Below are positions 1 to 64,000 of a stretch of DNA of 64,000 nt, piece by piece (positions within the stretch are counted from its first letter, which is position 1; every line of letters begins with the position of its first letter). The notes beneath the pieces were generated by a model. The model had not been told where the DNA came from. It saw nothing but the letters and a program-made list of their open reading frames with translations, and did not search any database. The position numbers and the translations under genes are program-made. Source of the DNA: Neoarius graeffei (lineage: Eukaryota > Chordata > Actinopteri > Siluriformes > Ariidae); assembly GCF_027579695.1 (NCBI RefSeq), contig NC_083571.1, positions 35,058,443 through 35,122,442 on the forward strand. Direction: 5' to 3'.

Positions 1-1605
1 CAATCCCACCATCATGTCTTCCATTGAGGAGACTGAGGCTGATGACTCAGAGGTGGACTCATCCATTACCCAAGCCGAAGTCACTGAGGTGGTTTGCAAG
101 CTCCTCGGTGGCAAGGCACCAGGGGTGGATGATATCCGCCCTGAGTATCTCAAGTCTCTGGATGTTGTGGGGCTGTCTTGGTTGACACGCCTCTGCAACA
201 TCGCGTGGCGGTCGGGGACAGTGCCTCTGGAGTGGCAGACTGGGGTGGTGGTCCCTCTTTTTAAGAAAGGGGACCGGAGAGTATGCTCCAATTATAGGGG
301 AATCACACTTCTCAGCCTCCCAGGGAAGGTTTACTCCAGGGTACTGGAGAGGAGAATTCGACCAATAGTCGAACCTCAGATCCAGGAGGAACAATGTGGT
401 TTTCGTCCTGGTTGCGGAACACTGGACCAGCTCTATACCCTTCATAGGGTGCTTGAGGGCTCATGGGAGTTTGCCCAACCAGTCCACATGTGCTTTGTGG
501 ATCTGCAGAAGGCATTCGACTGTGTCCCCCATGGTATTCTGTGGGGGGTGCTTCGGGAGTATGGGGTTCGGGGCTCTTTGCTAAGGGCTGTCCGGTCCCT
601 GTACGAACAGAGCAAGAGTCTGGTTTGCATTGCCGGCAGTAAGTCAGACCTGTTCCCAGTGCATGTTGAACTCCAGCAGGGCTGCCCTTTGTCACCGGTT
701 CTGTTCATAATTTTTATGGACAGAATTTCTAGGCACAGCCAGGGGCCGGAAGGAATCCTGCTTGGGAACCACAGGATTTCATCTCTGCTTTTTGCGGATG
801 ATGTTGTCCTGTTGGCTTCTTCAAACCAGAACCTTCAGCATGCACTGGGGCGGTTTGCAGTCGAATGTGAAACGGCTGGGATGAGAATCAGCACCTCCAA
901 GTCCGAGGCCATGGTTCTCGACTGGAAAAGGGTGGCTTGCCCTCTCCAGGTTGGTGGAGAAGTCCTGCCTTAAGTGGAGGAGTTTAAGTATCTCGGGATC
1001 TTGTTCACGAGTGAGGGAAGGATGGAGCGTGAGATCAACAGGCGGATTGGTGCAGCCTCCGCAGTGATGCGGTCACTTTACCGGTCCATCGTGGTGAAGA
1101 AGGAGCTGAGCTAAAAGGCGAAGCTCTCAATTTACTGGTCGATCTACGTTCCGACTCTCACCTATGGTCATGAGCTTTGGGTAATGACCAAAAGAACAAG
1201 ATCACAGATACAAGCGGCCGAAATGAGTTTCCTTCGCAGGGTGGCTGGGCGCTCCCTTAGAGATAGGGTGAAAAGCACAGTCACTCGGGAGGAGCTCGGA
1301 GTAGAGCCGCTGCTCCTCCACATCGAGAGGATTCAGCTGAGGTGGCTCGGGCATCTTTTTCGGATGCCTCCTGGACGCCTCCCTGGTGAGGTGTTCCAGG
1401 CATGTCCCCCCGGGAGGAGGCCCCAGGGAAGACCCAGGACACACTGGAGGGACTATGTCTCTCGGCTGGCCTGGGAATGCCTCGGTGTTCTTCCCGAGGA
1501 GCTGGCCGAGGTGTCTGGGGAAAGGGAAGTTTGGGCTTCCATGCTTAGACTGCTGCCTCCGCGACCCGGCCCCGGATAAAGCGGAAGAAGACGAGACGAG
1601 ACGAG
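1..1605 (+). pseudogene. Non-LTR retrotransposon (RTE-like LINE) 3' portion, decayed reverse transcriptase
   Basis: The reading frame open from base 14 continues in frame to about 1579 and encodes the palm and thumb of a reverse transcriptase plus the C-terminal region. Visible motifs include KAPGVDDIRPEYLK, CGFRPG, FVDLQKAFDCVP, CPLSPVLF and the catalytic FADDVV. Two in-frame TAA codons (971-973 and 1112-1114, both single changes of a CAA Gln codon seen in the second copy at 14730-16460) make it non-functional. The 3' end reads GGATAAAGCGG followed by GACGA-type pentamers, the same tail as the second copy. The 5' end lies outside the window. It abuts a 21-bp minisatellite. Clade assignment (RTE/Rex-like) is from general appearance only. 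Confidence 0.85.
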
Positions 1606-3085
1606 TGACAGCTGTTAGTGTGAATGCGAGAACATTTTGTGTGAATGTGAAAGCATTTTGTGTGAATGTGAAAGCATTTTGTGTAAATGTGAAAGCATTT
1701 TGTGTAAATGTGAGAACATGTGTGAATGCAAGAGCATTGTGTGAATGCCAAAGCAGCTTGTGTGAATGTGAAAGCATTTTGTGTGAACGCAAGAGCATTT
1801 TTTGTGAATGTGAGAGCATATTGTGTGAACGCAAGAGCATTTTGTGTGAATGCGAGAGCATTTTGTGTGAATGCGAGAGCATTTTGTGTGAATGTGATAG
1901 CTGTTAGTGTGAATGCAAGAACATTTTGTGTGAATGTGAAAGCATTTTGTGTGAATGCGAAAGCATTTTGTGTGAATATGAACGTTGTTAGTGTGAATGC
2001 GAGAGCATTTTGTGTGAATGTCAAAGCAGCTTGTGTGAATGCAAGAGCATTTTTGTGAATGTGAAAGCATTTTTTGTGAATGCAAAAGCATTTTGTGTGA
2101 ATATGAAAGCATTTTTTGTAAATGTGAAAGTTGTTAGTGTGAATGTGAGAGCTTTTTGTGTGAATGTGAGAGCATTTTGTATGAATGTGAAAGCATTTTT
2201 TGTAAATGTGAAAGTTGTTAGTGTGAATGTGAGAGCATTTTGTGTGACTGTGAAAGCAGTTAGTCTGAATGAGAGAGCATTTTGTGTGAATGTGACAGCT
2301 GTTAGTGTGAATGTGAGACCATTTTGTGTGAATGTGAAAGCATTTTGTGTGAATGTGAAAGCATTTTGTGTAAATGTGAGAACGTTGTGTGAATGCAAGA
2401 GCATTTTGTGTGAATGACAAAGCAACTTGTGTGAATGTGAAAGCATTTTGTGTGAATGTGAAAGCATTTTGTGTAAATGTGAGAACGTTGTGTGAATGCA
2501 AGAGCATTTTGTGTGAATGACAAAGCAACTTGTGTGAATGTGAAAGCATTTTGTGTGAATGCAAGAGCATTTTTTGTGAATGTGAAAGCATTTTTTGTGA
2601 ATGTGAAAGCATTTTGGGTGAATATGAAAGCATTTTATGTAAATGTGAAAGTTGTTAGTGTGAATGCGAGAGCATTTTGTGTGAATGTGAGCATTTTGTA
2701 TGAATGTGAAAGCATTTTGTGTAAATGTGAAAGTTGTTAGTGTGAATGCGAGAGCGTTTTGTGTGAATACAAGAGCATTTTGTGTGAATGTGAAAGCTAT
2801 TAGTGTGAATGTGAAAACTGTTAGTGTGAATGCTAGTACATTTTGTGTGAATGTGAATGCATTTTATATGAATGTGAGAGCATTTTGTGTGAATGTGAAA
2901 GCATTTTGTGTGAATGCGAGAGCATTTTATATTAATGTGAAAGCTGTTAGTGTGAATGTGAGTACATTTTTTGTGAATGCGAGAGCATTTTGTGTGGATG
3001 TGAAAGCAGTGATTATGAATGCAAGAGCATTTTCTAAGAATGCAAGCGCATTTTATGTGAATGTGAAAGCAGTTAGTGTGCAGAC
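1606..3085. repeat. 21-bp minisatellite, roughly 70 units
   Basis: Tandem units close to GTGAATGTGAAAGCATTTTGT run from the LINE tail to about 3085. Variants include GTTAGTGTGAATG spacers and GCGAGAGC for GTGAAAGC. Because the period is divisible by three and the unit lacks stops in several frames, long open frames appear on both strands (heptads such as AFCVNVK on plus and MLSHSHK on minus). There is no start context, splice signal or non-repeat domain, so these are not called as genes. Confidence 0.93.
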
Positions 3086-3247
3086 TTTACTAAATTTTTT
3101 TATTATTGATAGATGAGAGATAGATTGTGGTATTTTTACTCCTTTTTTAAAAAAATTATATCCATTGTATCTGTTTTTATAGCTTTCCTCTGACTTTAAA
3201 ATGGTTTATATATAAAAATATTATATGATGTTATAAAAAGTTAAGAA
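3086..3247. other. AT-rich stretch, nothing recognised
   Basis: Short AT-rich sequence between the minisatellite and a SINE; no coding potential or repeat family recognised. Confidence 0.5.
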
Positions 3248-3333
3248 GAAGCCTTTATTTGTCACATGCACACTCAAGCACGGTCAAGCACAGTGAAATT
3301 CATCCTCTGCATTTAACCCATCTGAAGCAGTGA

Positions 3334-3373
<40 letters not shown>

Positions 3374-3647
3374 CCAGAGCAGTAGGCAGCCACACTAGAG
3401 CGCCTGGGGACCAGTTAGGGGTTAGGTACCTTGCTCAAGGGCACCTCAGCCCAAGGCTGCACTATGTTAACCTAACCGCATGTCTTTGAACTGTGGGAGA
3501 AACCAGAACACCCAAAGGAAACCCACACAGACACAGGGAGAACATGCAAACTCCACATAGAAACGCCCCCCATTGGCCGCTGGGTTCGAACCCAGAACTA
3601 TCTTGCTGTGAGACAACAGTGCTAACCACTACACCACCGTGCCGCTC
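3248..3647 (-). mobile_element. tRNA-headed SINE with CA-repeat body, minus strand
   Basis: Read on the minus strand, the element starts with a tRNA-like head containing a box A-like TGGTGTAGTGGTTAGC and a box B-like GGTTCGAAC, then a conserved core (CATGTTCTCCCTGTGTCTG). Its 3' body differs from the other SINEs here: it contains the segment around TTTATTTGTCACATGC and a (CA)n run at about 3338-3372 rather than the GGATAAAGCGG tail. It is therefore a different subfamily sharing the same head. The head is a SINE promoter, not a functional tRNA. Confidence 0.75.
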
Positions 3648-3741
3648 ATTATGAACCTTAATTGTGGTTAAATATATTTTATCTAAATGTATTTTTATTT
3701 ACTTTTTCGATCCATTATATTTATTTTTTACGTTCTCTGAC

Positions 3742-4119
3742 TCATCTCATCTCATTATCTCTAGCCGCTTTATCCTGTTCTACAGGGTCGCAGGCAAGCT
3801 GGAGCCTATCCCAGCTGACTACGGGTGAAAGGCGGGGTACACCCTGGGCAAGTCGCCAGGTCATCACAGGGCTGACACATAGACACAGACAACCATTCAC
3901 ACTCTCATTCACACCTACGGTCAATTTAGAGTCACCAATTAACCTAACCTGCATGTCTTTGGACTGTGGGGGAAACCGGAGCACCCGGAGGAAACCCACG
4001 CGGACACGGGGAGAACATGCAAACTCCGCACAGAAAGGCCCTCGCCGGCCACGGGGCTTGAACCCGGACCTTCTTGCTGTGAGGCGACAGCGCTAACCAC
4101 TACACCACCGTGCCCCCCC
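3742..4119 (-). mobile_element. tRNA-derived SINE (main family of this window), minus strand
   Basis: About 375 bp. On the minus strand it has a tRNA-like head (box A TGGTGTAGTGGTTAGC, box B GGTTCAAGCCC), a conserved middle (GTTTGCATGTTCTCCCCG) and a tail AGGATAAAGCGGCTAGAGA plus GATGA-type repeats. The family occurs at least eight times in the window in both orientations. No clear target-site duplication was found for this copy. Confidence 0.88.
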
Positions 4120-4584
4120 ATTTTCAGAATATTATAGTTTATTATAATGTTATTTTTATTGTTTTTTGATTTTTTAAATATCCATTAAATCCATTTTTAT
4201 GTTTTCTGTACAGCACTGAGTCTTTTGTGTTTAAAATGTGTTTGTTTTTCAGAGACAGATTATACTTTTTTTTTTAAATGTCCCAGGGAAACAGGAACTG
4301 TTCAGACGTTCCAGATTTTAACTGAAATATTCCTTTGGAGTGCCAGTAATTTCACTGCACATATTCTGAGAGGAAAAAATGAAAATAAAAAAAAAAAGTT
4401 GTTCTGAAATTGATTTCACAATTTTGTATTTTGCTATACCCCTTAAGCCCCGCCCCCTAAGGTTAGTACATTGAAGTGTGACGTGAAGCAGGAAGTGATG
4501 CGTCTGACAGACAGCAGTGGATGGTGAGGTGAGAATCACTAGCAGTGAAACACGAAGCAGAAAGCAGCATGAAGCCTGAATTAT
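4120..4584. other. No gene seen
   Basis: AT-rich sequence followed by a short GC-richer stretch near 4440-4560. Short open frames exist but none resembles a known protein. Confidence 0.5.
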
Positions 4585-4688
4585 ACAGAACCGTACAACT
4601 GTCCATCAGCCACGGAGCCAGAATAACACACAGCCCTCTCTCTCTCTCTCACTCACTCCATCAGCCACTGAACCAGAATAACACACAG

Positions 4689-4719
<31 letters not shown>

Positions 4720-4792
4720 AGCTACGGAGCCAGAGCACACAGCCCGCTCTCTTGCTCTCTCTCTCCATCAGCCATGAAGCCAGAATAACACA

Positions 4793-4830
<38 letters not shown>

Positions 4831-4856
4831 AGCCACTGAGCAAGAATAACACAGTC

Positions 4857-4896
<40 letters not shown>

Positions 4897-4979
4897 ATCA
4901 GCTATGGAGCCATAATAACACACAGCTCGCTCGCTCACTCTCTCTCACTCCATCAGCCACTGAGTCAGAATAACACAAA

Positions 4980-5016
<37 letters not shown>

Positions 5017-5030
5017 GTTCAGTAGTGTAT
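4585..5030. repeat. CT-rich compound minisatellite
   Basis: About seven units of roughly 60-70 bp, each built from a conserved block (CCATCAGCCACTGAACCAGA followed by ATAACACACAG) and a variable (CT)n run. The variable CT lengths account for most size differences between units. Open frames through it encode only Ser/Leu-rich low-complexity sequence. Confidence 0.88.
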
Positions 5031-5195
5031 GTAGTGACCGTGAGTGCAGGATATTTAGTGAGCTGTGATTCTGCGACTCCTTCATCTACCTCCAACTCAT
5101 CCTTCACTTTACATCACTTATCCCTCACTCTCATCCATCTGTCCACCGTCATCTCTGTCTACAGACCTTTGATTAACTACTGTCTGTTTCTCCCA

Positions 5196-6158
<963 letters not shown>

Positions 6159-6380
6159 TACAGTGGTGCTTGAAAGTTTGTGAACCCTTTAGAATTTTCT
6201 ATATTTCTGCATAAATATGACCTAAAACATCATCAGATTTTCACACAAGTCCTAAAAGAAGATAAAGAGAACCCAGTTAAACAAATGAGACAAAAATATT
6301 ATACTTGGCCATTTATTTATTGAGGAAAATGATCCAATATTACATATCTGTGAGTGGCAAAAGTATGTGAACCTTTGCTT

Positions 6381-7430
6381 TCAGTATCTGGTGTGACCCC
6401 CTTGTGCAGCAATAACTGCAACTAAACGTTTCCAGCAACTGTTGATCAGTCCTGCACACCGGCTTGGAGGAATTTTAGCCCATTCCTCCATACAGAACAG
6501 CTTCAACTCTGGGATGTTGGTGGGTTTCCTCACATGAACTGCTCGCTTCAGGTCCTTCCACAACATTTCCATTGGATTAAGGTCAGGACTTTGACTTGGC
6601 CAATCCAAAACATTAACTTTATTCTTCTTTAACCATTCTTTGGTAGAACGACTTGTGTGCATAGGGTCGTTGTCTTGCTGCATGACTCACCTTTTCTTGA
6701 GATTCAGTTCATGGACAGATGTCCTGACATTTTCCTTTAGAATTCGCTGGTATAATTCAGAATTCATTGTTCCATCAATGATGGCAAGCCGTCCTGGCCC
6801 AGATGCAGCAAAACAGGCCCAAACCATGATACTACCACCACCATGTTTCACAGATGGGATAAGGTTCTTACGCTGGAATGCAGCCTTTTCCTTTCACCAA
6901 ACATAGCACTTCTCATTTCAACCAAATAGTTCTATTTTGGTCTCATCCGTCCACAAAACATTTTACCAATAGCCTTCTGGCTTGTCCACGTGATCTTTAG
7001 CAAACTGCAAACGAGCAGCAATGTTCTTTTTGGAGAGCAGTGGCTTTCTCCTTGCAACCCTGCCATGCACACCATTGTTGTTCAGTGCTCTCCTGATGGT
7101 GGACTCATGAACATTAACATTAGCCAATGTGAGAGTGGCCTTCAGTTGCTTAGAAGTTACCCTGGGGTCCTTTGTGACCTCGCTGACTATTACACGCCTT
7201 GCTCTTGGAGTGATCTTTGTTGGTTGACCACTCCTGGGGAGGGTAACAATGGTCTTGAATTTCCTCCATTTGTACACAGTCTGTCTGACTGTGGATTGGT
7301 GGAGTCCAAACTCTTTAGAGATGGTTTTGTAGCCTTTTCCAGCCTGATGAGCATCAACAACGCTTTTTCTGAGGTCCTCAGAAATCTCCTTTGTTCATGC
7401 CATGATACACTTCCACAAACATGTGTTGTG
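6381..7430 (-). pseudogene. Tc1-like transposase remnant (copy A1)
   Basis: Minus-strand DD34E-type transposase in at least two disconnected frames. The helix-turn-helix region (7277 downward) and the catalytic C-terminus (6683 downward) are recognisable. The region holding the first catalytic Asp is interrupted by a stop after KPEGYW. Inactive. Confidence 0.9.
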
Positions 7431-7654
7431 AAGATCAGACTTTGATAGATCCCTGTTCTTTAAATAAAACAGGGTGCCCACTCACACCTGATTGTCATCC
7501 CATTGGTTGAAAACACGTGACTCTAATTTCACCTTCAAATTAACTGCTAGTCCTAGAGGTTCACATACTTTTGCCACTCACAGATGTGTAATATTGGATC
7601 ATTTTCCTCAATAAATAAATGACCAAGTATAATATTTTTGTCTCATTTGTTTAA

Positions 7655-7874
7655 CCCTTTGGTGACTGACCCCTTGAAAATGGTTCCTCCAGGAACGATG
7701 ACTTTTCAGTTGTCAAGACAACGGAAAAACTAAAATACAAAAACAGAAAGATACGTCACAATGCTCTTGTGCACAAAACAAAATGCTCTTGTATTTTAGT
7801 TTTTCCGTTGTCTTGACAACTGAAACGTCATCGTTCCTGGAGGAACCATTTTCAAGGGGTCAGTCACCAAAGGG
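7655..7874. mobile_element. 220-bp palindromic MITE with TTAA target duplication, inside Tc1 copy A1
   Basis: Exactly bounded by TTAA (7651-7654 and 7875-7878). The two arms, about 86 bp, are inverted copies with one mismatch that I could find; the termini start CCCTTTGGTGACTGACCCC. A short loop carries two copies of AATGCTCTTG. Comparison with the uninterrupted sister Tc1 copy (around 22978) shows a single TTAA at the empty site. TTAA plus CCC termini fit piggyBac-type mobilisation. No coding capacity. Confidence 0.93.
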
Positions 7875-7996
7875 TTAAATGGGTTCTCTTTATCTACTTT
7901 TAGGACTTGTGTGAAAATCTGATGATGTTTTAGGTCATATTTATGTAGAAATATAGAAAATTCTAACGGGTTCACAAACTTTCAAGCACCACTGTA

Positions 7997-8865
7997 ATTT
8001 AGCCCTGACCATCGCGTCAGTCATATTGAATCAGGCTGCATTGCTGAATAAAACTCCTTAAAAGGCCGTTTTTACTGCTGATGTTGTATTAATATAAATC
8101 ACACTAACATGAGAATATAAATCACACACAATTTAGTATGCATGCTAGGCTGTAGGTGTCTAGCGCACACAGGCGGAGCTTGAACGATGGCGAATAACAA
8201 GGAAAGCAATAAAAAGCATTTATCACACTCATAAAATTCCATTTATTTTCCCATTTGTCTGTCTCTTGCTTGCCTCTCACACATTCTCTACCTCAGATTC
8301 AGAGGTAATGGAGCGAACAGACGGAGAAGATAAAGAGGAAACACACACACACACACACAACTAGCATTAGGTTCCTAAATAGATTTCCCTAAACTTGCCT
8401 ACACTTGTGGCTACATCCATTTTTAAAATGGCTCCATTCCGTAAAATCACACAGTCATAATTAGTTTGCAACATTTATGTAGATTTAGCTAAACACATAT
8501 TAGCGGGTATGCTAACAGTCTGGTAGCTAGCTAGAGAATAGCACAGGTTGTGGCCACACTCAACCTGTGAGCTACAATCCATTAATGTAGACTGTGTTCC
8601 AGACACAGTAAATAGATAATATAACGAGCTAACCAGTTGTGCTAGCAGGGTGTTTTTGTGTAAACTACATTCAAGACACAGTAACTAGTGTAAGTACCTC
8701 ACTTGCTAGCTGTTGTTAAAATGACAGCTGTTTGCATAGCAACTTCAGAGAGCATTTGTTCTGCTTTTGTTACTTTTTTATGATTGGCGCCACCGTGTTG
8801 AAGCGATGTCACAGAACTGCAGCTCAGAGGTCCCCAGTTTCCATCTGGTCCCAGTTTCCTGACTT
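7997..8865. other. No gene seen
   Basis: Apparently low-copy sequence with a short (CA)n at 8341-8359. No domain or exon recognised. Confidence 0.5.
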
Positions 8866-9363
8866 ACAATATGTGAAACAGCTGTTCCCCAATGTTACGT
8901 CAAACAGCTGTTTCCTTACGTACATTACATGAAACAGCTGTTCCCTTACTTGTGTTACGTGAAACAGCTGTTCCCTTACTTGTGTTATGTGCAACAGCTG
9001 TTCCCTTGTGTTACATTAAACAGCTCTTCCTTTATTTTTGTTATGTGGAACAGCTGTTCCCTTGTGTTACATTAAGCAGCTGTTCCTTTACTTATGTTAT
9101 GTGAAACAGATGTTCCCTTACTTACATTACGTTTAGCCGATGTTCCCTGACTTATGTTATGTTAAACGGCTGTCCTGTACTTGCGTTATGTTAAACAGCT
9201 GTTCCCTTACCATTACTTTAAACATCTGTTCTCTTACTTACATTAAGTTAAACAGCTTTTACCTTACTTATGTTACATTAAACAGCTGTTCCCTTACATT
9301 ACATTAAACAGCTGTTCCCTTACTTAGGTTACATTAAATAGCTGTTCCTTTACTTGCTTTATG
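8866..9363. repeat. ~30-bp minisatellite, left part
   Basis: Roughly 16 imperfect units resembling GTTAAACAGCTGTTCCCTTA followed by CTTGTGTTAT. Each unit carries the E-box palindrome CAGCTG and many carry TTAA. The same array resumes at 13491 after a transposon insertion. Confidence 0.9.
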
Positions 9364-9634
9364 TTAAAGGAGATATGCAGAGCCATGGCCTCACTTTTGT
9401 TTATAAATGCCTTGAGACCTCAAGAATGGCACAGGAATAGTTTTAAGCGTTAACAAAAAATCTAAAATCGTAATTTTTATGATTAAAGTGATTCATATAG
9501 GTAGTGGTCTGAGTGAATGACCTTGACGTCTGTAGCTTAGCAGCAGGAAGGCTATCGGTCTCACCACCATTTCCGCTATACTAAAACAGAGCTGACTGCA
9601 GCTCCGATCCTCCATTTTGAGCTAATTTATCGCC

Positions 9635-10289
9635 ATGCCACGTAGATGTGTTGCTGATGGGTGCAGCAACACGTCAGAAGGTGGATTTACGTTGCATTCA
9701 TGGCCCAAGAATGTTCAAACTCCAAAGATTTGGACACGTGAGTTCACGGGCACTTTGGGCGCCTATGAAGTGGACTCTGCTCTGCACATTTTACAGAAGA
9801 CTCATACAAAACCTCGGATCTGTTGAGGAGCATTGGCTATAAGCCCGTATCGAAAGAGGGTGCAGTACCAACAATTAAAGGAAAAGAAAACTACAAGAAA
9901 AGGAAAGTAAGTTCAGTTGCACCAGTTCTCCCGGAGTGTGAGCCAAGGGTTGTTGCTAAAACCTGGGACAGAACGGGATGGGACATGACATATTATTGCT
10001 CGGGCAGTGACCTCCCAGCGGTTGTTGCTAAAACCGGTGACGTCCCCTCCCAGATTTTAGTAATTGCCTGAGCCGAGCAGTAATGGTGGAGCACTCAGTG
10101 TGGAGAAAATGGAGAATGAGTGGACCAGCCATCTGATTTCTCCGCTGGATACGCTTGCCTCAGCAGCAATATCTCACCCTTATGTGGAAGAAGCGAATGA
10201 ACGGAGAACTGAACGAACAACTGAAAGTCAGATTGTTTTGAAACAATTGGCCACAGGATTGGCCTTCAAGAAGCGAGAACACAGACGGG
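9635..10289 (+). pseudogene. THAP-domain protein fragment of element 1
   Basis: Starts MPRRCVADGCSNTSEGG, the typical THAP opening (C-x4-C), then LHSWPKNVQTPKIWTR. The frame then shifts, and the remainder of the finger (SYKTSDLLRSIGYKP, KEGAVPTIKGK) continues in another frame to about 9900. A further frame (10064 onward) ends at REHRR followed by GTAAGA at about 10290, a plausible splice donor. THAP domains bind DNA through a C2CH zinc finger. Broken by at least one frameshift. Confidence 0.75.
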
Positions 10290-10895
10290 TAAGATGTGAC
10301 TCTCATTTGGATACAAAAACAACAACATTTCTTGTTTCTCTGCATTTAGATTAATACATGTAACTTGTATTGTGTATTTAAGTTACTGGTATAAGATTAT
10401 TTAATTTGCTTTAGAATATGATTGTCTCAGTTCATCTGATTATTTAATTAGCCTTTTACGTTTTATCAGTGAAAATGCATGCATGTACAACCCTGATTCC
10501 AAAAAAGTTGGGACAAAGTACAAATTGTAAATAAAAACGGAATGCAATGATGTGGAAGTTTCAAAATTCCATATTTTATTCAAAATAGAACATAGATGAC
10601 ATATCAAATGTTTAAACTGAGAAAATGTATCATTTAAAGAGAAAAATTAGGTAATTTTAAATTTCATGACAACAACACATCCCAAAAAAGTTGGGACAAG
10701 GACATGTTTCCCACTGTGAGACATCCCCTTTTCTCTTTACAACAGTCTGTAAACGTCTGGGGACTGAGGAGACAAGTTGCTCAAGTTTAGGGATAGGAAT
10801 GTTAACCCATTCTTGTCTAATGTAGGATTCTAGTTGCTCAACTGTCTTAGGTCTTTTTTGTCGTATCTTCCGTTTTATGATGCGCCAAATGTTTT

Positions 10896-11753
10896 CTATG
10901 GGTGAAAGATTGGACTGCAGGCTGGCCAGTTCAGTACCCGGACCCTTCTTCTACGCAGCCATGATGCTGTAATTGATGCAGTATGTGGTTTGGCATTGTC
11001 ATGTTGGAAAATGCAAGGTCTTCCCTGAAAGAGACGTCGTCTGGATGGGAGCATATGTTGCTCTAGAACCTGGATATACCTTTCAGCATTGATGGTGTCT
11101 TTCCAGATGTGTAAGCTGCCCATGCCACACGCACTAATGCAACCCCATGCCATCAGAGATGCAGGCTTCTGAACTGAGCGCTGATAACAACTTGGGTCGT
11201 CCTTCTCCTCTTTAGTCTGAATGACACGGCGTCCCTGATTTCCATAAAGAACTTCAAATTTTGATTCGTCTGACCACAGAACAGTTTTCCACTTTGCCAC
11301 AGTCCATTTTAAATGAGCCTTGGCCCAGAGAAGACGTCTGCGCTTCTGGATCATGTTTAGATACGGCTTCTTCTTTGAACTATAGAGTTTTAGCTGGCAA
11401 CGGCGAATGGCACGGTGAATTGTGTTCACAGATAATGTTCTCTGGAAATATTCCTGAGCCCATTTTGTGATTTCCAATACAGAAGCATACCTGTATGTGA
11501 TGCAGTGCCGTCTAAGGGCCCGAAGATCACGGGCACCCAGTATGGTTTTCCAGCCTTGACCCTTGCGCACAGAGATTCTTCCAGATTCTCTGAATCTTTT
11601 GATGATATTATGCACTGTAGATGATGATATGCTCAAACTCTTTGCAATTTTACACTGTCGAACTCCTTTCTGATATTGCTCCACTATTTGTCGGTGCAGA
11701 ATTGGGGGATTGGTGATCCTCTTCCCATCTTTACTTCTGAGAGCCGCTGCCAC
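10896..11753 (-). pseudogene. Tc1-like transposase, family B copy 1, frameshifted before the final catalytic Glu
   Basis: An open minus-strand frame of 285 residues. It contains the paired helix-turn-helix ([20 protein letters not shown]), first catalytic Asp in LWSDESKF, and second Asp in [13 protein letters not shown] small deletion after NWPACSP shifts the frame, so the SPIE motif carrying the catalytic Glu present in copy 2 is lost. Otherwise highly similar to copy 2. Confidence 0.93.
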
Positions 11754-11933
11754 TCCAAGATGCTCTTTTTATACCCAGTCATGTTAATGACCTATTGCCA
11801 ATTGACCTAATGAGCTGCAATTTGGTCCTCCAGCTGTTCCTTTTCTGTACCTTTTAACTTTTCCAGCCTCTTATTGCCCCTGTCCCAACTTTTTTGAGAT
11901 GTGTTGCTGTCATGAAATTTCAAATGAGCCAAT

Positions 11934-12961
11934 AGAGATCTTGCAGTCACGTGACCAGAAAGTACACAACCGCCATCTTGTCGGTCAAAAACACAGCTGA
12001 ATACTGCTGCACTGGTGTACAGAATGGATCAATTTCAACCGACGGACTACACGGCTCATTTTTCTAATGAACAGATAACTAGATATATGTCTAAAATAAA
12101 CGATCTACAGATTTGTGACCCTTATGGCTTACCGGACGGAGTTTTCATGACCGGATTTTGAACTGTCAGCGGAATACCCGGACGTGTATAATTACCTCAT
12201 TAACTTTCCCTCGCTGTTCAGTGGTGAAGCACTGCGTGCTTATAAATCTCTGGACAGTTATCTTTACAGAAATTCAGGATTTGTCAGTGACTCAGATGTG
12301 GCATCTTGTAAACAAGAATCCTCATTGGATGGGTAAGTCACTTAAGTATTGAGTATAGCACTGACCAGCCGATTATAGAATAGAATAAGGTAATTCCAGC
12401 TGTAATTCCAAATCGTCCGTCTTGTTTACATGGATCTGGCATTGGAGAGGTAGAGGCTTGGCAGTGGAGGTTTGAGTGGCTGTTTTCTGAGCTTAGTCAA
12501 CAGGCCGGCTCTGCCTGCAGTCTCGCTTTTGCTCCCGGCACCGCCTCCTTCGCTTTGCTTCCGATAACAATCCACGGAGACCCCGCTGGTCTCGCTCTCT
12601 CATCCGGAATGTTTTTTTTTTCTCGTCCGGAATGTTGTGCATGCGATGGAAATCGCTACAAACCGTCATTTTCTGCTGGAAACCAATGTCCAGTAAGTCC
12701 ATACGGTTGTAGTGGATATTGAAGTCCGGTACAGACGAACAACACGCAAAAATACACACACAAAACATAAAAAATGTGCACAGGTAGGGAGAGCTTGTAG
12801 CCGCAGCCGTTGTAGTAGAATTGCATATAGTAGGGTTTTCCAGAAGAAAAGGTAGAAGTAAAAGCAGAAGTAGAAGTAGAAGGCGGAATATGGCATTTGA
12901 CCGACAAGATGGCGTCTGTCACAATCTGGATCGGCTGTGACGTCACATGCAAGTGCTGCAT
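11934..12961 (+). mobile_element. Nested DNA element carrying a SWIM/YqaJ-type N-terminal exon
   Basis: Inserted into Tc1-B copy 1: the uninterrupted copy 2 gives the empty site. The ends share a CTTGCA-containing inverted terminus (TCTTGCAGTCACGTGAC left; ACTTGCATGTGACGTCAC right, read inward). A plus-strand frame from ATG 12024 to a GTAAGT donor after 12332 resembles N-terminal exons of fish proteins with SWIM and YqaJ-nuclease domains (motifs DPYGLPDG, YNYLINFPS, LRAYKSLDSY). One frameshift lies near 12155. The family link is recognition, not a search. Confidence 0.6.
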
Positions 12962-13494
12962 ATTTGGCATGAAATTTCAAAATGTCTCACTTTCGACATT
13001 TGATATGTTGTCTATGTTCTATTGTGAATACAATATCAGTTTTTGAGATTTGTAAATTATTGCATTCCGTTTTAATTTACAATTTGTACTTTGTCCCAAC
13101 TTTTTTGGAATCGGGGTTGTACATGTATGTTACATAAGTTATAACACCTATCCTGTTTTAATGAGAGTCAACCCACAATCAGTGAAGTCAAATCAGTCTT
13201 AGCTGAGCAAGTCAGTAACAACAGTATTTCTTACTTTCACCATAAATTTTTATTTATATGACTTTGGTCTATAACTGTCAAAGGCCTCGGCCTTAAAACC
13301 GGTTACCACAGTGATGTCACTCGCTCAGGACTGGCTGGCTCAGCGTGGCAGCTCGAACGCCAACTTTGCGGTCGATTTTAATTCTCAAAAATATATATTT
13401 TATTCCCATTTATGCAGCATACAAGAGTCAAGGATGGAGATGCTATCCATGCAGAAATGTATTTAAAAATAAAGGTTCTGTGTATCTCCTTTAA

Positions 13495-13622
13495 ACAGAA
13501 GTTCCCTTACTTGGCTTATGTTAAACAGCTGGTCCCTTACTTACGTGGCATAAAACAGCTGTTTCTTTACTTATGCTATGTTAAACAGCTGTTTTCTTCC
13601 TTACACTATGTTAAACAATTTG
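13495..13622. repeat. ~30-bp minisatellite, right part
   Basis: About four more units of the CAGCTG-containing minisatellite seen at 8866-9363, directly after the TTAA that closes THAP element 1. Confidence 0.9.
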
Positions 13623-14552
13623 TTGCTAGTCGCTAGATAAGACTGTTAGTCACTTCTGAAAGTCAAAAAGTCACAAAATAGGCTACACTGAATGTTGATA
13701 AACCCATGAATAAACATTAGAACCTGAAATCCCGCCCACAACCATGCCTCTGCCCATACAGAGGTTAATACAAACCCGTACACACACTTCTTGTCACTCT
13801 TTGAAAGTCGATTCAGAGTGACCTTCTAAGCATCATGAGTGTCAAACTCATTGACAAACCAAGTGAGACAGCCTTTCAAAGCGGGAAGGAAGCAGGCGAA
13901 ATGAAGATGTATTACATTTTTCTAGTGAAGCGATGACCCAGATGTGCAGACGGATGAATTTGTCCTGTCACCGTGTCTCTCTATCTCTCTCATGTCTGTC
14001 ACAATCGCTGACACATAAAAGCTTTTCATAGCCACCGCTGAAGCGTGGCTACTCAGCGAGGATGTCAGTGTTTTAAAGGCTGCAAGCACGTTTGTCTCGC
14101 TTCGTTTCACTTCTGTGGATGCAGGGATGAGAAGCTCATCAGATGGATTTTTATGGCTGATGTGGATGCAGATGATGCTGTTAAAGAAGAAGTCCAACCT
14201 GAAACATGATTAAAATTGAAATATTTGTGATTAGTGATTTTGTTGGTGGTCATAATTTTTTCGCTGGAGTCATATTGTCAGTATTCCTGTTAGAAATTTC
14301 CAGCTTAGTCATTCTGGAGAAAGTTCCACTATAACAGGCTCTCAGGGATGGATAAAAGGTTTACTTCCTGTGATGTAAGCAGATGGAAATTCCAGGTTTG
14401 GGGAAAAAAAACACAAATATTTTTAAACTATCCAGATTCATTCATTCATAGTAAATAAAATAAAAATAATAATAGCAATAAAACATTTTTGAATTATTGA
14501 TGACGTTATTTTCCTTTTAGAAATAAAATTAAAAATTAGTTCACCTTTAATT
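13623..14552. other. No gene seen
   Basis: Low-copy-looking sequence with scattered short frames; nothing recognised. Confidence 0.5.
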
Positions 14553-14645
14553 CTCTAAATCAGCCTTTCTCAACCGGGGTGCCGTCTGGCTTCATCAAGG
14601 GTGCCGTCAAAAAATTATATATTCTAACACTGAAATAAATAAAAT

Positions 14646-16503
14646 GACGGGTATCGGCAGGCCAGGCGTGCTGCAGCTCGGGCAGTTGCGGAGGCAAAAA
14701 CTCGGAACTGGGAGGAGTTCGGGGAGGCCATGGAGAAGGACTATCGGTCGGCCTCGAAGAAATTCTGGCAAACCGTCCGGCGCCTCAGGAGGGGGAAGCA
14801 GTACTCTGCCAACACTGTTTACAGTGCGGGTGGGGAGCTGTTGACCTCGACTGGGGACATTGTCGGGCGGTGGAAGGAATACTTTGAGGATCTCCTCAAT
14901 CGTACCGTCATGTCTTCCACTGAGGAGACTGAGGCTGATGACTCAGAGGTGGACTCGTCCATTACCCAAGCCGAAGTCACTGAGGTGGTTTGCAAGCTCC
15001 TCGGTGGCAAGGCACCGGGGGTGGATGAGATCCGCCCTGAGTATCTCAAGTCTCTGGATGTTGTGGGGCTGTCTTGGTTGACATGCCTCTGCAACATCGC
15101 GTGGCAGTCAGGGACAGTGCCTCTGGAGTGGCAGACTGGGGTGGTGGTCCCTCTTTTTAAGAAAGGGGACCGGAGAGTGTGCTCCAATTATAGGGGAATC
15201 ACACTTCTCAGCCTCCCAGGGAAGGTTTACTCCAGGGTACTGGAGAGGAGAATTCGACCAATAGTCGAACCTCGGATCCAGGAGGAACAATGCGGTTTTC
15301 GTCCTGGTCGCGGAACACTGGACCAGCTCTATACCCTTCATAGGGTGCTCGAGGGTTCATGGGAGTTTGCCCAACCAGTCCACATGTGCTTTGTGGATCT
15401 GGAGAAGGCATTCAACCGTGTCCCCCGTAGTATTCTGTGGGGGGTGCTTCGGGAGTATGGGGTTCGGGGCTCTTTGCTAAGGGCTGTCCGGTCCCTGTAC
15501 GAACGGAGCAGGAGTCTGGTTCGCATTGCCGGCAGTAAGTCAGACCTGTTCCCAGTGCATGTTGGACTCCGGCAGGGCTGCCCTTTGTCACTGGTTCTGT
15601 TCATAATTTTTATGGACAGAATTTCTAGGTGCAGCCAGGGGCCAGAAGGAATCCTGTTTGGGAACCACAGGATTTCATCTCTGCTTTTTGCGGATGATGT
15701 TGTCCTGTTGGCTTCTTCAAACCAGGACCTTCAGCATGCACTGGGGCGGTTTGCAGTCGAGTGTGAAGCGGCTGGGATGAGAATCAGCACATCCAAGTCC
15801 GAGGCCATGGTTCTCGACCGGAAAAGGGTGGCTTGCCCTCTCCATGTTGGTGGAGAAGTTCTGCCTCAAGTGGAGGAGTTTAAGTATCTCAGGATCTTGT
15901 TCACGAGTGGGGGAAGGATGGAGCATGAGATCGACAGGTGGATCGGTGCAGCCTCCGCAGTGATGCGGTCGCTTTACCGGTCCATCATGGTGAAGAAGGA
16001 GCTGAGCCAAAAGGCGAGGCTCTCAATTTACCGGTCGATCTACGTTCCGACTCTCACCTATGGTCATGAGCTTTGGGTAATGACCGAAAGGACAAGATCG
16101 CGGATACAAGCGGCCGAAATGAGTTTCCTTCACAGGGTGGCTGGGCGCTCCCTTAGAGATAGGGTGAGAAGCACAGTCACTCGGGAGGAGCTCGGAGTAG
16201 AGACGCTGCTGCTCCACATCGAGAGGAATCAGCTGAGGTGGCTCGGGCATCTTTTTCGGATGCCTCCTGGACGCCTCCCTCGGGAGGTGTTCCAGGCATG
16301 TCCCCCCGGGAGGAGGCCCCGGGGAAGACCCAGGACACGCTGGAGGGACTATGTCTCTCGGCTGGCCTGGGAACACCTTGGTGTTCTTCCCGAGGAGCTG
16401 GCCGAGGTGTCTGGGGAAAGGGAAGTTTGGGCTTCCCTGCTTAGACTGCTGCCTCCGTGACCCGGTCCCGGATAAAGCGGAAGAAGACGAGACGAGACGA
16501 GAG
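14646..16503 (+). mobile_element. 5'-truncated RTE-like LINE with intact reverse transcriptase frame
   Basis: Flanked by the 8-bp duplication AATAAAAT (14638-14645 and 16504-16511). It is truncated at the 5' end and ends with GGATAAAGCGG plus GACGA-type pentamers. It is inserted in a hAT MITE. It is about 90 percent or more identical by eye to the decayed copy at 1-1605. Confidence 0.92.
14730..16460 (+). CDS. LINE reverse transcriptase (C-terminal part of ORF2), uninterrupted
   Basis: 576 codons without a stop. The frame is also open upstream to the truncation point near 14647, so the Met at 14730 is internal (AMEKDYRSASKKFW). Recognisable parts in order: linker with WKEYFEDLLN (residues ~46-56); reverse transcriptase fingers and palm with KAPGVDEIRPEYLK, LPLEWQ-like region, [38 protein letters not shown]; catalytic FADDVVLLAS (~residue 320); then a thumb and C-terminal region ending GRPRTRWRDYVSRLAW. 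The endonuclease that normally precedes it is missing, so the copy cannot be autonomous. Phe replaces the usual Tyr in the YADD box. Confidence 0.93.
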   Translation: MEKDYRSASKKFWQTVRRLRRGKQYSANTVYSAGGELLTSTGDIVGRWKEYFEDLLNRTVMSSTEETEADDSEVDSSITQAEVTEVVCKLLGGKAPGVDEIRPEYLKSLDVVGLSWLTCLCNIAWQSGTVPLEWQTGVVVPLFKKGDRRVCSNYRGITLLSLPGKVYSRVLERRIRPIVEPRIQEEQCGFRPGRGTLDQLYTLHRVLEGSWEFAQPVHMCFVDLEKAFNRVPRSILWGVLREYGVRGSLLRAVRSLYERSRSLVRIAGSKSDLFPVHVGLRQGCPLSLVLFIIFMDRISRCSQGPEGILFGNHRISSLLFADDVVLLASSNQDLQHALGRFAVECEAAGMRISTSKSEAMVLDRKRVACPLHVGGEVLPQVEEFKYLRILFTSGGRMEHEIDRWIGAASAVMRSLYRSIMVKKELSQKARLSIYRSIYVPTLTYGHELWVMTERTRSRIQAAEMSFLHRVAGRSLRDRVRSTVTREELGVETLLLHIERNQLRWLGHLFRMPPGRLPREVFQACPPGRRPRGRPRTRWRDYVSRLAWEHLGVLPEELAEVSGEREVWASLLRLLPP

Positions 16504-16741
16504 AATAAAATTCCAAAAAATGATAGTTACACTAATGCAGATCATCGCTGCCTCATGCATCATCAAAATTTGTCTCACGGCCCCCTTTCCCATGTCACAA
16601 CGTCACTGGCAGGGTCAGCGTATGGTCAGTGTGACTGCGTATATTTTATATGGGGGTGCCTTGAGAATTTGCATACTTCTGAAGGGTGCCATGACTGGAA
16701 AAAGGTCGAGAAGCACTGCTCTAAATACATGGTAAAGAGGT

Positions 16742-17118
16742 CATCTCATCTCATTATCTCTAGCTGCTTTATCCTGTTCTACAGGGTCGTGGGCAAGCTG
16801 GAGCCTATCCCAGCTGACTACGGGTGAAAGGCGGGGTACACCCTGGACAAGTCGCCAGGTCATCAAAGGGCTGACACATAGACACAGACAACCATTCACA
16901 CTCACATTCACACCTACGGTCAATTTAGAGTCACCAGTTAACCTAACCTGCATGTCTTTGGACTGTGGGGGAAACCGGAGCACCTGGAGGAAACCCACGC
17001 GGACACAGGGAGAACATGCAAACTCCGCACAGAAAGGCCCTCACCGGCCACAGGGCTCAAACCCAGAACCTTCTTGCTGTGAGGCAACAGTGCTAACCAC
17101 TACACCACCGTGCCGCCC
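16742..17118 (-). mobile_element. tRNA-derived SINE, minus strand, with 12-bp target duplication
   Basis: Full-length member of the main SINE family, flanked by TGGTAAAGAGGT at 16730-16741 and 17119-17130. It lies 15 bp from the end of the hAT MITE. Confidence 0.93.
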
Positions 17119-17164
17119 TGGTAAAGAGGTGTGTGATAAATTTGTTTACTTGAAATAAAACACA

Positions 17165-17490
17165 TCCATCCATTATCTGTAGCCACTTATCCTGTGCAGG
17201 GTCGCAGGAGCCTATCCCAGCTGACTACGGGTGAGAGGTGGGGTACACCCTGGACAAGTCGCCAGGCCATTGCAGGGCTGACACATCAACACAGACAACC
17301 ATTCACACTCACGGTCAATTTAGATCCACCAATTAGCCTAACCTGCATGTCTTTGGACTGTGGGGGAAACCGGAGCACCCGGAGGAAACCCACATGGAGA
17401 ACATGCAAACTCCACCCTCATCGGTTGCTGGGCTCGACCAGAGTACCTTCTTGCTGTGAGGCAACAGTGCTAACCACTACACCACCCCTG
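17165..17490 (-). mobile_element. tRNA-derived SINE, minus strand, diverged copy with 9-bp target duplication
   Basis: Slightly shorter and more diverged member of the same family, with internal deletions. Flanked by TAAAACACA at 17156-17164 and 17491-17499. Ends about 290 bp upstream of the FRG1 start codon. Confidence 0.9.
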
Positions 17491-17599
17491 TAAAACACAC
17501 AAAGATCTTTAATTCAATATGAAAAATGATTAATGATATAATTTTGTGTAAGTTGAATTAATATTTGTGATTAAAAAAAAATCCATTTTCGCTTTTTGT

Positions 17600-17783
17600 A
17601 TAAATTTCGTCCTCCAGACGCCAGATGGCAGCACAGATTTAAAAGAAAACGCGAGATCAAAAAGTCATTCCTCTTGTGCCATATCGGCCACCGTAGATGG
17701 CCTGGTTTGTTTAGCCGGAAGTACATTTTTCAGAAGCGTAGCCAAGAGGTTTGCTAGGTTGTTAGCACGGTTTTGACTGAAAA
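17600..17783 (+). promoter_or_regulatory. frg1: FRG1 proximal promoter / 5' UTR
   Basis: TATA-less sequence just upstream of the FRG1 ATG. It contains an ETS-type site CCGGAAGT at 17715-17722. A further AATGGCGGC, resembling the YY1 core, lies in intron 1 near 17938. These motifs are typical of housekeeping promoters; the transcription start cannot be placed from sequence alone. Confidence 0.5.
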
Positions 17784-17845
17784 ATGACCGCGTATTCTCG
17801 TGTAAAATCAACTAAACTCGTGTTGAAAGGTATGAAGGATAAAAG
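17784..17845 (+). CDS. frg1: FRG1 exon 1 (coding part)
   Basis: ATG in AAAATGA context; encodes the conserved N-terminal [10 protein letters not shown]. Ends AAAAG before GTGAGT, phase 2. Intron 1 is 220 bp. Confidence 0.96.
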
Positions 17846-20800
17846 GTGAGTTTATTTATTTATAAGTCTGTAATACTGTTCTTGTTTTCGGCCGTTCGTT
17901 TTGGTGTTCGGCTAATGCTAGTGCGGGATACATCCTAAATGGCGGCATGTTCCCTATATAGGTGCACTAGGTAGAGGTTTACTTTGTCATAGTTAGTGGA
18001 CTTGATGGCTGATTAGACGCGATTTGGAACGAAGCTTGTTTTTATTTGCTTTATTTATTTTTCAGCAAAAAGAAGCACAAGGACAAGAAAAGAAAACGCG
18101 ATGATGAAGGAGATAAACAAGATATCGTGGGTATGAATGAATGAAATAATACTATAAATATTTATTGCGTTCATTTTAAATTGTTTTCTAATTTTAATTT
18201 TGTAATTATTCCATTGGTTTAATTGTTTATTTTTTTCTAAATTATTATAATATACCTATTTATAGAAAGTTATTATTATTTAATTGTTAATTATTGTAAT
18301 TATTCATTGTTTTAATTATATTTCAGTAGCGTGGTGGCTACAATTATCAACACCTTAATGATCTTTTGGTCATTGCAAAAGTAGAAAAGACTTTCAGTAT
18401 GTAAACTGTGCGTGAATAATTACTCAAACTTCCACTGGAGGAAAAATGAGTTGATTCCTGATTACTTGGCGTATCAGATCACGTGACACCTTTGTCCACA
18501 GTTATCGACACCCAGATGTAGGGCTGTGCGATATGGGAAAAAATGAATATCCCGATACATTTTCTCCGTTTCACGATATGTGATATATATCTCGATATAT
18601 TTAAATCTCCTCTAAAGAACCCCATGAAATCTAACTTTTACTCTTTACTGTTTTCACTACAATCCCTGCAGATTAAATAACATTCTTGGTTAACTTTACA
18701 GGTGGTTTTCAACAACACATTTTAAATTTTCATGTTGGTGATTAATCACAATTGAGTTGAAATAAGACTATTTTTATTCAACAAAGATGTGGCACAAACT
18801 GCAAAGACAATCTTGAAAATTGCAACAAAGGGGCAACACAATACAGAGCCGCTCAGAGCTCAAACCAATAAAGTGCAAGCTCAACACTGAGAGAGACATT
18901 TAGCCTAAATAAGAAAAGTGCTCTTTCATTAAATTATTTTAAAAAATAGATCTCCAAGCTATTAACCTGACTACTGAGAACCACTGGAACATTCACAATA
19001 GAGAGAGAGATTGAGGGAGAGAAAAGAGAGATCTGCAAAACATTTTTCTCTTTGCACACTTTTGAACTGAATGTTTTCTAGCTCTGCCTCTTAGATGTGT
19101 ATAATTCTGGCTGCTGCCTTTCATGATGACAGTTTTTTTTGCACACTTTACAAACTGGCATTTGCTGCTCCACGTCCTCCTCGCGATATCCAAAAAAAAT
19201 GCCAGATGACTGACCCCTTACTAGTTCTTTTAGGAACCAATTCGTCCGCTTCCATTTTTTTTGTCGCTGAAATTGACAGAGCTTACACGGCAGCCTATGC
19301 AACACCAGCGATTGCACGAACTGAGTCAGCGCTGTAAACTGGAACCAGGAAATCTTCCCGCCGGCAGTGTTGCCAGATACTGCTGACGTTTTCCATCCCA
19401 AAATATGTTCAAAACCCGCCAAAACGCACTTAAAACCGCCCAATCTGGCAACACAACCGAAACTAGAAAATCTTCCCAGACGTTCCTTTCAGCACCGAGA
19501 TGTCGCCCGGGATTGGTTGGCGAGTGCGTGACGTTATTGTTTTCTTTACCCTTAGGCAGTCTCTCACGTTACTGCCTGAGGGACAGAGAGAAAACCAGCG
19601 GGAAAGGTTTTAAACAAACACAACAAACACGAAACGAACGCAAGCCGGAAGATGACCATAAAATACTCGATAGTTACGATATAATAATTTTATGTATCGC
19701 ACACAGAATTTTCGGCAATATATCGAGTATATTCGATATATCGCACAGCCCTACCCAGATGATTATGTATAAAAACAGGGCTCGACATTAACGCTTGTCC
19801 GGGACAAATGATACTATATGTTGGACAAGTTCATCGTCTCAGTTACTTGTCCGATCGGACAAGTGCCAAAATACGCTGATATTCGGGTTACATATCAAAT
19901 TTATCAGTTTATTCACATGATTTCCAAAGCATCTCACTCGACATATTGTTTTGATGAATCGCCGGATGTTTCTATTCGGAAAGAGCGATGTGCGCATGCG
20001 CAATATTCAGACCCTCCAGGATTTCGCGATGTTGCGATTTGCACCATCAATGCAAATTCAACCAGTCCCCGAGAATTCAGGGCAGTGTTGCAGTTATATC
20101 CAATCACCGCAAATTTGACCAATCGTTGGCGTCGTCTTGAGGTGACGTCGACAAACTACATTCCGCCTTACTTCCGTGTATACGTTCAAGAGAAGCAGCA
20201 TGTGCGAGTCAGTGTTTATGTAGGCTTAAATTCTGTTACTGAAAGTGTGTTATGTTTACAGTGAAGGACTGTGTGCACTTTACATTAATTTTTACTTAAT
20301 ACAAGAAATTAATGGATGCCAACATTTTTGCCAAAATGATATTTTATTTTCCATTGTTTAGGCAGCTTCAGCATCATACTGTGAGATTCTGTTCAAATTG
20401 TTTTTTTTTTTCTTCTATGAAGCCTGAGCCATTTATTTTTAGTTTGTTTAATTTAGTCTTCAGGAGAGACTGCCTGCACACAGTACTAGTATTAATAGTT
20501 TTTTTTTCTTACATGAAAGCTGAGGCATTTATATTATATTTTAAGGTAACTTCATGTTGTGCTGTGAGGTTCTATGCACTTTAACTTTTGAACCAACAGG
20601 TGCATTTGGATAAGTAAAGCCTATTTTTCTGCATTTTTGTAGTCCTGGTAATCTTTTATATTGGTAAAGTTGTTTATAGGACCATTTCTCAGTGTCTTTG
20701 TTTTTTTAATCAATAGTTTTTCAGTAATAACTTAATATTTAACATATCACTCAATTTTAATCACAAAAAGAGAAAATCGCAACAATTTCTCGCAACTTTC

Positions 20801-23800
20801 ACTTCCTCCCGCAATGTAATCGCAACAAAAACCTAAAAACACTGCAACTTTCAGCACAATTTTTTGGAAACCTCCCCGCAACATCAGACATTTAAACCCG
20901 CAACAATCACAAAAAAGGCCCGCGAAATCCTGGGGGGACTGATTATTCCACTTGTGAAACCGGCCAATACCGCTTCGTGTATTTGAGCTGAAAAGTAAAC
21001 GGTCGTTTATGATTGGTTTTAATCGTGTCATACACGTGGATTTGTTGACATTTCTGTTGGCGGGATCATTATTCAACTGTATATTTACGTTGAATATGTG
21101 GTAATTTCCAAATCTTTGAATTGTTGTTGATGGTGTTCATTATAAAAATTTAGAAAATGTCCCTCCTGAAGTTCGGCTTCACAAAGAAGTCTTGTGAATC
21201 CGAGGCATCTGGTGCTGAAAAAAAAGAGGAAACAATCACAGCAGAACTATGAAAGCAAGAGAGAGCGGAAATTTCTCAATTCTTGGAAGGATGAATTTGA
21301 ATGAGTCCAACACACCGGAGATGGAATGCAATGTTCTCTGTGCATATCGCATCCTACTTATGCTGATGTCTCGAGCAGCATGTTTAAAGGTACAGCTTCA
21401 TATAGGCGAGACATTCTAGTGTCTCATGGCAAGAGTAGAAGCCACGAGCGGTGTGATACAAATGCAATAAAGATTGTTGGGTTACAAATACAGTGGTGCT
21501 TGAAAGTTTGTGAACCCTTTAGAATTTTCTATATTTCTGCATAAATATGACCTAAAACATCATCAGATTTTCACACAAGTCCTAAAAGTAGATAAAGAGA
21601 ACCCAGTTAAACAAATGAGACAAAAATATTATACTTGATCATTTATTTATTGAGGAAAATGATCCGATATTACATATCTGTGAGTGGCAAAAGTATGTGA
21701 ACCTTTGCTTTCAGTATCTGGTGTGACCCCCTTGTGCAGCAATAACTGCAACTAAACGTTTGCGGTAACTGTTGATCAGTCCTGCACACCGGCTTGGAGG
21801 AATTTTAGCCCATTCCTCCATACAGAACAGGTTCAACTCTGGGATGTTGGTGGGTTTCCTCACATGAACTGTTCACTTCAGGTCCTTCCACAACATTTCC
21901 ATTGGATTAAGGTCAGGACTTTGACTTGGCCATTCCAAAACATTAACTTTATTCTTCTTTAACCATTCTTTGGTAGAACGACTTGTGTGCTTAGGGTCGT
22001 TGTCTTGCTGCATGACCCATCTTCTCTTGAGATTCAGTTCATGGACAGATGTCCTGACATTTTCCTTTAGAATTCGCTGGTATAATTCAGAATTCATTGT
22101 TCCATCAATGATGGCAAGCCGTCCTGGCCCAGATGCAGCGAAACAGGCCCAAACCATGATACTACCACCACCATGTTTCACAGATGGGATAAGGTTCTTA
22201 TGCTGGAATGCAGTGTTTTCCTTTCTCCAAACATAACGCTTCTCATTTAAACCAAAAGTTCTATTTTGGTCTCCTCCGTCCACAAAACATTGTTCCAATA
22301 GCCTTCTGGCTTGTCCACGTGCTCTTTAGCAAACTGCAGATGAGCAGCAATGTTCTTTTTGGAGAGCAGTGGCTTTCTCCTTGCACCTCTGTCATGCACA
22401 CCATTGTTGTTCAGTGTTCTCCTGGTGGTGGACTCATGAACATTAACATTAGTCAATGTGAGAGAGGCCTTTAGTTGCTTAGAAGTTACCCCGGGGTCCT
22501 TTGTGACCTCGCCGACTATTACACGCCTTACTCTTGGAGTGATCTTTGTTGGTCGACCACTCCTGGGGAGGGTAACAATGGTCTTGAATTTCCTCCATTT
22601 GTACACAATCTGTCTGACTGTGGATTGGTGGAGTCCAAACTCTTTAGAGATGGTTTTGTAACCTTTTCCAGCCTGATGAGCATCAACAATGCTTTTTCTG
22701 AGGTCCTCAGAAATCTCCTTTGTTCGTGCCATGATACACTTCCACAAACGTGTTGTGAAGCTCAGACTTTGATGGATCCCTGTTCTTTAAATAAAACAGG
22801 GTGCCCACTCACACCTGATTGTCATCCCATTGATTGAAAACACCCGACTCTAATTTCACCGTCAAATTGACTGCTAATCCTAGAGGTTCACATACTTTTG
22901 CCACTCACAGATATGTAATATCGGATCATTTTCCTCAATAAATAAATGACCAAGTATAATATTTTTGTCTCATTTGTTTAACTGGGTTCTATTTATCTAC
23001 TTTTAGGACTTGTGTGAAAATCTGATGATGTTTTAGGTCATATTTATGCAGAAATATGGAAAATTCTAAAGGGTTCACAAACTTTCAAGCACCACTGTAG
23101 TTTATTTGTGGGGGGTTTTCTCAAATATTTTTTCGGACAAGTCAACTTCACATTCGAACAAGCAAATTTTCTTTCAACTTGCCCGACAGGACAAGTGGTT
23201 TCACAAGTTAATGTAGAGCCCTGAAAAAATAATAATCAGTATGTGGAATTAAAGGTCATAGGAAAAGGTTTTCAATTTATGCACATTTGAAACTTTTATA
23301 TGTTAAACCCTCTGTAATTTTCTTCTGGTCCCAAGAAGTATTGTTAATAAGTAATAATTAGAATAAGTTAGTGCGGATCGCGCCGATTTTCGTGACCACT
23401 CGGCGCGTCATGCCATTCATGGCAAACAAATCGCTTGAGTTGAGTCCACTTCAATTTATTTGCATTACCATTCGGCTTGAGTGCAGACGTGCGTTCGGGA
23501 ATTTCCAAAGAAAAACCATGCCTTATTGCTGTGCAGTGAACTGTAACAACGGGACCGGTTCAGGAAGAAGTTTTTACCTTTTTCCAAGAGAGGAGGAGAG
23601 AGTGGATTGTGCGCGTGAAGTGAGAGGGTTGGCAGCCGGGTAAATACGCCACTCCGTGCACCGATCACTTTTTGAAGAATCCCCATCTGTTGGAGAGTTT
23701 AGGTTTCAGTGTCAGACAGAGAAGGCTCAAACCTGACGCTGTTCCGACAAAATTCGAACGCAGAATCAAGCAGTCAAAGAAGAAACGGAGCAGCAACGCT

Positions 23801-25646
23801 CAAGCAAAAAGAAGATTGGAGGTAAACGTTTTTACCTTTGCTTGCAATTGACAAGTCAAGAATCCTGAGGGATCCTGTACAATCGTTGTGGAAATGAGAC
23901 AAAAGGGATATTTCCTCGCTTAGAGTCGGCTATAAATAGTATAATGCTTGTATCACTATTAGCAATATAAACAAATCCATGTTATATTATAGGGATTGTG
24001 TGTGTGCCTGTGTGGTTTAATTATTCTTCAAAAGGGCTCTTATTTAGTATTACAACGAAAGTAAGAATTTATCATAACTACCAGGATAAATTGTTTGGGC
24101 GTGAGGCTTGTTGAGGTCCGGGGTCACCGCGATCAGAGTCGGCAGAGTCGCTGTCTGATTCCGAGGCCGCACGGTCAAACCAGTGAGCCACATTCACCGA
24201 TTGCTTCGCAACGGCCATAGGTTCATACATATATGGTTTCACCTCTCAATATTCAATTTGGAGAGTTCCTACTTCAAAATCGCTCTCGCTTTCAGACATT
24301 TTACACAACCTCTCACGACCAACATCTGTACACTTGTGCTCGGTTCACAAGGAAATGCAGAACTGCTCCCAGTCTGTTTGGCTTAAATGACGTCACGACG
24401 ACTGCCCCCTGGTGGTGAAAGTGCGCATAAGCGAGATGGAAACAAGCCTTCGGAACTTGCGCAAACCAGTGTATTTTAACTGTTTTATTCAATTCTAGGG
24501 TGCAAATTAGACACCAGGAAGACTGAATTCGCTTTTTGGGTCATTCTTCTAGAAAATAAAGTTGATATTCTATGTTCCATCTCCAACCCTTGCCTATGAC
24601 CTTTAAAGGGCTGATGACACGAACATGACTCTATGCAATTTCTTAAATAAACTATACAACATGGCAAACATGTTAGATTTCTGTTATAATTACATGAAAA
24701 GAAGATGCTGTTATGCGAATATCCAACTTTTAATTGCACGGCACAAGAAAACTGGGTCCGTGGCTCGCGGCCATGCTGTGACGTCAGCGGGAGAACACGC
24801 TGCAGTTCACTGGCTGTTCTACTCGATGGAAATGGCGCATGAAAACGCCGGTCTACTTGGCAGCTGGCATCACACTTCTGAACAAAAGAACAACCAAATA
24901 CTGGTACTTTAAGCAGTGATCATGATGGCATGATTTTATCTGATTTTAAATAAATGAGATTGATAATAATGTGAATGTTCACAACTAGTACATACAAACT
25001 CTGCAGCATAACAGTTGTAAATGTCACTTAATTCCACAGGGTGTCAATAATGGTGGACACCACGTGACTCTCAAACACGCATTTAGATACAAAATGGCGA
25101 CTGTCAAATGAAAGAGTAAGAAACACAGTAGGTTTCGACAAGGAGATCATGAAATATCGGTGAATTTAATCAGTAAAAACATGTCCATGATCTTTCCACC
25201 ATGCTTACCTGCGATGATAGCGTCCGGGTTTTCTTCAAATTGCTGATCGTGATAAAAATTCCATCTCCGGTAACGAGCTGTATCATCAAACGCGCAAGAT
25301 CAAATGGCAAGGCGGGTCTTCCGGTTGATTAATTAACCAATAATAACTGTTGTAACTGAAACTCACCTTTTGTAAATTTTTTTTTTTTTTTATTGGTAAC
25401 TCTGAAAAGGTGTCGATAATTGTAGCCGCTGTTCTAGTTTTTAAAATTTATTTACAGAACATTTTTTATTTATTTATTTTTTGTACCTGTATTTTGTATT
25501 AATTATTTGGTTGTAATTTTTGTTTGGTATTATTGCACACATTTTAGTTTAATTTATTTAGTAATTCTAGATTAGACCAAGAACCATTGAGGGTTATGTA
25601 ATCAACAAAAATATTTCAGATTTAATTTTTTGCAAAATAACCAGTG

Positions 25647-25711
<65 letters not shown>

Positions 25712-28700
25712 CTCTCTCTCAGGTGGCTGGTGGACCGTCCATAATTTCGGTGAGATCAGCGGCACCGTGGCCATTGAGATGCACAGCAGGTCGTATGTCC
25801 ATGCGTTAGACACAGGTCTGTTCACCGTCGGAGCTCCACATACAGGAGGTGAGGAGGAGCAACAAGTGTTCCATCAACTTCTCACTGTGGAGGTGATATT
25901 AAACAAATAACACTCGGATTTCTAACTCAGGATAAAGCGGCTACAGCTAATGAGATGAGATTTCTAACTCAATCCATGGATCTGTAAAAGAACTGGCTGT
26001 GAAGAGGCTGATTCCTTTATAAAAGAAACGAGTCTCCACACCACTAGGGGGCAGCAGAACGTACTGCACTGTAGCCCTGCACTATAGATGACTTGCAACC
26101 ACGTGATAAATGTGCTACGTCATGAGAGTCCGCCATGACAGTGGATATACAAAGCAGCTAGGACGGCGGCCACTGAAGGCGTGTCTGTAAACAAGGCTGA
26201 ATTTTCTCAGTTTTACCACGATTTGAACGCTCGAGCGAAGATTCGATACAAAGAGAGGATAGATATATGTGGGTTTTGACCCGTATTACTGAAAAAAAGT
26301 CAGACTTTTCTGAAGATAAGACGCTTCTACTGATCATCAAGTACGAATACAGGTCATTTCATCCACACTGTCAATTATTTTATATTTCAGGTATTTATTT
26401 GTCCGAAAAAAGGAGGAATTCTCAATCGAACTTGACTGAAGCAGCTTCAACACTAAAGAGCGTACGAAGGGGGGTAAACATGTTGGCCCGTGCCACTTGC
26501 TGACCCTGGGATGAATTAACTCCGTGTCATTGCAGGCTGCTCGCTTGCATGTCTATGCTTCCTGCTGGATCACATTAAATCTTCAGGGGCTACGTTCGCA
26601 AATCCCAGGCCGAGGCGCAGTCCTACCGATCCGAGACCGTGCTCTTTCAAAGGGGGAGGCTTAGAGGGAGGTGCCTGTAAAATTTAGCTTCACTGTGAGC
26701 TCCATTGGCCGAGTTATTAATTTTTAAATCCAGCTGGATCATGTTAAATCTTTAGGAGCAGAGCAGCGCCCTCACGGGGCTTTTGTTCACGAATACCTGA
26801 AGTATAAAATAATTGATAGTGTGTATGAAAAAGGCTTTGGATGAAATGGTCATTGGACGAAGTGTCCTGATCCCCTCGTCTCCTCTCTGTACTAAGCCTC
26901 AGAGTTTCCTCGCTCTCTTTCCGAATCACGGACGGAATTCTAAAAAATCGGAATGTGCCACGGTCACGAGTCCTGTTGTGACCATAACCATATACAGCAC
27001 AAAGATATGGCATCGCTAAAAGAACGCTTAAAGCAGCAGAAAAACAAAGAGAGTTGCGCACGTGCGACTATGTTTTGTATGGAATGTCGCTTGACCCCGC
27101 ATTTGTATCTCCACCAACATGGCCGACATCCGGGTTTCTGTTTTGCTTTGACGTCACTCGCAAGTCAAGGATTGTGACTGTTGGTGGTGGTATTCTGGAG
27201 ATCTGACTGTAGCCAATGAAACGAGTCCACTATTTTCACTTCCCTGTCAATGGGTAACGACCTGAACTTCCTGTCAGCCATTTTGTTTTTAAAAAAAAAA
27301 AAATCCAGTCATAGAACAGGAGAGGAATTAATGTTAACGTTCAGGCTGGGTGCGATGATCATATAAACCAACACAATATTCATTTTATATCGAACACTTT
27401 TTTTTTTTTTTTTAACTGGTTTTATTAATTTAGTTTAAATAAATTGAATTCCGAATTGACAGGAAGCAGCCGATTTGATAACATTTTTGTACTTCATTTT
27501 TAAAATGATCATCTTTAGAGATTTTTTTTTCCTCCTTCTCAATGTTAAATGCTTTATGAATAATTTTTTTTAGATATACGATTTTTAAAAAACATCTTTT
27601 TGACATTTTATATAAATCATCAAACTTTAATTAAATGCAGAAATGCTGCATGATATTTCTGACGGTTTGTGATCATACCCATACCTGCCAACCTGTACGC
27701 ATCTTGCGTAGCCGCTACGAATTTTTACCTCATTGTACGACTGTATTACGTTTTCACATTAAAAAGTACGCATATCGTCCGAACTCGCATTTCAGTCAAG
27801 TTCTTGCTGAAGTTGATACCGCTGATCTGTGAGAAAACTCAAAGCCAGAATGGAACGCTTTGCCCAATCCCCCCGCCCCTCTTCCAGAGCGTGTGGCTCC
27901 ACCCTCTTCACCCTTCCCCTTCCTCCTTCGCGTCTCTGACTTGAGTGCAGCGGTGCAGCCAGGTGGCTAGAGCGAGTCGGGGATTGAAACATCGGTTAGA
28001 GACGTCGTTTTTATATTTGTAACAGAAACGGTTGTGTTTCACGTGTACTCGAGCTTCCTAGCCGTTATTTTGTGCATTTACAACACCAACAGTACAGGCT
28101 AGTTCTTCATTTAACTTCGAAGCAGTCACTCGAGGTTGCATATTCGATGCGGTAACCAACGAAACCTGATTACAATTCCTCTCGCACTCTTGTTGAATCA
28201 CTATGATAAGTACCACTTTATTGATGTGCTCAACAAAACGTAGCGTGTTGTATATCTTAAGGGCAGTCGGTAACTTCTGTCAGTGGTAGCCTAGAATGTT
28301 TGCAGATGATGTGAAGTCGAAAATTGGTCATCCCTCTTTAGGGCTGTGCGATGTCCCCTTAATTGGCATCGACGATGTTTACAGTGCAAACATCGTGATG
28401 GACGATCATATCGTGGGCGGGGGGATTTTAATACCACATTATTAAATATATTATTATTATTATTATTATTATTAAAAGTATTAGATACTCATCCGAGGCT
28501 TTGGCACGTAAAGAAAAAAAAGCGCTAGGTGATGTGGAATATTTGGCCTTGATAACGGATATGTGGTCCAGCTGCAACATGATGCCCTATATGTCAGCTA
28601 CCGTACATTATGTGGACCGAGAGTGGGCAATGCAGTCCAAATGCCTGCAGACGAGTTTCATGCCAGAGACACATTCAGCAGACAATTTAGAAGACGCATT

Positions 28701-31700
28701 GTGCGAGACACTTGCCGAATGGAAATAGAGAAAAAGATCGCCTGCATAACAACGGGGTGAATATTGTCGCAGCCATCAGGCAATTGAAATGGCCGTGGTT
28801 AAGTTGTTTTGGGCACAATTTGAACCTGGCCATAACCAACTCGCTTGCGCAACAGAGGGCCAGTACAGACCGAGCGTTTGGAGTTTGCCGAGCAGTCAAC
28901 ACTGCGTTTGCGCGCAGCTGGCTTCGGAGAAATGAGCTGCGCAAAGCGCAGGTGGAAATGAACCTCCCCGAGCACTCACTGATCACGGCAAGATATTAAT
29001 CTGCTCTAACAATGAAAGACTAGTATTCAAACTATGAGAAGAAACTACACTTAAGCTATTACTCATTGTTTATTTACACCATATCAACTGAAGATGCGTT
29101 TCGGCCTTTAGTGCGCACTTGAACGCGCTAATTTTTCCAATTTATTAGTGTTTGAATTATTGCACCAGCTTTTAAAATCATGATTTAATATTTTTTTTTT
29201 TTTTTACTGTCTTTACATTTATCAGAATCACCTTCATTCTTCCATTTGGTTTGACATTATGGCTTAGAGTGGACCATTTTGTGTCTGAAAGTAGGCCTAT
29301 TTACCAGATTAAAGTTATTTGACTTCTGCCGAAGTCTGCGCTTCACTGCCGTTTGATAAGGTGCAATATTTCCCGACTGAAGTCGTTAATAGTGGCTATT
29401 TGTTTGAACAACATGACAAATTTTACATTAAAAGTATAGTGTAGGCTAAAAAATGAAGTCAAAATTTATTATTAGTAGCATACTGTATTTGTGTAACCAC
29501 GTTATGTTCACTAGCACATCCCTGCACCATAGCCTACGTGAACAAGCGGTAATAGGATATTACTTTATAATGATTTATATAATTATGTATAATTATGTTC
29601 TATTTATATATTAAACAAAACTAACTAACTAAACTAACAAAAAACTAACTTTTTAGGTTAAATAGGCCCAGATGATACCGTATATGCATGTTTATGACAG
29701 GAGGGGGCGTGGTATCACGATGGTGGCTCTCCATTGTGATGGATGACCACCATCGTCGATGGACGATGGCATGGTCTATCGGCACAGCCCTATCCCTCTT
29801 ATGAAAAAACCTGCGTGGTACTGCAGTATCAAATGCTTTTTTATACAGTATTACTGCAGTAAATGCAATATTTCGAATGCAAATGCGATAGTTTGCACAT
29901 GAAAAAGGCATACTACAAAATACTGCAGTGTACTGTATAATGCAATATTTTTACTGTATAATGCAGTATACTTCCAACATTTTAAAAAATGCAAAAGTCT
30001 AAACCTATTGCATGGGAAATTTGTGCAGACCATGTTTTGTGTTGAAAGTGCCTTTTTTACATACTGTATTAATTTAATGTGTTATTTATTTTGAAAGAGT
30101 GGCTCTGGTTTAATTTCATTTGCACATGTATTTAATGTTTGTTGTGCTTTTCAAAACGGAAGGAAGTTCCCAAGAGCCATCAATAGCAGTTTCCCAAAGT
30201 CTATCAATAGGAATGTTTTATAAAACTGGACTATGTTCCCAAGGTCAATCAATAAAACTGGATTGAAAGTGTGTTTTTGGTCTGCTGGTTGTGGTCTGTG
30301 GGGGCGCATGCGCGCCGGGTTGGGGTGAGGTTGATGCGGGGGGGTTCTCATGAAATTGTAAAATTGTACTCATAAAATTTTTTCAAGGTTGGCAGGTATG
30401 CATACCTTTATATTCTTGATTGTATTTTTAAAAAAGTTAGATTTTTTTTTTTAAATTCAGTCTTATGTTTTCACACTTGCATCTCTATGATGCAACAAGT
30501 GGGCTTTAGACCTGGGAGGGGCACGCGGGATCAAATAGCGAGTCTAAAATTATTGATCGAGAAACATCGTGAGCGTTGACGAAAGCTCCACATCTGTTTT
30601 ATTGACTACAAAAAAGCGTTCGATATGGTCGAACACGAGCGGCTGTGGGCCGGAATGTGTGACATGGGATTCCCGAGCCACGTGATACAATTGCTACGCT
30701 CACTGTACAAAAACCAGCTGGCTGCAGTTCGGACGAGCTATGGTCTCTCAGATTGGTTTTCCATAGGAAAGGGCGTTTGACAAGGCTGTGTGGCGTCGCC
30801 CGGCCTTTTTAACCTGTACTCAGAGCGACTCATGCGCGAAGCATTGCAGGATTTCACCGGCGAGATCTGTGTGGGAGGCAGGCGTATCACCAACTTGTGC
30901 TATGCGGATGACGTGGCTCTGGTGGCGAACTCTATGCGCCAACTGGAACAACTACTGGGACGTGTAAAGGAAGCCAGTGAAAAAGCCGGTCTGTTCTTGA
31001 ACGTGCAGAAGACGAAATTGATGGTGGTCGGCAAGGATGCGAGCACTGACGACGATGACAGTTTTGTACCGGAGACGCTGGTGGTTGATGGCGAGGTAAT
31101 GGAAGAGATAGAGGCTTTTAACTACCTAGGAGCGATGATCAACCCAGACAGCAATGAGACAACCGAGATACGGCGGCGACTTGCGATTGCGAAGACGGCA
31201 GTTATCAGCCTGGCCCCTGTATGGATGGATAGGAACATCCGTCAACGCACAAAGCTACGCCTCCTCCGGTCACTGGTGTTTCCGATTGCCACCTATGGGG
31301 CCGAGTCTTGGGCGCTGAAAAAGTCTGATCGGAAGAGAATCGAAACGTTCGAGAACTGCATGGATTAAAGTTTTCCGTCGTGTGACGGATTTCCGTCAAC
31401 TGAACTCTCCCGAGGCCAAATGTGAGGTCGGTGCTGATCCGAGGAGAATTAAAATGACGGGTGGTTGGGTAGAGATTGGGTTATAACACTGATGTGTTGC
31501 AACACCATCGACTATCAGCAGGGTTTATTTTACTTTTTTTTTTTGTTTTTGAGCCATGCTTTGTGTCTTTCATTTCCTATGTTTGATCATGTTTAAACGT
31601 TTGCTGTCTACGGTGCGGCATTAAAAAAAACATGCGCTGTCAAAATTGGCAAAATACATTCCCATGTGCTTGGCATGCTTGTGTCTGACCATTTCTGTTT

Positions 31701-34700
31701 TGTATTAAATTAAATCTTGCCAAAATGACTCGGTTCAAACTTGGACATATAGAAACAGAGCATGTTAAAAAAAAAAAACGAAAAAATAAACCCCGGAAAG
31801 CCCGCTCCTCTGCTTCAGCCAGACTTGAAGACCCGACGGTGCAATGCTTGCAGACTGTCAGAAGTAATTAGACCTAAATTTATAGCTAACAAATGAGCAG
31901 ACGCCCCAACAATTATTATTTTCGTTAGGCCAATGTGTAAGGTATGTTAGAACCGTGCCTTATAGCCTATGTTATATCACAATTTAAAGGACGTTTGAGG
32001 AGTTGGAGGCTGCGAGCGCAATGATGTTCCGACATGCGCTAAACTTTATTCCCTGAAAATCATACACCAGCGTTCAATGCCCCAAACAGTCAAAATGTCT
32101 AGAAGACTACGGTTAAATAATAATCATAGCCTACTAAGTTAAATTACGTCAAAACATCTGTTTCTGGCCTATGAAATGATGGAGGAAAATGAGAACGAAC
32201 GCAAAGTAGATAGCAGCCAACTTCACGCGATCTTTTAGGGAACTTAACGCTCATGTTGGCCACAATATTTCTCTTAATAAAATCTTGAATTGTTTTTGAA
32301 GTCGTATTCAACACAAAGTAAGGTCAAATTATAATTTTAATTTTAATGTAAACGAAGATCCAAACTTTGACATCGAGCACAGAGGAGCATGTCATTCTGC
32401 TTTCGGTTTCGGCAGCATGGATGCGCTTTACATGAAAGAAGGCACTGATGTGTCTGCCATCGATAAAGGTGTAAAAAACAAGTGGAGGTGGGCTTGGCTG
32501 TACGAAATAGGTGAAAACGGAAAGACATTTAGTTCATGGTGCAAAAAACTAAACATTCCAGGCGCTTGCATTTGTGTGGTTTGCCACAAAAAAATAATAC
32601 ACGGAAGCAATAGAAAGAGAGTGCAATAAATTGAATATATTAATCCATTAATTAATTGATAATAAAGTTATCAGTTCTAAGTTAATCATTCTCAGAATTT
32701 CATCGAAATCCACCCATAACCCCCCCCCAAAAAAAATTTTCAGTCAAATAATTTTTTTTTTGCTTTAATCCATGGAACTGGTCTTACCGCAGAATGTTAA
32801 GGATTAGCTGGACTGAGAAGAAATCGAACATCTACGTGAGGCAACAGATTGGAGGCAGCTGGAATCTGATAAAGTATTGTGACAAGCTGAAGTTGCGGTA
32901 TTTTGGCCATGTTATGAGAGCGGAGGGAACAGTGGCCGATTTCATCACTGGCATGGTCTTCGGAACGCGATGAAGAGGCCGGCAAAAGACGCGTGTGATG
33001 GACGGAGTAGTGGCCTTGACCGGGATGGGGCTTTCGACTGCTGCCCGCGCGGCGAAAGACAGAGAGGGCTGGAGGGATATTGTGCGACGGGCCACGGACG
33101 CTCAGCCCCCCTGAGTCATCCCGCACCACGACAACGAAGACGATCTCTATGATTTATTTTATTTACACTGTTGTATATTTCTCTCGATTTTTGACCCATT
33201 TGTTCAAGATTAACTTTTGTTGTTGTTTCTGTGGAAGTGTTTCCATCCTCTCGCTTCATCCCGAGATCAGACGACTGAGACTCGGGGATGAGTTTGTTAA
33301 AAGTCGTTACTTCCTTCAGAAAAGCTCTTCAAGCCAAGTAAAGCATTGCGTTTCTGTAAACACTGAGGCTCTGACAGTGTCTTTATGAGAACAGCATCAC
33401 GCCGTATAACCCGTTTATAACACCTGTCTAAACGGACCTTTATTAGAGAACAGTTTTATAATCCGTCGTTTGTTTGTTTTTCTGCAGATGATGAAGGTCC
33501 TGATCCGCCGGAGCAGTTCACCGCTATCAAACTCTCAGACACAAGGTACACTCTCAGAAAAAAAGGTACAGATCCGTACCTTAAAAGGTACAAACGCTTG
33601 TCTCTGTGGCAGTACCTTTAGAGGGTACAGAGCTGTACCTTTCAAAAGGGGTACACATTTGTACCTTCATGCTTTGTACCTTTAAGTGCCTCATCTGTAC
33701 CTTCAAGATCAAGTTTGTACCTTTAGTGGATGGTACAAATGCTGTACCTTTAACAATGGTACAAATCTGTACCACAATGGTACCACCACAGAGACAAGTT
33801 AATTTGTACCTTTAAGGTACATGATCTGCCCATAGCAATGTACATAAATATGTTTAAAAGCCAGCACATACAAACTTAACACATTTTTTAATTAAAAAAT
33901 ATTGTTTATTTTTTTTCAAATGTAAAAACAATACAACTTTGACATTTACACTGCACATTAATATTCATAGAAATTGTACAACAAATTATTTTCTTCCAAA
34001 AAATAAAAACAATAATTACATGTGTGTAAAAAGCTTCAGCATCAAACAAAAATATTAATGAAAAAACTTCAGACAAGTTGAAGCACTTTCAGTACAGGCC
34101 CAAAGTTTGATCACACCTAAATAAATGCATTCATTTTATTTTCACGGCTATTTACAATACATTGTAGATTCCCATGGAGGGCATCAAAACTATGTATGAA
34201 CACATATAGAATTATGTGCTTAACAAAAAATATCAATTCTAGCTGTTGTCTAACAATGATGTCAGCTGTCTATCACAACTGATGGTCCCACATGTCTCAA
34301 CAAGCTTATTTTTTTCTATTGTCCACTCCTCTTTGCAAAAGCATTCCAAATCTGACAGATTGCAAGTGCATCTCCTGTGCACAGTCCTCCTCAGATCACC
34401 CGACAGGTGTTTGATGGGATTTAGGTCTGAACTCTGTCTGGGCCATTCCAAAACCCCACTCAATCCTATTCTGGTGAAGCCATTCTTTTATTGATTTAGA
34501 TGGGTGCTTAGGGTAGTTGTCGTTCTGAAAGATCAAGTTCCTCTTCCAATTTTGCAAAAAGGCATAAGACATCTCCCAAAACAACACTGCATCACCCATA
34601 TAACACCATGCCTTGAGTGAAGAGTGGTGGTGGCAGCATCATGCTTTGGGAATGTTTTTCTTAAGCTGGAGCTGGGGCCTTAGTCACAGAGGAGGAAATT

Positions 34701-36419
34701 ATGGACAGGTCCACCGTGGCAGTGGTAGTGGCACAAAAGAAGACGAAGAGGAACTTTATCTTTCAGAATGACAATTACACTAAGCACATGCCTACATAAA
34801 GAAAAGTCTGGCTTGACCAGAATAAGATTGATGTCTTGGAATGGCCCAGACAGAGTTCAGACCTGAATCCCATCGAACAGCTGTCAGGTGACATGAGGAG
34901 GACTGCACAGGAGATGCACTAGCAATCTGTCAGATTTGGAGTGGGCTAATATTGCCACATCAACATGCGCTACGCTGACAGACCAGAATAACCAAGCATC
35001 CTGTCTGAAACTGCTACTGGTCTGTTCAAACAATCATTTTGGCCTATTGACATGTTTCAGTGCATCATTTAACTCATGTATGGTAACGTGTTTTGCTTGA
35101 TGAGCCTGGCAAATGACAAGACGTAATACTAATGGTATAACACCCTCTCGCACATCGTGCATGATGTCAGGTGGTAAACAAGTTGTGACGTCAAAGTAAT
35201 CTAGGGAGTCAAACGGACAACTTCTTTGCACTCCATACAGTGCACTGTTACTTGGGTTTTCCTTTATAGACTCAAGATGGTACTTGTGAGCGTCTGAAGT
35301 TTGAAGAGTTAAGTCATTTTCACTAAAATGATCATTTTTACTTGATGACGTGGCCATGCAGTGTTTCAGGGCATCATTAAATTCATGAATCCAGAATTCA
35401 TGCTGTCCATTCACAAATGTCACCTTTTTAATGAATACTTACCATCACCATCAAATTCATAATGTATTCATAATGACTGGGAAAATTGCACTTTTCGTAC
35501 ATGAAAAGCGGGATCTTCTCCATATCCGTCATTTTAAATGTCCAGAAATAGACATTTTAAGCTGCAAAACTTACTGTAATTTGGTTATACTAGTAAGTAT
35601 TAGTTTATTACTTCGTAAATATTCATGAAAAGATCAAATTTGGCCATAGGCCACACAGTTTCAATGAGCAGCATAGTTGCAATACCTACTCTGGCCACAA
35701 TCCTACACAGTGCAGTAAACTCATGTATATGGTATCGTGTTTTGCTTGATGAGCCTGGCAAATGACAAGACGTAATACTAATAGTATAACACCCTCTAGC
35801 ACATCGTGCATGATGTCAGGTGGTTAACATGTGACATCAAAGTAATCTAGAAAGTCTAACGGACAACTTCTTTGCGCCCCATGGGTTTTCCTTTATAGAC
35901 TCAAGATGGTACTTGTGAGAGTCTGAAGATCAAAGGTGTTAAAAGGTGAATTGTGTAGGATGGTAGCCAGAGTAGATATTGTAACTATGCTTGTCATTGC
36001 TGTGCTGCCTATTCCCAAATTTGATCTTTTCATGAATATTTACTGATCAATAAACTAATATTTACTAGTATGACCAAAGTACAGTAAGTTTTGCATCTAA
36101 AATCATGTGTGAAAAGTGCATTTTCCCCATTCATATTTAATACTTAGAATGTGATGGTGGTGGCAAGTATTCGTGAAAAGGGTAACATTTGCGAATGGAC
36201 AGGCAGCATGAATTCTGTAAATAAACTACAGAAAATATTACACTGCACCTTTAAGTACATAATTCTGTATGTGTTCAGGCAGTTTTGATGCCCTCCGCAA
36301 GAATCTACAATGTACTGTAAATAGCCATGAAAATATAGAGAATGCATAAAGAAATGGTACACTACACATTACAATGTTTTACATCACATTACCAGCTAAT
36401 TTACACTACACTATAAAGT

Positions 36420-36451
<32 letters not shown>

Positions 36452-39400
36452 AGCAGGCTACAATACTGCTCACCAAATAAATTCCTTGCGTCAATGAAAT
36501 CACTGTGGTAGAAGCATTCACCTACATCAGTCAGCGAAATGTAATTGTCCAGTTTCTCTTTGAAGAGTATTGGTAACAGGACCAGGGCAGCTCGGAAGTC
36601 TACGTCTTCCAAAAGAAAAAAAAGATAGTACAATATATTAGCAGTGGTAAATTAGTTCTTTCCCCAATCACTAACAGCTTTTGTTAATTCTTCAGAATCT
36701 GTTGCACAATTCCAAATACAATTAGTTCACCACCGGCCTACAGAAAGGGGAAGATGGGATTATTCCATGCCAATTCAACAATCTCCATGCACTTATGTCT
36801 CAAAAAAAAAAGTAGACACCCACACAGAAACTCCAATCAAAGGATTTATTAAAAACGAGCAATGTTTTAACCCACCAGAGTTCACACCTTCAGCCGTGTG
36901 ACTTTTAAATAATGTCATTTACCGTATCGACACGAATATAAGACGAGGGTTTTTTTCCCCCTAAAACTAGGTCTTTAAAGGGGGTGTTCATCTTATATTC
37001 GGGCCAATACGGTATATAGGCTCTGTTAATGAATAGTTTCAGTGTGCGTCTGTCTACTTTCACCATCATTTGTGTGCTTTGTCCTGACACTGACCCTAGC
37101 AAGATGGGATACATCTATTTTGTTAAAAACACAACCCAAACACAAGCCACCTCCAATTTCAGATATAATTGGATAGGGTGAGAGGTGAAGACTCATAAAT
37201 ATTAGCATTGTTATTGGTCTAAAATTAAGCTAAGTTTTGAAGTTAATGTAATGCATTAGATACCATTTACTTCCTCTGAAGACAATTCAGCTCTTGCTTC
37301 CAAGTACAGCTTTTCCAGCGAGGTCTTTCCATGGATTGCTTGGAGCAGCGCAGGCACTAGACTTCGGAACGATTCTCTAAACTGTTGGTTTACATCGGGC
37401 ATTTTGTAGATCAGGCCCATTTCCTGGAAGAGCTACAACCAAAATAGATAAAAGGGTAACAAAGTAAAGCAAATTTAACTTCTACAACATACTAATCAAT
37501 ATTCATTTCAATAATCTGAGATACTATGTAATATGTAAAATGACATTAAATATTCTTTGGTTATTGAGAGAAATACAAACAGTTGCTTACATAACTGTAC
37601 AAACAGAACAAAACCAATTCAGACATACCCCAGATGGTGTTTTCAGGAATGGATATTTATTGATGGCCTCTACAGCAGACACTGCTTGCTGAAGCTTGCG
37701 TCTCCTCCACTGAAATGTTCACTTCATTTTGTCCTCCACAATGGCTCGATCAGGTTGGGCCTGTTCATACTGCATGTGCAATTCTTTAACATGGGCATCA
37801 ATGGAAACAGAGTCTTCACCAACAGGAAGTTCACACTCAGTCCTGCAACACAAACACATGAAGGTGTTAGCACTACAGTGCTAATGAGGGAAAAACAGGA
37901 CTTTTCTAAAAAATAAAAAAAATACAAATACATTTAAAAAAAAATCAAAAATAGTTTTTTTTTAACTTGCTTTCATCATCGTAACAAATTACAGCGATGT
38001 CAGTTTCACAAAAACAAAATAACCTCTTACCAAGGCTCATTCCACATCAACTGAAATTACTTTTCATCATAATAAACAGTGAGTCGTCATGATGACAGAC
38101 AAGCAATAGAATGACAGTATTACACACAAGAATGTGTGCATCTTTTTTTTCCTGGAGCCTTTGACTACTTTTTTCAGTACTGTCTGTCTCCATATTGTGT
38201 ACAACCCCGATTCCAAAAAAGTTGGGACAAAGTACAAATTGTAAATAAAAACGGAATGCAATAATTTACAAATCTCAAAAACTGATATTGTATTCACAAT
38301 AGAACATAGACAACATATCAAATGTCGAAAGTGAGACATTTTGAAATTTCATGCCAAATATTGGCTCATTTGAAATTTCATGACAGCAACACATCTCAAA
38401 AAAGTTGGGACAGGGGCAATAAGAGGCTGGAAAAGTTAAAGGTACAAAAAAGGAACAGCTGGAGGACCAAATTGCAACTCATTAGGTCAATTGGCAATAG
38501 GTCATTAACATGACTGGGTATAAAAAGAGCATCTTGGAGTGGCAGCAGCTCTCAGAAGTAAAGATGGGAAGAGGATCACCAATCCCCCTAATTCTGCACT
38601 GACAAATAGTGGAGCAATATCAGAAAGGAGTTCGACAGTGTAAAATTGCAAAGAGTTTGAACATATCATCATCTACAGTGCATAATATCATCAAAAGATT
38701 CAGAGAATCTGGAAGAATCTGTGCGTAAGGGTCAAGGCTGGAAAACCATACTGGGTGCCTGTGATCTTCGGGCCCTTAGACGGCACTGCATCACATACAG
38801 GCATGCTTCTGTAGTGGAAATCACAAAATGGGCTCAGGAATATTTCCAGAGAACATTATCTGTGAACACAATTCACCGTGCCATCCGCCGTTGCCAGCTA
38901 AAACTCTATAGTTCAAAGAAGAAGCCGCATCTAAACATGATCCAGAAGCGCAGACGTCTTCTCTGGGCCAAGGCTCATTTAAAATGGACTGTGGCAAAGT
39001 GGAAAACTGTTCTGTGGTCAGATGAATCAAAATGTGAAGTTCTTTATGGAAATCAGGGACACCGTGTCATTCGGACTAAAGAGGAGAAGGACGACCCAAG
39101 TTGTTATCAGCGCTCAGTTCAGAAGCCTGCATCTCTGATGGTATGGGGTTGCATTAGTGCGTGTGGCATGGGCAGCTTACACATCTGGAAAGACACCATC
39201 AATGCTGAAAGGTATATCCAGGTTCTAGAGCAACATATGCTCCCATCCAGACGCCGTCTCTTTCAGGGAAGACCTTGCATTTTCCAACATGACAATGCCA
39301 AACCACATACTGCATCAATTACAGCATCATGGCTGCGTAGAAGAAGGGTCCGGGTACTGAACTGGCCAGCCTGCAGTCCAGATCTTTCACCCATAGAAAA

Positions 39401-42400
39401 CATTTGGTGCATCATAAAACCGAAGATACGACAAAAAAGACCTAAGACAGTTGAGCAACTAGAATCCTACATTAGACAAGAATGGGTTAACATTCCTATC
39501 CCTAAACTTGAGCAACTTGTCTCCTCAGTCCCCAGACGTTTACAGACTGTTGTAAAGAGAAAAGGGGATGTCTCACAGTGGTAAACATGGCCTTGTCCCA
39601 ACTTTTTTGAGATGTGTTGTTGTCATGAAATTTAAAATCACCTAATTTTTCTCTTTAAATGACACATTTTCTCAGTTTAAACATTTGATATGTCATCTAG
39701 GTTCTATTCTGAATAAAATATGGAATTTTGAAACTTCCACATCATTGCATTCCGTTTTTATTTACAATTTGTACTTTGTCCCAACTTTTTTGGAATTGGG
39801 GTTGTACATTCTGAGCCTCAGTCTCCGTCTGTATCTTTTTCTTGAGTCTTTTGGGCCTTTGACCACCGGATCTTGCTCTCAAAGTAACAAAAATCAATTT
39901 AATTGGCAAACCCACTTCAAATAAATGCATATGCATGTAAATACAAAGGCTGGTGCTTCTATCTCCTTACGCCTTATTCACACCAGAACTCAACAGCGCG
40001 GAAGCGGTAAGCCGGCGGTTTTTCCGCCGGTTCTTGAGCGGTGCGTTCTGCTCGGCCTTTCACACCAGTCAGCCTGCGGGCGCAGTATGTTCACCGCCGG
40101 CCCTGTCCACAGCCCATGTTTAAAAGAGCGTGTATAGCTTAACATTAATGAAATATCAGTCGCTTTTGTGCTCAAATTTAAATGTAAACGACATTGAGGG
40201 AGGTGTTACGTGAACTCTAAGCAGAGTGACAATTTAAAAGCAAGTAGTCACTGCCTTGATACTTTGGGGGAGGAATGTCATAGACAAAAATGTATTTAGG
40301 TCATTTTAATAGGCTAGTGTTCCTTCATTTGAGCATGCCTACCAAACCGCGAGCCTTTGCACTGCCTACTACACAAGAAATGAGAAGTTTTGTGGTCGAT
40401 ATACATTCGTAGACTGCCTACGATTTGTGCTTTCCTATTCATTTCAATGGGGCACCGCTCACATACCGCTGGCAAAATTCCGCTCGAGTTGGATTTCAAA
40501 ATTGCAGCGCGGTACTGAGCAGTCCACCGCTCAGTTACCGCCTGCGCACCGCTTTGTTGGTGTGAAAGGACTAATCTGTTCCCATGTATTTTCACTGCCG
40601 CCGGTGAAAAACGCTTCCGTGCCGCCGGAAAACTGGTGTCTGGTGTGAATAAGGCGTTACAGGAACAATACAAATTCATTCAATATTCTTACTATAAAGC
40701 CTGATAACCCAAAGTGAAGTAGATGCAGCTCCACGCACAGTAGGTCACCCCTTTAGGCTTCACACATTCGCCAAGATCAGGTAGTCTTTTGTACAATGTG
40801 TTTCAGACAGATTTTGCTTCAGTTTCTGTCAAAAAGCCCAAGCTCCGGCTTGTTTGAGATGTGTGATTTATGGACTTACCGGTTTGTTCCTTTTTGCACA
40901 ACTTGACTGGGGTGCTTCTTCGGTTGACCTCGCCTTGCGATGACCGAATTTGGCTTTGAAATTCATTACTTCTTCTGTTTGGACAAGGGGTGCACGCTCC
41001 ATCTTGAACTTGCGCTTTAAGGACATGTGCCATGTGTGCTATTCAAAACATACATTGCCATGAGTTACTTTAGCACTGAAATATTTGATTAAGACAAGTC
41101 ATAGCATATGGAAGATCTTCCATTTAAAATATTTCGTTTTGAACTTTTCTACATGACACGTGCAAAGTATGCTATTCAAAACCCACATCACCGTAGGCTA
41201 CTTTTTGCACTGGATTATTTGATGAAAAAATGTCAGCACATATATAAAATTGTAAATACTTACATAGCCATTCCCCTCAAGATCCTTTAAAAAAGGATAT
41301 TTAGTCACCAGCGCCTTTGAAACTCTGACATACTCGTCATTTGAGGGATACCTACCAGTTGGAGGGAGAATAAAACAAACAAGTGACTTCAAAACTTGTT
41401 TGCTACATGCACATAGCCAATTCTGCAATAGAACTTTAATACTACACATATACTTTTCTTAGTAGTGAATTCATCTCATCTCATTATCTCTAGCCGCTTT
41501 ATCCTTCTACAGGGTCGCAGGCAAGCTGGAGCCTATCCCAGCTGACTACGGGCGAAAGGCGGGGTACACCCTAGACAAGTCGCCAGGTCATCACAGGGCA
41601 GACACAGACACAGACAACCATTCACACTCACATTCACACCTACGGTCAATTTAGAGTCACCAGTTAACCTAACCTGCATGTCTTTGGACTGTGGGGGAAA
41701 CCGGAGCACCCGGAGGAAACCCACGCGGACACGGGGAGAACATGCAAACTCCACACAGAGAGGCCCTCGCCGGCCCCGGGGCTCGAACCCAGGACCTTCT
41801 TGCTGTGAGGCGACAGCGCTAACCACTACACCACCGTGCCACCCCTAGTACTGAATTATTTTGCATAATTTCTACATGTGCAGTTGATTTTTCTTGCATG
41901 CATTACACTTCAAAATAACACAAATCAATATATTGACTTTAAGACAACCTTGTATTGACAACAGTTTGTCAAAGTTTGCACATAGCACAACGAAAATCTT
42001 ACAATAGAATATTAAAATTTAAATTTGGAGCCATCTTTACCATGAACTTAAAATACCTACATTGTATACTGTGCCATGGATTCTTGAAGCACCCCAATGA
42101 TTTTGCTTCGGAATAGTCCGGTTTTGCATGGTTCTTTATTATCCAATCTAGTCTGAATGTTCTTTGGAAACTTAGGCAGAACAAAAACACTTGGGAAGCA
42201 TGGACCAGTAGACACCTGTGGACTTTGAGCAGAGCTGTAGGAAAAGATTCAAGGAACAATAAATAAATAAATAAATAACACAACAAAGCCATTCGATTGA
42301 AGTCTGCACCTGTCCCTGAGAATGACTCAAAGAAAAGAGAAATTTACATTTGCCTGCCTCAAGTCATACAGAAATGTACCCTACAATAGAGGACCAAATT

Positions 42401-45400
42401 AACTAATTAAAACGCCTGCAAAAAAATGTTGTTAAAAACCTAAGAATATAGATAAAGTTCAAAACCCACCTTGACTCAGACGGTGTAACTGGAGCTGGAA
42501 CGTTGATGCAAGTGTCCTTTAGCTGCTGGATGGCATTAATGAATTTCACTTGTTTCTTGAATGAACCAAATAACTGAGAAATCATGTAGTCAGTCAGCCC
42601 ATGCACCGTCTCACCATCTACTTCATATTCTGAAGCGGAAAAAGACCATAGTTTAGCTTTAAAATACTCAATATTGCATTTAATAATTCTCAATGTACAT
42701 TTTTTTTATGCAAGTCATCCATCAGATGCACCCTAGACACAGAACAATGACCATATAGTGACATACAATAAGTAAGTTTAATTCAGTGCACTTCCGATAA
42801 GACGCGCTATACGAACAGACAAGCAGGCACAATTCCTCCCTCCTTTCTGGTTCACTCAATCGCATGCGTGCAGTCTCAAGATGCGCAATTAGAAGTACAA
42901 TGCCATGTCGACGTTTGTTTTGCGTGCACGCTCTTGCTCGCTTCACTGTAAAAAGTGACTGTGAAATTTACAGTAAAACTATGTGAAATGCATACAGAAC
43001 AGCACTGTAAACCCCGAAACATATATTTGTTGTTCAAATCACTGTTAAATTTTGTAAACCAGTAAAGTGTACACTGGGGTGCTGTATTTTTTACAGGGAT
43101 TTTCTGGTCACCCCAGCTGCCAGGGTTTTCCTGTTAAAATGACAGATTTTTTTTTTAGTGTTGGTATAAACTTCGGAATCGCAGGCTTTTGGGACTCGCT
43201 ATCAAAGAGACTCCAGGGGAGTGTCAGAGCTCTGCCCTGGGCTGGGTGGCAAGACTCCACGTCACTTAGGAATTCTCCGCGCTGGCCCTTCTACACCATC
43301 AGTGGCCAATGTGGCACGAATTGATATTGCTATCTGAATTGATATCTGATATTGCATTTCCAGTAACAGAGGCGCCACAAAAATACAGGCTGCATTTCAG
43401 TTGATGAAATGCAACACGTTTTAAAACTAATCCTTGCCTCAGGTAGCTGCTAGGCCAGTTCTAAACTCAAAGCAAGCCTGGAATCATGCAGGCATGCATA
43501 ATATCAATCCAACAGGCAGAACCATTCACTTAACATTCAGAAAATACAGAAGAGGCATCTGAAACACATCCCTTGTTCAGAAACCAACACTGAAGCAGAC
43601 TAATGTTCAGGTGAGCCACGAGGCGCGCACCCCCTCCCCCCTCTAAGGGCTTCGGCTGAGGAAAGGGCGCGAAATGGGTTGCCGAGTCATCCTGCTAGCT
43701 GCTAATCTAGTTCTACATACACGAGATGGCGGCAGCGCCAGTGCACTCAGATCTATAGGCAGCACAAATATCACACCGTCTTCACCACATACCAATCCGG
43801 CTGTACACAAGCCTCCACTTAGAAATAAATCTATACGTCTTTCTCTGCCTCAACTCAATGCTAAGATGTTGAACTTCTTGTCTGTTCAGAGTTAACCCGT
43901 CACATAGCCTAACTGTGTGGAAGCCTCTTCAGGTACACCTGCCCTCATCACGAACAGCATGGCATAGCTAGCTAACTGAAAAAAATGCCTGCATCCTATT
44001 AATCCATGCCATTAAGGTCACAACCTCTTAACATTTAGCTTTCTCCAAGCAGACGATATGAAAATTATATACCATTATGTGGATAACTACAGAGTTATTA
44101 ATCACTGTATTTCAATGCCCTTTACATGTTAGCGTTCCTTCAAGTATGACTAGTTAACATTAGCTGGCAAAAGGACAGGACCGCTATCAGGTTAGCTAGC
44201 CCGACCAACCACACACACAAAAAAAAACTTACCAGCTTAACAGCTACCCTTTGGAAAAACAAGCCATTTTATCGCTGCCTTTTTACTTAAATTAAACCCA
44301 TGTAGATTAACTTCTTTGACGGGGGCTTCTGAACGGAAAGGCTTCTGAAAGGTTTTCAAGGAACCACCTAATTCAGTAGAACTAGCCACAATCAGAACAA
44401 CAGTATGGTAACTCACCTGTAAATTTCCTTCTGCCGTCGTCTGTTATTTCCAGGCCCGCTTTTACTCAGAAGTCCAAAAGCTCTTCGGTGGAGAGGGCGG
44501 ACAAAGTCGCCATCCTTCAGGCGACCACGCGAGTAGTAGAATTTTGTCTTGCGCTAGCATCTAGAGCAGGACCGTTAATTGCTTTTTGGACTCCTCCCCC
44601 TAGCAGCTCAAAGTACCATGCCCTAAGGTACAAACACGTACCTTCTCCAATTTTGTACCTTAAAGGTACAGTGTCGTACCACAAAGGTCCAGTTTTGTAC
44701 CATTTAAGGTACATCAAACTGAAAGGTACATTTGTGCACCTTAATGTGTCATATTTGTACCACTGTGTACCTTTATTTCTGAGAGTGTAGGAAAAAAACC
44801 CGAACTTTATTATTCTCAAATTTATTTAAACTTTATTAACCAGGTTATTTTATTTAAAAAATTATCAAAATAACTGAATATCTCTTTTTAAAGGGATAGT
44901 TCGGGATTTTTGACATGAATCTATATGGTATCCCCGTCAGCAGTGTCGTGCATCCACACTGACTTACCCCCGACAGTGTTCTGTGAGCCTAGATATTGTA
45001 CAGTGTTGGTCAGTGCACAAGTAGTTCCGGCAGGTTTCCTGGGGTCTGCAAAGTAACACGTTTTTCTTCTCAAAACAGCTTGTGTTCGAATGAGTGATTT
45101 ATTAGCATAACAAAACCCTTGTAGTCCAAAAAGTCACACCTTGTAATTGCTTGGGGCTACTTTCTCTCAATAGCGATCAGTGCGCGCTGTCACTGTTAAC
45201 AGTTGTGTGCGAGCTAGCCAACAACTTTCATTAGCTGTTCGACAGTGTTTAGCAGCAGCAAATTGCTTTCCTCCTCAATATACAAGTGCGCTTCCATGGC
45301 AGGGAAAAAGAAACTACCACTGCTGCCTATGTAGTGCCCTATTTATACAAATAGGAGTCATTCAGGATTCAGCCATGTTTTTGCTCCGTGTCATGGCTGA

Positions 45401-48400
45401 ATCCTGAATGACTCCTATTTGTATAAATAGGGCACTACATAGGCAGCAGTGGTAGTTTCTTTTTCCCTGCCATGGAAGCGCACTTGTATATTGAGGAGGA
45501 AAGCAATTTGCTGCTGCTAAACACTGTCGAACAGCTAATGAAAGTTGTTGGCTAGCTCGCACACAACTGTTAACAGTGACAGCGCGCACTGATCGCTATT
45601 GAGAGAAAGTAGCCCCAAGCAATTACAAGGTGTGACTTTTTGGACTACAAGGGTTTTGTTATGCTAATAAATCACTCATTCGAACACAAGCTGTTTTGAG
45701 AAGAAAAACGTGTTACTTTGCAGACCCCAGGAAACCTGCCGGAACTACTTGTGCACTGACCAACACTGTACAATATCTAGGCTCACAGAACACTGTCGGG
45801 GGTAAGTCAGTGTGGATGCACGACACTGCTGACGGGGATACCATATAGATTCATGTCAAAAATCCCGAACTATCCCTTTAATGTGGCAGTTTTATATTAA
45901 TTAATTCATCCTTTTACTTTGTAAAAAAAGTAATTATTTTATGTAAATATAAAAATTGGCAACTATTATTAATTTTTTTTTTTAAATAAGGTTTGTTTTA
46001 ATTTATTGTATTCTTTGATATCAGATGCATTTCTGTGTCTGATGGTTTTATAGTTTAGCGCTCAGCGAGTCAGGAGCTGATAATTTATTCATTAATTCTT
46101 TAATAAACAAGTTTTTATTGTGGTTTATTTTTTTGGGGGGAGGGGTTATTTATTTATTTATTTATTTATTTATTTTATCCCCAGTTAGTTTTTTGCATTC
46201 ATACTTTTGTTTGGTTTTCTTTATTTTTATTTTTTTCGCGGTCTGGTTTCCATCAAATCCTGCGCTCTGATGGGCTTGCGAGCGGGTCCATATCCTACGA
46301 TACAGACCCCAGTTACAGACGCCAGTTACGGACCTCTGGCGAATCACTCGTTCACAACAACAACAAACATAGCATTTTTTTGTCAACATTTATCTTTTTT
46401 TTTTTTTATAAGATTTATTTATAAGATTATCAAAAATCTTATAAATTTTTGCCAGCATTTCTCAGGAGAATAGCATTAATTTTACAGCATTGGATAGTGA
46501 TAATGACAGTGTTCACAGCGAAAGCGAGTTTTACTACCCTGAAGAAGAAGAAGAAATAAAAGTAAACATTTCAGGAGAAAGCTAAAAACCCCTAACTTGC
46601 TAACGCCAAGCAAAAGCATGGCTGAATCCTGAATGACTCGATTTTGTTTAAATAGGGGACTACATAGGCATCAAAATGTATTTTTTATTTTTATTTTTTC
46701 CCTGCCATGGAAGTGCACTTGTATACTGAGGAAGAAGCAATTTGCATTACAGCCGTGAATGAGGATTCAAAATGGCGGCTCGGTTTTCCCTTTCGGGCGC
46801 TCTCGTTTTCTGTTAGAATTTGGTAAAGAAAAAAATAAATATATTATTTGCCAGCTTAAGGTCGGTCCGTATGGTGAAATACCGTGACCTCGGCCTTGAA
46901 TACTGACCTCGACCCAGAGGGCCTCACTCGGTACTTTCAAGACCTCAGTCACGGTATTTCACCATACGGACCTCCCAGCTGGTAAATAACGTGTGTGTTT
47001 TATTTTTAAAAACAAAATGATGTATTTTTATATTTTCTCTGTCCGTTGTGCAGAATAGCTCTGAAGTCCGGTTATGGTAAATATTTGGGGATAAACTCGG
47101 ACGGCGTCGTGATTGGACGCTCAGATGCTATCGGATCGAGAGAGCAGTGGGAACCGGTGTTCCAGGACGTGAGTGTAGCTGTCAGTTGTTTGACCGCAGC
47201 CAATCAGACTTCAGCTCTTTAACAGCTTTGTTAGATAGAAGGCGGTTCTGAGAAATCAGACTTATTTTAATGAAATAATCCGTAACTTTTTGTCACGTGT
47301 GATTTATATTATTTTTTTTCTTTCCCCTGCAGGGTAAAATGGCTCTGCTGGCAGCAAACAGCTGTTTTATTTCGTACAGCGAGAGTGGAGACATCGTGGC
47401 GAAAAACAAAGCAGCTGGCGATGAAGAGATGATCAAGGTTCTTTCGTAATTCATTCACAGTCTTAAAGCGACTCGCCCTGTGTTCATGCTAACAAGGGAC
47501 AAGTCATTTGTGTCTTTGTGAACGTGGCCTGTTTAGATAATTTTAGGGTCCGATAAGAAATTATAGAAACTGTAGTAGCTACTAATAGCTACGTAGTTAA
47601 ACTCAAAACTATGTTGAAAATGATTGATTTGATTTTTGTATCATCATCATTGCTCTCAGATTAGATGAGTGAAACAAGCTAACTACTAGCTACACAGTCA
47701 CCCCAGATAGATACAACGATCCCGTTCCAAACTTTTTTTTTCTTCTTATTTTCTCAATACACATTGCATATGAGGCGAAGAAGCGTTCGAGGTAAACATT
47801 CAGATCTTGCGCTTTACATCGTTGTGTGTCGTAACGAATTCTTGTACAGTGGAGAAAATCTCAGGTGAAATGTGGCTGATTAGCGTATGTAGAAAATGAA
47901 AATTGAAAAGCAAGTTGTGAGCTGCGAGAGTGAAATGTTCCGAATGTGTTGGTGTCGTCCAGATCCGCTCGTGTGCCGAGAGGGAGGTGAAGAGGAACGA
48001 CGACATCGCGGACGAGGACCGAGGAAACGTCAAGAGCTGCGAGATCAACTACGTGTGAGTGTAATAAGAATCAGAATGGTAGCTTTGTGTATCCTGAGCA
48101 AAGGGAGGGAGTGTGAAAGTTTGTGCACCCTTTAGCCAAAGGTCCAAAACGATAACTGGCTTACTAAAATATTAATCGTAAAAAATATATATTTATTTAT
48201 TATATTGTGTTTATGGCGGCACGGTGGTGTAGTGGTTAGCGCTGTCACCTCACAGCAAGACGGTCCAGGTTCGAGCCCCGTGGCCGGCGAGGGCCTTTCT
48301 GTGCGGAGTTTGCATGTTCTCCCCGTGTCCGCGTGGGTTTCCTCCGGGTGCTCCGGTTTCCCCCACAGTCCAAAGACATGCAGGTTAGGTTAACTGGTGA

Positions 48401-49486
48401 GACTAAATTGACCGTAGGTGTGAATGTGAGTGTGAATGGTTGTCTGTGTCTATGTGTCAGCCCTGTGATGACCTGGCGACTTGTCCAGGGTGTACCCCGC
48501 CTTTCACCCGTAGGCAGCTGGGATAGGCTCCAGCTTGCCTGCGACCCTGTAGGACAGGATTAAGCAGGTAGAGATGATGAGATGAGATTGTGTTTATATT
48601 TTGAATCTGAAATCTCATCATGTTTTAAGTAAATTTTTGGATTTGTTGGTGATTTGCAGCGTCTGTTTATGATGTCCATTTAGCCAAAGGGTTGGGGCGC
48701 ACAAACTTTTGCACTCGTTTGTATTGTTGTTTTTTGGGGGGGGTTTTTGGCCTTTTTTTTTTTTAAATATTCAACACAGACAAACTGATACCAGCGTTTT
48801 TTAGAGGCTTCAGTCTGTAAACAGGGAAAAAAAAAAAGTCATCAAACCCCCAGTCTGTGAACAGTTGATGAAATGAAATAAACAAATGAATGATCTAAAA
48901 CTCCTTATATACAACGTGCAGCAAGTTCTGCTGAGGTGTGACTGTAACTCATACATTTATAAATGTAGTTGTTGACCTGATGGTGTTGTGTTGATGGACG
49001 ACAGGAAGAAGTTTCAGAGCTTCCAGGACAGGAAGTTGAGGGTGAACGAGGACGACAGCGGCATGTTGAAGAAAGCCAGGACTGAGGGCAAATTCCACGA
49101 GGCTTTACTCGACAGGTCACAGACACTTCATACGGTTTAAATTTTATTCATCATAACACATCAGGATGGGAGGTTTTTTAGCAATTTACTTCAGCAAACG
49201 TATTTCCTCAGCATGTTTCCGTGGAAATACCAGAACTGTCGCAGAATTCTGGGATGGCTTTCTCAGAAAACAAAAACTTGGTCTCTTTCAGAACTCGTGA
49301 GGCTTAATAAAAAGCTTCCTGTGAGATTTTAACAATGTTGTGAGCTATATTATATGCATACAGTATAGATTTATCAGATGTTGATGTTGCTTGATCTTTC
49401 CATGGAGTACTTTCTCCTGAATTACAGCTCGTGTCTTTCTTCCTCACAGGAGATCCAAGATGAAAGCTGATCGATACTGCAAGTGA
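17784..49486 (+). CDS. frg1: FRG1 (FSHD region gene 1 protein), nine coding exons
   Basis: FRG1 is a conserved nuclear and nucleolar protein linked to pre-mRNA splicing complexes and actin bundling. Exons: 17784-17845, 18066-18130, 25723-25848, 33488-33545, 47054-47168, 47333-47437, 47963-48054, 49005-49115, 49450-49486. Every junction is GT/AG and all phases match; total 771 nt, 256 residues (human 258). The N-terminus opens [16 protein letters not shown], followed by a Lys-rich nuclear signal ([11 protein letters not shown]). A beta-trefoil, fascin-like core follows, with [37 protein letters not shown] and REQWEPVFQ. The C-terminus ends KADRYCK. The frame is intact, so the gene looks functional. 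Introns 2, 3 and 4 are inflated by transposons; introns 1 and 5-8 are 0.16-0.95 kb. Confidence 0.97.
18066..18130 (+). CDS. frg1: FRG1 exon 2
   Basis: Acceptor TTTTTCAG. Encodes the Lys/Arg-rich nuclear localisation stretch ([17 protein letters not shown]) and DIVG. Donor GTATGA, phase 1. Followed by the 7.6-kb intron 2. Confidence 0.96.
18519..19753. mobile_element. Non-autonomous hAT element (1235 bp), perfect 8-bp duplication
   Basis: Flanked by CCCAGATG at 18511-18518 and 19754-19761. Termini TAGGGCTGTGCGATA and its inverse. The same termini, with another 8-bp duplication, bound the ZBED-like hAT at 28339-29792. No transposase frame is recognisable here. Confidence 0.92.
21157..21485 (+). 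pseudogene. hAT transposase N-terminus (zinc finger), broken
   Basis: Starts [19 protein letters not shown], like N-termini of ZNF862-type hAT transposases. After stops and a frame change it continues with a CxxC...H finger ([20 protein letters not shown], then [11 protein letters not shown]). Multiple stops; the rest is absent. Confidence 0.65.
21491..23097 (-). mobile_element. Tc1-like transposon, copy A2 (1607 bp)
   Basis: TA on both sides (21489-21490, 23098-23099). TIRs start CAGTGGTGCTTGAAAGTTTG. Sister of copy A1 at 6161-7994 but without the MITE, so it gives the empty site for that insertion. Confidence 0.95.
21873..22747 (-). pseudogene. Tc1-like transposase (copy A2), two overlapping frames
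   Basis: N-terminal frame 22247-22747 ([40 protein letters not shown]) overlaps the C-terminal frame 21873-22298 ([52 protein letters not shown]) with a frameshift between. The first catalytic position reads WTEET where related elements have WTDET, a second inactivating change. Confidence 0.9.
23253..24602 (+). mobile_element. TTAA-target THAP element 2 (Kolobok-like), 1350 bp
   Basis: TTAA at 23249-23252 and 24603-24606; inverted termini start AGGTCATAGG on the left and AGGTCATAGGCAAGG on the right. A THAP exon lies at the left on plus. At the right, on minus, an acidic frame starts ATG at 24218 ([18 protein letters not shown], then an Asp/Ser run). Architecture parallels element 3 at 60479-62571. 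Confidence 0.85.
23518..23821 (+). pseudogene. THAP-domain exon of element 2
   Basis: Opens [20 protein letters not shown] (THAP C-x4-C) and FPREEER. A frame change leads to EWIVRVK, a TGA, then [14 protein letters not shown] (the CxxH half of the finger), LLESLGFSV and PDAVPTKFE, ending at a possible donor GTAAAC after 23821. All C2CH ligands are present but the frame is broken. Confidence 0.75.
24607..25035. other. Probable remnant of another TTAA-type element
   Basis: Directly after the TTAA that closes THAP element 2 the sequence begins AGGGCTGATGACACG, again an AG-starting terminus abutting TTAA. No matching right end was found. GC-richer sequence at 24755-24860 resembles the leader region of the other elements. 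Weak. Confidence 0.3.
25650..25720 (+). repeat. (CT)n(GT)n microsatellite forming the FRG1 exon 3 polypyrimidine tract
   Basis: CT run at about 25650-25678, GT run at about 25679-25710, then TCTCTCTCTC directly before the AG acceptor at 25721-25722. Confidence 0.95.
25723..25848 (+). CDS. frg1: FRG1 exon 3
   Basis: 126 nt, phase 1 on both sides, so skipping it would keep the frame. Encodes [14 protein letters not shown] to GAPHTG, the start of the trefoil core. Its polypyrimidine tract is a (CT)n(GT)n microsatellite. Confidence 0.96.
25930..25959 (+). mobile_element. 30-bp tail-only SINE insertion with 12-bp duplication
   Basis: GGATAAAGCGGCTACAGC followed by TAATGAGATGAG, exactly the 3' tail of the SINE family, flanked by ATTTCTAACTCA at 25918-25929 and 25960-25971. 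An extreme 5' truncation of a target-primed insertion, 81 bp inside FRG1 intron 3. Confidence 0.9.
26089..27167 (+). mobile_element. DNA element remnant with SWIM/YqaJ-type frame
   Basis: Inverted termini TGACTTGCAACCACGTGA (left) and TGACTTGCGAGTGACGTCA (right, read inward), related to the element at 11934-12961. A plus-strand frame around 26196-26340 reads [22 protein letters not shown] and [10 protein letters not shown] across frames, resembling N-terminal regions of fish SWIM/YqaJ proteins. Broken by stops. Confidence 0.55.
27168..27679. other. No gene seen
   Basis: AT-rich intronic sequence with poly-A/T tracts. Confidence 0.6.
28339..29792 (+). mobile_element. hAT element, ZBED-like, internally deleted
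   Basis: Perfect 8-bp duplication TCCCTCTT at 28331-28338 and 29793-29800; termini TAGGGCTGTGCGAT and the inverse reading TAGGGCTGTGCCGAT. Only the middle of the transposase remains. Confidence 0.93.
28501..28999 (+). pseudogene. ZBED-like hAT transposase fragment
   Basis: Two successive frames. The first contains [36 protein letters not shown] and [15 protein letters not shown]; the second contains [27 protein letters not shown] and [11 protein letters not shown]. These match the order of catalytic-core segments in ZBED1/4-type hAT transposases. The N-terminal BED finger and C-terminal dimerisation region are missing. Confidence 0.85.
30790..31368 (+). pseudogene. LINE reverse transcriptase fragment
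   Basis: 192 codons: [16 protein letters not shown], catalytic [46 protein letters not shown] and FENCMD, then cut by the insertion. The frame upstream of 30778 is the same frame separated by one TGA. Confidence 0.88.
31359..32774 (+). mobile_element. Insertion inside the LINE, 12-bp inverted ends, with a finger-like ORF
   Basis: Ends CATGGATTAAAG and CTTTAATCCATG are exact inverted repeats and the LINE frame resumes after them. A 70-codon frame (32417-32629) contains [17 protein letters not shown], then [15 protein letters not shown], resembling a BED-like or related finger found before hAT-type transposases. True boundaries and target duplication are uncertain because the inverted ends overlap the target. 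Confidence 0.5.
33488..33545 (+). CDS. frg1: FRG1 exon 4
   Basis: Short exon (58 nt) encoding [19 protein letters not shown]. Acceptor TTTCTGCAG. Its donor AAG-GTACAC lies at the left edge of an 11.2-kb transposon: only the first three intron bases are host sequence. Confidence 0.96.
33566..33825. repeat. Left subterminal GGTACA array
   Basis: About twenty copies of GGTAC or GTACC in alternating orientation spaced 5-25 bp. GGTACC is palindromic, so each is a potential transposase-binding unit on either strand. The right end has a matching array. Confidence 0.88.
34239..35030. pseudogene. Two head-to-head Tc1-like transposase C-terminal fragments
   Basis: Minus strand 34239-34600 shows [18 protein letters not shown] and [17 protein letters not shown]; plus strand 34620-35030 shows the same region ([25 protein letters not shown]) with stops. 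Both correspond to the second Asp and final Glu region of a DD34E transposase. TIRs were not found. Confidence 0.75.
35034..35423 (-). pseudogene. CACTA transposase-like (tnp2-type) fragment
   Basis: A minus-strand frame of 129 residues containing [18 protein letters not shown] and [20 protein letters not shown]. The LPPDxMHDxxEG motif is characteristic of CACTA-type transposases seen in animals. A diverged copy of the same DNA lies at 35725-35940. No other transposase segment was recognised. Confidence 0.55.
36416..36446. repeat. (CA)n microsatellite
   Basis: CACACA run of about 30 bp next to the last recognised SAM-gene exon. Confidence 0.95.
36920..37014. mobile_element. Short palindromic MITE (TACCGTAT termini)
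   Basis: Starts TACCGTATCGACACGAATAT and ends with the inverse (ATATTCGGGCCAATACGGTA). About 95 bp, non-coding, between SAM-gene exons 7 and 8. Confidence 0.75.
38202..39804 (+). mobile_element. Tc1-like transposon, family B, copy 2 (1603 bp)
   Basis: TA on both sides (38200-38201, 39805-39806). TIRs start CAACCCCGATTCCAAAAAAG. Inserted in the intron between SAM-gene exons 5 and 6, in the orientation of FRG1. Provides the empty site for the insertion in copy 1. Confidence 0.95.
38563..39584 (+). pseudogene. Tc1-like transposase, family B copy 2, complete catalytic core
   Basis: The frame 38721-39584 (287 codons) has all three catalytic residues: Asp in LWSDESKC, Asp in [12 protein letters not shown] and Glu in SPIENIW, with 34 residues between the last two (DD34E). 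It ends GDVSQW. The upstream helix-turn-helix region from ATG 38563 is broken by a stop (TGA at 38599-38601) and a frameshift near 38725, so the DNA-binding half is disconnected. Confidence 0.93.
39970..40656. mobile_element. PIF/Harbinger-type MITE (687 bp)
   Basis: TTA on both sides (39967-39969, 40657-40659) and perfect termini CGCCTTATTCACACCAG and inverse. Interior has GC-rich clusters of CCGCCGG and GCGGT. No transposase. A 3-bp TTA duplication is typical of PIF/Harbinger. Confidence 0.85.
41472..41845 (-). mobile_element. tRNA-derived SINE, minus strand
   Basis: Full-length copy flanked by TAGTAGTGAATT (41460-41471) and TAGTACTGAATT (41846-41857), one mismatch. Lies in the intron between SAM-gene exons 3 and 4. 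Confidence 0.92.
42944..43160. mobile_element. 217-bp CACTA-type MITE
   Basis: Starts CACTGTAAAAAGTGAC and ends TTTTTTTAGTG, flanked by TT; internal repeats of ACTGTAAA and TTTACAGT. CACTG/TAGTG ends with 2-bp duplication fit non-autonomous EnSpm/CACTA elements. Located in intron 1 of the SAM gene. Confidence 0.6.
43161..44416. other. Intron 1 of the SAM-type gene, no further gene seen
   Basis: Mixed sequence without recognised domain; short frames only. Confidence 0.5.
44614..44772. repeat. Right subterminal GGTACA array
   Basis: A dozen or so GGTAC/GTACC units leading to the right terminus at 44787, mirroring the left array. Confidence 0.88.
44892..45877. mobile_element. 986-bp near-perfect palindrome (foldback element) with TTAA ends
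   Basis: Two arms of 486 bp (44892-45377 and 45392-45877) around a 14-nt spacer. The long stretches I compared match base for base and the equal arm lengths exclude net indels. TTAA at 44888-44891 and 45878-45881; termini AGGGATAGTTCGGGA. The mirror-image arms create two almost identical 75-codon frames on opposite strands, not genes. Each inner end reads ATGGCTGAATCCTGA. Non-autonomous. Confidence 0.93.
45882..46614. other. AT-rich stretch with remnant acidic frame
   Basis: Contains (TTTA)n near 46148-46173 and poly-T. A short acidic frame near 46485-46585 ([20 protein letters not shown]) resembles TE-associated acidic leaders but is isolated. Confidence 0.4.
46615..46745 (+). mobile_element. 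Single-arm relative of the 986-bp palindrome
   Basis: Diverged, single-copy version of one palindrome arm beginning at ATGGCTGAATCCTGAATGAC and continuing through CCCTGCCATGGAAGTGCAC. It shows that the arm existed as a non-inverted sequence. Confidence 0.75.
46845..46988. mobile_element. 144-bp palindromic MITE just upstream of FRG1 exon 5
   Basis: Inverted arms TATTTGCCAGCT / GGTCCGTATGGTGAAATACC and their mirror. Ends 65 bp before the exon 5 acceptor. Confidence 0.8.
47054..47168 (+). CDS. frg1: FRG1 exon 5
   Basis: Encodes [17 protein letters not shown] and [11 protein letters not shown], the most conserved part of the trefoil core. Acceptor TTGTGCAG, donor GTGAGT, phase 0 end. Confidence 0.97.
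47333..47437 (+). CDS. frg1: FRG1 exon 6
   Basis: 35 codons, [20 protein letters not shown] to DEEMIK. Acceptor CCCCTGCAG, donor GTTCTT (weak but GT). Phase 0 on both sides. Confidence 0.95.
47963..48054 (+). CDS. frg1: FRG1 exon 7
   Basis: Encodes [19 protein letters not shown] and KSCEINY, phase 2 end, donor GTGAGT. Intron 7 holds a plus-strand SINE. Confidence 0.96.
48215..48586 (+). mobile_element. tRNA-derived SINE, plus strand, in FRG1 intron 7
   Basis: Flanked by ATTGTGTTTAT at 48204-48214 and 48587-48597. Same orientation as FRG1. Tail ends GATGATGAGATGAG. Confidence 0.92.
49005..49115 (+). CDS. frg1: FRG1 exon 8
   Basis: Encodes [19 protein letters not shown] and [13 protein letters not shown]. 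Acceptor GACGACAG, donor GTCACA. Phase 2 end. Confidence 0.95.
49450..49486 (+). CDS. frg1: FRG1 exon 9 (terminal coding exon)
   Basis: Encodes the conserved end [12 protein letters not shown] and TGA. Acceptor CTTCCTCACAG. Confidence 0.96.
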
Positions 49487-49606
49487 CGCAGGAAGAACCT
49501 TCCCATCGTTTTTTTTTTTTTTTTTTAATTAAGTTTAGTTTTATAATGTTTTGCATTATTTTTTTTTTTCTGTAAATTTGGCCAGTGTGATGTTATTGTG
49601 TTGTAT

Positions 49607-49612
49607 ATTAAA
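49607..49612 (+). terminator. frg1: FRG1 polyadenylation signal (ATTAAA)
   Basis: ATTAAA lies 121 bp after the stop codon, with T/GT-rich sequence downstream. The commonest variant of AATAAA; no better candidate lies closer. Confidence 0.65.
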
Positions 49613-49964
49613 CATTTTAACTGACCAGATTCAGCATTTCCAGCTGTTTGGTTTTTTGTTTGATTTATACAGGGCCTTACTTTAGGAATGTAATGTGTGA
49701 GGAAGAAAAAAGTAAGAAATGAAGGAAGGAAGTAATAAGTAACGGAGTAAATATGTTGGTAATTAATGTGTAAGTAAAGAATGATGTAAGTAATAAGAAA
49801 ATGTACGCATGCAAATACATAGTCATTAAGTTACTAACTAAATAGTAAACAATTAAGTAATAACTATAAATTAGTGAATAAATACATTAATTGAACCATT
49901 TCATTAAACCATGCTTTTTTAAATTAATAATAATAATAATAATAATAATAAATTAAACTTATAT

Positions 49965-50745
49965 AGGCAAGGCAAGTTTATTTATATAGCGCATTTCATA
50001 CACAGTGGCAGTTCAATGTGCTTTACAGAGGTAAAGGCAAAACAGTAAACAATAGAAAATAAAATTACATAAAATAAAGGGGGAAGAAGAGAGAAAAAAT
50101 AAGAATTAAACAATAGTAGAAATAAAATGAAGTAAAAGTTCAGTAAAAAACAGAATAAAATGGAATAAAAGTTAAGTAAAGTTTAAAACATGTAAAGATG
50201 ATATTTATCAGTTAGCAGAAAGCATCTGAGAACAGCTTGGTCTTTAGTCTAGATTTGAAGCTGCCAACAGCAGGAGCATTTTTGATGTCCTCTGGCAGTT
50301 GGTTCCATAGCTGTACTGCATAGTAGCTAAAAGCTGCTTCACCACACTTTGTTTTAACAACAGGTTTTACCGGTAAATTTTGCTGCTGCGATCTGGTAGA
50401 TCTGATTGGGTTAGGCCGCTGCAACATATCAGAGAGGTAATTGGGCCCTGCACCATTTAGAGATTTGTACACCAGCAGCAATGCTTTAAAGTCAGTTCTG
50501 TAGCTTACTGGAAGCCAGCGAAGGGACCTTAGAATTGGAGTAATATATATGGAGTATAGCACCTTTCTCACACCCATGGTCACTTTACAATTTAAAAAAA
50601 AAAACTCCACCAAAAGAGGGTCAGAATGTAATTCCTGTGGGGTAGGTGAAAGAGTTCCTCCCTTTAAAAACTGTCTAACGTTAAGAAATAATCCTGCAAA
50701 CCAATGCAAGAATGCCTTTAGTTGAACTTGATGCCAATAAACACT
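49965..50745 (-). mobile_element. L2-like LINE 3' end
   Basis: A minus-strand frame (50212-50709) contains PILRSLRWLPVSYRTDFKA, VYKSLNGAGPNYLSDML, and KCGEAAFSYYAVQLWNQLP. This is the usual C-terminal region of fish L2/CR1-like reverse transcriptases. Its 3' untranslated end is marked by the segment around GGCAAGTTTATTTATATAGC. Heavily 5' truncated. Confidence 0.88.
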
Positions 50746-51153
50746 GCTGTGATCCTTTTTTTGTTTGTGTTATTCATAAAATACTGATAAAAAAAGATTT
50801 TTTAATTGATTTCTTCTGTAGTTCTAAAGCATGTAGTGCAACAACAAAATGTACATGAACTGTACCTGCTGCAGAAACAGACGAGAACAGCTGCAATGCA
50901 GAGCAGCTGCATGGCTGCAAGTGATAAACAACAAATTATTATTAATAATAATAATAGTATGAAATTATAAGAAGCTATAAGACTGCAAATCATCTCTTAT
51001 TATCTAATGAGGAAATGGTGTATTAGTCTGTTTAGTCATGCTGGAGCTACATTGCTGTATATTAATATATTTCACGCATCACTTGCTATATGACTAAATA
51101 TTCTTGAATTAATTACAAGAATAAAATCTAACAGCTCAAGCTAGATTCCTTTT
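50746..51153. other. No gene seen
   Basis: AT-rich sequence; nothing recognised. Confidence 0.5.
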
Positions 51154-51159
51154 CCTGCA

Positions 51160-51470
51160 TATGGGGCGCCATTTAGATTTAACATTTAGATTTAACATTT
51201 ACTTTTAACATTTAGATTTAATTTTTATATTTATATTTAAATTTAACATATATATTTACATTTAGGTTTAACATTTAACATTTATTTGTAACATTTAACA
51301 TTTAGATATAACTATTTAAAATATCTCTAAGATGACAAATATTGTTATAAATGTGCAAAAAGGGGAGTCTGAAAAATTCACACCGTTTTTAAAACACTGT
51401 TTTCAGCTAAATGTGACAAAATGTTGCTGAAATTTTCAGCACGGACATGCTTTACAAACGGCGCCCCATA
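51160..51470. mobile_element. 311-bp MITE with 12-bp minisatellite core
   Basis: Termini TATGGGGCGCC and inverse, flanked by CCTGCA at 51154-51159 and 51471-51476 (the duplication may be longer because TA follows). The interior at 51171-51310 is an array of TTTAGATTTAACA-like units. Non-coding. Confidence 0.8.
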
Positions 51471-51753
51471 CCTGCATATATCTATGTACCTGGTTCGTTT
51501 AGTCTTTTCAATCCTTCTTTTTTTCTTCCAAGTAGACTCTGTCCACAGAGGAGGGAGGGGGTTTTGTGATCCTCCCTGGATAAAGTCCACTAAGACGAAA
51601 GAGGCGTGAAGACGACAAGCAAAATGGTTTTCTTGCTTTGTGATTGTTGCTTTTTTTTTAGAACTATTAAAACTATCCCTCTTCAGTATTGTATATTATA
51701 CAGTATACACTATAGTATTTACAGTACACCTATGGTATGATGCTATTATCATA

Positions 51754-53322
51754 CAACCCCAAATCAGAAAAAGCTGGGACGGTATGTTCAAGTAGAAATT
51801 GAAATTAAAACTGAAAACAATGATCTGTAAATGATCTTTGATCTGTATTGCACTCAAAACAGGACAAAAGCACATTATTTGATGATGTAGCTCATGGATT
51901 TTATTGTTGTTGTTGTTGTTGTTTTCAAAATAAACACAGTGTTTGAATTTTGATTCTTCCAACACATTTAAAAAAAAAAGTCGGGACAGTAAAGTATTGA
52001 CCACTTTATAATGTTGCCCTTCCTTCTCATAAGACTTTAAGGATGTTTAGGGACTGAAGATACCAAGTGATGAAGCGTTTCAGGTGTTATTTTGTCCCAT
52101 TCTTACTTCAAACAGGTCTTAAGGTGTGCAGCAGTACAGGGTCGTCATTGTCATATTTTTCATTTCTGAATTCACCACACATTCTCTATAGGGGACAGAG
52201 GAGACAAGCACCCTCTTCTTCCACAGCCATGCCTTTGGAATGTGTGCAGAATGTGGTTTTGCATTGTCTTTTTGAAATATCTCTGGAAAAGATGTCGTCT
52301 TGAAGGCAGCATATGTTGCTCCAAAATCTCAATATACTTTTCTGCATTAATGCTCCATCACAGAAGTGTAAGTTACCTTTGTAAAGGGTACTGATACAAC
52401 CCCATACCATGACAGACCCTGGCTTTTAGATTTGTTCCTGCTAACAGTCTGGATGGTCCTTTTGTTCTTTGGTCCTGAGCACATGGTATCCATTTCTTCC
52501 CCAAAAAAAGACCTGGAATACTGATTTGTCTGACCACAATACCACTGTGTGATGGTTCATCCCAGATGCTTCTGAGCCCCGAGAAGTCGACAGCAGAGAA
52601 ATCTTCTGGACACAGTTAACATAAGGCTTCCTTTATGTACAGTAAAGTTTTAACTGGCATTTGTGGATATAACTCCATATTGTAGTGTTTGACAAAGGTT
52701 TACCAAAGTAATCCTGAGCCCATGTGGTTATATCAGCTATAGATGAATTGCAGTTCTTGATGCAGTGTCATCTGAGGGATCGGAGGTCACAGGTGTTCAG
52801 CTTAGGCTTGTGCCCTTGCCCTTTACACACTGAAATTCCTCCAGATTCCTTGAATCATTTAATGATATTTTGCACCATCGAGAGTGAAATATCCAAATCC
52901 CTTCCTATCTTTCTTTGAGTAACACTGTTTTAAAACATTTCAGTAATTTTCTCATGCATTTTTTTGACAAACTGGAGATTCTCGGCCCATCTTTGCAGCT
53001 CAGAGACTAGACCTGTCCTGTAATCATGATTACAGTCACCTGTTGACATCACCTGTTTCAAATCACATCATTATTTCATTGTTTTACTTCATTACTAGCC
53101 CTAAATTGCCCTCATCCCAACTTTTTTTGGAATGTGTTGCACGTCTGAAACGCAGGAATGGACGTATATTAACAAATGAAATGAAGTTGAACAACAAAAC
53201 ATAAAATATCTTGGGTTCATTCTGTCTGCAATGAAAGAAAAGTCAAAGTACATTTAGAAATCACTGCTTTCTTTTTTATTTGCATTTTCCATACTGTCCC
53301 ACCTTTTTCTGATTTGCGGTTG
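51754..53322 (-). mobile_element. Tc1-like transposon, third family, decayed
   Basis: TA at 51752-51753 and 53323-53324; TIRs start CAACCCCAAATCAGAAAAAG on the left and CAACCGCAAATCAGAAAAAG on the right. 1569 bp. Minus-strand transposase traces (MVWGCISTLYKGNLHFCDGA and others) are scattered across frames. Distantly related to family B by its termini. Confidence 0.9.
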
Positions 53323-53354
53323 TAAACAGTATGGCACTATTATCATACTATCAC

Positions 53355-53680
53355 TGCAGAACGTGGTGAAAATCGCCCAGCATGTCGTGGGAACCTCACT
53401 TCCTACTATTGAGGACATCTACAGGAAGCGATGTCTCAGGAGAGCCATAAACATCAACAAAGACTCCTGCCACCCAGCACACAAACTGTTCACTCTCTTG
53501 CCCTCTGGAAGGCACTGCAGGAGCCTTCGGACCAAAACCACCAGGTTCAGGTACAGTTTTTTTTTTCCTTCAGCTGTTTCACTGCTGAACTCTGCTCCCC
53601 GAAGGCTCCCCCTCACACACACACACACACACACGCTCACCAACCCTCCCGACCAAACTGAATTGACTTGAAATGACTTC
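53355..53680 (+). mobile_element. LINE (L2/Rex1-like) C-terminal fragment
   Basis: A plus-strand frame contains LPTIEDIYRKRCLRRAININ, HPAHKLFTLLPSGRHCRSLR and FFPSAVSLLNS, a known C-terminal region of fish non-LTR elements. Followed by a (CA)n run at about 53613-53633. Confidence 0.75.
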
Positions 53681-53763
53681 ACTGCACTATCATCATTTGT
53701 ACTATTGTTTATTCATACCGCATTTTGTATATACTGCAAATATCTATATCATATTATACCATT

Positions 53764-54134
53764 GGGTGGCACGGTGGTGTAGTGGTTAGCACTGTCGCCT
53801 CACAGCAAGAAGGTTCTGGGTTCAAGCCCAGCAGCCAACAGGGGCCTTTCTGTGTGGAGTTTGCATGTTCTTCCCATGTCTGCATGGGTTTCCTCCAGGT
53901 GCTCTGGTTTCCCTCACAGTCCAAAGACATGCAAGTTTTGCTAATTAGTGGCTCTAAATTGACCGTAGGTGTGAATGTGAGTTTGAATGGTTGTTTGTCT
54001 CTGTGTCAGCCCTGCGATAACCTGGCGACTTGTCTAGAGTGTACCCCGCCTCTCACCCACAGTCAGCTGGGATAGGCTCCAGCTTGCCTGCGACCCTGTA
54101 GAACAGGATAAGCGGCTACAGACGATGGATGGAT
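53764..54134 (+). mobile_element. tRNA-derived SINE, plus strand, diverged
   Basis: Head, core and a GGATAAGCGGCTACAGACGATGG-type tail of the main family with many substitutions. A hAT-like element begins directly after its tail. No clear duplication. Confidence 0.88.
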
Positions 54135-54747
54135 GCAGGGGTTAAATTGGGATTGGTTATGTGGGGGGGCTCTGCCTCGTACCCGCCCCTGCCCCCGCCG
54201 CCCTGCCCCAATATACTTTTTGGAAAATAACCCTCTTCAACTAACAATATGTATATCATATTGCACAGAGATATACACCTTATCTGTGTGTTGTAGGCCT
54301 ATGTGTGTCTTGTAGTGCCCCCCTACACATTATGGCAGTTTGAATGTAGATTGGTTGGCCAATGTAACAGATTGTACAGGTTGCTGTACATTGGTTTGAA
54401 GGAAATGATTAGTGGGGGGTCTGGGGGTCCTCCCCCAGAAGTTTTTTATTATCATACATGTTATTTGCTGAATTCTGGTGCATTTTAATAAGTTGTTAGC
54501 TGACTTTACAGAGGTAGGTTGAGCAATATCATGTTAAATCTTGTCACATGCCTACAGGTGAAAAATGTGAAGGAGAAATGTTCAGTGAGAAAATTTGAAG
54601 GCTTGCACAATCTTAAACCAAAACAGTTGATTTATTTTGGAGGATAAATGTTAAATATGCCAAAACACTGTCAGTCAAATTGTCAATCAAATATATTCAT
54701 GCAGTGAATGCAACCAAATACAAACAACACTATAACATTGGAAGCAT

Positions 54748-55009
54748 TTATTATTATTGTTATTATTATGTATTCAGTTATTTATTTGGCATGTGGTGCT
54801 TTTTGTATTGTCTAGAACATACATAAGATGAGCATATTATAGCAGCAAAATAGAAGCACAATCATTTGAATGCAGCAATTGCTGCATTCAAATGATTGTG
54901 CTTCTATTTTGCTGCTATAATATGCTCATCTTATGTATGTTCTAGACAATACAAAAAGCACCACATGCCAAATAAATAATTGAATACATAATAATAACAA
55001 TAATAATTA
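54748..55009. repeat. Palindrome with ~131-bp arms and no spacer
   Basis: Axis between 54878 and 54879 (GCAGCAATTGCTGC). Arms match with one mismatch noticed (CAGTT against CAATT). Confidence 0.9.
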
Positions 55010-55173
55010 CACTAATAATACACTAATAATATTAACAATAAATAATAATAAATTAACATTAAATGAAATATTAACAATAAATAATAAAACACTAATAATA
55101 TTAACAATACAGTGAACATAATCATTATCATATTTTTTATTATTAAAAACAAAATATCAAATAATACTGAAGA

Positions 55174-55298
55174 GGGGAAAAAAATAATACTGATCTAAAT
55201 ATGTTGTGTTTTTATTTTTAGACAGTATGTGTTTTGCTAAACACATACTGTCTAAAAATAAAAACACAACATATTTAGATCAGTATTATTTTTTCCCC
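55174..55298. repeat. Palindrome with ~60-bp arms and 4-nt loop
   Basis: Loop TGCT at 55235-55238; arms match apart from a 1-nt length difference in an A/T run. Confidence 0.9.
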
Positions 55299-55791
55299 TG
55301 GAAATTGAACTCGCCAAATGCACAGACAGTTCGTTCAAGCACCTCTGATGGATTAGGATCGTATGCAGGTAAAAGGGGAGACGGTGTACGGAGAAAATTA
55401 TAAACAAGTCACAACGCTGAAACACAAGCCCAAAAACCCGCCAACCACGACTTCTGATTTTTTTTTTAAAGCGAGCTCACAAAAAAAGAAACCCCAAAGT
55501 CGCTTATAAAAAGCGGAATTGGCAACCCACGCAGTGTTCCAGAAACCAGAATCTCTGATCGCAAGTTCTGTTCTAAATAGCTTTGACAGGTCGTCTTGTT
55601 ATCAGGAAAACTATGATCTATCTCATAAAAGTCATGGGTTTATTGATTAATAAAACGATATTTAATTATTCAGAACTGAAAATCGTGAAAAGGGTTTGTT
55701 GCTTTTGATGTGTGCGTGATCATATGCCATCCGCTCCGAGCTTATGTGCCGGGGCTCAGCCCCGGACAGCCCCGGCCCAATTTAACCCCTG

Positions 55792-56111
55792 ACTATGCCC
55801 TATCACTGTTGTTGATTTTAACATATTCTTCATCGCTAAACTTTTACTGTATCAGTTTATTGTGCAACTCAAATAGTTCATTCTCGTAACCTCTAGCACC
55901 AGGTCTTATGAAATACGATATCTCTTGGTTTCATGAACTAAAATGCATCTTTATCCCAAAAGAGCAGTGAAAGGAGACAGGAGATAGTTATATTGTGTAT
56001 AAACTGAATTTAATAAAATAGAGTGCACAAAAACATAAAAACACAATGTCATAAGTAGCAAACATACAGCATTACACACTGCTTTTAAAACGTTTCCAGA
56101 CAGTACAGTTG

Positions 56112-56164
<53 letters not shown>

Positions 56165-56435
56165 CACCCAGAGTCGAGAGGATTTCATACTGAAATTGTG
56201 CTCTTAAGTGTGAACTACATGCCAGTCATTTGCCTAATCCATAACTCACATCTGAATATGAGTAACTTTCCCTGTGTAGATATTGATATACATTTTGGGC
56301 TTAAGTTTACAAGTGCGAATACGGTCCTCCAATTTCATTAGGCTTATTTTAGGCACAGGAAGTTGTACCTGCTGAACATGAAAACAATCCTCTGACCACT
56401 GTACTATTTTTTTTAGCTTACTCTGAGTTTTCTTG
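55792..56435. other. Region downstream of the butyrophilin-like gene; (TTA)n
   Basis: Probably 3' UTR and flank of the minus-strand gene. A (TTA)n microsatellite lies at about 56114-56163. A minus-strand AATAAA is present near 55856-55861. Confidence 0.5.
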
Positions 56436-56932
56436 CTAATGTAGAATTTTAACAGGACGCCCATCTTGTACTCCTGGACTGAAGAAGGCAAAATATTTGT
56501 CCTTTGCTATGTCATTGAATGTGTGGAGATGATTATGAAAGGTTTTATCTGCATTGTAAAAGGAAAGAGAGTTACGTTCACAGTTTAAATGCAGCCCTAA
56601 TTTCATGTTACATTTGGTGTTTATTATACTGAATTCATGAGTATTAGGTTTTAACCCAGTGCCTTCTTCATAACAAAGAGCTCTGAGGACGTTCTCTGAG
56701 TGGGGTTTCCGAGTCACTCCTATACACCACGATGATTTCGGCTTTGCCTTCATTACTTTATCCCATAGCATCACTTCCCAGTAGTGCTGCCCTGAGCTGA
56801 GCTCCTCTTTACTCAGAACATGAGGAAATTTAGATTTAGAACCACTGTTTGGTTTTTCACAGAAAACACTTTTACAATCCTTGGTCAATTTCAGAGATCC
56901 ATCAGCTGTTGAAGGATCCAGTGTGAGCCTCA
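56436..56932 (-). CDS. PRY-SPRY (B30.2) exon of the butyrophilin-like gene
   Basis: 165 codons, uninterrupted, acceptor AATCAACAG and stop TAG at 56438-56436. PRY motif LTLDPSTADGSLKLTKDC; SPRY motifs ELSSGQHYWEVML and SSWCIGVTRKP, YFAFFSPG. Full domain length, so this exon shows no damage. Confidence 0.9.
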
Positions 56933-58454
56933 CTGTTGATTAAAAAAGGATCAGTTTAGAAGGACACTGTACAAGTGAACAGATATCAACAATAGGAAAG
57001 AGACTGAGGGTTGATGTACCTTTATATTTGTTTTTCAAAGACCGTTCTTGAGTAGGTTCCGGAGGTACATTTAGTGGACTGTTACCTGTGAAGAGACACA
57101 CAGTGTGGAGCATTATCTTTTTTACATACTGAATAAATGACACAAATGTTGGCACTTTTTTCTGTTGTCAAATGCCATTTTTTTGTGGAAATTCAATATA
57201 GAAATAATTTTATGATCCTAAACACCAGAATGATAAAACAATCAAGAAGATAAGTTTTTAAATTAATTTATAATAATTACACCATAAACTATGTTAAGAT
57301 ATAGCCTGTTTATTTTAAATACTGTATCATTGAAATGCAATAAAAATTGAAACAAATGAAGGTGTGGTTTAGCGAGAATCTTCAGTGTCATGATCAAACA
57401 AAAGTAACCTTTATTTGTGTTCTCAGTTGGATTAAGAGGAACCGTCTCTGCTGGTGAAGATTCATGAGAATCAGCTGCTGCATGATAGAAATGGAAGGAA
57501 ACAGAGATTAGTAAAATGTAATATTCTGACTTTTTGTCTAAATGAATATAATAACCTGTTTCCATTTTGGGGGGAAATTCAATATAGAAATAACTTTATG
57601 GTCTTTAAAATCTGTTTTTAATCATTGTAATGTGATAAAGATCGAAGCAAATGAAGGTGTGGTTTAGTGAGAATCTTCAGTGTCATGATAAAACAAAAAT
57701 GAACTTTATTCACATTCTCTGTATCATTAAAAGGGATTGTCTCTGCTGGTGAGGGTTCATGAGAATCAGCTGCTGTATGATAGAAATGGAAGGAAATGTT
57801 TTAGGGCAGATTACTAAAATGCATCATTCTGAGGTTTTGTCTCAAGGAACGCAGTGGAGATGAATAAATGCTACCTGCTGCTTTTGCATTTTTATGAGAT
57901 GAACAGTGTGGGAGAAAACCTGTTGAAAGAAAAGGCAACAAAATGTTGATTGCTATGAGGAAATATTAATGATACAATGAGTACAGCATATCTGTCTTTT
58001 TATATCAGTGAAAATGCGGAATGCTTCATGAATACCTTTTCTGAATAAAATCAGAAGAACAGTCCAAGTGATGATGATGATAATTAATGAAAGCACAAGA
58101 GTCGTGATGAACGCTTCCCTCCAGGATTCTGACAAAAGATAAGCGTCAGTTAAAATGTTCAATCAACCTGAAGAAAATGAAAATATGCTCAGTTCTTTTG
58201 GTAAAAGGTTCTTGAGACATGAGGTTTCTTTGAACTTTATTTGACTGAAATGAGCAGGATGGAATACGCAGAGATTTGGCTGGTGATGAGTTCTTACCTC
58301 TGAGTGGTACAATTCTGCTCTCTCTCATATGCTGATGGTTTAAATTCACAGTACAGGAGATCCACTCTGAGTCAGATGTTGAATAAAGCAGCCATAAGCT
58401 CACACTCACCAACCCTTCAGAGTCTGGAAGAGAAAGAACAAGAATTTCCAAGCC

Positions 58455-58675
58455 TGTTGTCCTGGTTTGGCTCTTCCTTTTAGTTATGCTATCATGGTTA
58501 GATCTGGTGTTACCCAGAAGACAGCGGGTCCCCTTTGTGGTCTCAAGGAGTTTTTCTTCCCCACTATCACCTCTAACTTAATCTCGGACTATATTCAGAT
58601 TTCTGGAAAGCTTCTTTGTGACCATGTCTATTCTAAAAAAGTGCTATACAAATGAAATTTAATTCAATTGATTCA
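58455..58675 (+). mobile_element. LINE/SINE 3' tail inside the split Ig-C exon
   Basis: Contains the widespread fish tail around TGTCTATTCTAAAAAAGTGC and ATACAAATGAAATTTAATTC. It makes up most of the intron 58424-58680 between the two Ig-C half-exons. Confidence 0.75.
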
Positions 58676-59428
58676 CATACCAGTTTTGTAGTAGGTGTGG
58701 CTGTTTGAGAGTTCTTGTCCTGCACTGTCTCTCCAGGTGAGTGTGGGTTTGGGTAACCATCCATGATGTACAAGTAACATTCACCTTTTCTCCAGCTTCA
58801 TGATATAAGAGGAGGGGTGTAGAACCTAGTACTTTGGTGAACATACTGAGTTTGTTCAATAAAGAACCCAGAAAAGGCAACAAAAAATACACAAGATACT
58901 ATCTGAGAAGATGGTCTATGCACACATACATATGTCCATCCTTTTTTCTTACCGTTACGACATCTCTTATTCAGTAAATCAGAATAAATATTGAGAAATA
59001 TGCAGTTCAATATCAATTAGCACTAAAAGAGGTACATGCTAATAACTAGTAGAGTTGTGTGTTTTTGGAGTTTCTCATACCTGCTACAGTCAGGCTCATC
59101 AGGCCCTTCTCATACCAACTGGTGCTTTTTACAAAGCACTTATATTCTCCACTGTCAACAACTGTGAGGTTGTCCACTTTCAGAGAGACATTCCCTTTGT
59201 CCAGTTCTCCAATTAGAGACACTCTATCCCTGTACTGGTCTTCTCCAACATTCTCCTGGACTTGTTGGTCTTTGTAGAGCAGAACCACTTTATCATTCTT
59301 GGACCATTGAACTTCAAAGGTCCTGGCATTTAAAGATGGAGAAAGACCACAGGGCAGGATGAGGGAAGAACCCAGTAGTGCTGAGACTGAAGCACTGGGG
59401 ATGACTATGGAGAACTCTGATTGAGAGA

Positions 59429-59924
59429 CTGATACAATGGGAAACAGAGACAAGCACAATTTCAAGACACCATTATGCTTACTTTACTTAAAGTGATTTC
59501 CAGTTGAGGGCAAATGGGCTTGTTCAAGGATCTAACCGTTGGTAGGTTGGCGATGATGGAATTTGAACTCACAATTAGTGTTGCAGTACTCGAGACCAGT
59601 CTCAAAACCACTTTTTGAAGGTCTTGATCTTGTCTCGGAATCAACCATATTTTTACTCTGTCTTGTCTTGGTCTCAGACATTGAGGTCTCTAGATTTTAT
59701 CTCAAGACTGGTTAAGAACACAACTGTGGGGATTTCACTAAATGGCCTGTGCATCGTCTGATTTATTTGTTAACATCATTACTTTGATTGGCTGTAAATC
59801 TTCCTGCTTCAAATGCAACCAATAATGTGACTCATTGCTAATTTGAAATTTTTATGATTGTTAATGGTTGTCACACCCATCATAGAAAATTCCCCATGCC
59901 CCTTCACACCCACCTCACCCTGCC
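59429..59924. other. No gene seen
   Basis: Upstream of the Ig-V exon. Contains a degenerate repeat rich in TCTTGTCTCGG/GTCTCAGAC words near 59580-59710, apparently related to the minisatellite that follows. Confidence 0.5.
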
Positions 59925-60460
59925 ATGTTCCTGACTCGGTCTCACCCTGCCTTGGTCTTGATTCAGTCTCACCCTGCCTTTGTCTTGGTCTTGACTTGGT
60001 CTCACCCTGCCTTGGTCTTGGTCTTGACTCTGTCTCACCCTGCCTTGGTCTTGACTCAGTTTCACCCTGCCTTGGTCTTGGGCTTGACTCGGTCTAACCC
60101 TGCCTTGGTCTTGAGCTTGATTTCAGTCTAACCCTGCCTTGGTCTTGGGCTTGACTCGGTCTCACCCTGCCTTGATCTTGGTCTTGACTCGGTCTCACCC
60201 TGCCTTGGTCTTGACTCAGTCTCACCCTGCCTTGGTCTTGGTCTTGACTCAGTCTCACCCTGCCTTGGTCTTGGGCTTGACTCAGTCTCACCCTGCCTTG
60301 GTCTTGGGCTTGACTCAGTCTAACCCTGCCTTGGTTTTGGGCTTGACTCGGTCTAACCCTGCCTTGGTTTTGGTCTTGACTCGGTCTCACCCTGCCTTGG
60401 TCTTGGTCTTGACTCGGTCTCACCCTGCCTTGGTCTTGGTCTTGACTCAGTCTCAACCTC
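59925..60460. repeat. Minisatellite of ~24-30-bp units
   Basis: About 18 units of TCTCACCCTGCCTTGGTCTT with optional GGTCTTGACTCGG or GGGCTTGACTCGG extensions. The unit alternates between a long and short form differing by a TTGGTC hexamer. Frames on both strands are repeat artefacts. Confidence 0.93.
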
Positions 60461-60769
60461 TCAAAATCTTAAATTTAAAGTGCACCTGACACCAAAAAAC
60501 ATGTTAATTTGTTAATTTCCACCATATTGAGTTGAATAAAATGACAGATGTACTTCACACATCGCACAACAGAATAGTAAGAAACATTGTTTTGAATGGC
60601 CCGCCACGCAGATAAATCGATATCACGGCGAGCCAACCCACGGCCGAGGAAGAAGGTGGATATGATGTCACATACAGAACCGCTGACAGACATTTTCTCA
60701 GCTTCTCGTTGTTCACCAGTGCTTTTGCAAGTGAATATTTTTGCGTCTGACTTGTGGATTTTGGTGAAT

Positions 60770-60868
60770 ATGCCTGCTCGTTGTGTGGCTGGGTTTTGCT
60801 CCAACACCAGGGAAGCCGGGTATAGTCTGTATACCTTTCCCAAGGATCCCATCAGACGTGAAGAGTGA
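60770..60868 (+). pseudogene. THAP-domain exon of element 3
   Basis: MPARCVAGFCSNTREAGYSL and YTFPKDPIRREE, then TGA at 60866-60868. THAP opening C-x4-C and FPKD; the following bases still encode KCTGHGTC-like sequence without the second half of the finger. Truncated. Confidence 0.75.
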
Positions 60869-61884
60869 GCAAAACAAGTGCACCGGACATGGGACATGCA
60901 GACTCCCAATGACAGCTGGGCCTCTGACAGAGTTGTGACACTTGTTTGATTAGCTGTTGATTGATGATTTTTCAGTGTAGATCTCCATCTTGTAATGAGA
61001 TATTTACTACTAAATAATAGCAATAGGTGAATTTGTTCATGATTCAAAGTTCTGCCACAGTTCCGTTGCAATACCGTGTTGGCTGGACCTTATAGGCCTA
61101 ACATGCAATTGAATTTCATCAGTTCATAGAAGTTTTTATTCTTATCAAATAAAAATGTGAGAAAACAGCCCAAATCTAAAAGACCATGAACTTTCAAGAG
61201 AGCATATTTTTTAAATGGAAATCAGTGCGGTAATATTGTCAATGATTGTCAATTTTATATGATAGAAGTATTTTATCCTGTTATCATTTACCACCTAAGA
61301 TACGGCCTATTTTTCAATGAAAAATAACATTTCGTATTATGAATATTCATTTATAACACAATAGTTCGCAAATTACTGAATCTTCAAATCTTCAATCTTC
61401 AAATTTGACGTGAATCGAAGGGTTTGTATGCAAACCTAAGGTGATTTTTGGTAATTATATCAATGAAAACCAATCCAATGCATACAAATAGGATGTTGTC
61501 ATATAAGATATGGGCAATCTTACTACTTGCATGGATATTTCACAGTATTGTCTCTTGAGAGAAATCTTGAGGGAATTCAACATACTAACTCTGTTTAACA
61601 GGAAGTGATTAACACAAACAAGTGAAATGACCTAATCATTATCACGTTGCCATTGATGGCAGGATGTGTAAGGTAAACAAATCTCGCTCAGGCGGCAGCC
61701 GGGATGTGTACCTCACCAATCCCACTGTCAATGGCAACCAGGAAATTGTTGCAGACTAATACAGAATAATACTGACTTGCTACTTGTGTTACAAATTTAT
61801 TATTATTATAATAAATGTTCAATCACTCAGTCATAAACTCTGTACTACACAGTACATCTATATCCTAGGTAAGTTTTTAGATGC

Positions 61885-61940
61885 TTGGTTACAGTAATAG
61901 GGGAGAGGCCTGGATTTATGCACCAGTCCACGTCAAGACC

Positions 61941-61987
<47 letters not shown>

Positions 61988-62103
61988 GTGGCGTAGACCG
62001 GGCAAGGGGTCATTCTCTGCCTAATCGCCTCCCCCCCCCCGCGCTTTCCTCCCTCATCCTTCATGCCCCCCCCCGAGGACTAGATCTATTATTATTATAT
62101 TAC
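61885..62103. repeat. (GT)n and poly-C region
   Basis: (GT)n at about 61942-61984 and C-rich runs at 62029-62040 and 62066-62074, inside THAP element 3. Confidence 0.9.
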
Positions 62104-62357
62104 CATTCAGTGCTTTGGAGCCTCCCGATGTCAGCTGGGATCACAACGTCCTCTGCATTGGTCCCGTCATCGTTGTCTGTGTCCGGCTCGGAAATCTCAC
62201 CTTCTGCAGGCAAATCGTCCAGATACGGCTCAAAACGATAAGGAAAAATGCCACCCACTGCTTCGTCTTCATGTAATCCGACATGTCCAGTGTCAACCTC
62301 AAAAAGGCCCTCAGTTTCTGAAGACTGATCAGAAAATCGCTCTGTTTCGTCGGCCAT
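62104..62357 (-). CDS. P2X7-like (zinc-binding intracellular domain family) first exon, in THAP element 3
   Basis: ATG at 62357 opens MADETERFSDQSSETEG, acidic, then GGIFPYRFEPYLDDLPAEGE and IGRLQSTEW, ending at a donor (GAATG before GTAATA). The I.PY.FEP motif and the terminal TEW before a splice site resemble the many fish proteins annotated P2X purinoceptor 7-like, which share the receptor's cytoplasmic cysteine domain but are not channels. The following cysteine-rich exon was not found within the element. Uninterrupted but isolated. Confidence 0.6.
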
Positions 62358-62579
62358 AGCTGCATAGAAGGCTGAGCAGTCATTCTGCATGTGACGTCAC
62401 GGCAAATATGGCGGCCACTGACAGCAGCTTGGTGCTTGGCCAGATTGATGCAGCTGCGCACAAAGAGTTTCGTTCTGTTGGTGGTTAGTTCTATCATGAA
62501 AGTGATCAGTGGTGTTTGTAGTTTTATTACAGAAACCTATTTTAGAACATAATTTTGCTGTCAGGTGCACTTTAAATTA

Positions 62580-62728
62580 AATGTCTCATCTCATTATCTC
62601 TAGCCGCTTTATCCTGTTCTACAGGGTCGCAGGCAAGCTGGAGCCTATCCCAGCTGACTACGGGCGAAAGGCAGGGTACACCCTGGACAAGTCACCAGGT
62701 CATCACAGGACTGACACATAGACACAGA
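62580..62728 (-). mobile_element. Tail half of a SINE, cut by a hAT insertion
   Basis: Minus-strand main-family SINE from its tail inward, ending abruptly in the middle at GACACAGA, where a hAT terminus begins. Its other half should lie beyond the right window edge. Confidence 0.88.
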
Positions 62729-62895
62729 CAGGGCCGTAACTACCATTGAGGACACCGAGGTCATGTCCTCGGCATTTTTTTCCCATGGTATTTTTTTTTT
62801 CACTCAGAAATGTGAAATTAATATTTGATGAAAATCGTTCTGACTTTGATCGGTGGAAAATTCTAAATTCAGCTTGCATCCCCCTGTTCTCATTT

Positions 62896-63257
62896 CTCAT
62901 CTCCTTATCTCTAGCCGCTTTATCCTTCTACAGGGTCACAGGCAAGCTGGAGCCCATCCCAGCCGACTACGGGCGAAAGGCGGGGTACACCCTGGACAAG
63001 TCGCCAGGTCATCACAGGGCTGACACATAGACAACCATTCACACTCACATTCACACCTACGGTCAATTTAGAGTCACCAGTTAACCTAACCTGCATGTCT
63101 TTGGACTGTGGGGGAAACCGGAGCACCCGGAGGAAACCCACGCGGACACGGGGAGAACATGCAAACTCCACACAGAAAGGCCCTCGCCGGCCCCGGGGCT
63201 CGAACCCGGACCTTCTTGCTGTGAGGCAACAGCACTAACCACTACACCACCGTGCCG
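62896..63257 (-). mobile_element. tRNA-derived SINE, minus strand, inside the hAT
   Basis: Flanked by a perfect 15-bp duplication CCCCTGTTCTCATTT at 62881-62895 and 63258-63272. Head, core and tail complete. Confidence 0.94.
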
Positions 63258-63475
63258 CCCCTGTTCTCATTTGTTTGTCTAAAAATAAAGTCCACATAAT
63301 CATTTTTAAACGAAGCTGAAATATCCGACATTGGAAACATTTCATATTAGGCAGCCTCGCGATAGTCAGCTAAGCACCACGGGATACACAAGAGCTGAGA
63401 AGTGTTCTCATCAAGGTCCGACTCCGCAGCCAGGCAGTTTGTCAATTAGTCGTGGAATCTGAAAATTGACATAAG

Positions 63476-63607
63476 ATGAAGAAGTCTACTACACTAAAAC
63501 AAACCAAACTCAGCTTTGGAAAGTCAACAAGTGAGAGAAAAAGAAAGAGGGAAGAAGGGGAGTTAATTTTGCCAGTGACTGACAGTTATGTGCCGGAATG
63601 CTTATGA
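63476..63607 (+). pseudogene. hAT transposase N-terminal fragment
   Basis: 44-residue frame beginning MKKSTTLKQTKLSFG with a basic RKRKR run, ended by TGA. The KQTKLSF motif is usual just before the zinc finger of TTF-type hAT transposases. No finger is visible before the window ends. Confidence 0.5.
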
Positions 63608-64000
63608 TCATTAACAGTGCAATTTTAATTAGCATTTCAAGCAACAACAGTCGAAGCCACTTAGCTAGATAGGATTTTCGTTTTCCAGGCGGCACAAACT
63701 CTTTTATTCTCTCTCTCGATTTGATTTGGTGCGTTTCAGATCAGAAAAGGCTGGACAGTCATGACCTGTTGTTTATGAAGTTATTGGGTGCTGACGAGAC
63801 TTGAGCTATTTTGCTAACTTACCAGACTATAGGCTAACGTGAACACAAGACACTATTGTTTTGATCATTGGTTGTATTTTCGAACGGAAATGAAAACGGG
63901 TAGCAAACTTATGTTCACATTTTATTTACAACATCATGTACCACCTCTGACTGCTTTCTGTCAATCATGAGCAGCCCAGCCGCGTTCACAGCTCCTCCTC

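Follow-up and report, generated by a model that had tools for sequence, protein, structure and literature searches.

The maize transposon En/Spm has ends of the CACT type and duplicates 3 bp of its target. As described in excerpts of PMC2613891, the tnpD open reading frame (ORF) of this element lies within the first intron of tnpA, and the TNPA protein binds the subterminal repeats and additionally exerts a suppressor function. For the CMCT clade, CA..TG ends and duplications of 2–5 bp are given in excerpts of PMC12730594. Herein, we analyzed a 64,000-nucleotide stretch of DNA (the window), for which an initial annotation had proposed one large CACTA-like element with inverted ends (33549–44787) carrying a SAM-domain gene. 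Such fish genes are usually annotated as SAMD3-like host genes.

Results

Ends, arrays, and genomic copies of the element

The 12-mer CACTCTCAGAAA was found at exactly two sites in the window, in inverted orientation (Table 1). Since two or more matches with up to one mismatch were also obtained in 8 of 100 shuffled sequences, this pair of ends on its own constituted weak evidence. The hexamer GGTACA occurred 51 times in the window against an expected 24.2, a count reached by none of 100 shuffles, and the dense arrays initially perceived at both ends were clearly discernible, with 5 occurrences in the 10.8 kb between them. Furthermore, both ends recurred as pairs elsewhere in this genome; the element spanning 33549–44787 is therefore real and bounded by paired inverted ends, as had been claimed.

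Table 1. Positions of the features identified in the element and its immediate flanks.
Feature	Position	Strand	Remarks
Left terminal inverted repeat CACTCTCAGAAA	33549..33560	+	TA upstream at 33547-33548
Left subterminal array	33549..33828		15 GGTACA within 280 bp, both strands counted
Transposase gene remnants, rearranged	35037..35929	-	P0001 residues 397-506 at 35037-35366; more partial matches at 35725-35929
SAM exon 8	36526..36605	-	
SAM exon 7	37264..37432	-	
SAM exon 6	37629..37839	-	2-bp deletion breaks the frame; first few bases past 37839 unaligned
Nested Tc1-like element	38198..39808	+	221-bp inverted arms; DDE_3 frame 38661-39584; missing from sister copy C17
SAM exon 5	40880..41038	-	
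SAM exon 4	41264..41351	-	
SAM exon 3	42061..42234	-	
SAM exon 2	42470..42629	-	Second half of the SAM domain
Nested insertion	42943..43161		~218 bp; missing from sister copy C17
SAM exon 1	44418..44513	-	With start codon; TGA at codon 16 here
Right subterminal array	44623..44787		8 GGTACA within 165 bp, both strands counted
Right terminal inverted repeat	44776..44787	-	TA downstream at 44788-44789

The genome to which the window belongs contains at least 6 long copies (9.4–11.3 kb) with both window ends and at least 18 short deletion copies, giving 24 paired copies as a lower bound, together with 2 unpaired ends. Both ends could be read in 22 of the paired copies (all except C20 and C6:50.16M); of these 22, 19 exhibited identical 2-bp flanks, namely, 16 TA, 2 AA, and 1 CA, in good agreement with the flanking TA of the initial annotation; the flanks differed in the other 3, and a 3-bp repeat was present in none of the 22. 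As for the long copies, the 2-bp flanks were readable and identical in 5 of 6. Characteristic traits of CACTA/EnSpm (CMC) transposons were thus present in the window family: inverted ends starting with CAC (CACTCTCAGAAA on both sides), subterminal repeat arrays at both ends (15 and 8 GGTACA versus 5 in the interior), and a target duplication of 2–3 bp, here 2 bp. In these three respects the designation CACTA-like holds.

The short copies are deletion derivatives of the long element. All 18 match at least the first 278 bases of the end opposite the SAM gene start, and 17 of them retain a clear SAM exon 1, which in the remaining one (L020) was matched only with an E-value of 0.49. In addition, 11 divergent end matches (L038–L048, 74–81% identity) were obtained in the same genome, and tblastn gave no SAM or transposase match at any of them; six look like short elements, since a second end lies within about 220–590 bp. 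No relatives of the left end were found by a scan of viral contigs.

SAM gene and transposase of the window family

Eight of the nine SAM exons were located on the minus strand of the window, from 44513 down to 36526, in line with the spliced minus-strand gene recognized initially. Beyond what had been recognized at that time, this copy is broken by a TGA at codon 16, the 2-bp deletion in exon 6, and the loss of exon 9; it also harbors a nested Tc1-like element, and its transposase persists only as rearranged remnants.

The SAM gene was enclosed by the paired ends in all six long copies, three of which retain an intact frame of nine exons encoding 481 aa. In these intact copies, the transposase ATG is situated 2 nt after the SAM stop codon (GCT TGA GT ATG; TGAGTATG), and the gene order in this family is tandem, with the transposase following the last SAM exon. 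The 1820 bp over the junction were collinear among C16, C3:15.58M, C20, C25:8.19M, and C9:76.08M. The SAM protein of this family gave no Pfam match of its own.

The transposase frame was open over 511 aa in the sister copies C16 and C3:15.58M and over 661 aa in C20, the end of which looks Tc1-derived by eye, and was interrupted by a retrotransposon in C9:0.48M. No complete transposase was found among the window-family copies read (C25:8.19M was left out, and the frame of C9:76.08M exceeds the piece read). In the Pfam search, the best profiles were Plavaka (7.4e-4; 19.3 bits versus a curated cut-off of 26.3) and tnp2 (Transposase_21; 0.015; 14.9 bits versus 28.6), both below the cut-offs. The initial assignment as tnp2-like was correct in kind; its profile support proved weak. 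Judging from the sequence, the predicted transposase combines motifs of the tnp2/Plavaka type with zinc-finger-like cysteine–histidine pairs. A C(2)C motif, CRYC, was noticed by eye only. No relatives of this transposase were found by scanning viral contigs and prokaryote genome contigs. Overall, the window copy is presumably a degenerate, non-autonomous member of a two-gene animal CACTA-like (CMC-group) transposon.

Divergent families and more distant loci

Two divergent families, B and C, whose transposases show 41% and 37% identity, respectively, were revealed to possess homologues of the SAM gene. In both, the first intron of the SAM gene accommodates the transposase, which is the gene arrangement of En/Spm. 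In family B, the transposase frame is open over 825 aa; in 4 copies, a gap of 23 nt separates SAM exon 1 from the transposase match downstream of it, and exons 2–9 lie beyond the transposase. The spliced SAM frame is stop-free over 449 aa, and its product is 29% identical to the window-family SAM protein over 468 columns (E 5e-60). This protein matched SAM_2 above the curated cut-off (1.2e-6), whereas exon 1 by itself fell below it (0.0038). Exons 2–9 were detected at 7 loci, all of which also have exon 1, and a listed transposase at 6 of them; the copy on C14 has the SAM exons and no transposase among the matches listed. In the copy on C28, the exons are separated by ~2.4 kb, and a 1.2-kb piece behind the transposase gave no SAM match. 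The left end of family B in the C23 copy is CACTCTTAGAAA, and the right end, read inwards, is the imperfect CACTATTAAAAC.

In family C, SAM exon 1 (L054) upstream of the transposase matched SAM_2 (2.8e-6), exons 1 and 2 together matched SAM_1 above the curated cut-off (5.5e-9), and exons 2–5 were matched downstream of the transposase (1.8e-8 to 6.7e-5). A SAM profile was also run on 16 pieces upstream of transposases, including one of its own sources, L049. It matched exon 1 in L049–L051 and, weakly, in L054 (E 0.61) and L052 (E 3.6); the other 11 pieces gave no match within E 5, partners behind the transposase being invisible to this search.

At 15 further divergent loci, partner-like genes were located 1.0–8.5 kb behind the transposase on the same strand. 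These represent 15 of 45 divergent single-hit loci; 7 more were paired via one transposase-family probe, and 23 were unpaired among the matches listed. Viewed from the other side, 24 of 55 partner-like clusters have a listed transposase within 20 kb on the same strand and one on the opposite strand, while 24 have none among the matches listed; the transposase lists used for pairing consisted of 85 scored of 960 candidates plus the one family probe. The spacing between partner and transposase was 3144–3162 bp in 9 of the 12 loci examined with one family probe. In the one family with 30% transposase identity whose partner was read, the N-terminus was PB1-like (Pfam 0.016, below the cut-off) rather than SAM, and no PB1 structure match was obtained for it. 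An NCBIfam search gave no useful match. At L058 (30% transposase identity), the frame upstream of the transposase terminates in TAATGAG at the ATG of the latter, and this locus was therefore weighed as a candidate for a fourth family with a SAM gene. It was dropped owing to weak homology (9.8 bits versus a shuffle maximum of 5.6, 587 of 1000 shuffles being reported, with pieces picked by eye).

Discussion

The initial annotation had regarded the SAM gene as either transposon-encoded or stable cargo. Given that all six long copies enclose it, and that families B and C and 15 further loci keep the pairing with a transposase, the SAM gene fits best as a transposon-encoded partner, rather than a host gene or chance cargo. 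Of the paired copies identified in this genome, every long one encloses the gene, the short ones being deletion derivatives. On balance, we favor a two-gene CACTA-like element in which a SAM partner of ~450–480 aa travels and diverges together with the transposase and plays a TnpA-like role.

By analogy, the SAM protein would take the job of TnpA in En/Spm: the subterminal arrays of the GGTACA type would be its binding sites, self-association of its SAM domain would join both element ends, and this pairing would assist cutting by the transposase. Pfam identified no DNA-binding domain in the SAM protein. The solved structures nearest to the family B SAM domain include those of DGK-delta and SARM1, and SAM domains of this type self-assemble. 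Expression of the two genes could be linked in families B and C through retention versus splicing of intron 1, and in the window family through coupled termination–reinitiation or alternative splicing; no literature on reinitiation in DNA transposons was found.

A chance association, in which transposons hit a host SAM gene and thereby brought their ends next to it, is scarcely credible, its one foothold being the customary annotation of such fish genes as host genes. For the window family this reading is already refuted by six long copies that hold the same gene within the same ends at different sites, five with identical readable 2-bp flanks. Capture of a SAMD3-type host gene on a single occasion, as cargo with no part in transposition, would account for the host-gene-like splicing and for the persistence of the ends and three long copies in the window lineage, where the SAM gene is broken. 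We nevertheless consider it quite improbable: homologues accompany transposases of 37–41% identity with their frames intact at 29% SAM identity, and partner-like genes stand next to even more distant transposases, a divergence over which neutral cargo is unlikely to remain intact.

A less remote, though still unlikely, alternative is a regulatory role for the element-encoded SAM protein, for instance in anti-silencing or in repressing the element's own promoter; the protein would then act at the right end, on chromatin or on transcription, rather than in the cutting complex. One array indeed sits at the SAM gene start, where exon 1 is clear in 17 of 18 short copies, and suppression is also among the functions of En/Spm TNPA described in excerpts of PMC2613891. 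All 18 short copies, however, also keep the array that has no SAM promoter, which suits a role in transposition, and no regulatory domain was identified in the SAM protein by Pfam.

Extending the preferred reading of a transposon-encoded partner, we tentatively entertain the possibility, itself doubtful, that animal CACTA-like elements, however far diverged, keep a pair equivalent to tnpA and tnpD, in which the partner would have a common middle and a swappable self-associating head (SAM in several families, PB1-like in one or more others) that polymerizes on the arrays and pairs the ends; SAMD3-like families, and perhaps SAMD3, would then be members or domesticated descendants. No literature tying SAM or SAMD3 to such transposons was found, as judged by title. 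Many fish "SAM-domain host genes" may be transposon parts, which would alter annotation and expression studies. An En/Spm-like layout with a SAM partner would suggest that CACTA elements generally need an end-binding partner, and the SAM-polymer idea would be open to direct testing.

In comparison with maize En/Spm, the elements described here share CACT-type ends, densely repeated subterminal regions, and the combination of a transposase gene with a second, spliced gene, and differ in duplicating 2 bp instead of 3 bp. In contrast to En/Spm, the second protein here has a SAM domain, its likeness to TnpA being one of gene layout, and the window-family transposase lies downstream of the last SAM exon; families B and C, where the second gene holds the transposase ORF within its first intron, match the En/Spm arrangement described in excerpts of PMC2613891. 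The transposase is closest to Plavaka among Pfam profiles, albeit below the cut-off, and the ends and duplication are like the CA..TG ends and 2–5 bp duplications given for the CMCT clade in excerpts of PMC12730594. Fungal PlavakaA (TGT..ACA) and PlavakaB (CATCA..TGATG) have different ends, and the extra gene in fungal Plavaka elements encodes a TET/JBP dioxygenase. The SAMD3-like fish genes, going by their usual annotation, share an N-terminal SAM domain within a longer protein and many copies per fish genome, whereas the copies studied here are paired with a transposase inside transposon ends.

Terminal structure and genomic copies of the element

The 12-bp inverted ends of the element were exact and occurred nowhere else in the window, and GGTACA was found 15 times in the left 280 bp, 8 times in the right 165 bp and 5 times in the other 10.8 kb. 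The initial annotation had described a single large element with inverted termini and dense GGTACA at both ends, and this description was borne out, the decisive point being that both ends recurred elsewhere in the genome. In a search of the whole genome (2.34 Gb, in which the window lies at C3:35058443–35122442; loci are given as sequence number and position in M) using 500 bp of each end as probes, at least 25 strong places were obtained for the left end and at least 25 for the right. Pairing of these ends yielded at least six long copies, listed in the table below, and at least 18 short copies; among the matches listed, one left end and one right end, each on C9, were unpaired. In the 22 of 24 paired copies that were readable at both ends, the flanking 2 bp were identical in 19 (TA in 16, AA in 2, CA in 1) and differed in 3, and a 3-bp flanking repeat was found in none of the 22. 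The copies flanked by AA or CA place the boundary at CACT and demonstrate that the 2-bp duplication is genuine.

Long copies of the element and further repeats in and near it
Feature	Location	Strand	Length	Remark
Long copy (window)	33549–44787		11239 bp	
Long copy	C17		9426 bp	
Long copy	C2		11328 bp	
Long copy	C20		about 9.9 kb	
Long copy	C16		9558 bp	
Long copy	C3:15.58M		9551 bp	
Tc1-like element	38198–39808			Nested inside the transposon; 221-bp inverted arms
Tc1-like frame	10896–11768	minus		Closely similar to that of 38198–39808
Long frames	1545–3116	minus		FTQNAFTFTQ-like repeat units; probably minisatellite
Repeat	41475–41850		roughly 375 bp	Not at this site in C16, C3:15.58M, C20; inverted insertion near left end of C20 and C9:0.48M copies
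Gypsy-type LTR retrotransposon	3213–8513 of C9:0.48M copy (L015), element orientation			Inside transposase; 477-bp repeats, 99.8% alike

The short copies (L017–L028 and L032–L037) fell into two groups, each with a single internal junction common to its members. In the first (n = 11, 744–761 bp), left position 278 was joined to right position 23 (53 in one copy), and in the second (n = 7), all 500 bp of the left-end probe were present with a join to right position 101, except for one copy having left 439 plus a second piece; six of these seven were measured (903 bp in five, 1291 bp in one). All retained both ends with arrays, and SAM exon 1 was clear in 17 of 18. Eleven diverged left-end relatives (L038–L048; 74–81% alike) were also observed, six of them with a second end within about 220–590 bp.

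SAM gene and transposase of the window family

On the minus strand of C16, C3:15.58M, and C20, the SAM gene consisted of nine exons with GT-AG introns and a stop-free frame of 481 codons, and exons 1–8 were found in all six long copies. The gene was broken in three of them (the window copy, C17, and C2) by TGA at codon 16 of exon 1, by deletion of 2 or 4 bp in exon 6, and by the absence of exon 9; in the same three, the region that is occupied by the transposase frame in C16, C3:15.58M, and C20 showed a common rearrangement. With its SAM gene broken and its transposase region rearranged, the window copy is degenerate and presumably a non-autonomous member.

The transposase frame of C16, located behind SAM exon 9, comprised 506 codons counted from the first ATG and contained LPPDIMHD. 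Cysteine-histidine pairs stood at its start, where the zf-C2H2 match did not reach significance (0.14); two bases separated the SAM stop from this ATG (GCT TGA GT ATG CCT). A stretch of 1820 bp spanning the SAM/transposase junction was collinear at C16, C3:15.58M, C20, C25:8.19M, and C9:76.08M, and was interrupted at about C9:0.47–0.48M by the nested gypsy-type retrotransposon. The C20 frame extended to 661 codons, its terminal part appearing Tc1-derived by eye. Among the copies fetched, which did not include C25:8.19M, none had a complete transposase of the window family, the C9:76.08M frame continuing past the end of its piece. The C9:76.06–76.09M region (L016, L030, L031) was rearranged, the right end and SAM exons 1–5 being inverted relative to exons 6–9 and the transposase.

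As judged from its ends, duplication, and arrays, the element is CACTA/CMC-like, and to this extent the CACTA-like superfamily proposed in the initial annotation stood; its transposase matched Plavaka (7.4e-4) and Transposase_21 (0.015) in Pfam, each below the curated cut-off, so that the tnp2/Plavaka-type assignment is suggestive only.

Transposase within SAM intron 1 in families B and C

Divergent families were found by a transposase probe (85 scored of 960 candidate places). The family B transposase (C23:27.28M; 41% identity) had an open frame of 825 aa. The element started with CACTCTTAGAAAAAAAGGTTC, preceded by TA, at position 958 of its source piece L049, and homology between copies began at 959–963, with the first bases differing in two other copies; the right end was AATAGTG followed by TA. 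A SAM half-domain exon lay upstream of the transposase and exons 2–9 lay downstream on the same strand, the spliced product being a stop-free protein of 449 aa (SAM_2 1.2e-6) with 29% identity to the window-family SAM protein across 468 columns (E 5e-60). At seven loci with exons 2–9, exon 1 was present in all and a listed transposase in six (C14 without), and 23 nt separated the exon 1 end from the transposase match in four of the seven.

In family C (37%; C18 and C12), SAM exon 1 likewise preceded the transposase, its 28-aa piece from C12 matching SAM_2 (2.8e-6) and, when joined to exon 2, SAM_1 (5.5e-9). On C18, exons 2–5 were found downstream of the transposase (tblastn 1.8e-8 to 6.7e-5), followed by an exon 6-like piece by eye and, farther along, exon 9-like matches (38–40% identity); the 2.4-kb segment of exons 2–6 recurred at full length at seven loci. 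The transposase is located within intron 1 of the SAM gene in families B and C. In all three families (window, B, and C), the transposase ATG abutted or overlapped a stop of the upstream SAM frame (TGAGTATG; ATGATAATG; TGAATG), an arrangement suggestive of either coupled reading of the second frame with the first or its control by splicing.

Wider association of partner gene and transposase

When the SAM protein of family B was used as query, 91 matches (94 of 402 candidates scored) were obtained in 29 clusters, at least 16 of which had a same-strand listed transposase within 20 kb versus a rough expectation of 0.0007 per cluster; 13 had none among the matches listed. With the window-family SAM protein (100 matches; 89 of 548 candidates scored; 55 clusters), the transposase was on the same strand in at least 24 clusters and on the opposite strand in one among the matches listed. 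Single-match clusters numbered 46, of which 45 lay outside the window family, and in 15 of these 45 the partner was 1.0–8.5 kb behind a transposase among the matches listed. A DNA probe from a 28%-identity family placed the transposase start 3144–3162 bp upstream of the partner gene at 9 of 12 loci looked up; seven of these nine were newly paired, raising the count to at least 31 of 55, with 24 lacking a transposase among the matches listed. In a 30% family, the partly read partner gene (L070, C1:78999300–79000500) shared the middle region (genome-wide E 1.2e-14), and its head was PB1-like rather than SAM (Pfam 0.016, below cut-off).

Proposed mechanism and comparison with En/Spm

The SAM protein may bind the subterminal arrays, and its self-association would then pair the two element ends. 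This proposal fits the short copies, because both arrayed ends and, with one exception, a clear SAM exon 1 are kept in them. A SAM partner for such transposons was not found in the literature searched, a search without Repbase and Dfam entries. According to an account of maize En/Spm (PMC2613891), the transposase ORF lies within tnpA intron 1, and the tnpA protein recognises subterminal repeats required for transposition. Families B and C have the same layout, with the SAM protein occupying the place of tnpA, whereas the SAM gene and transposase of the window family are arranged in tandem.
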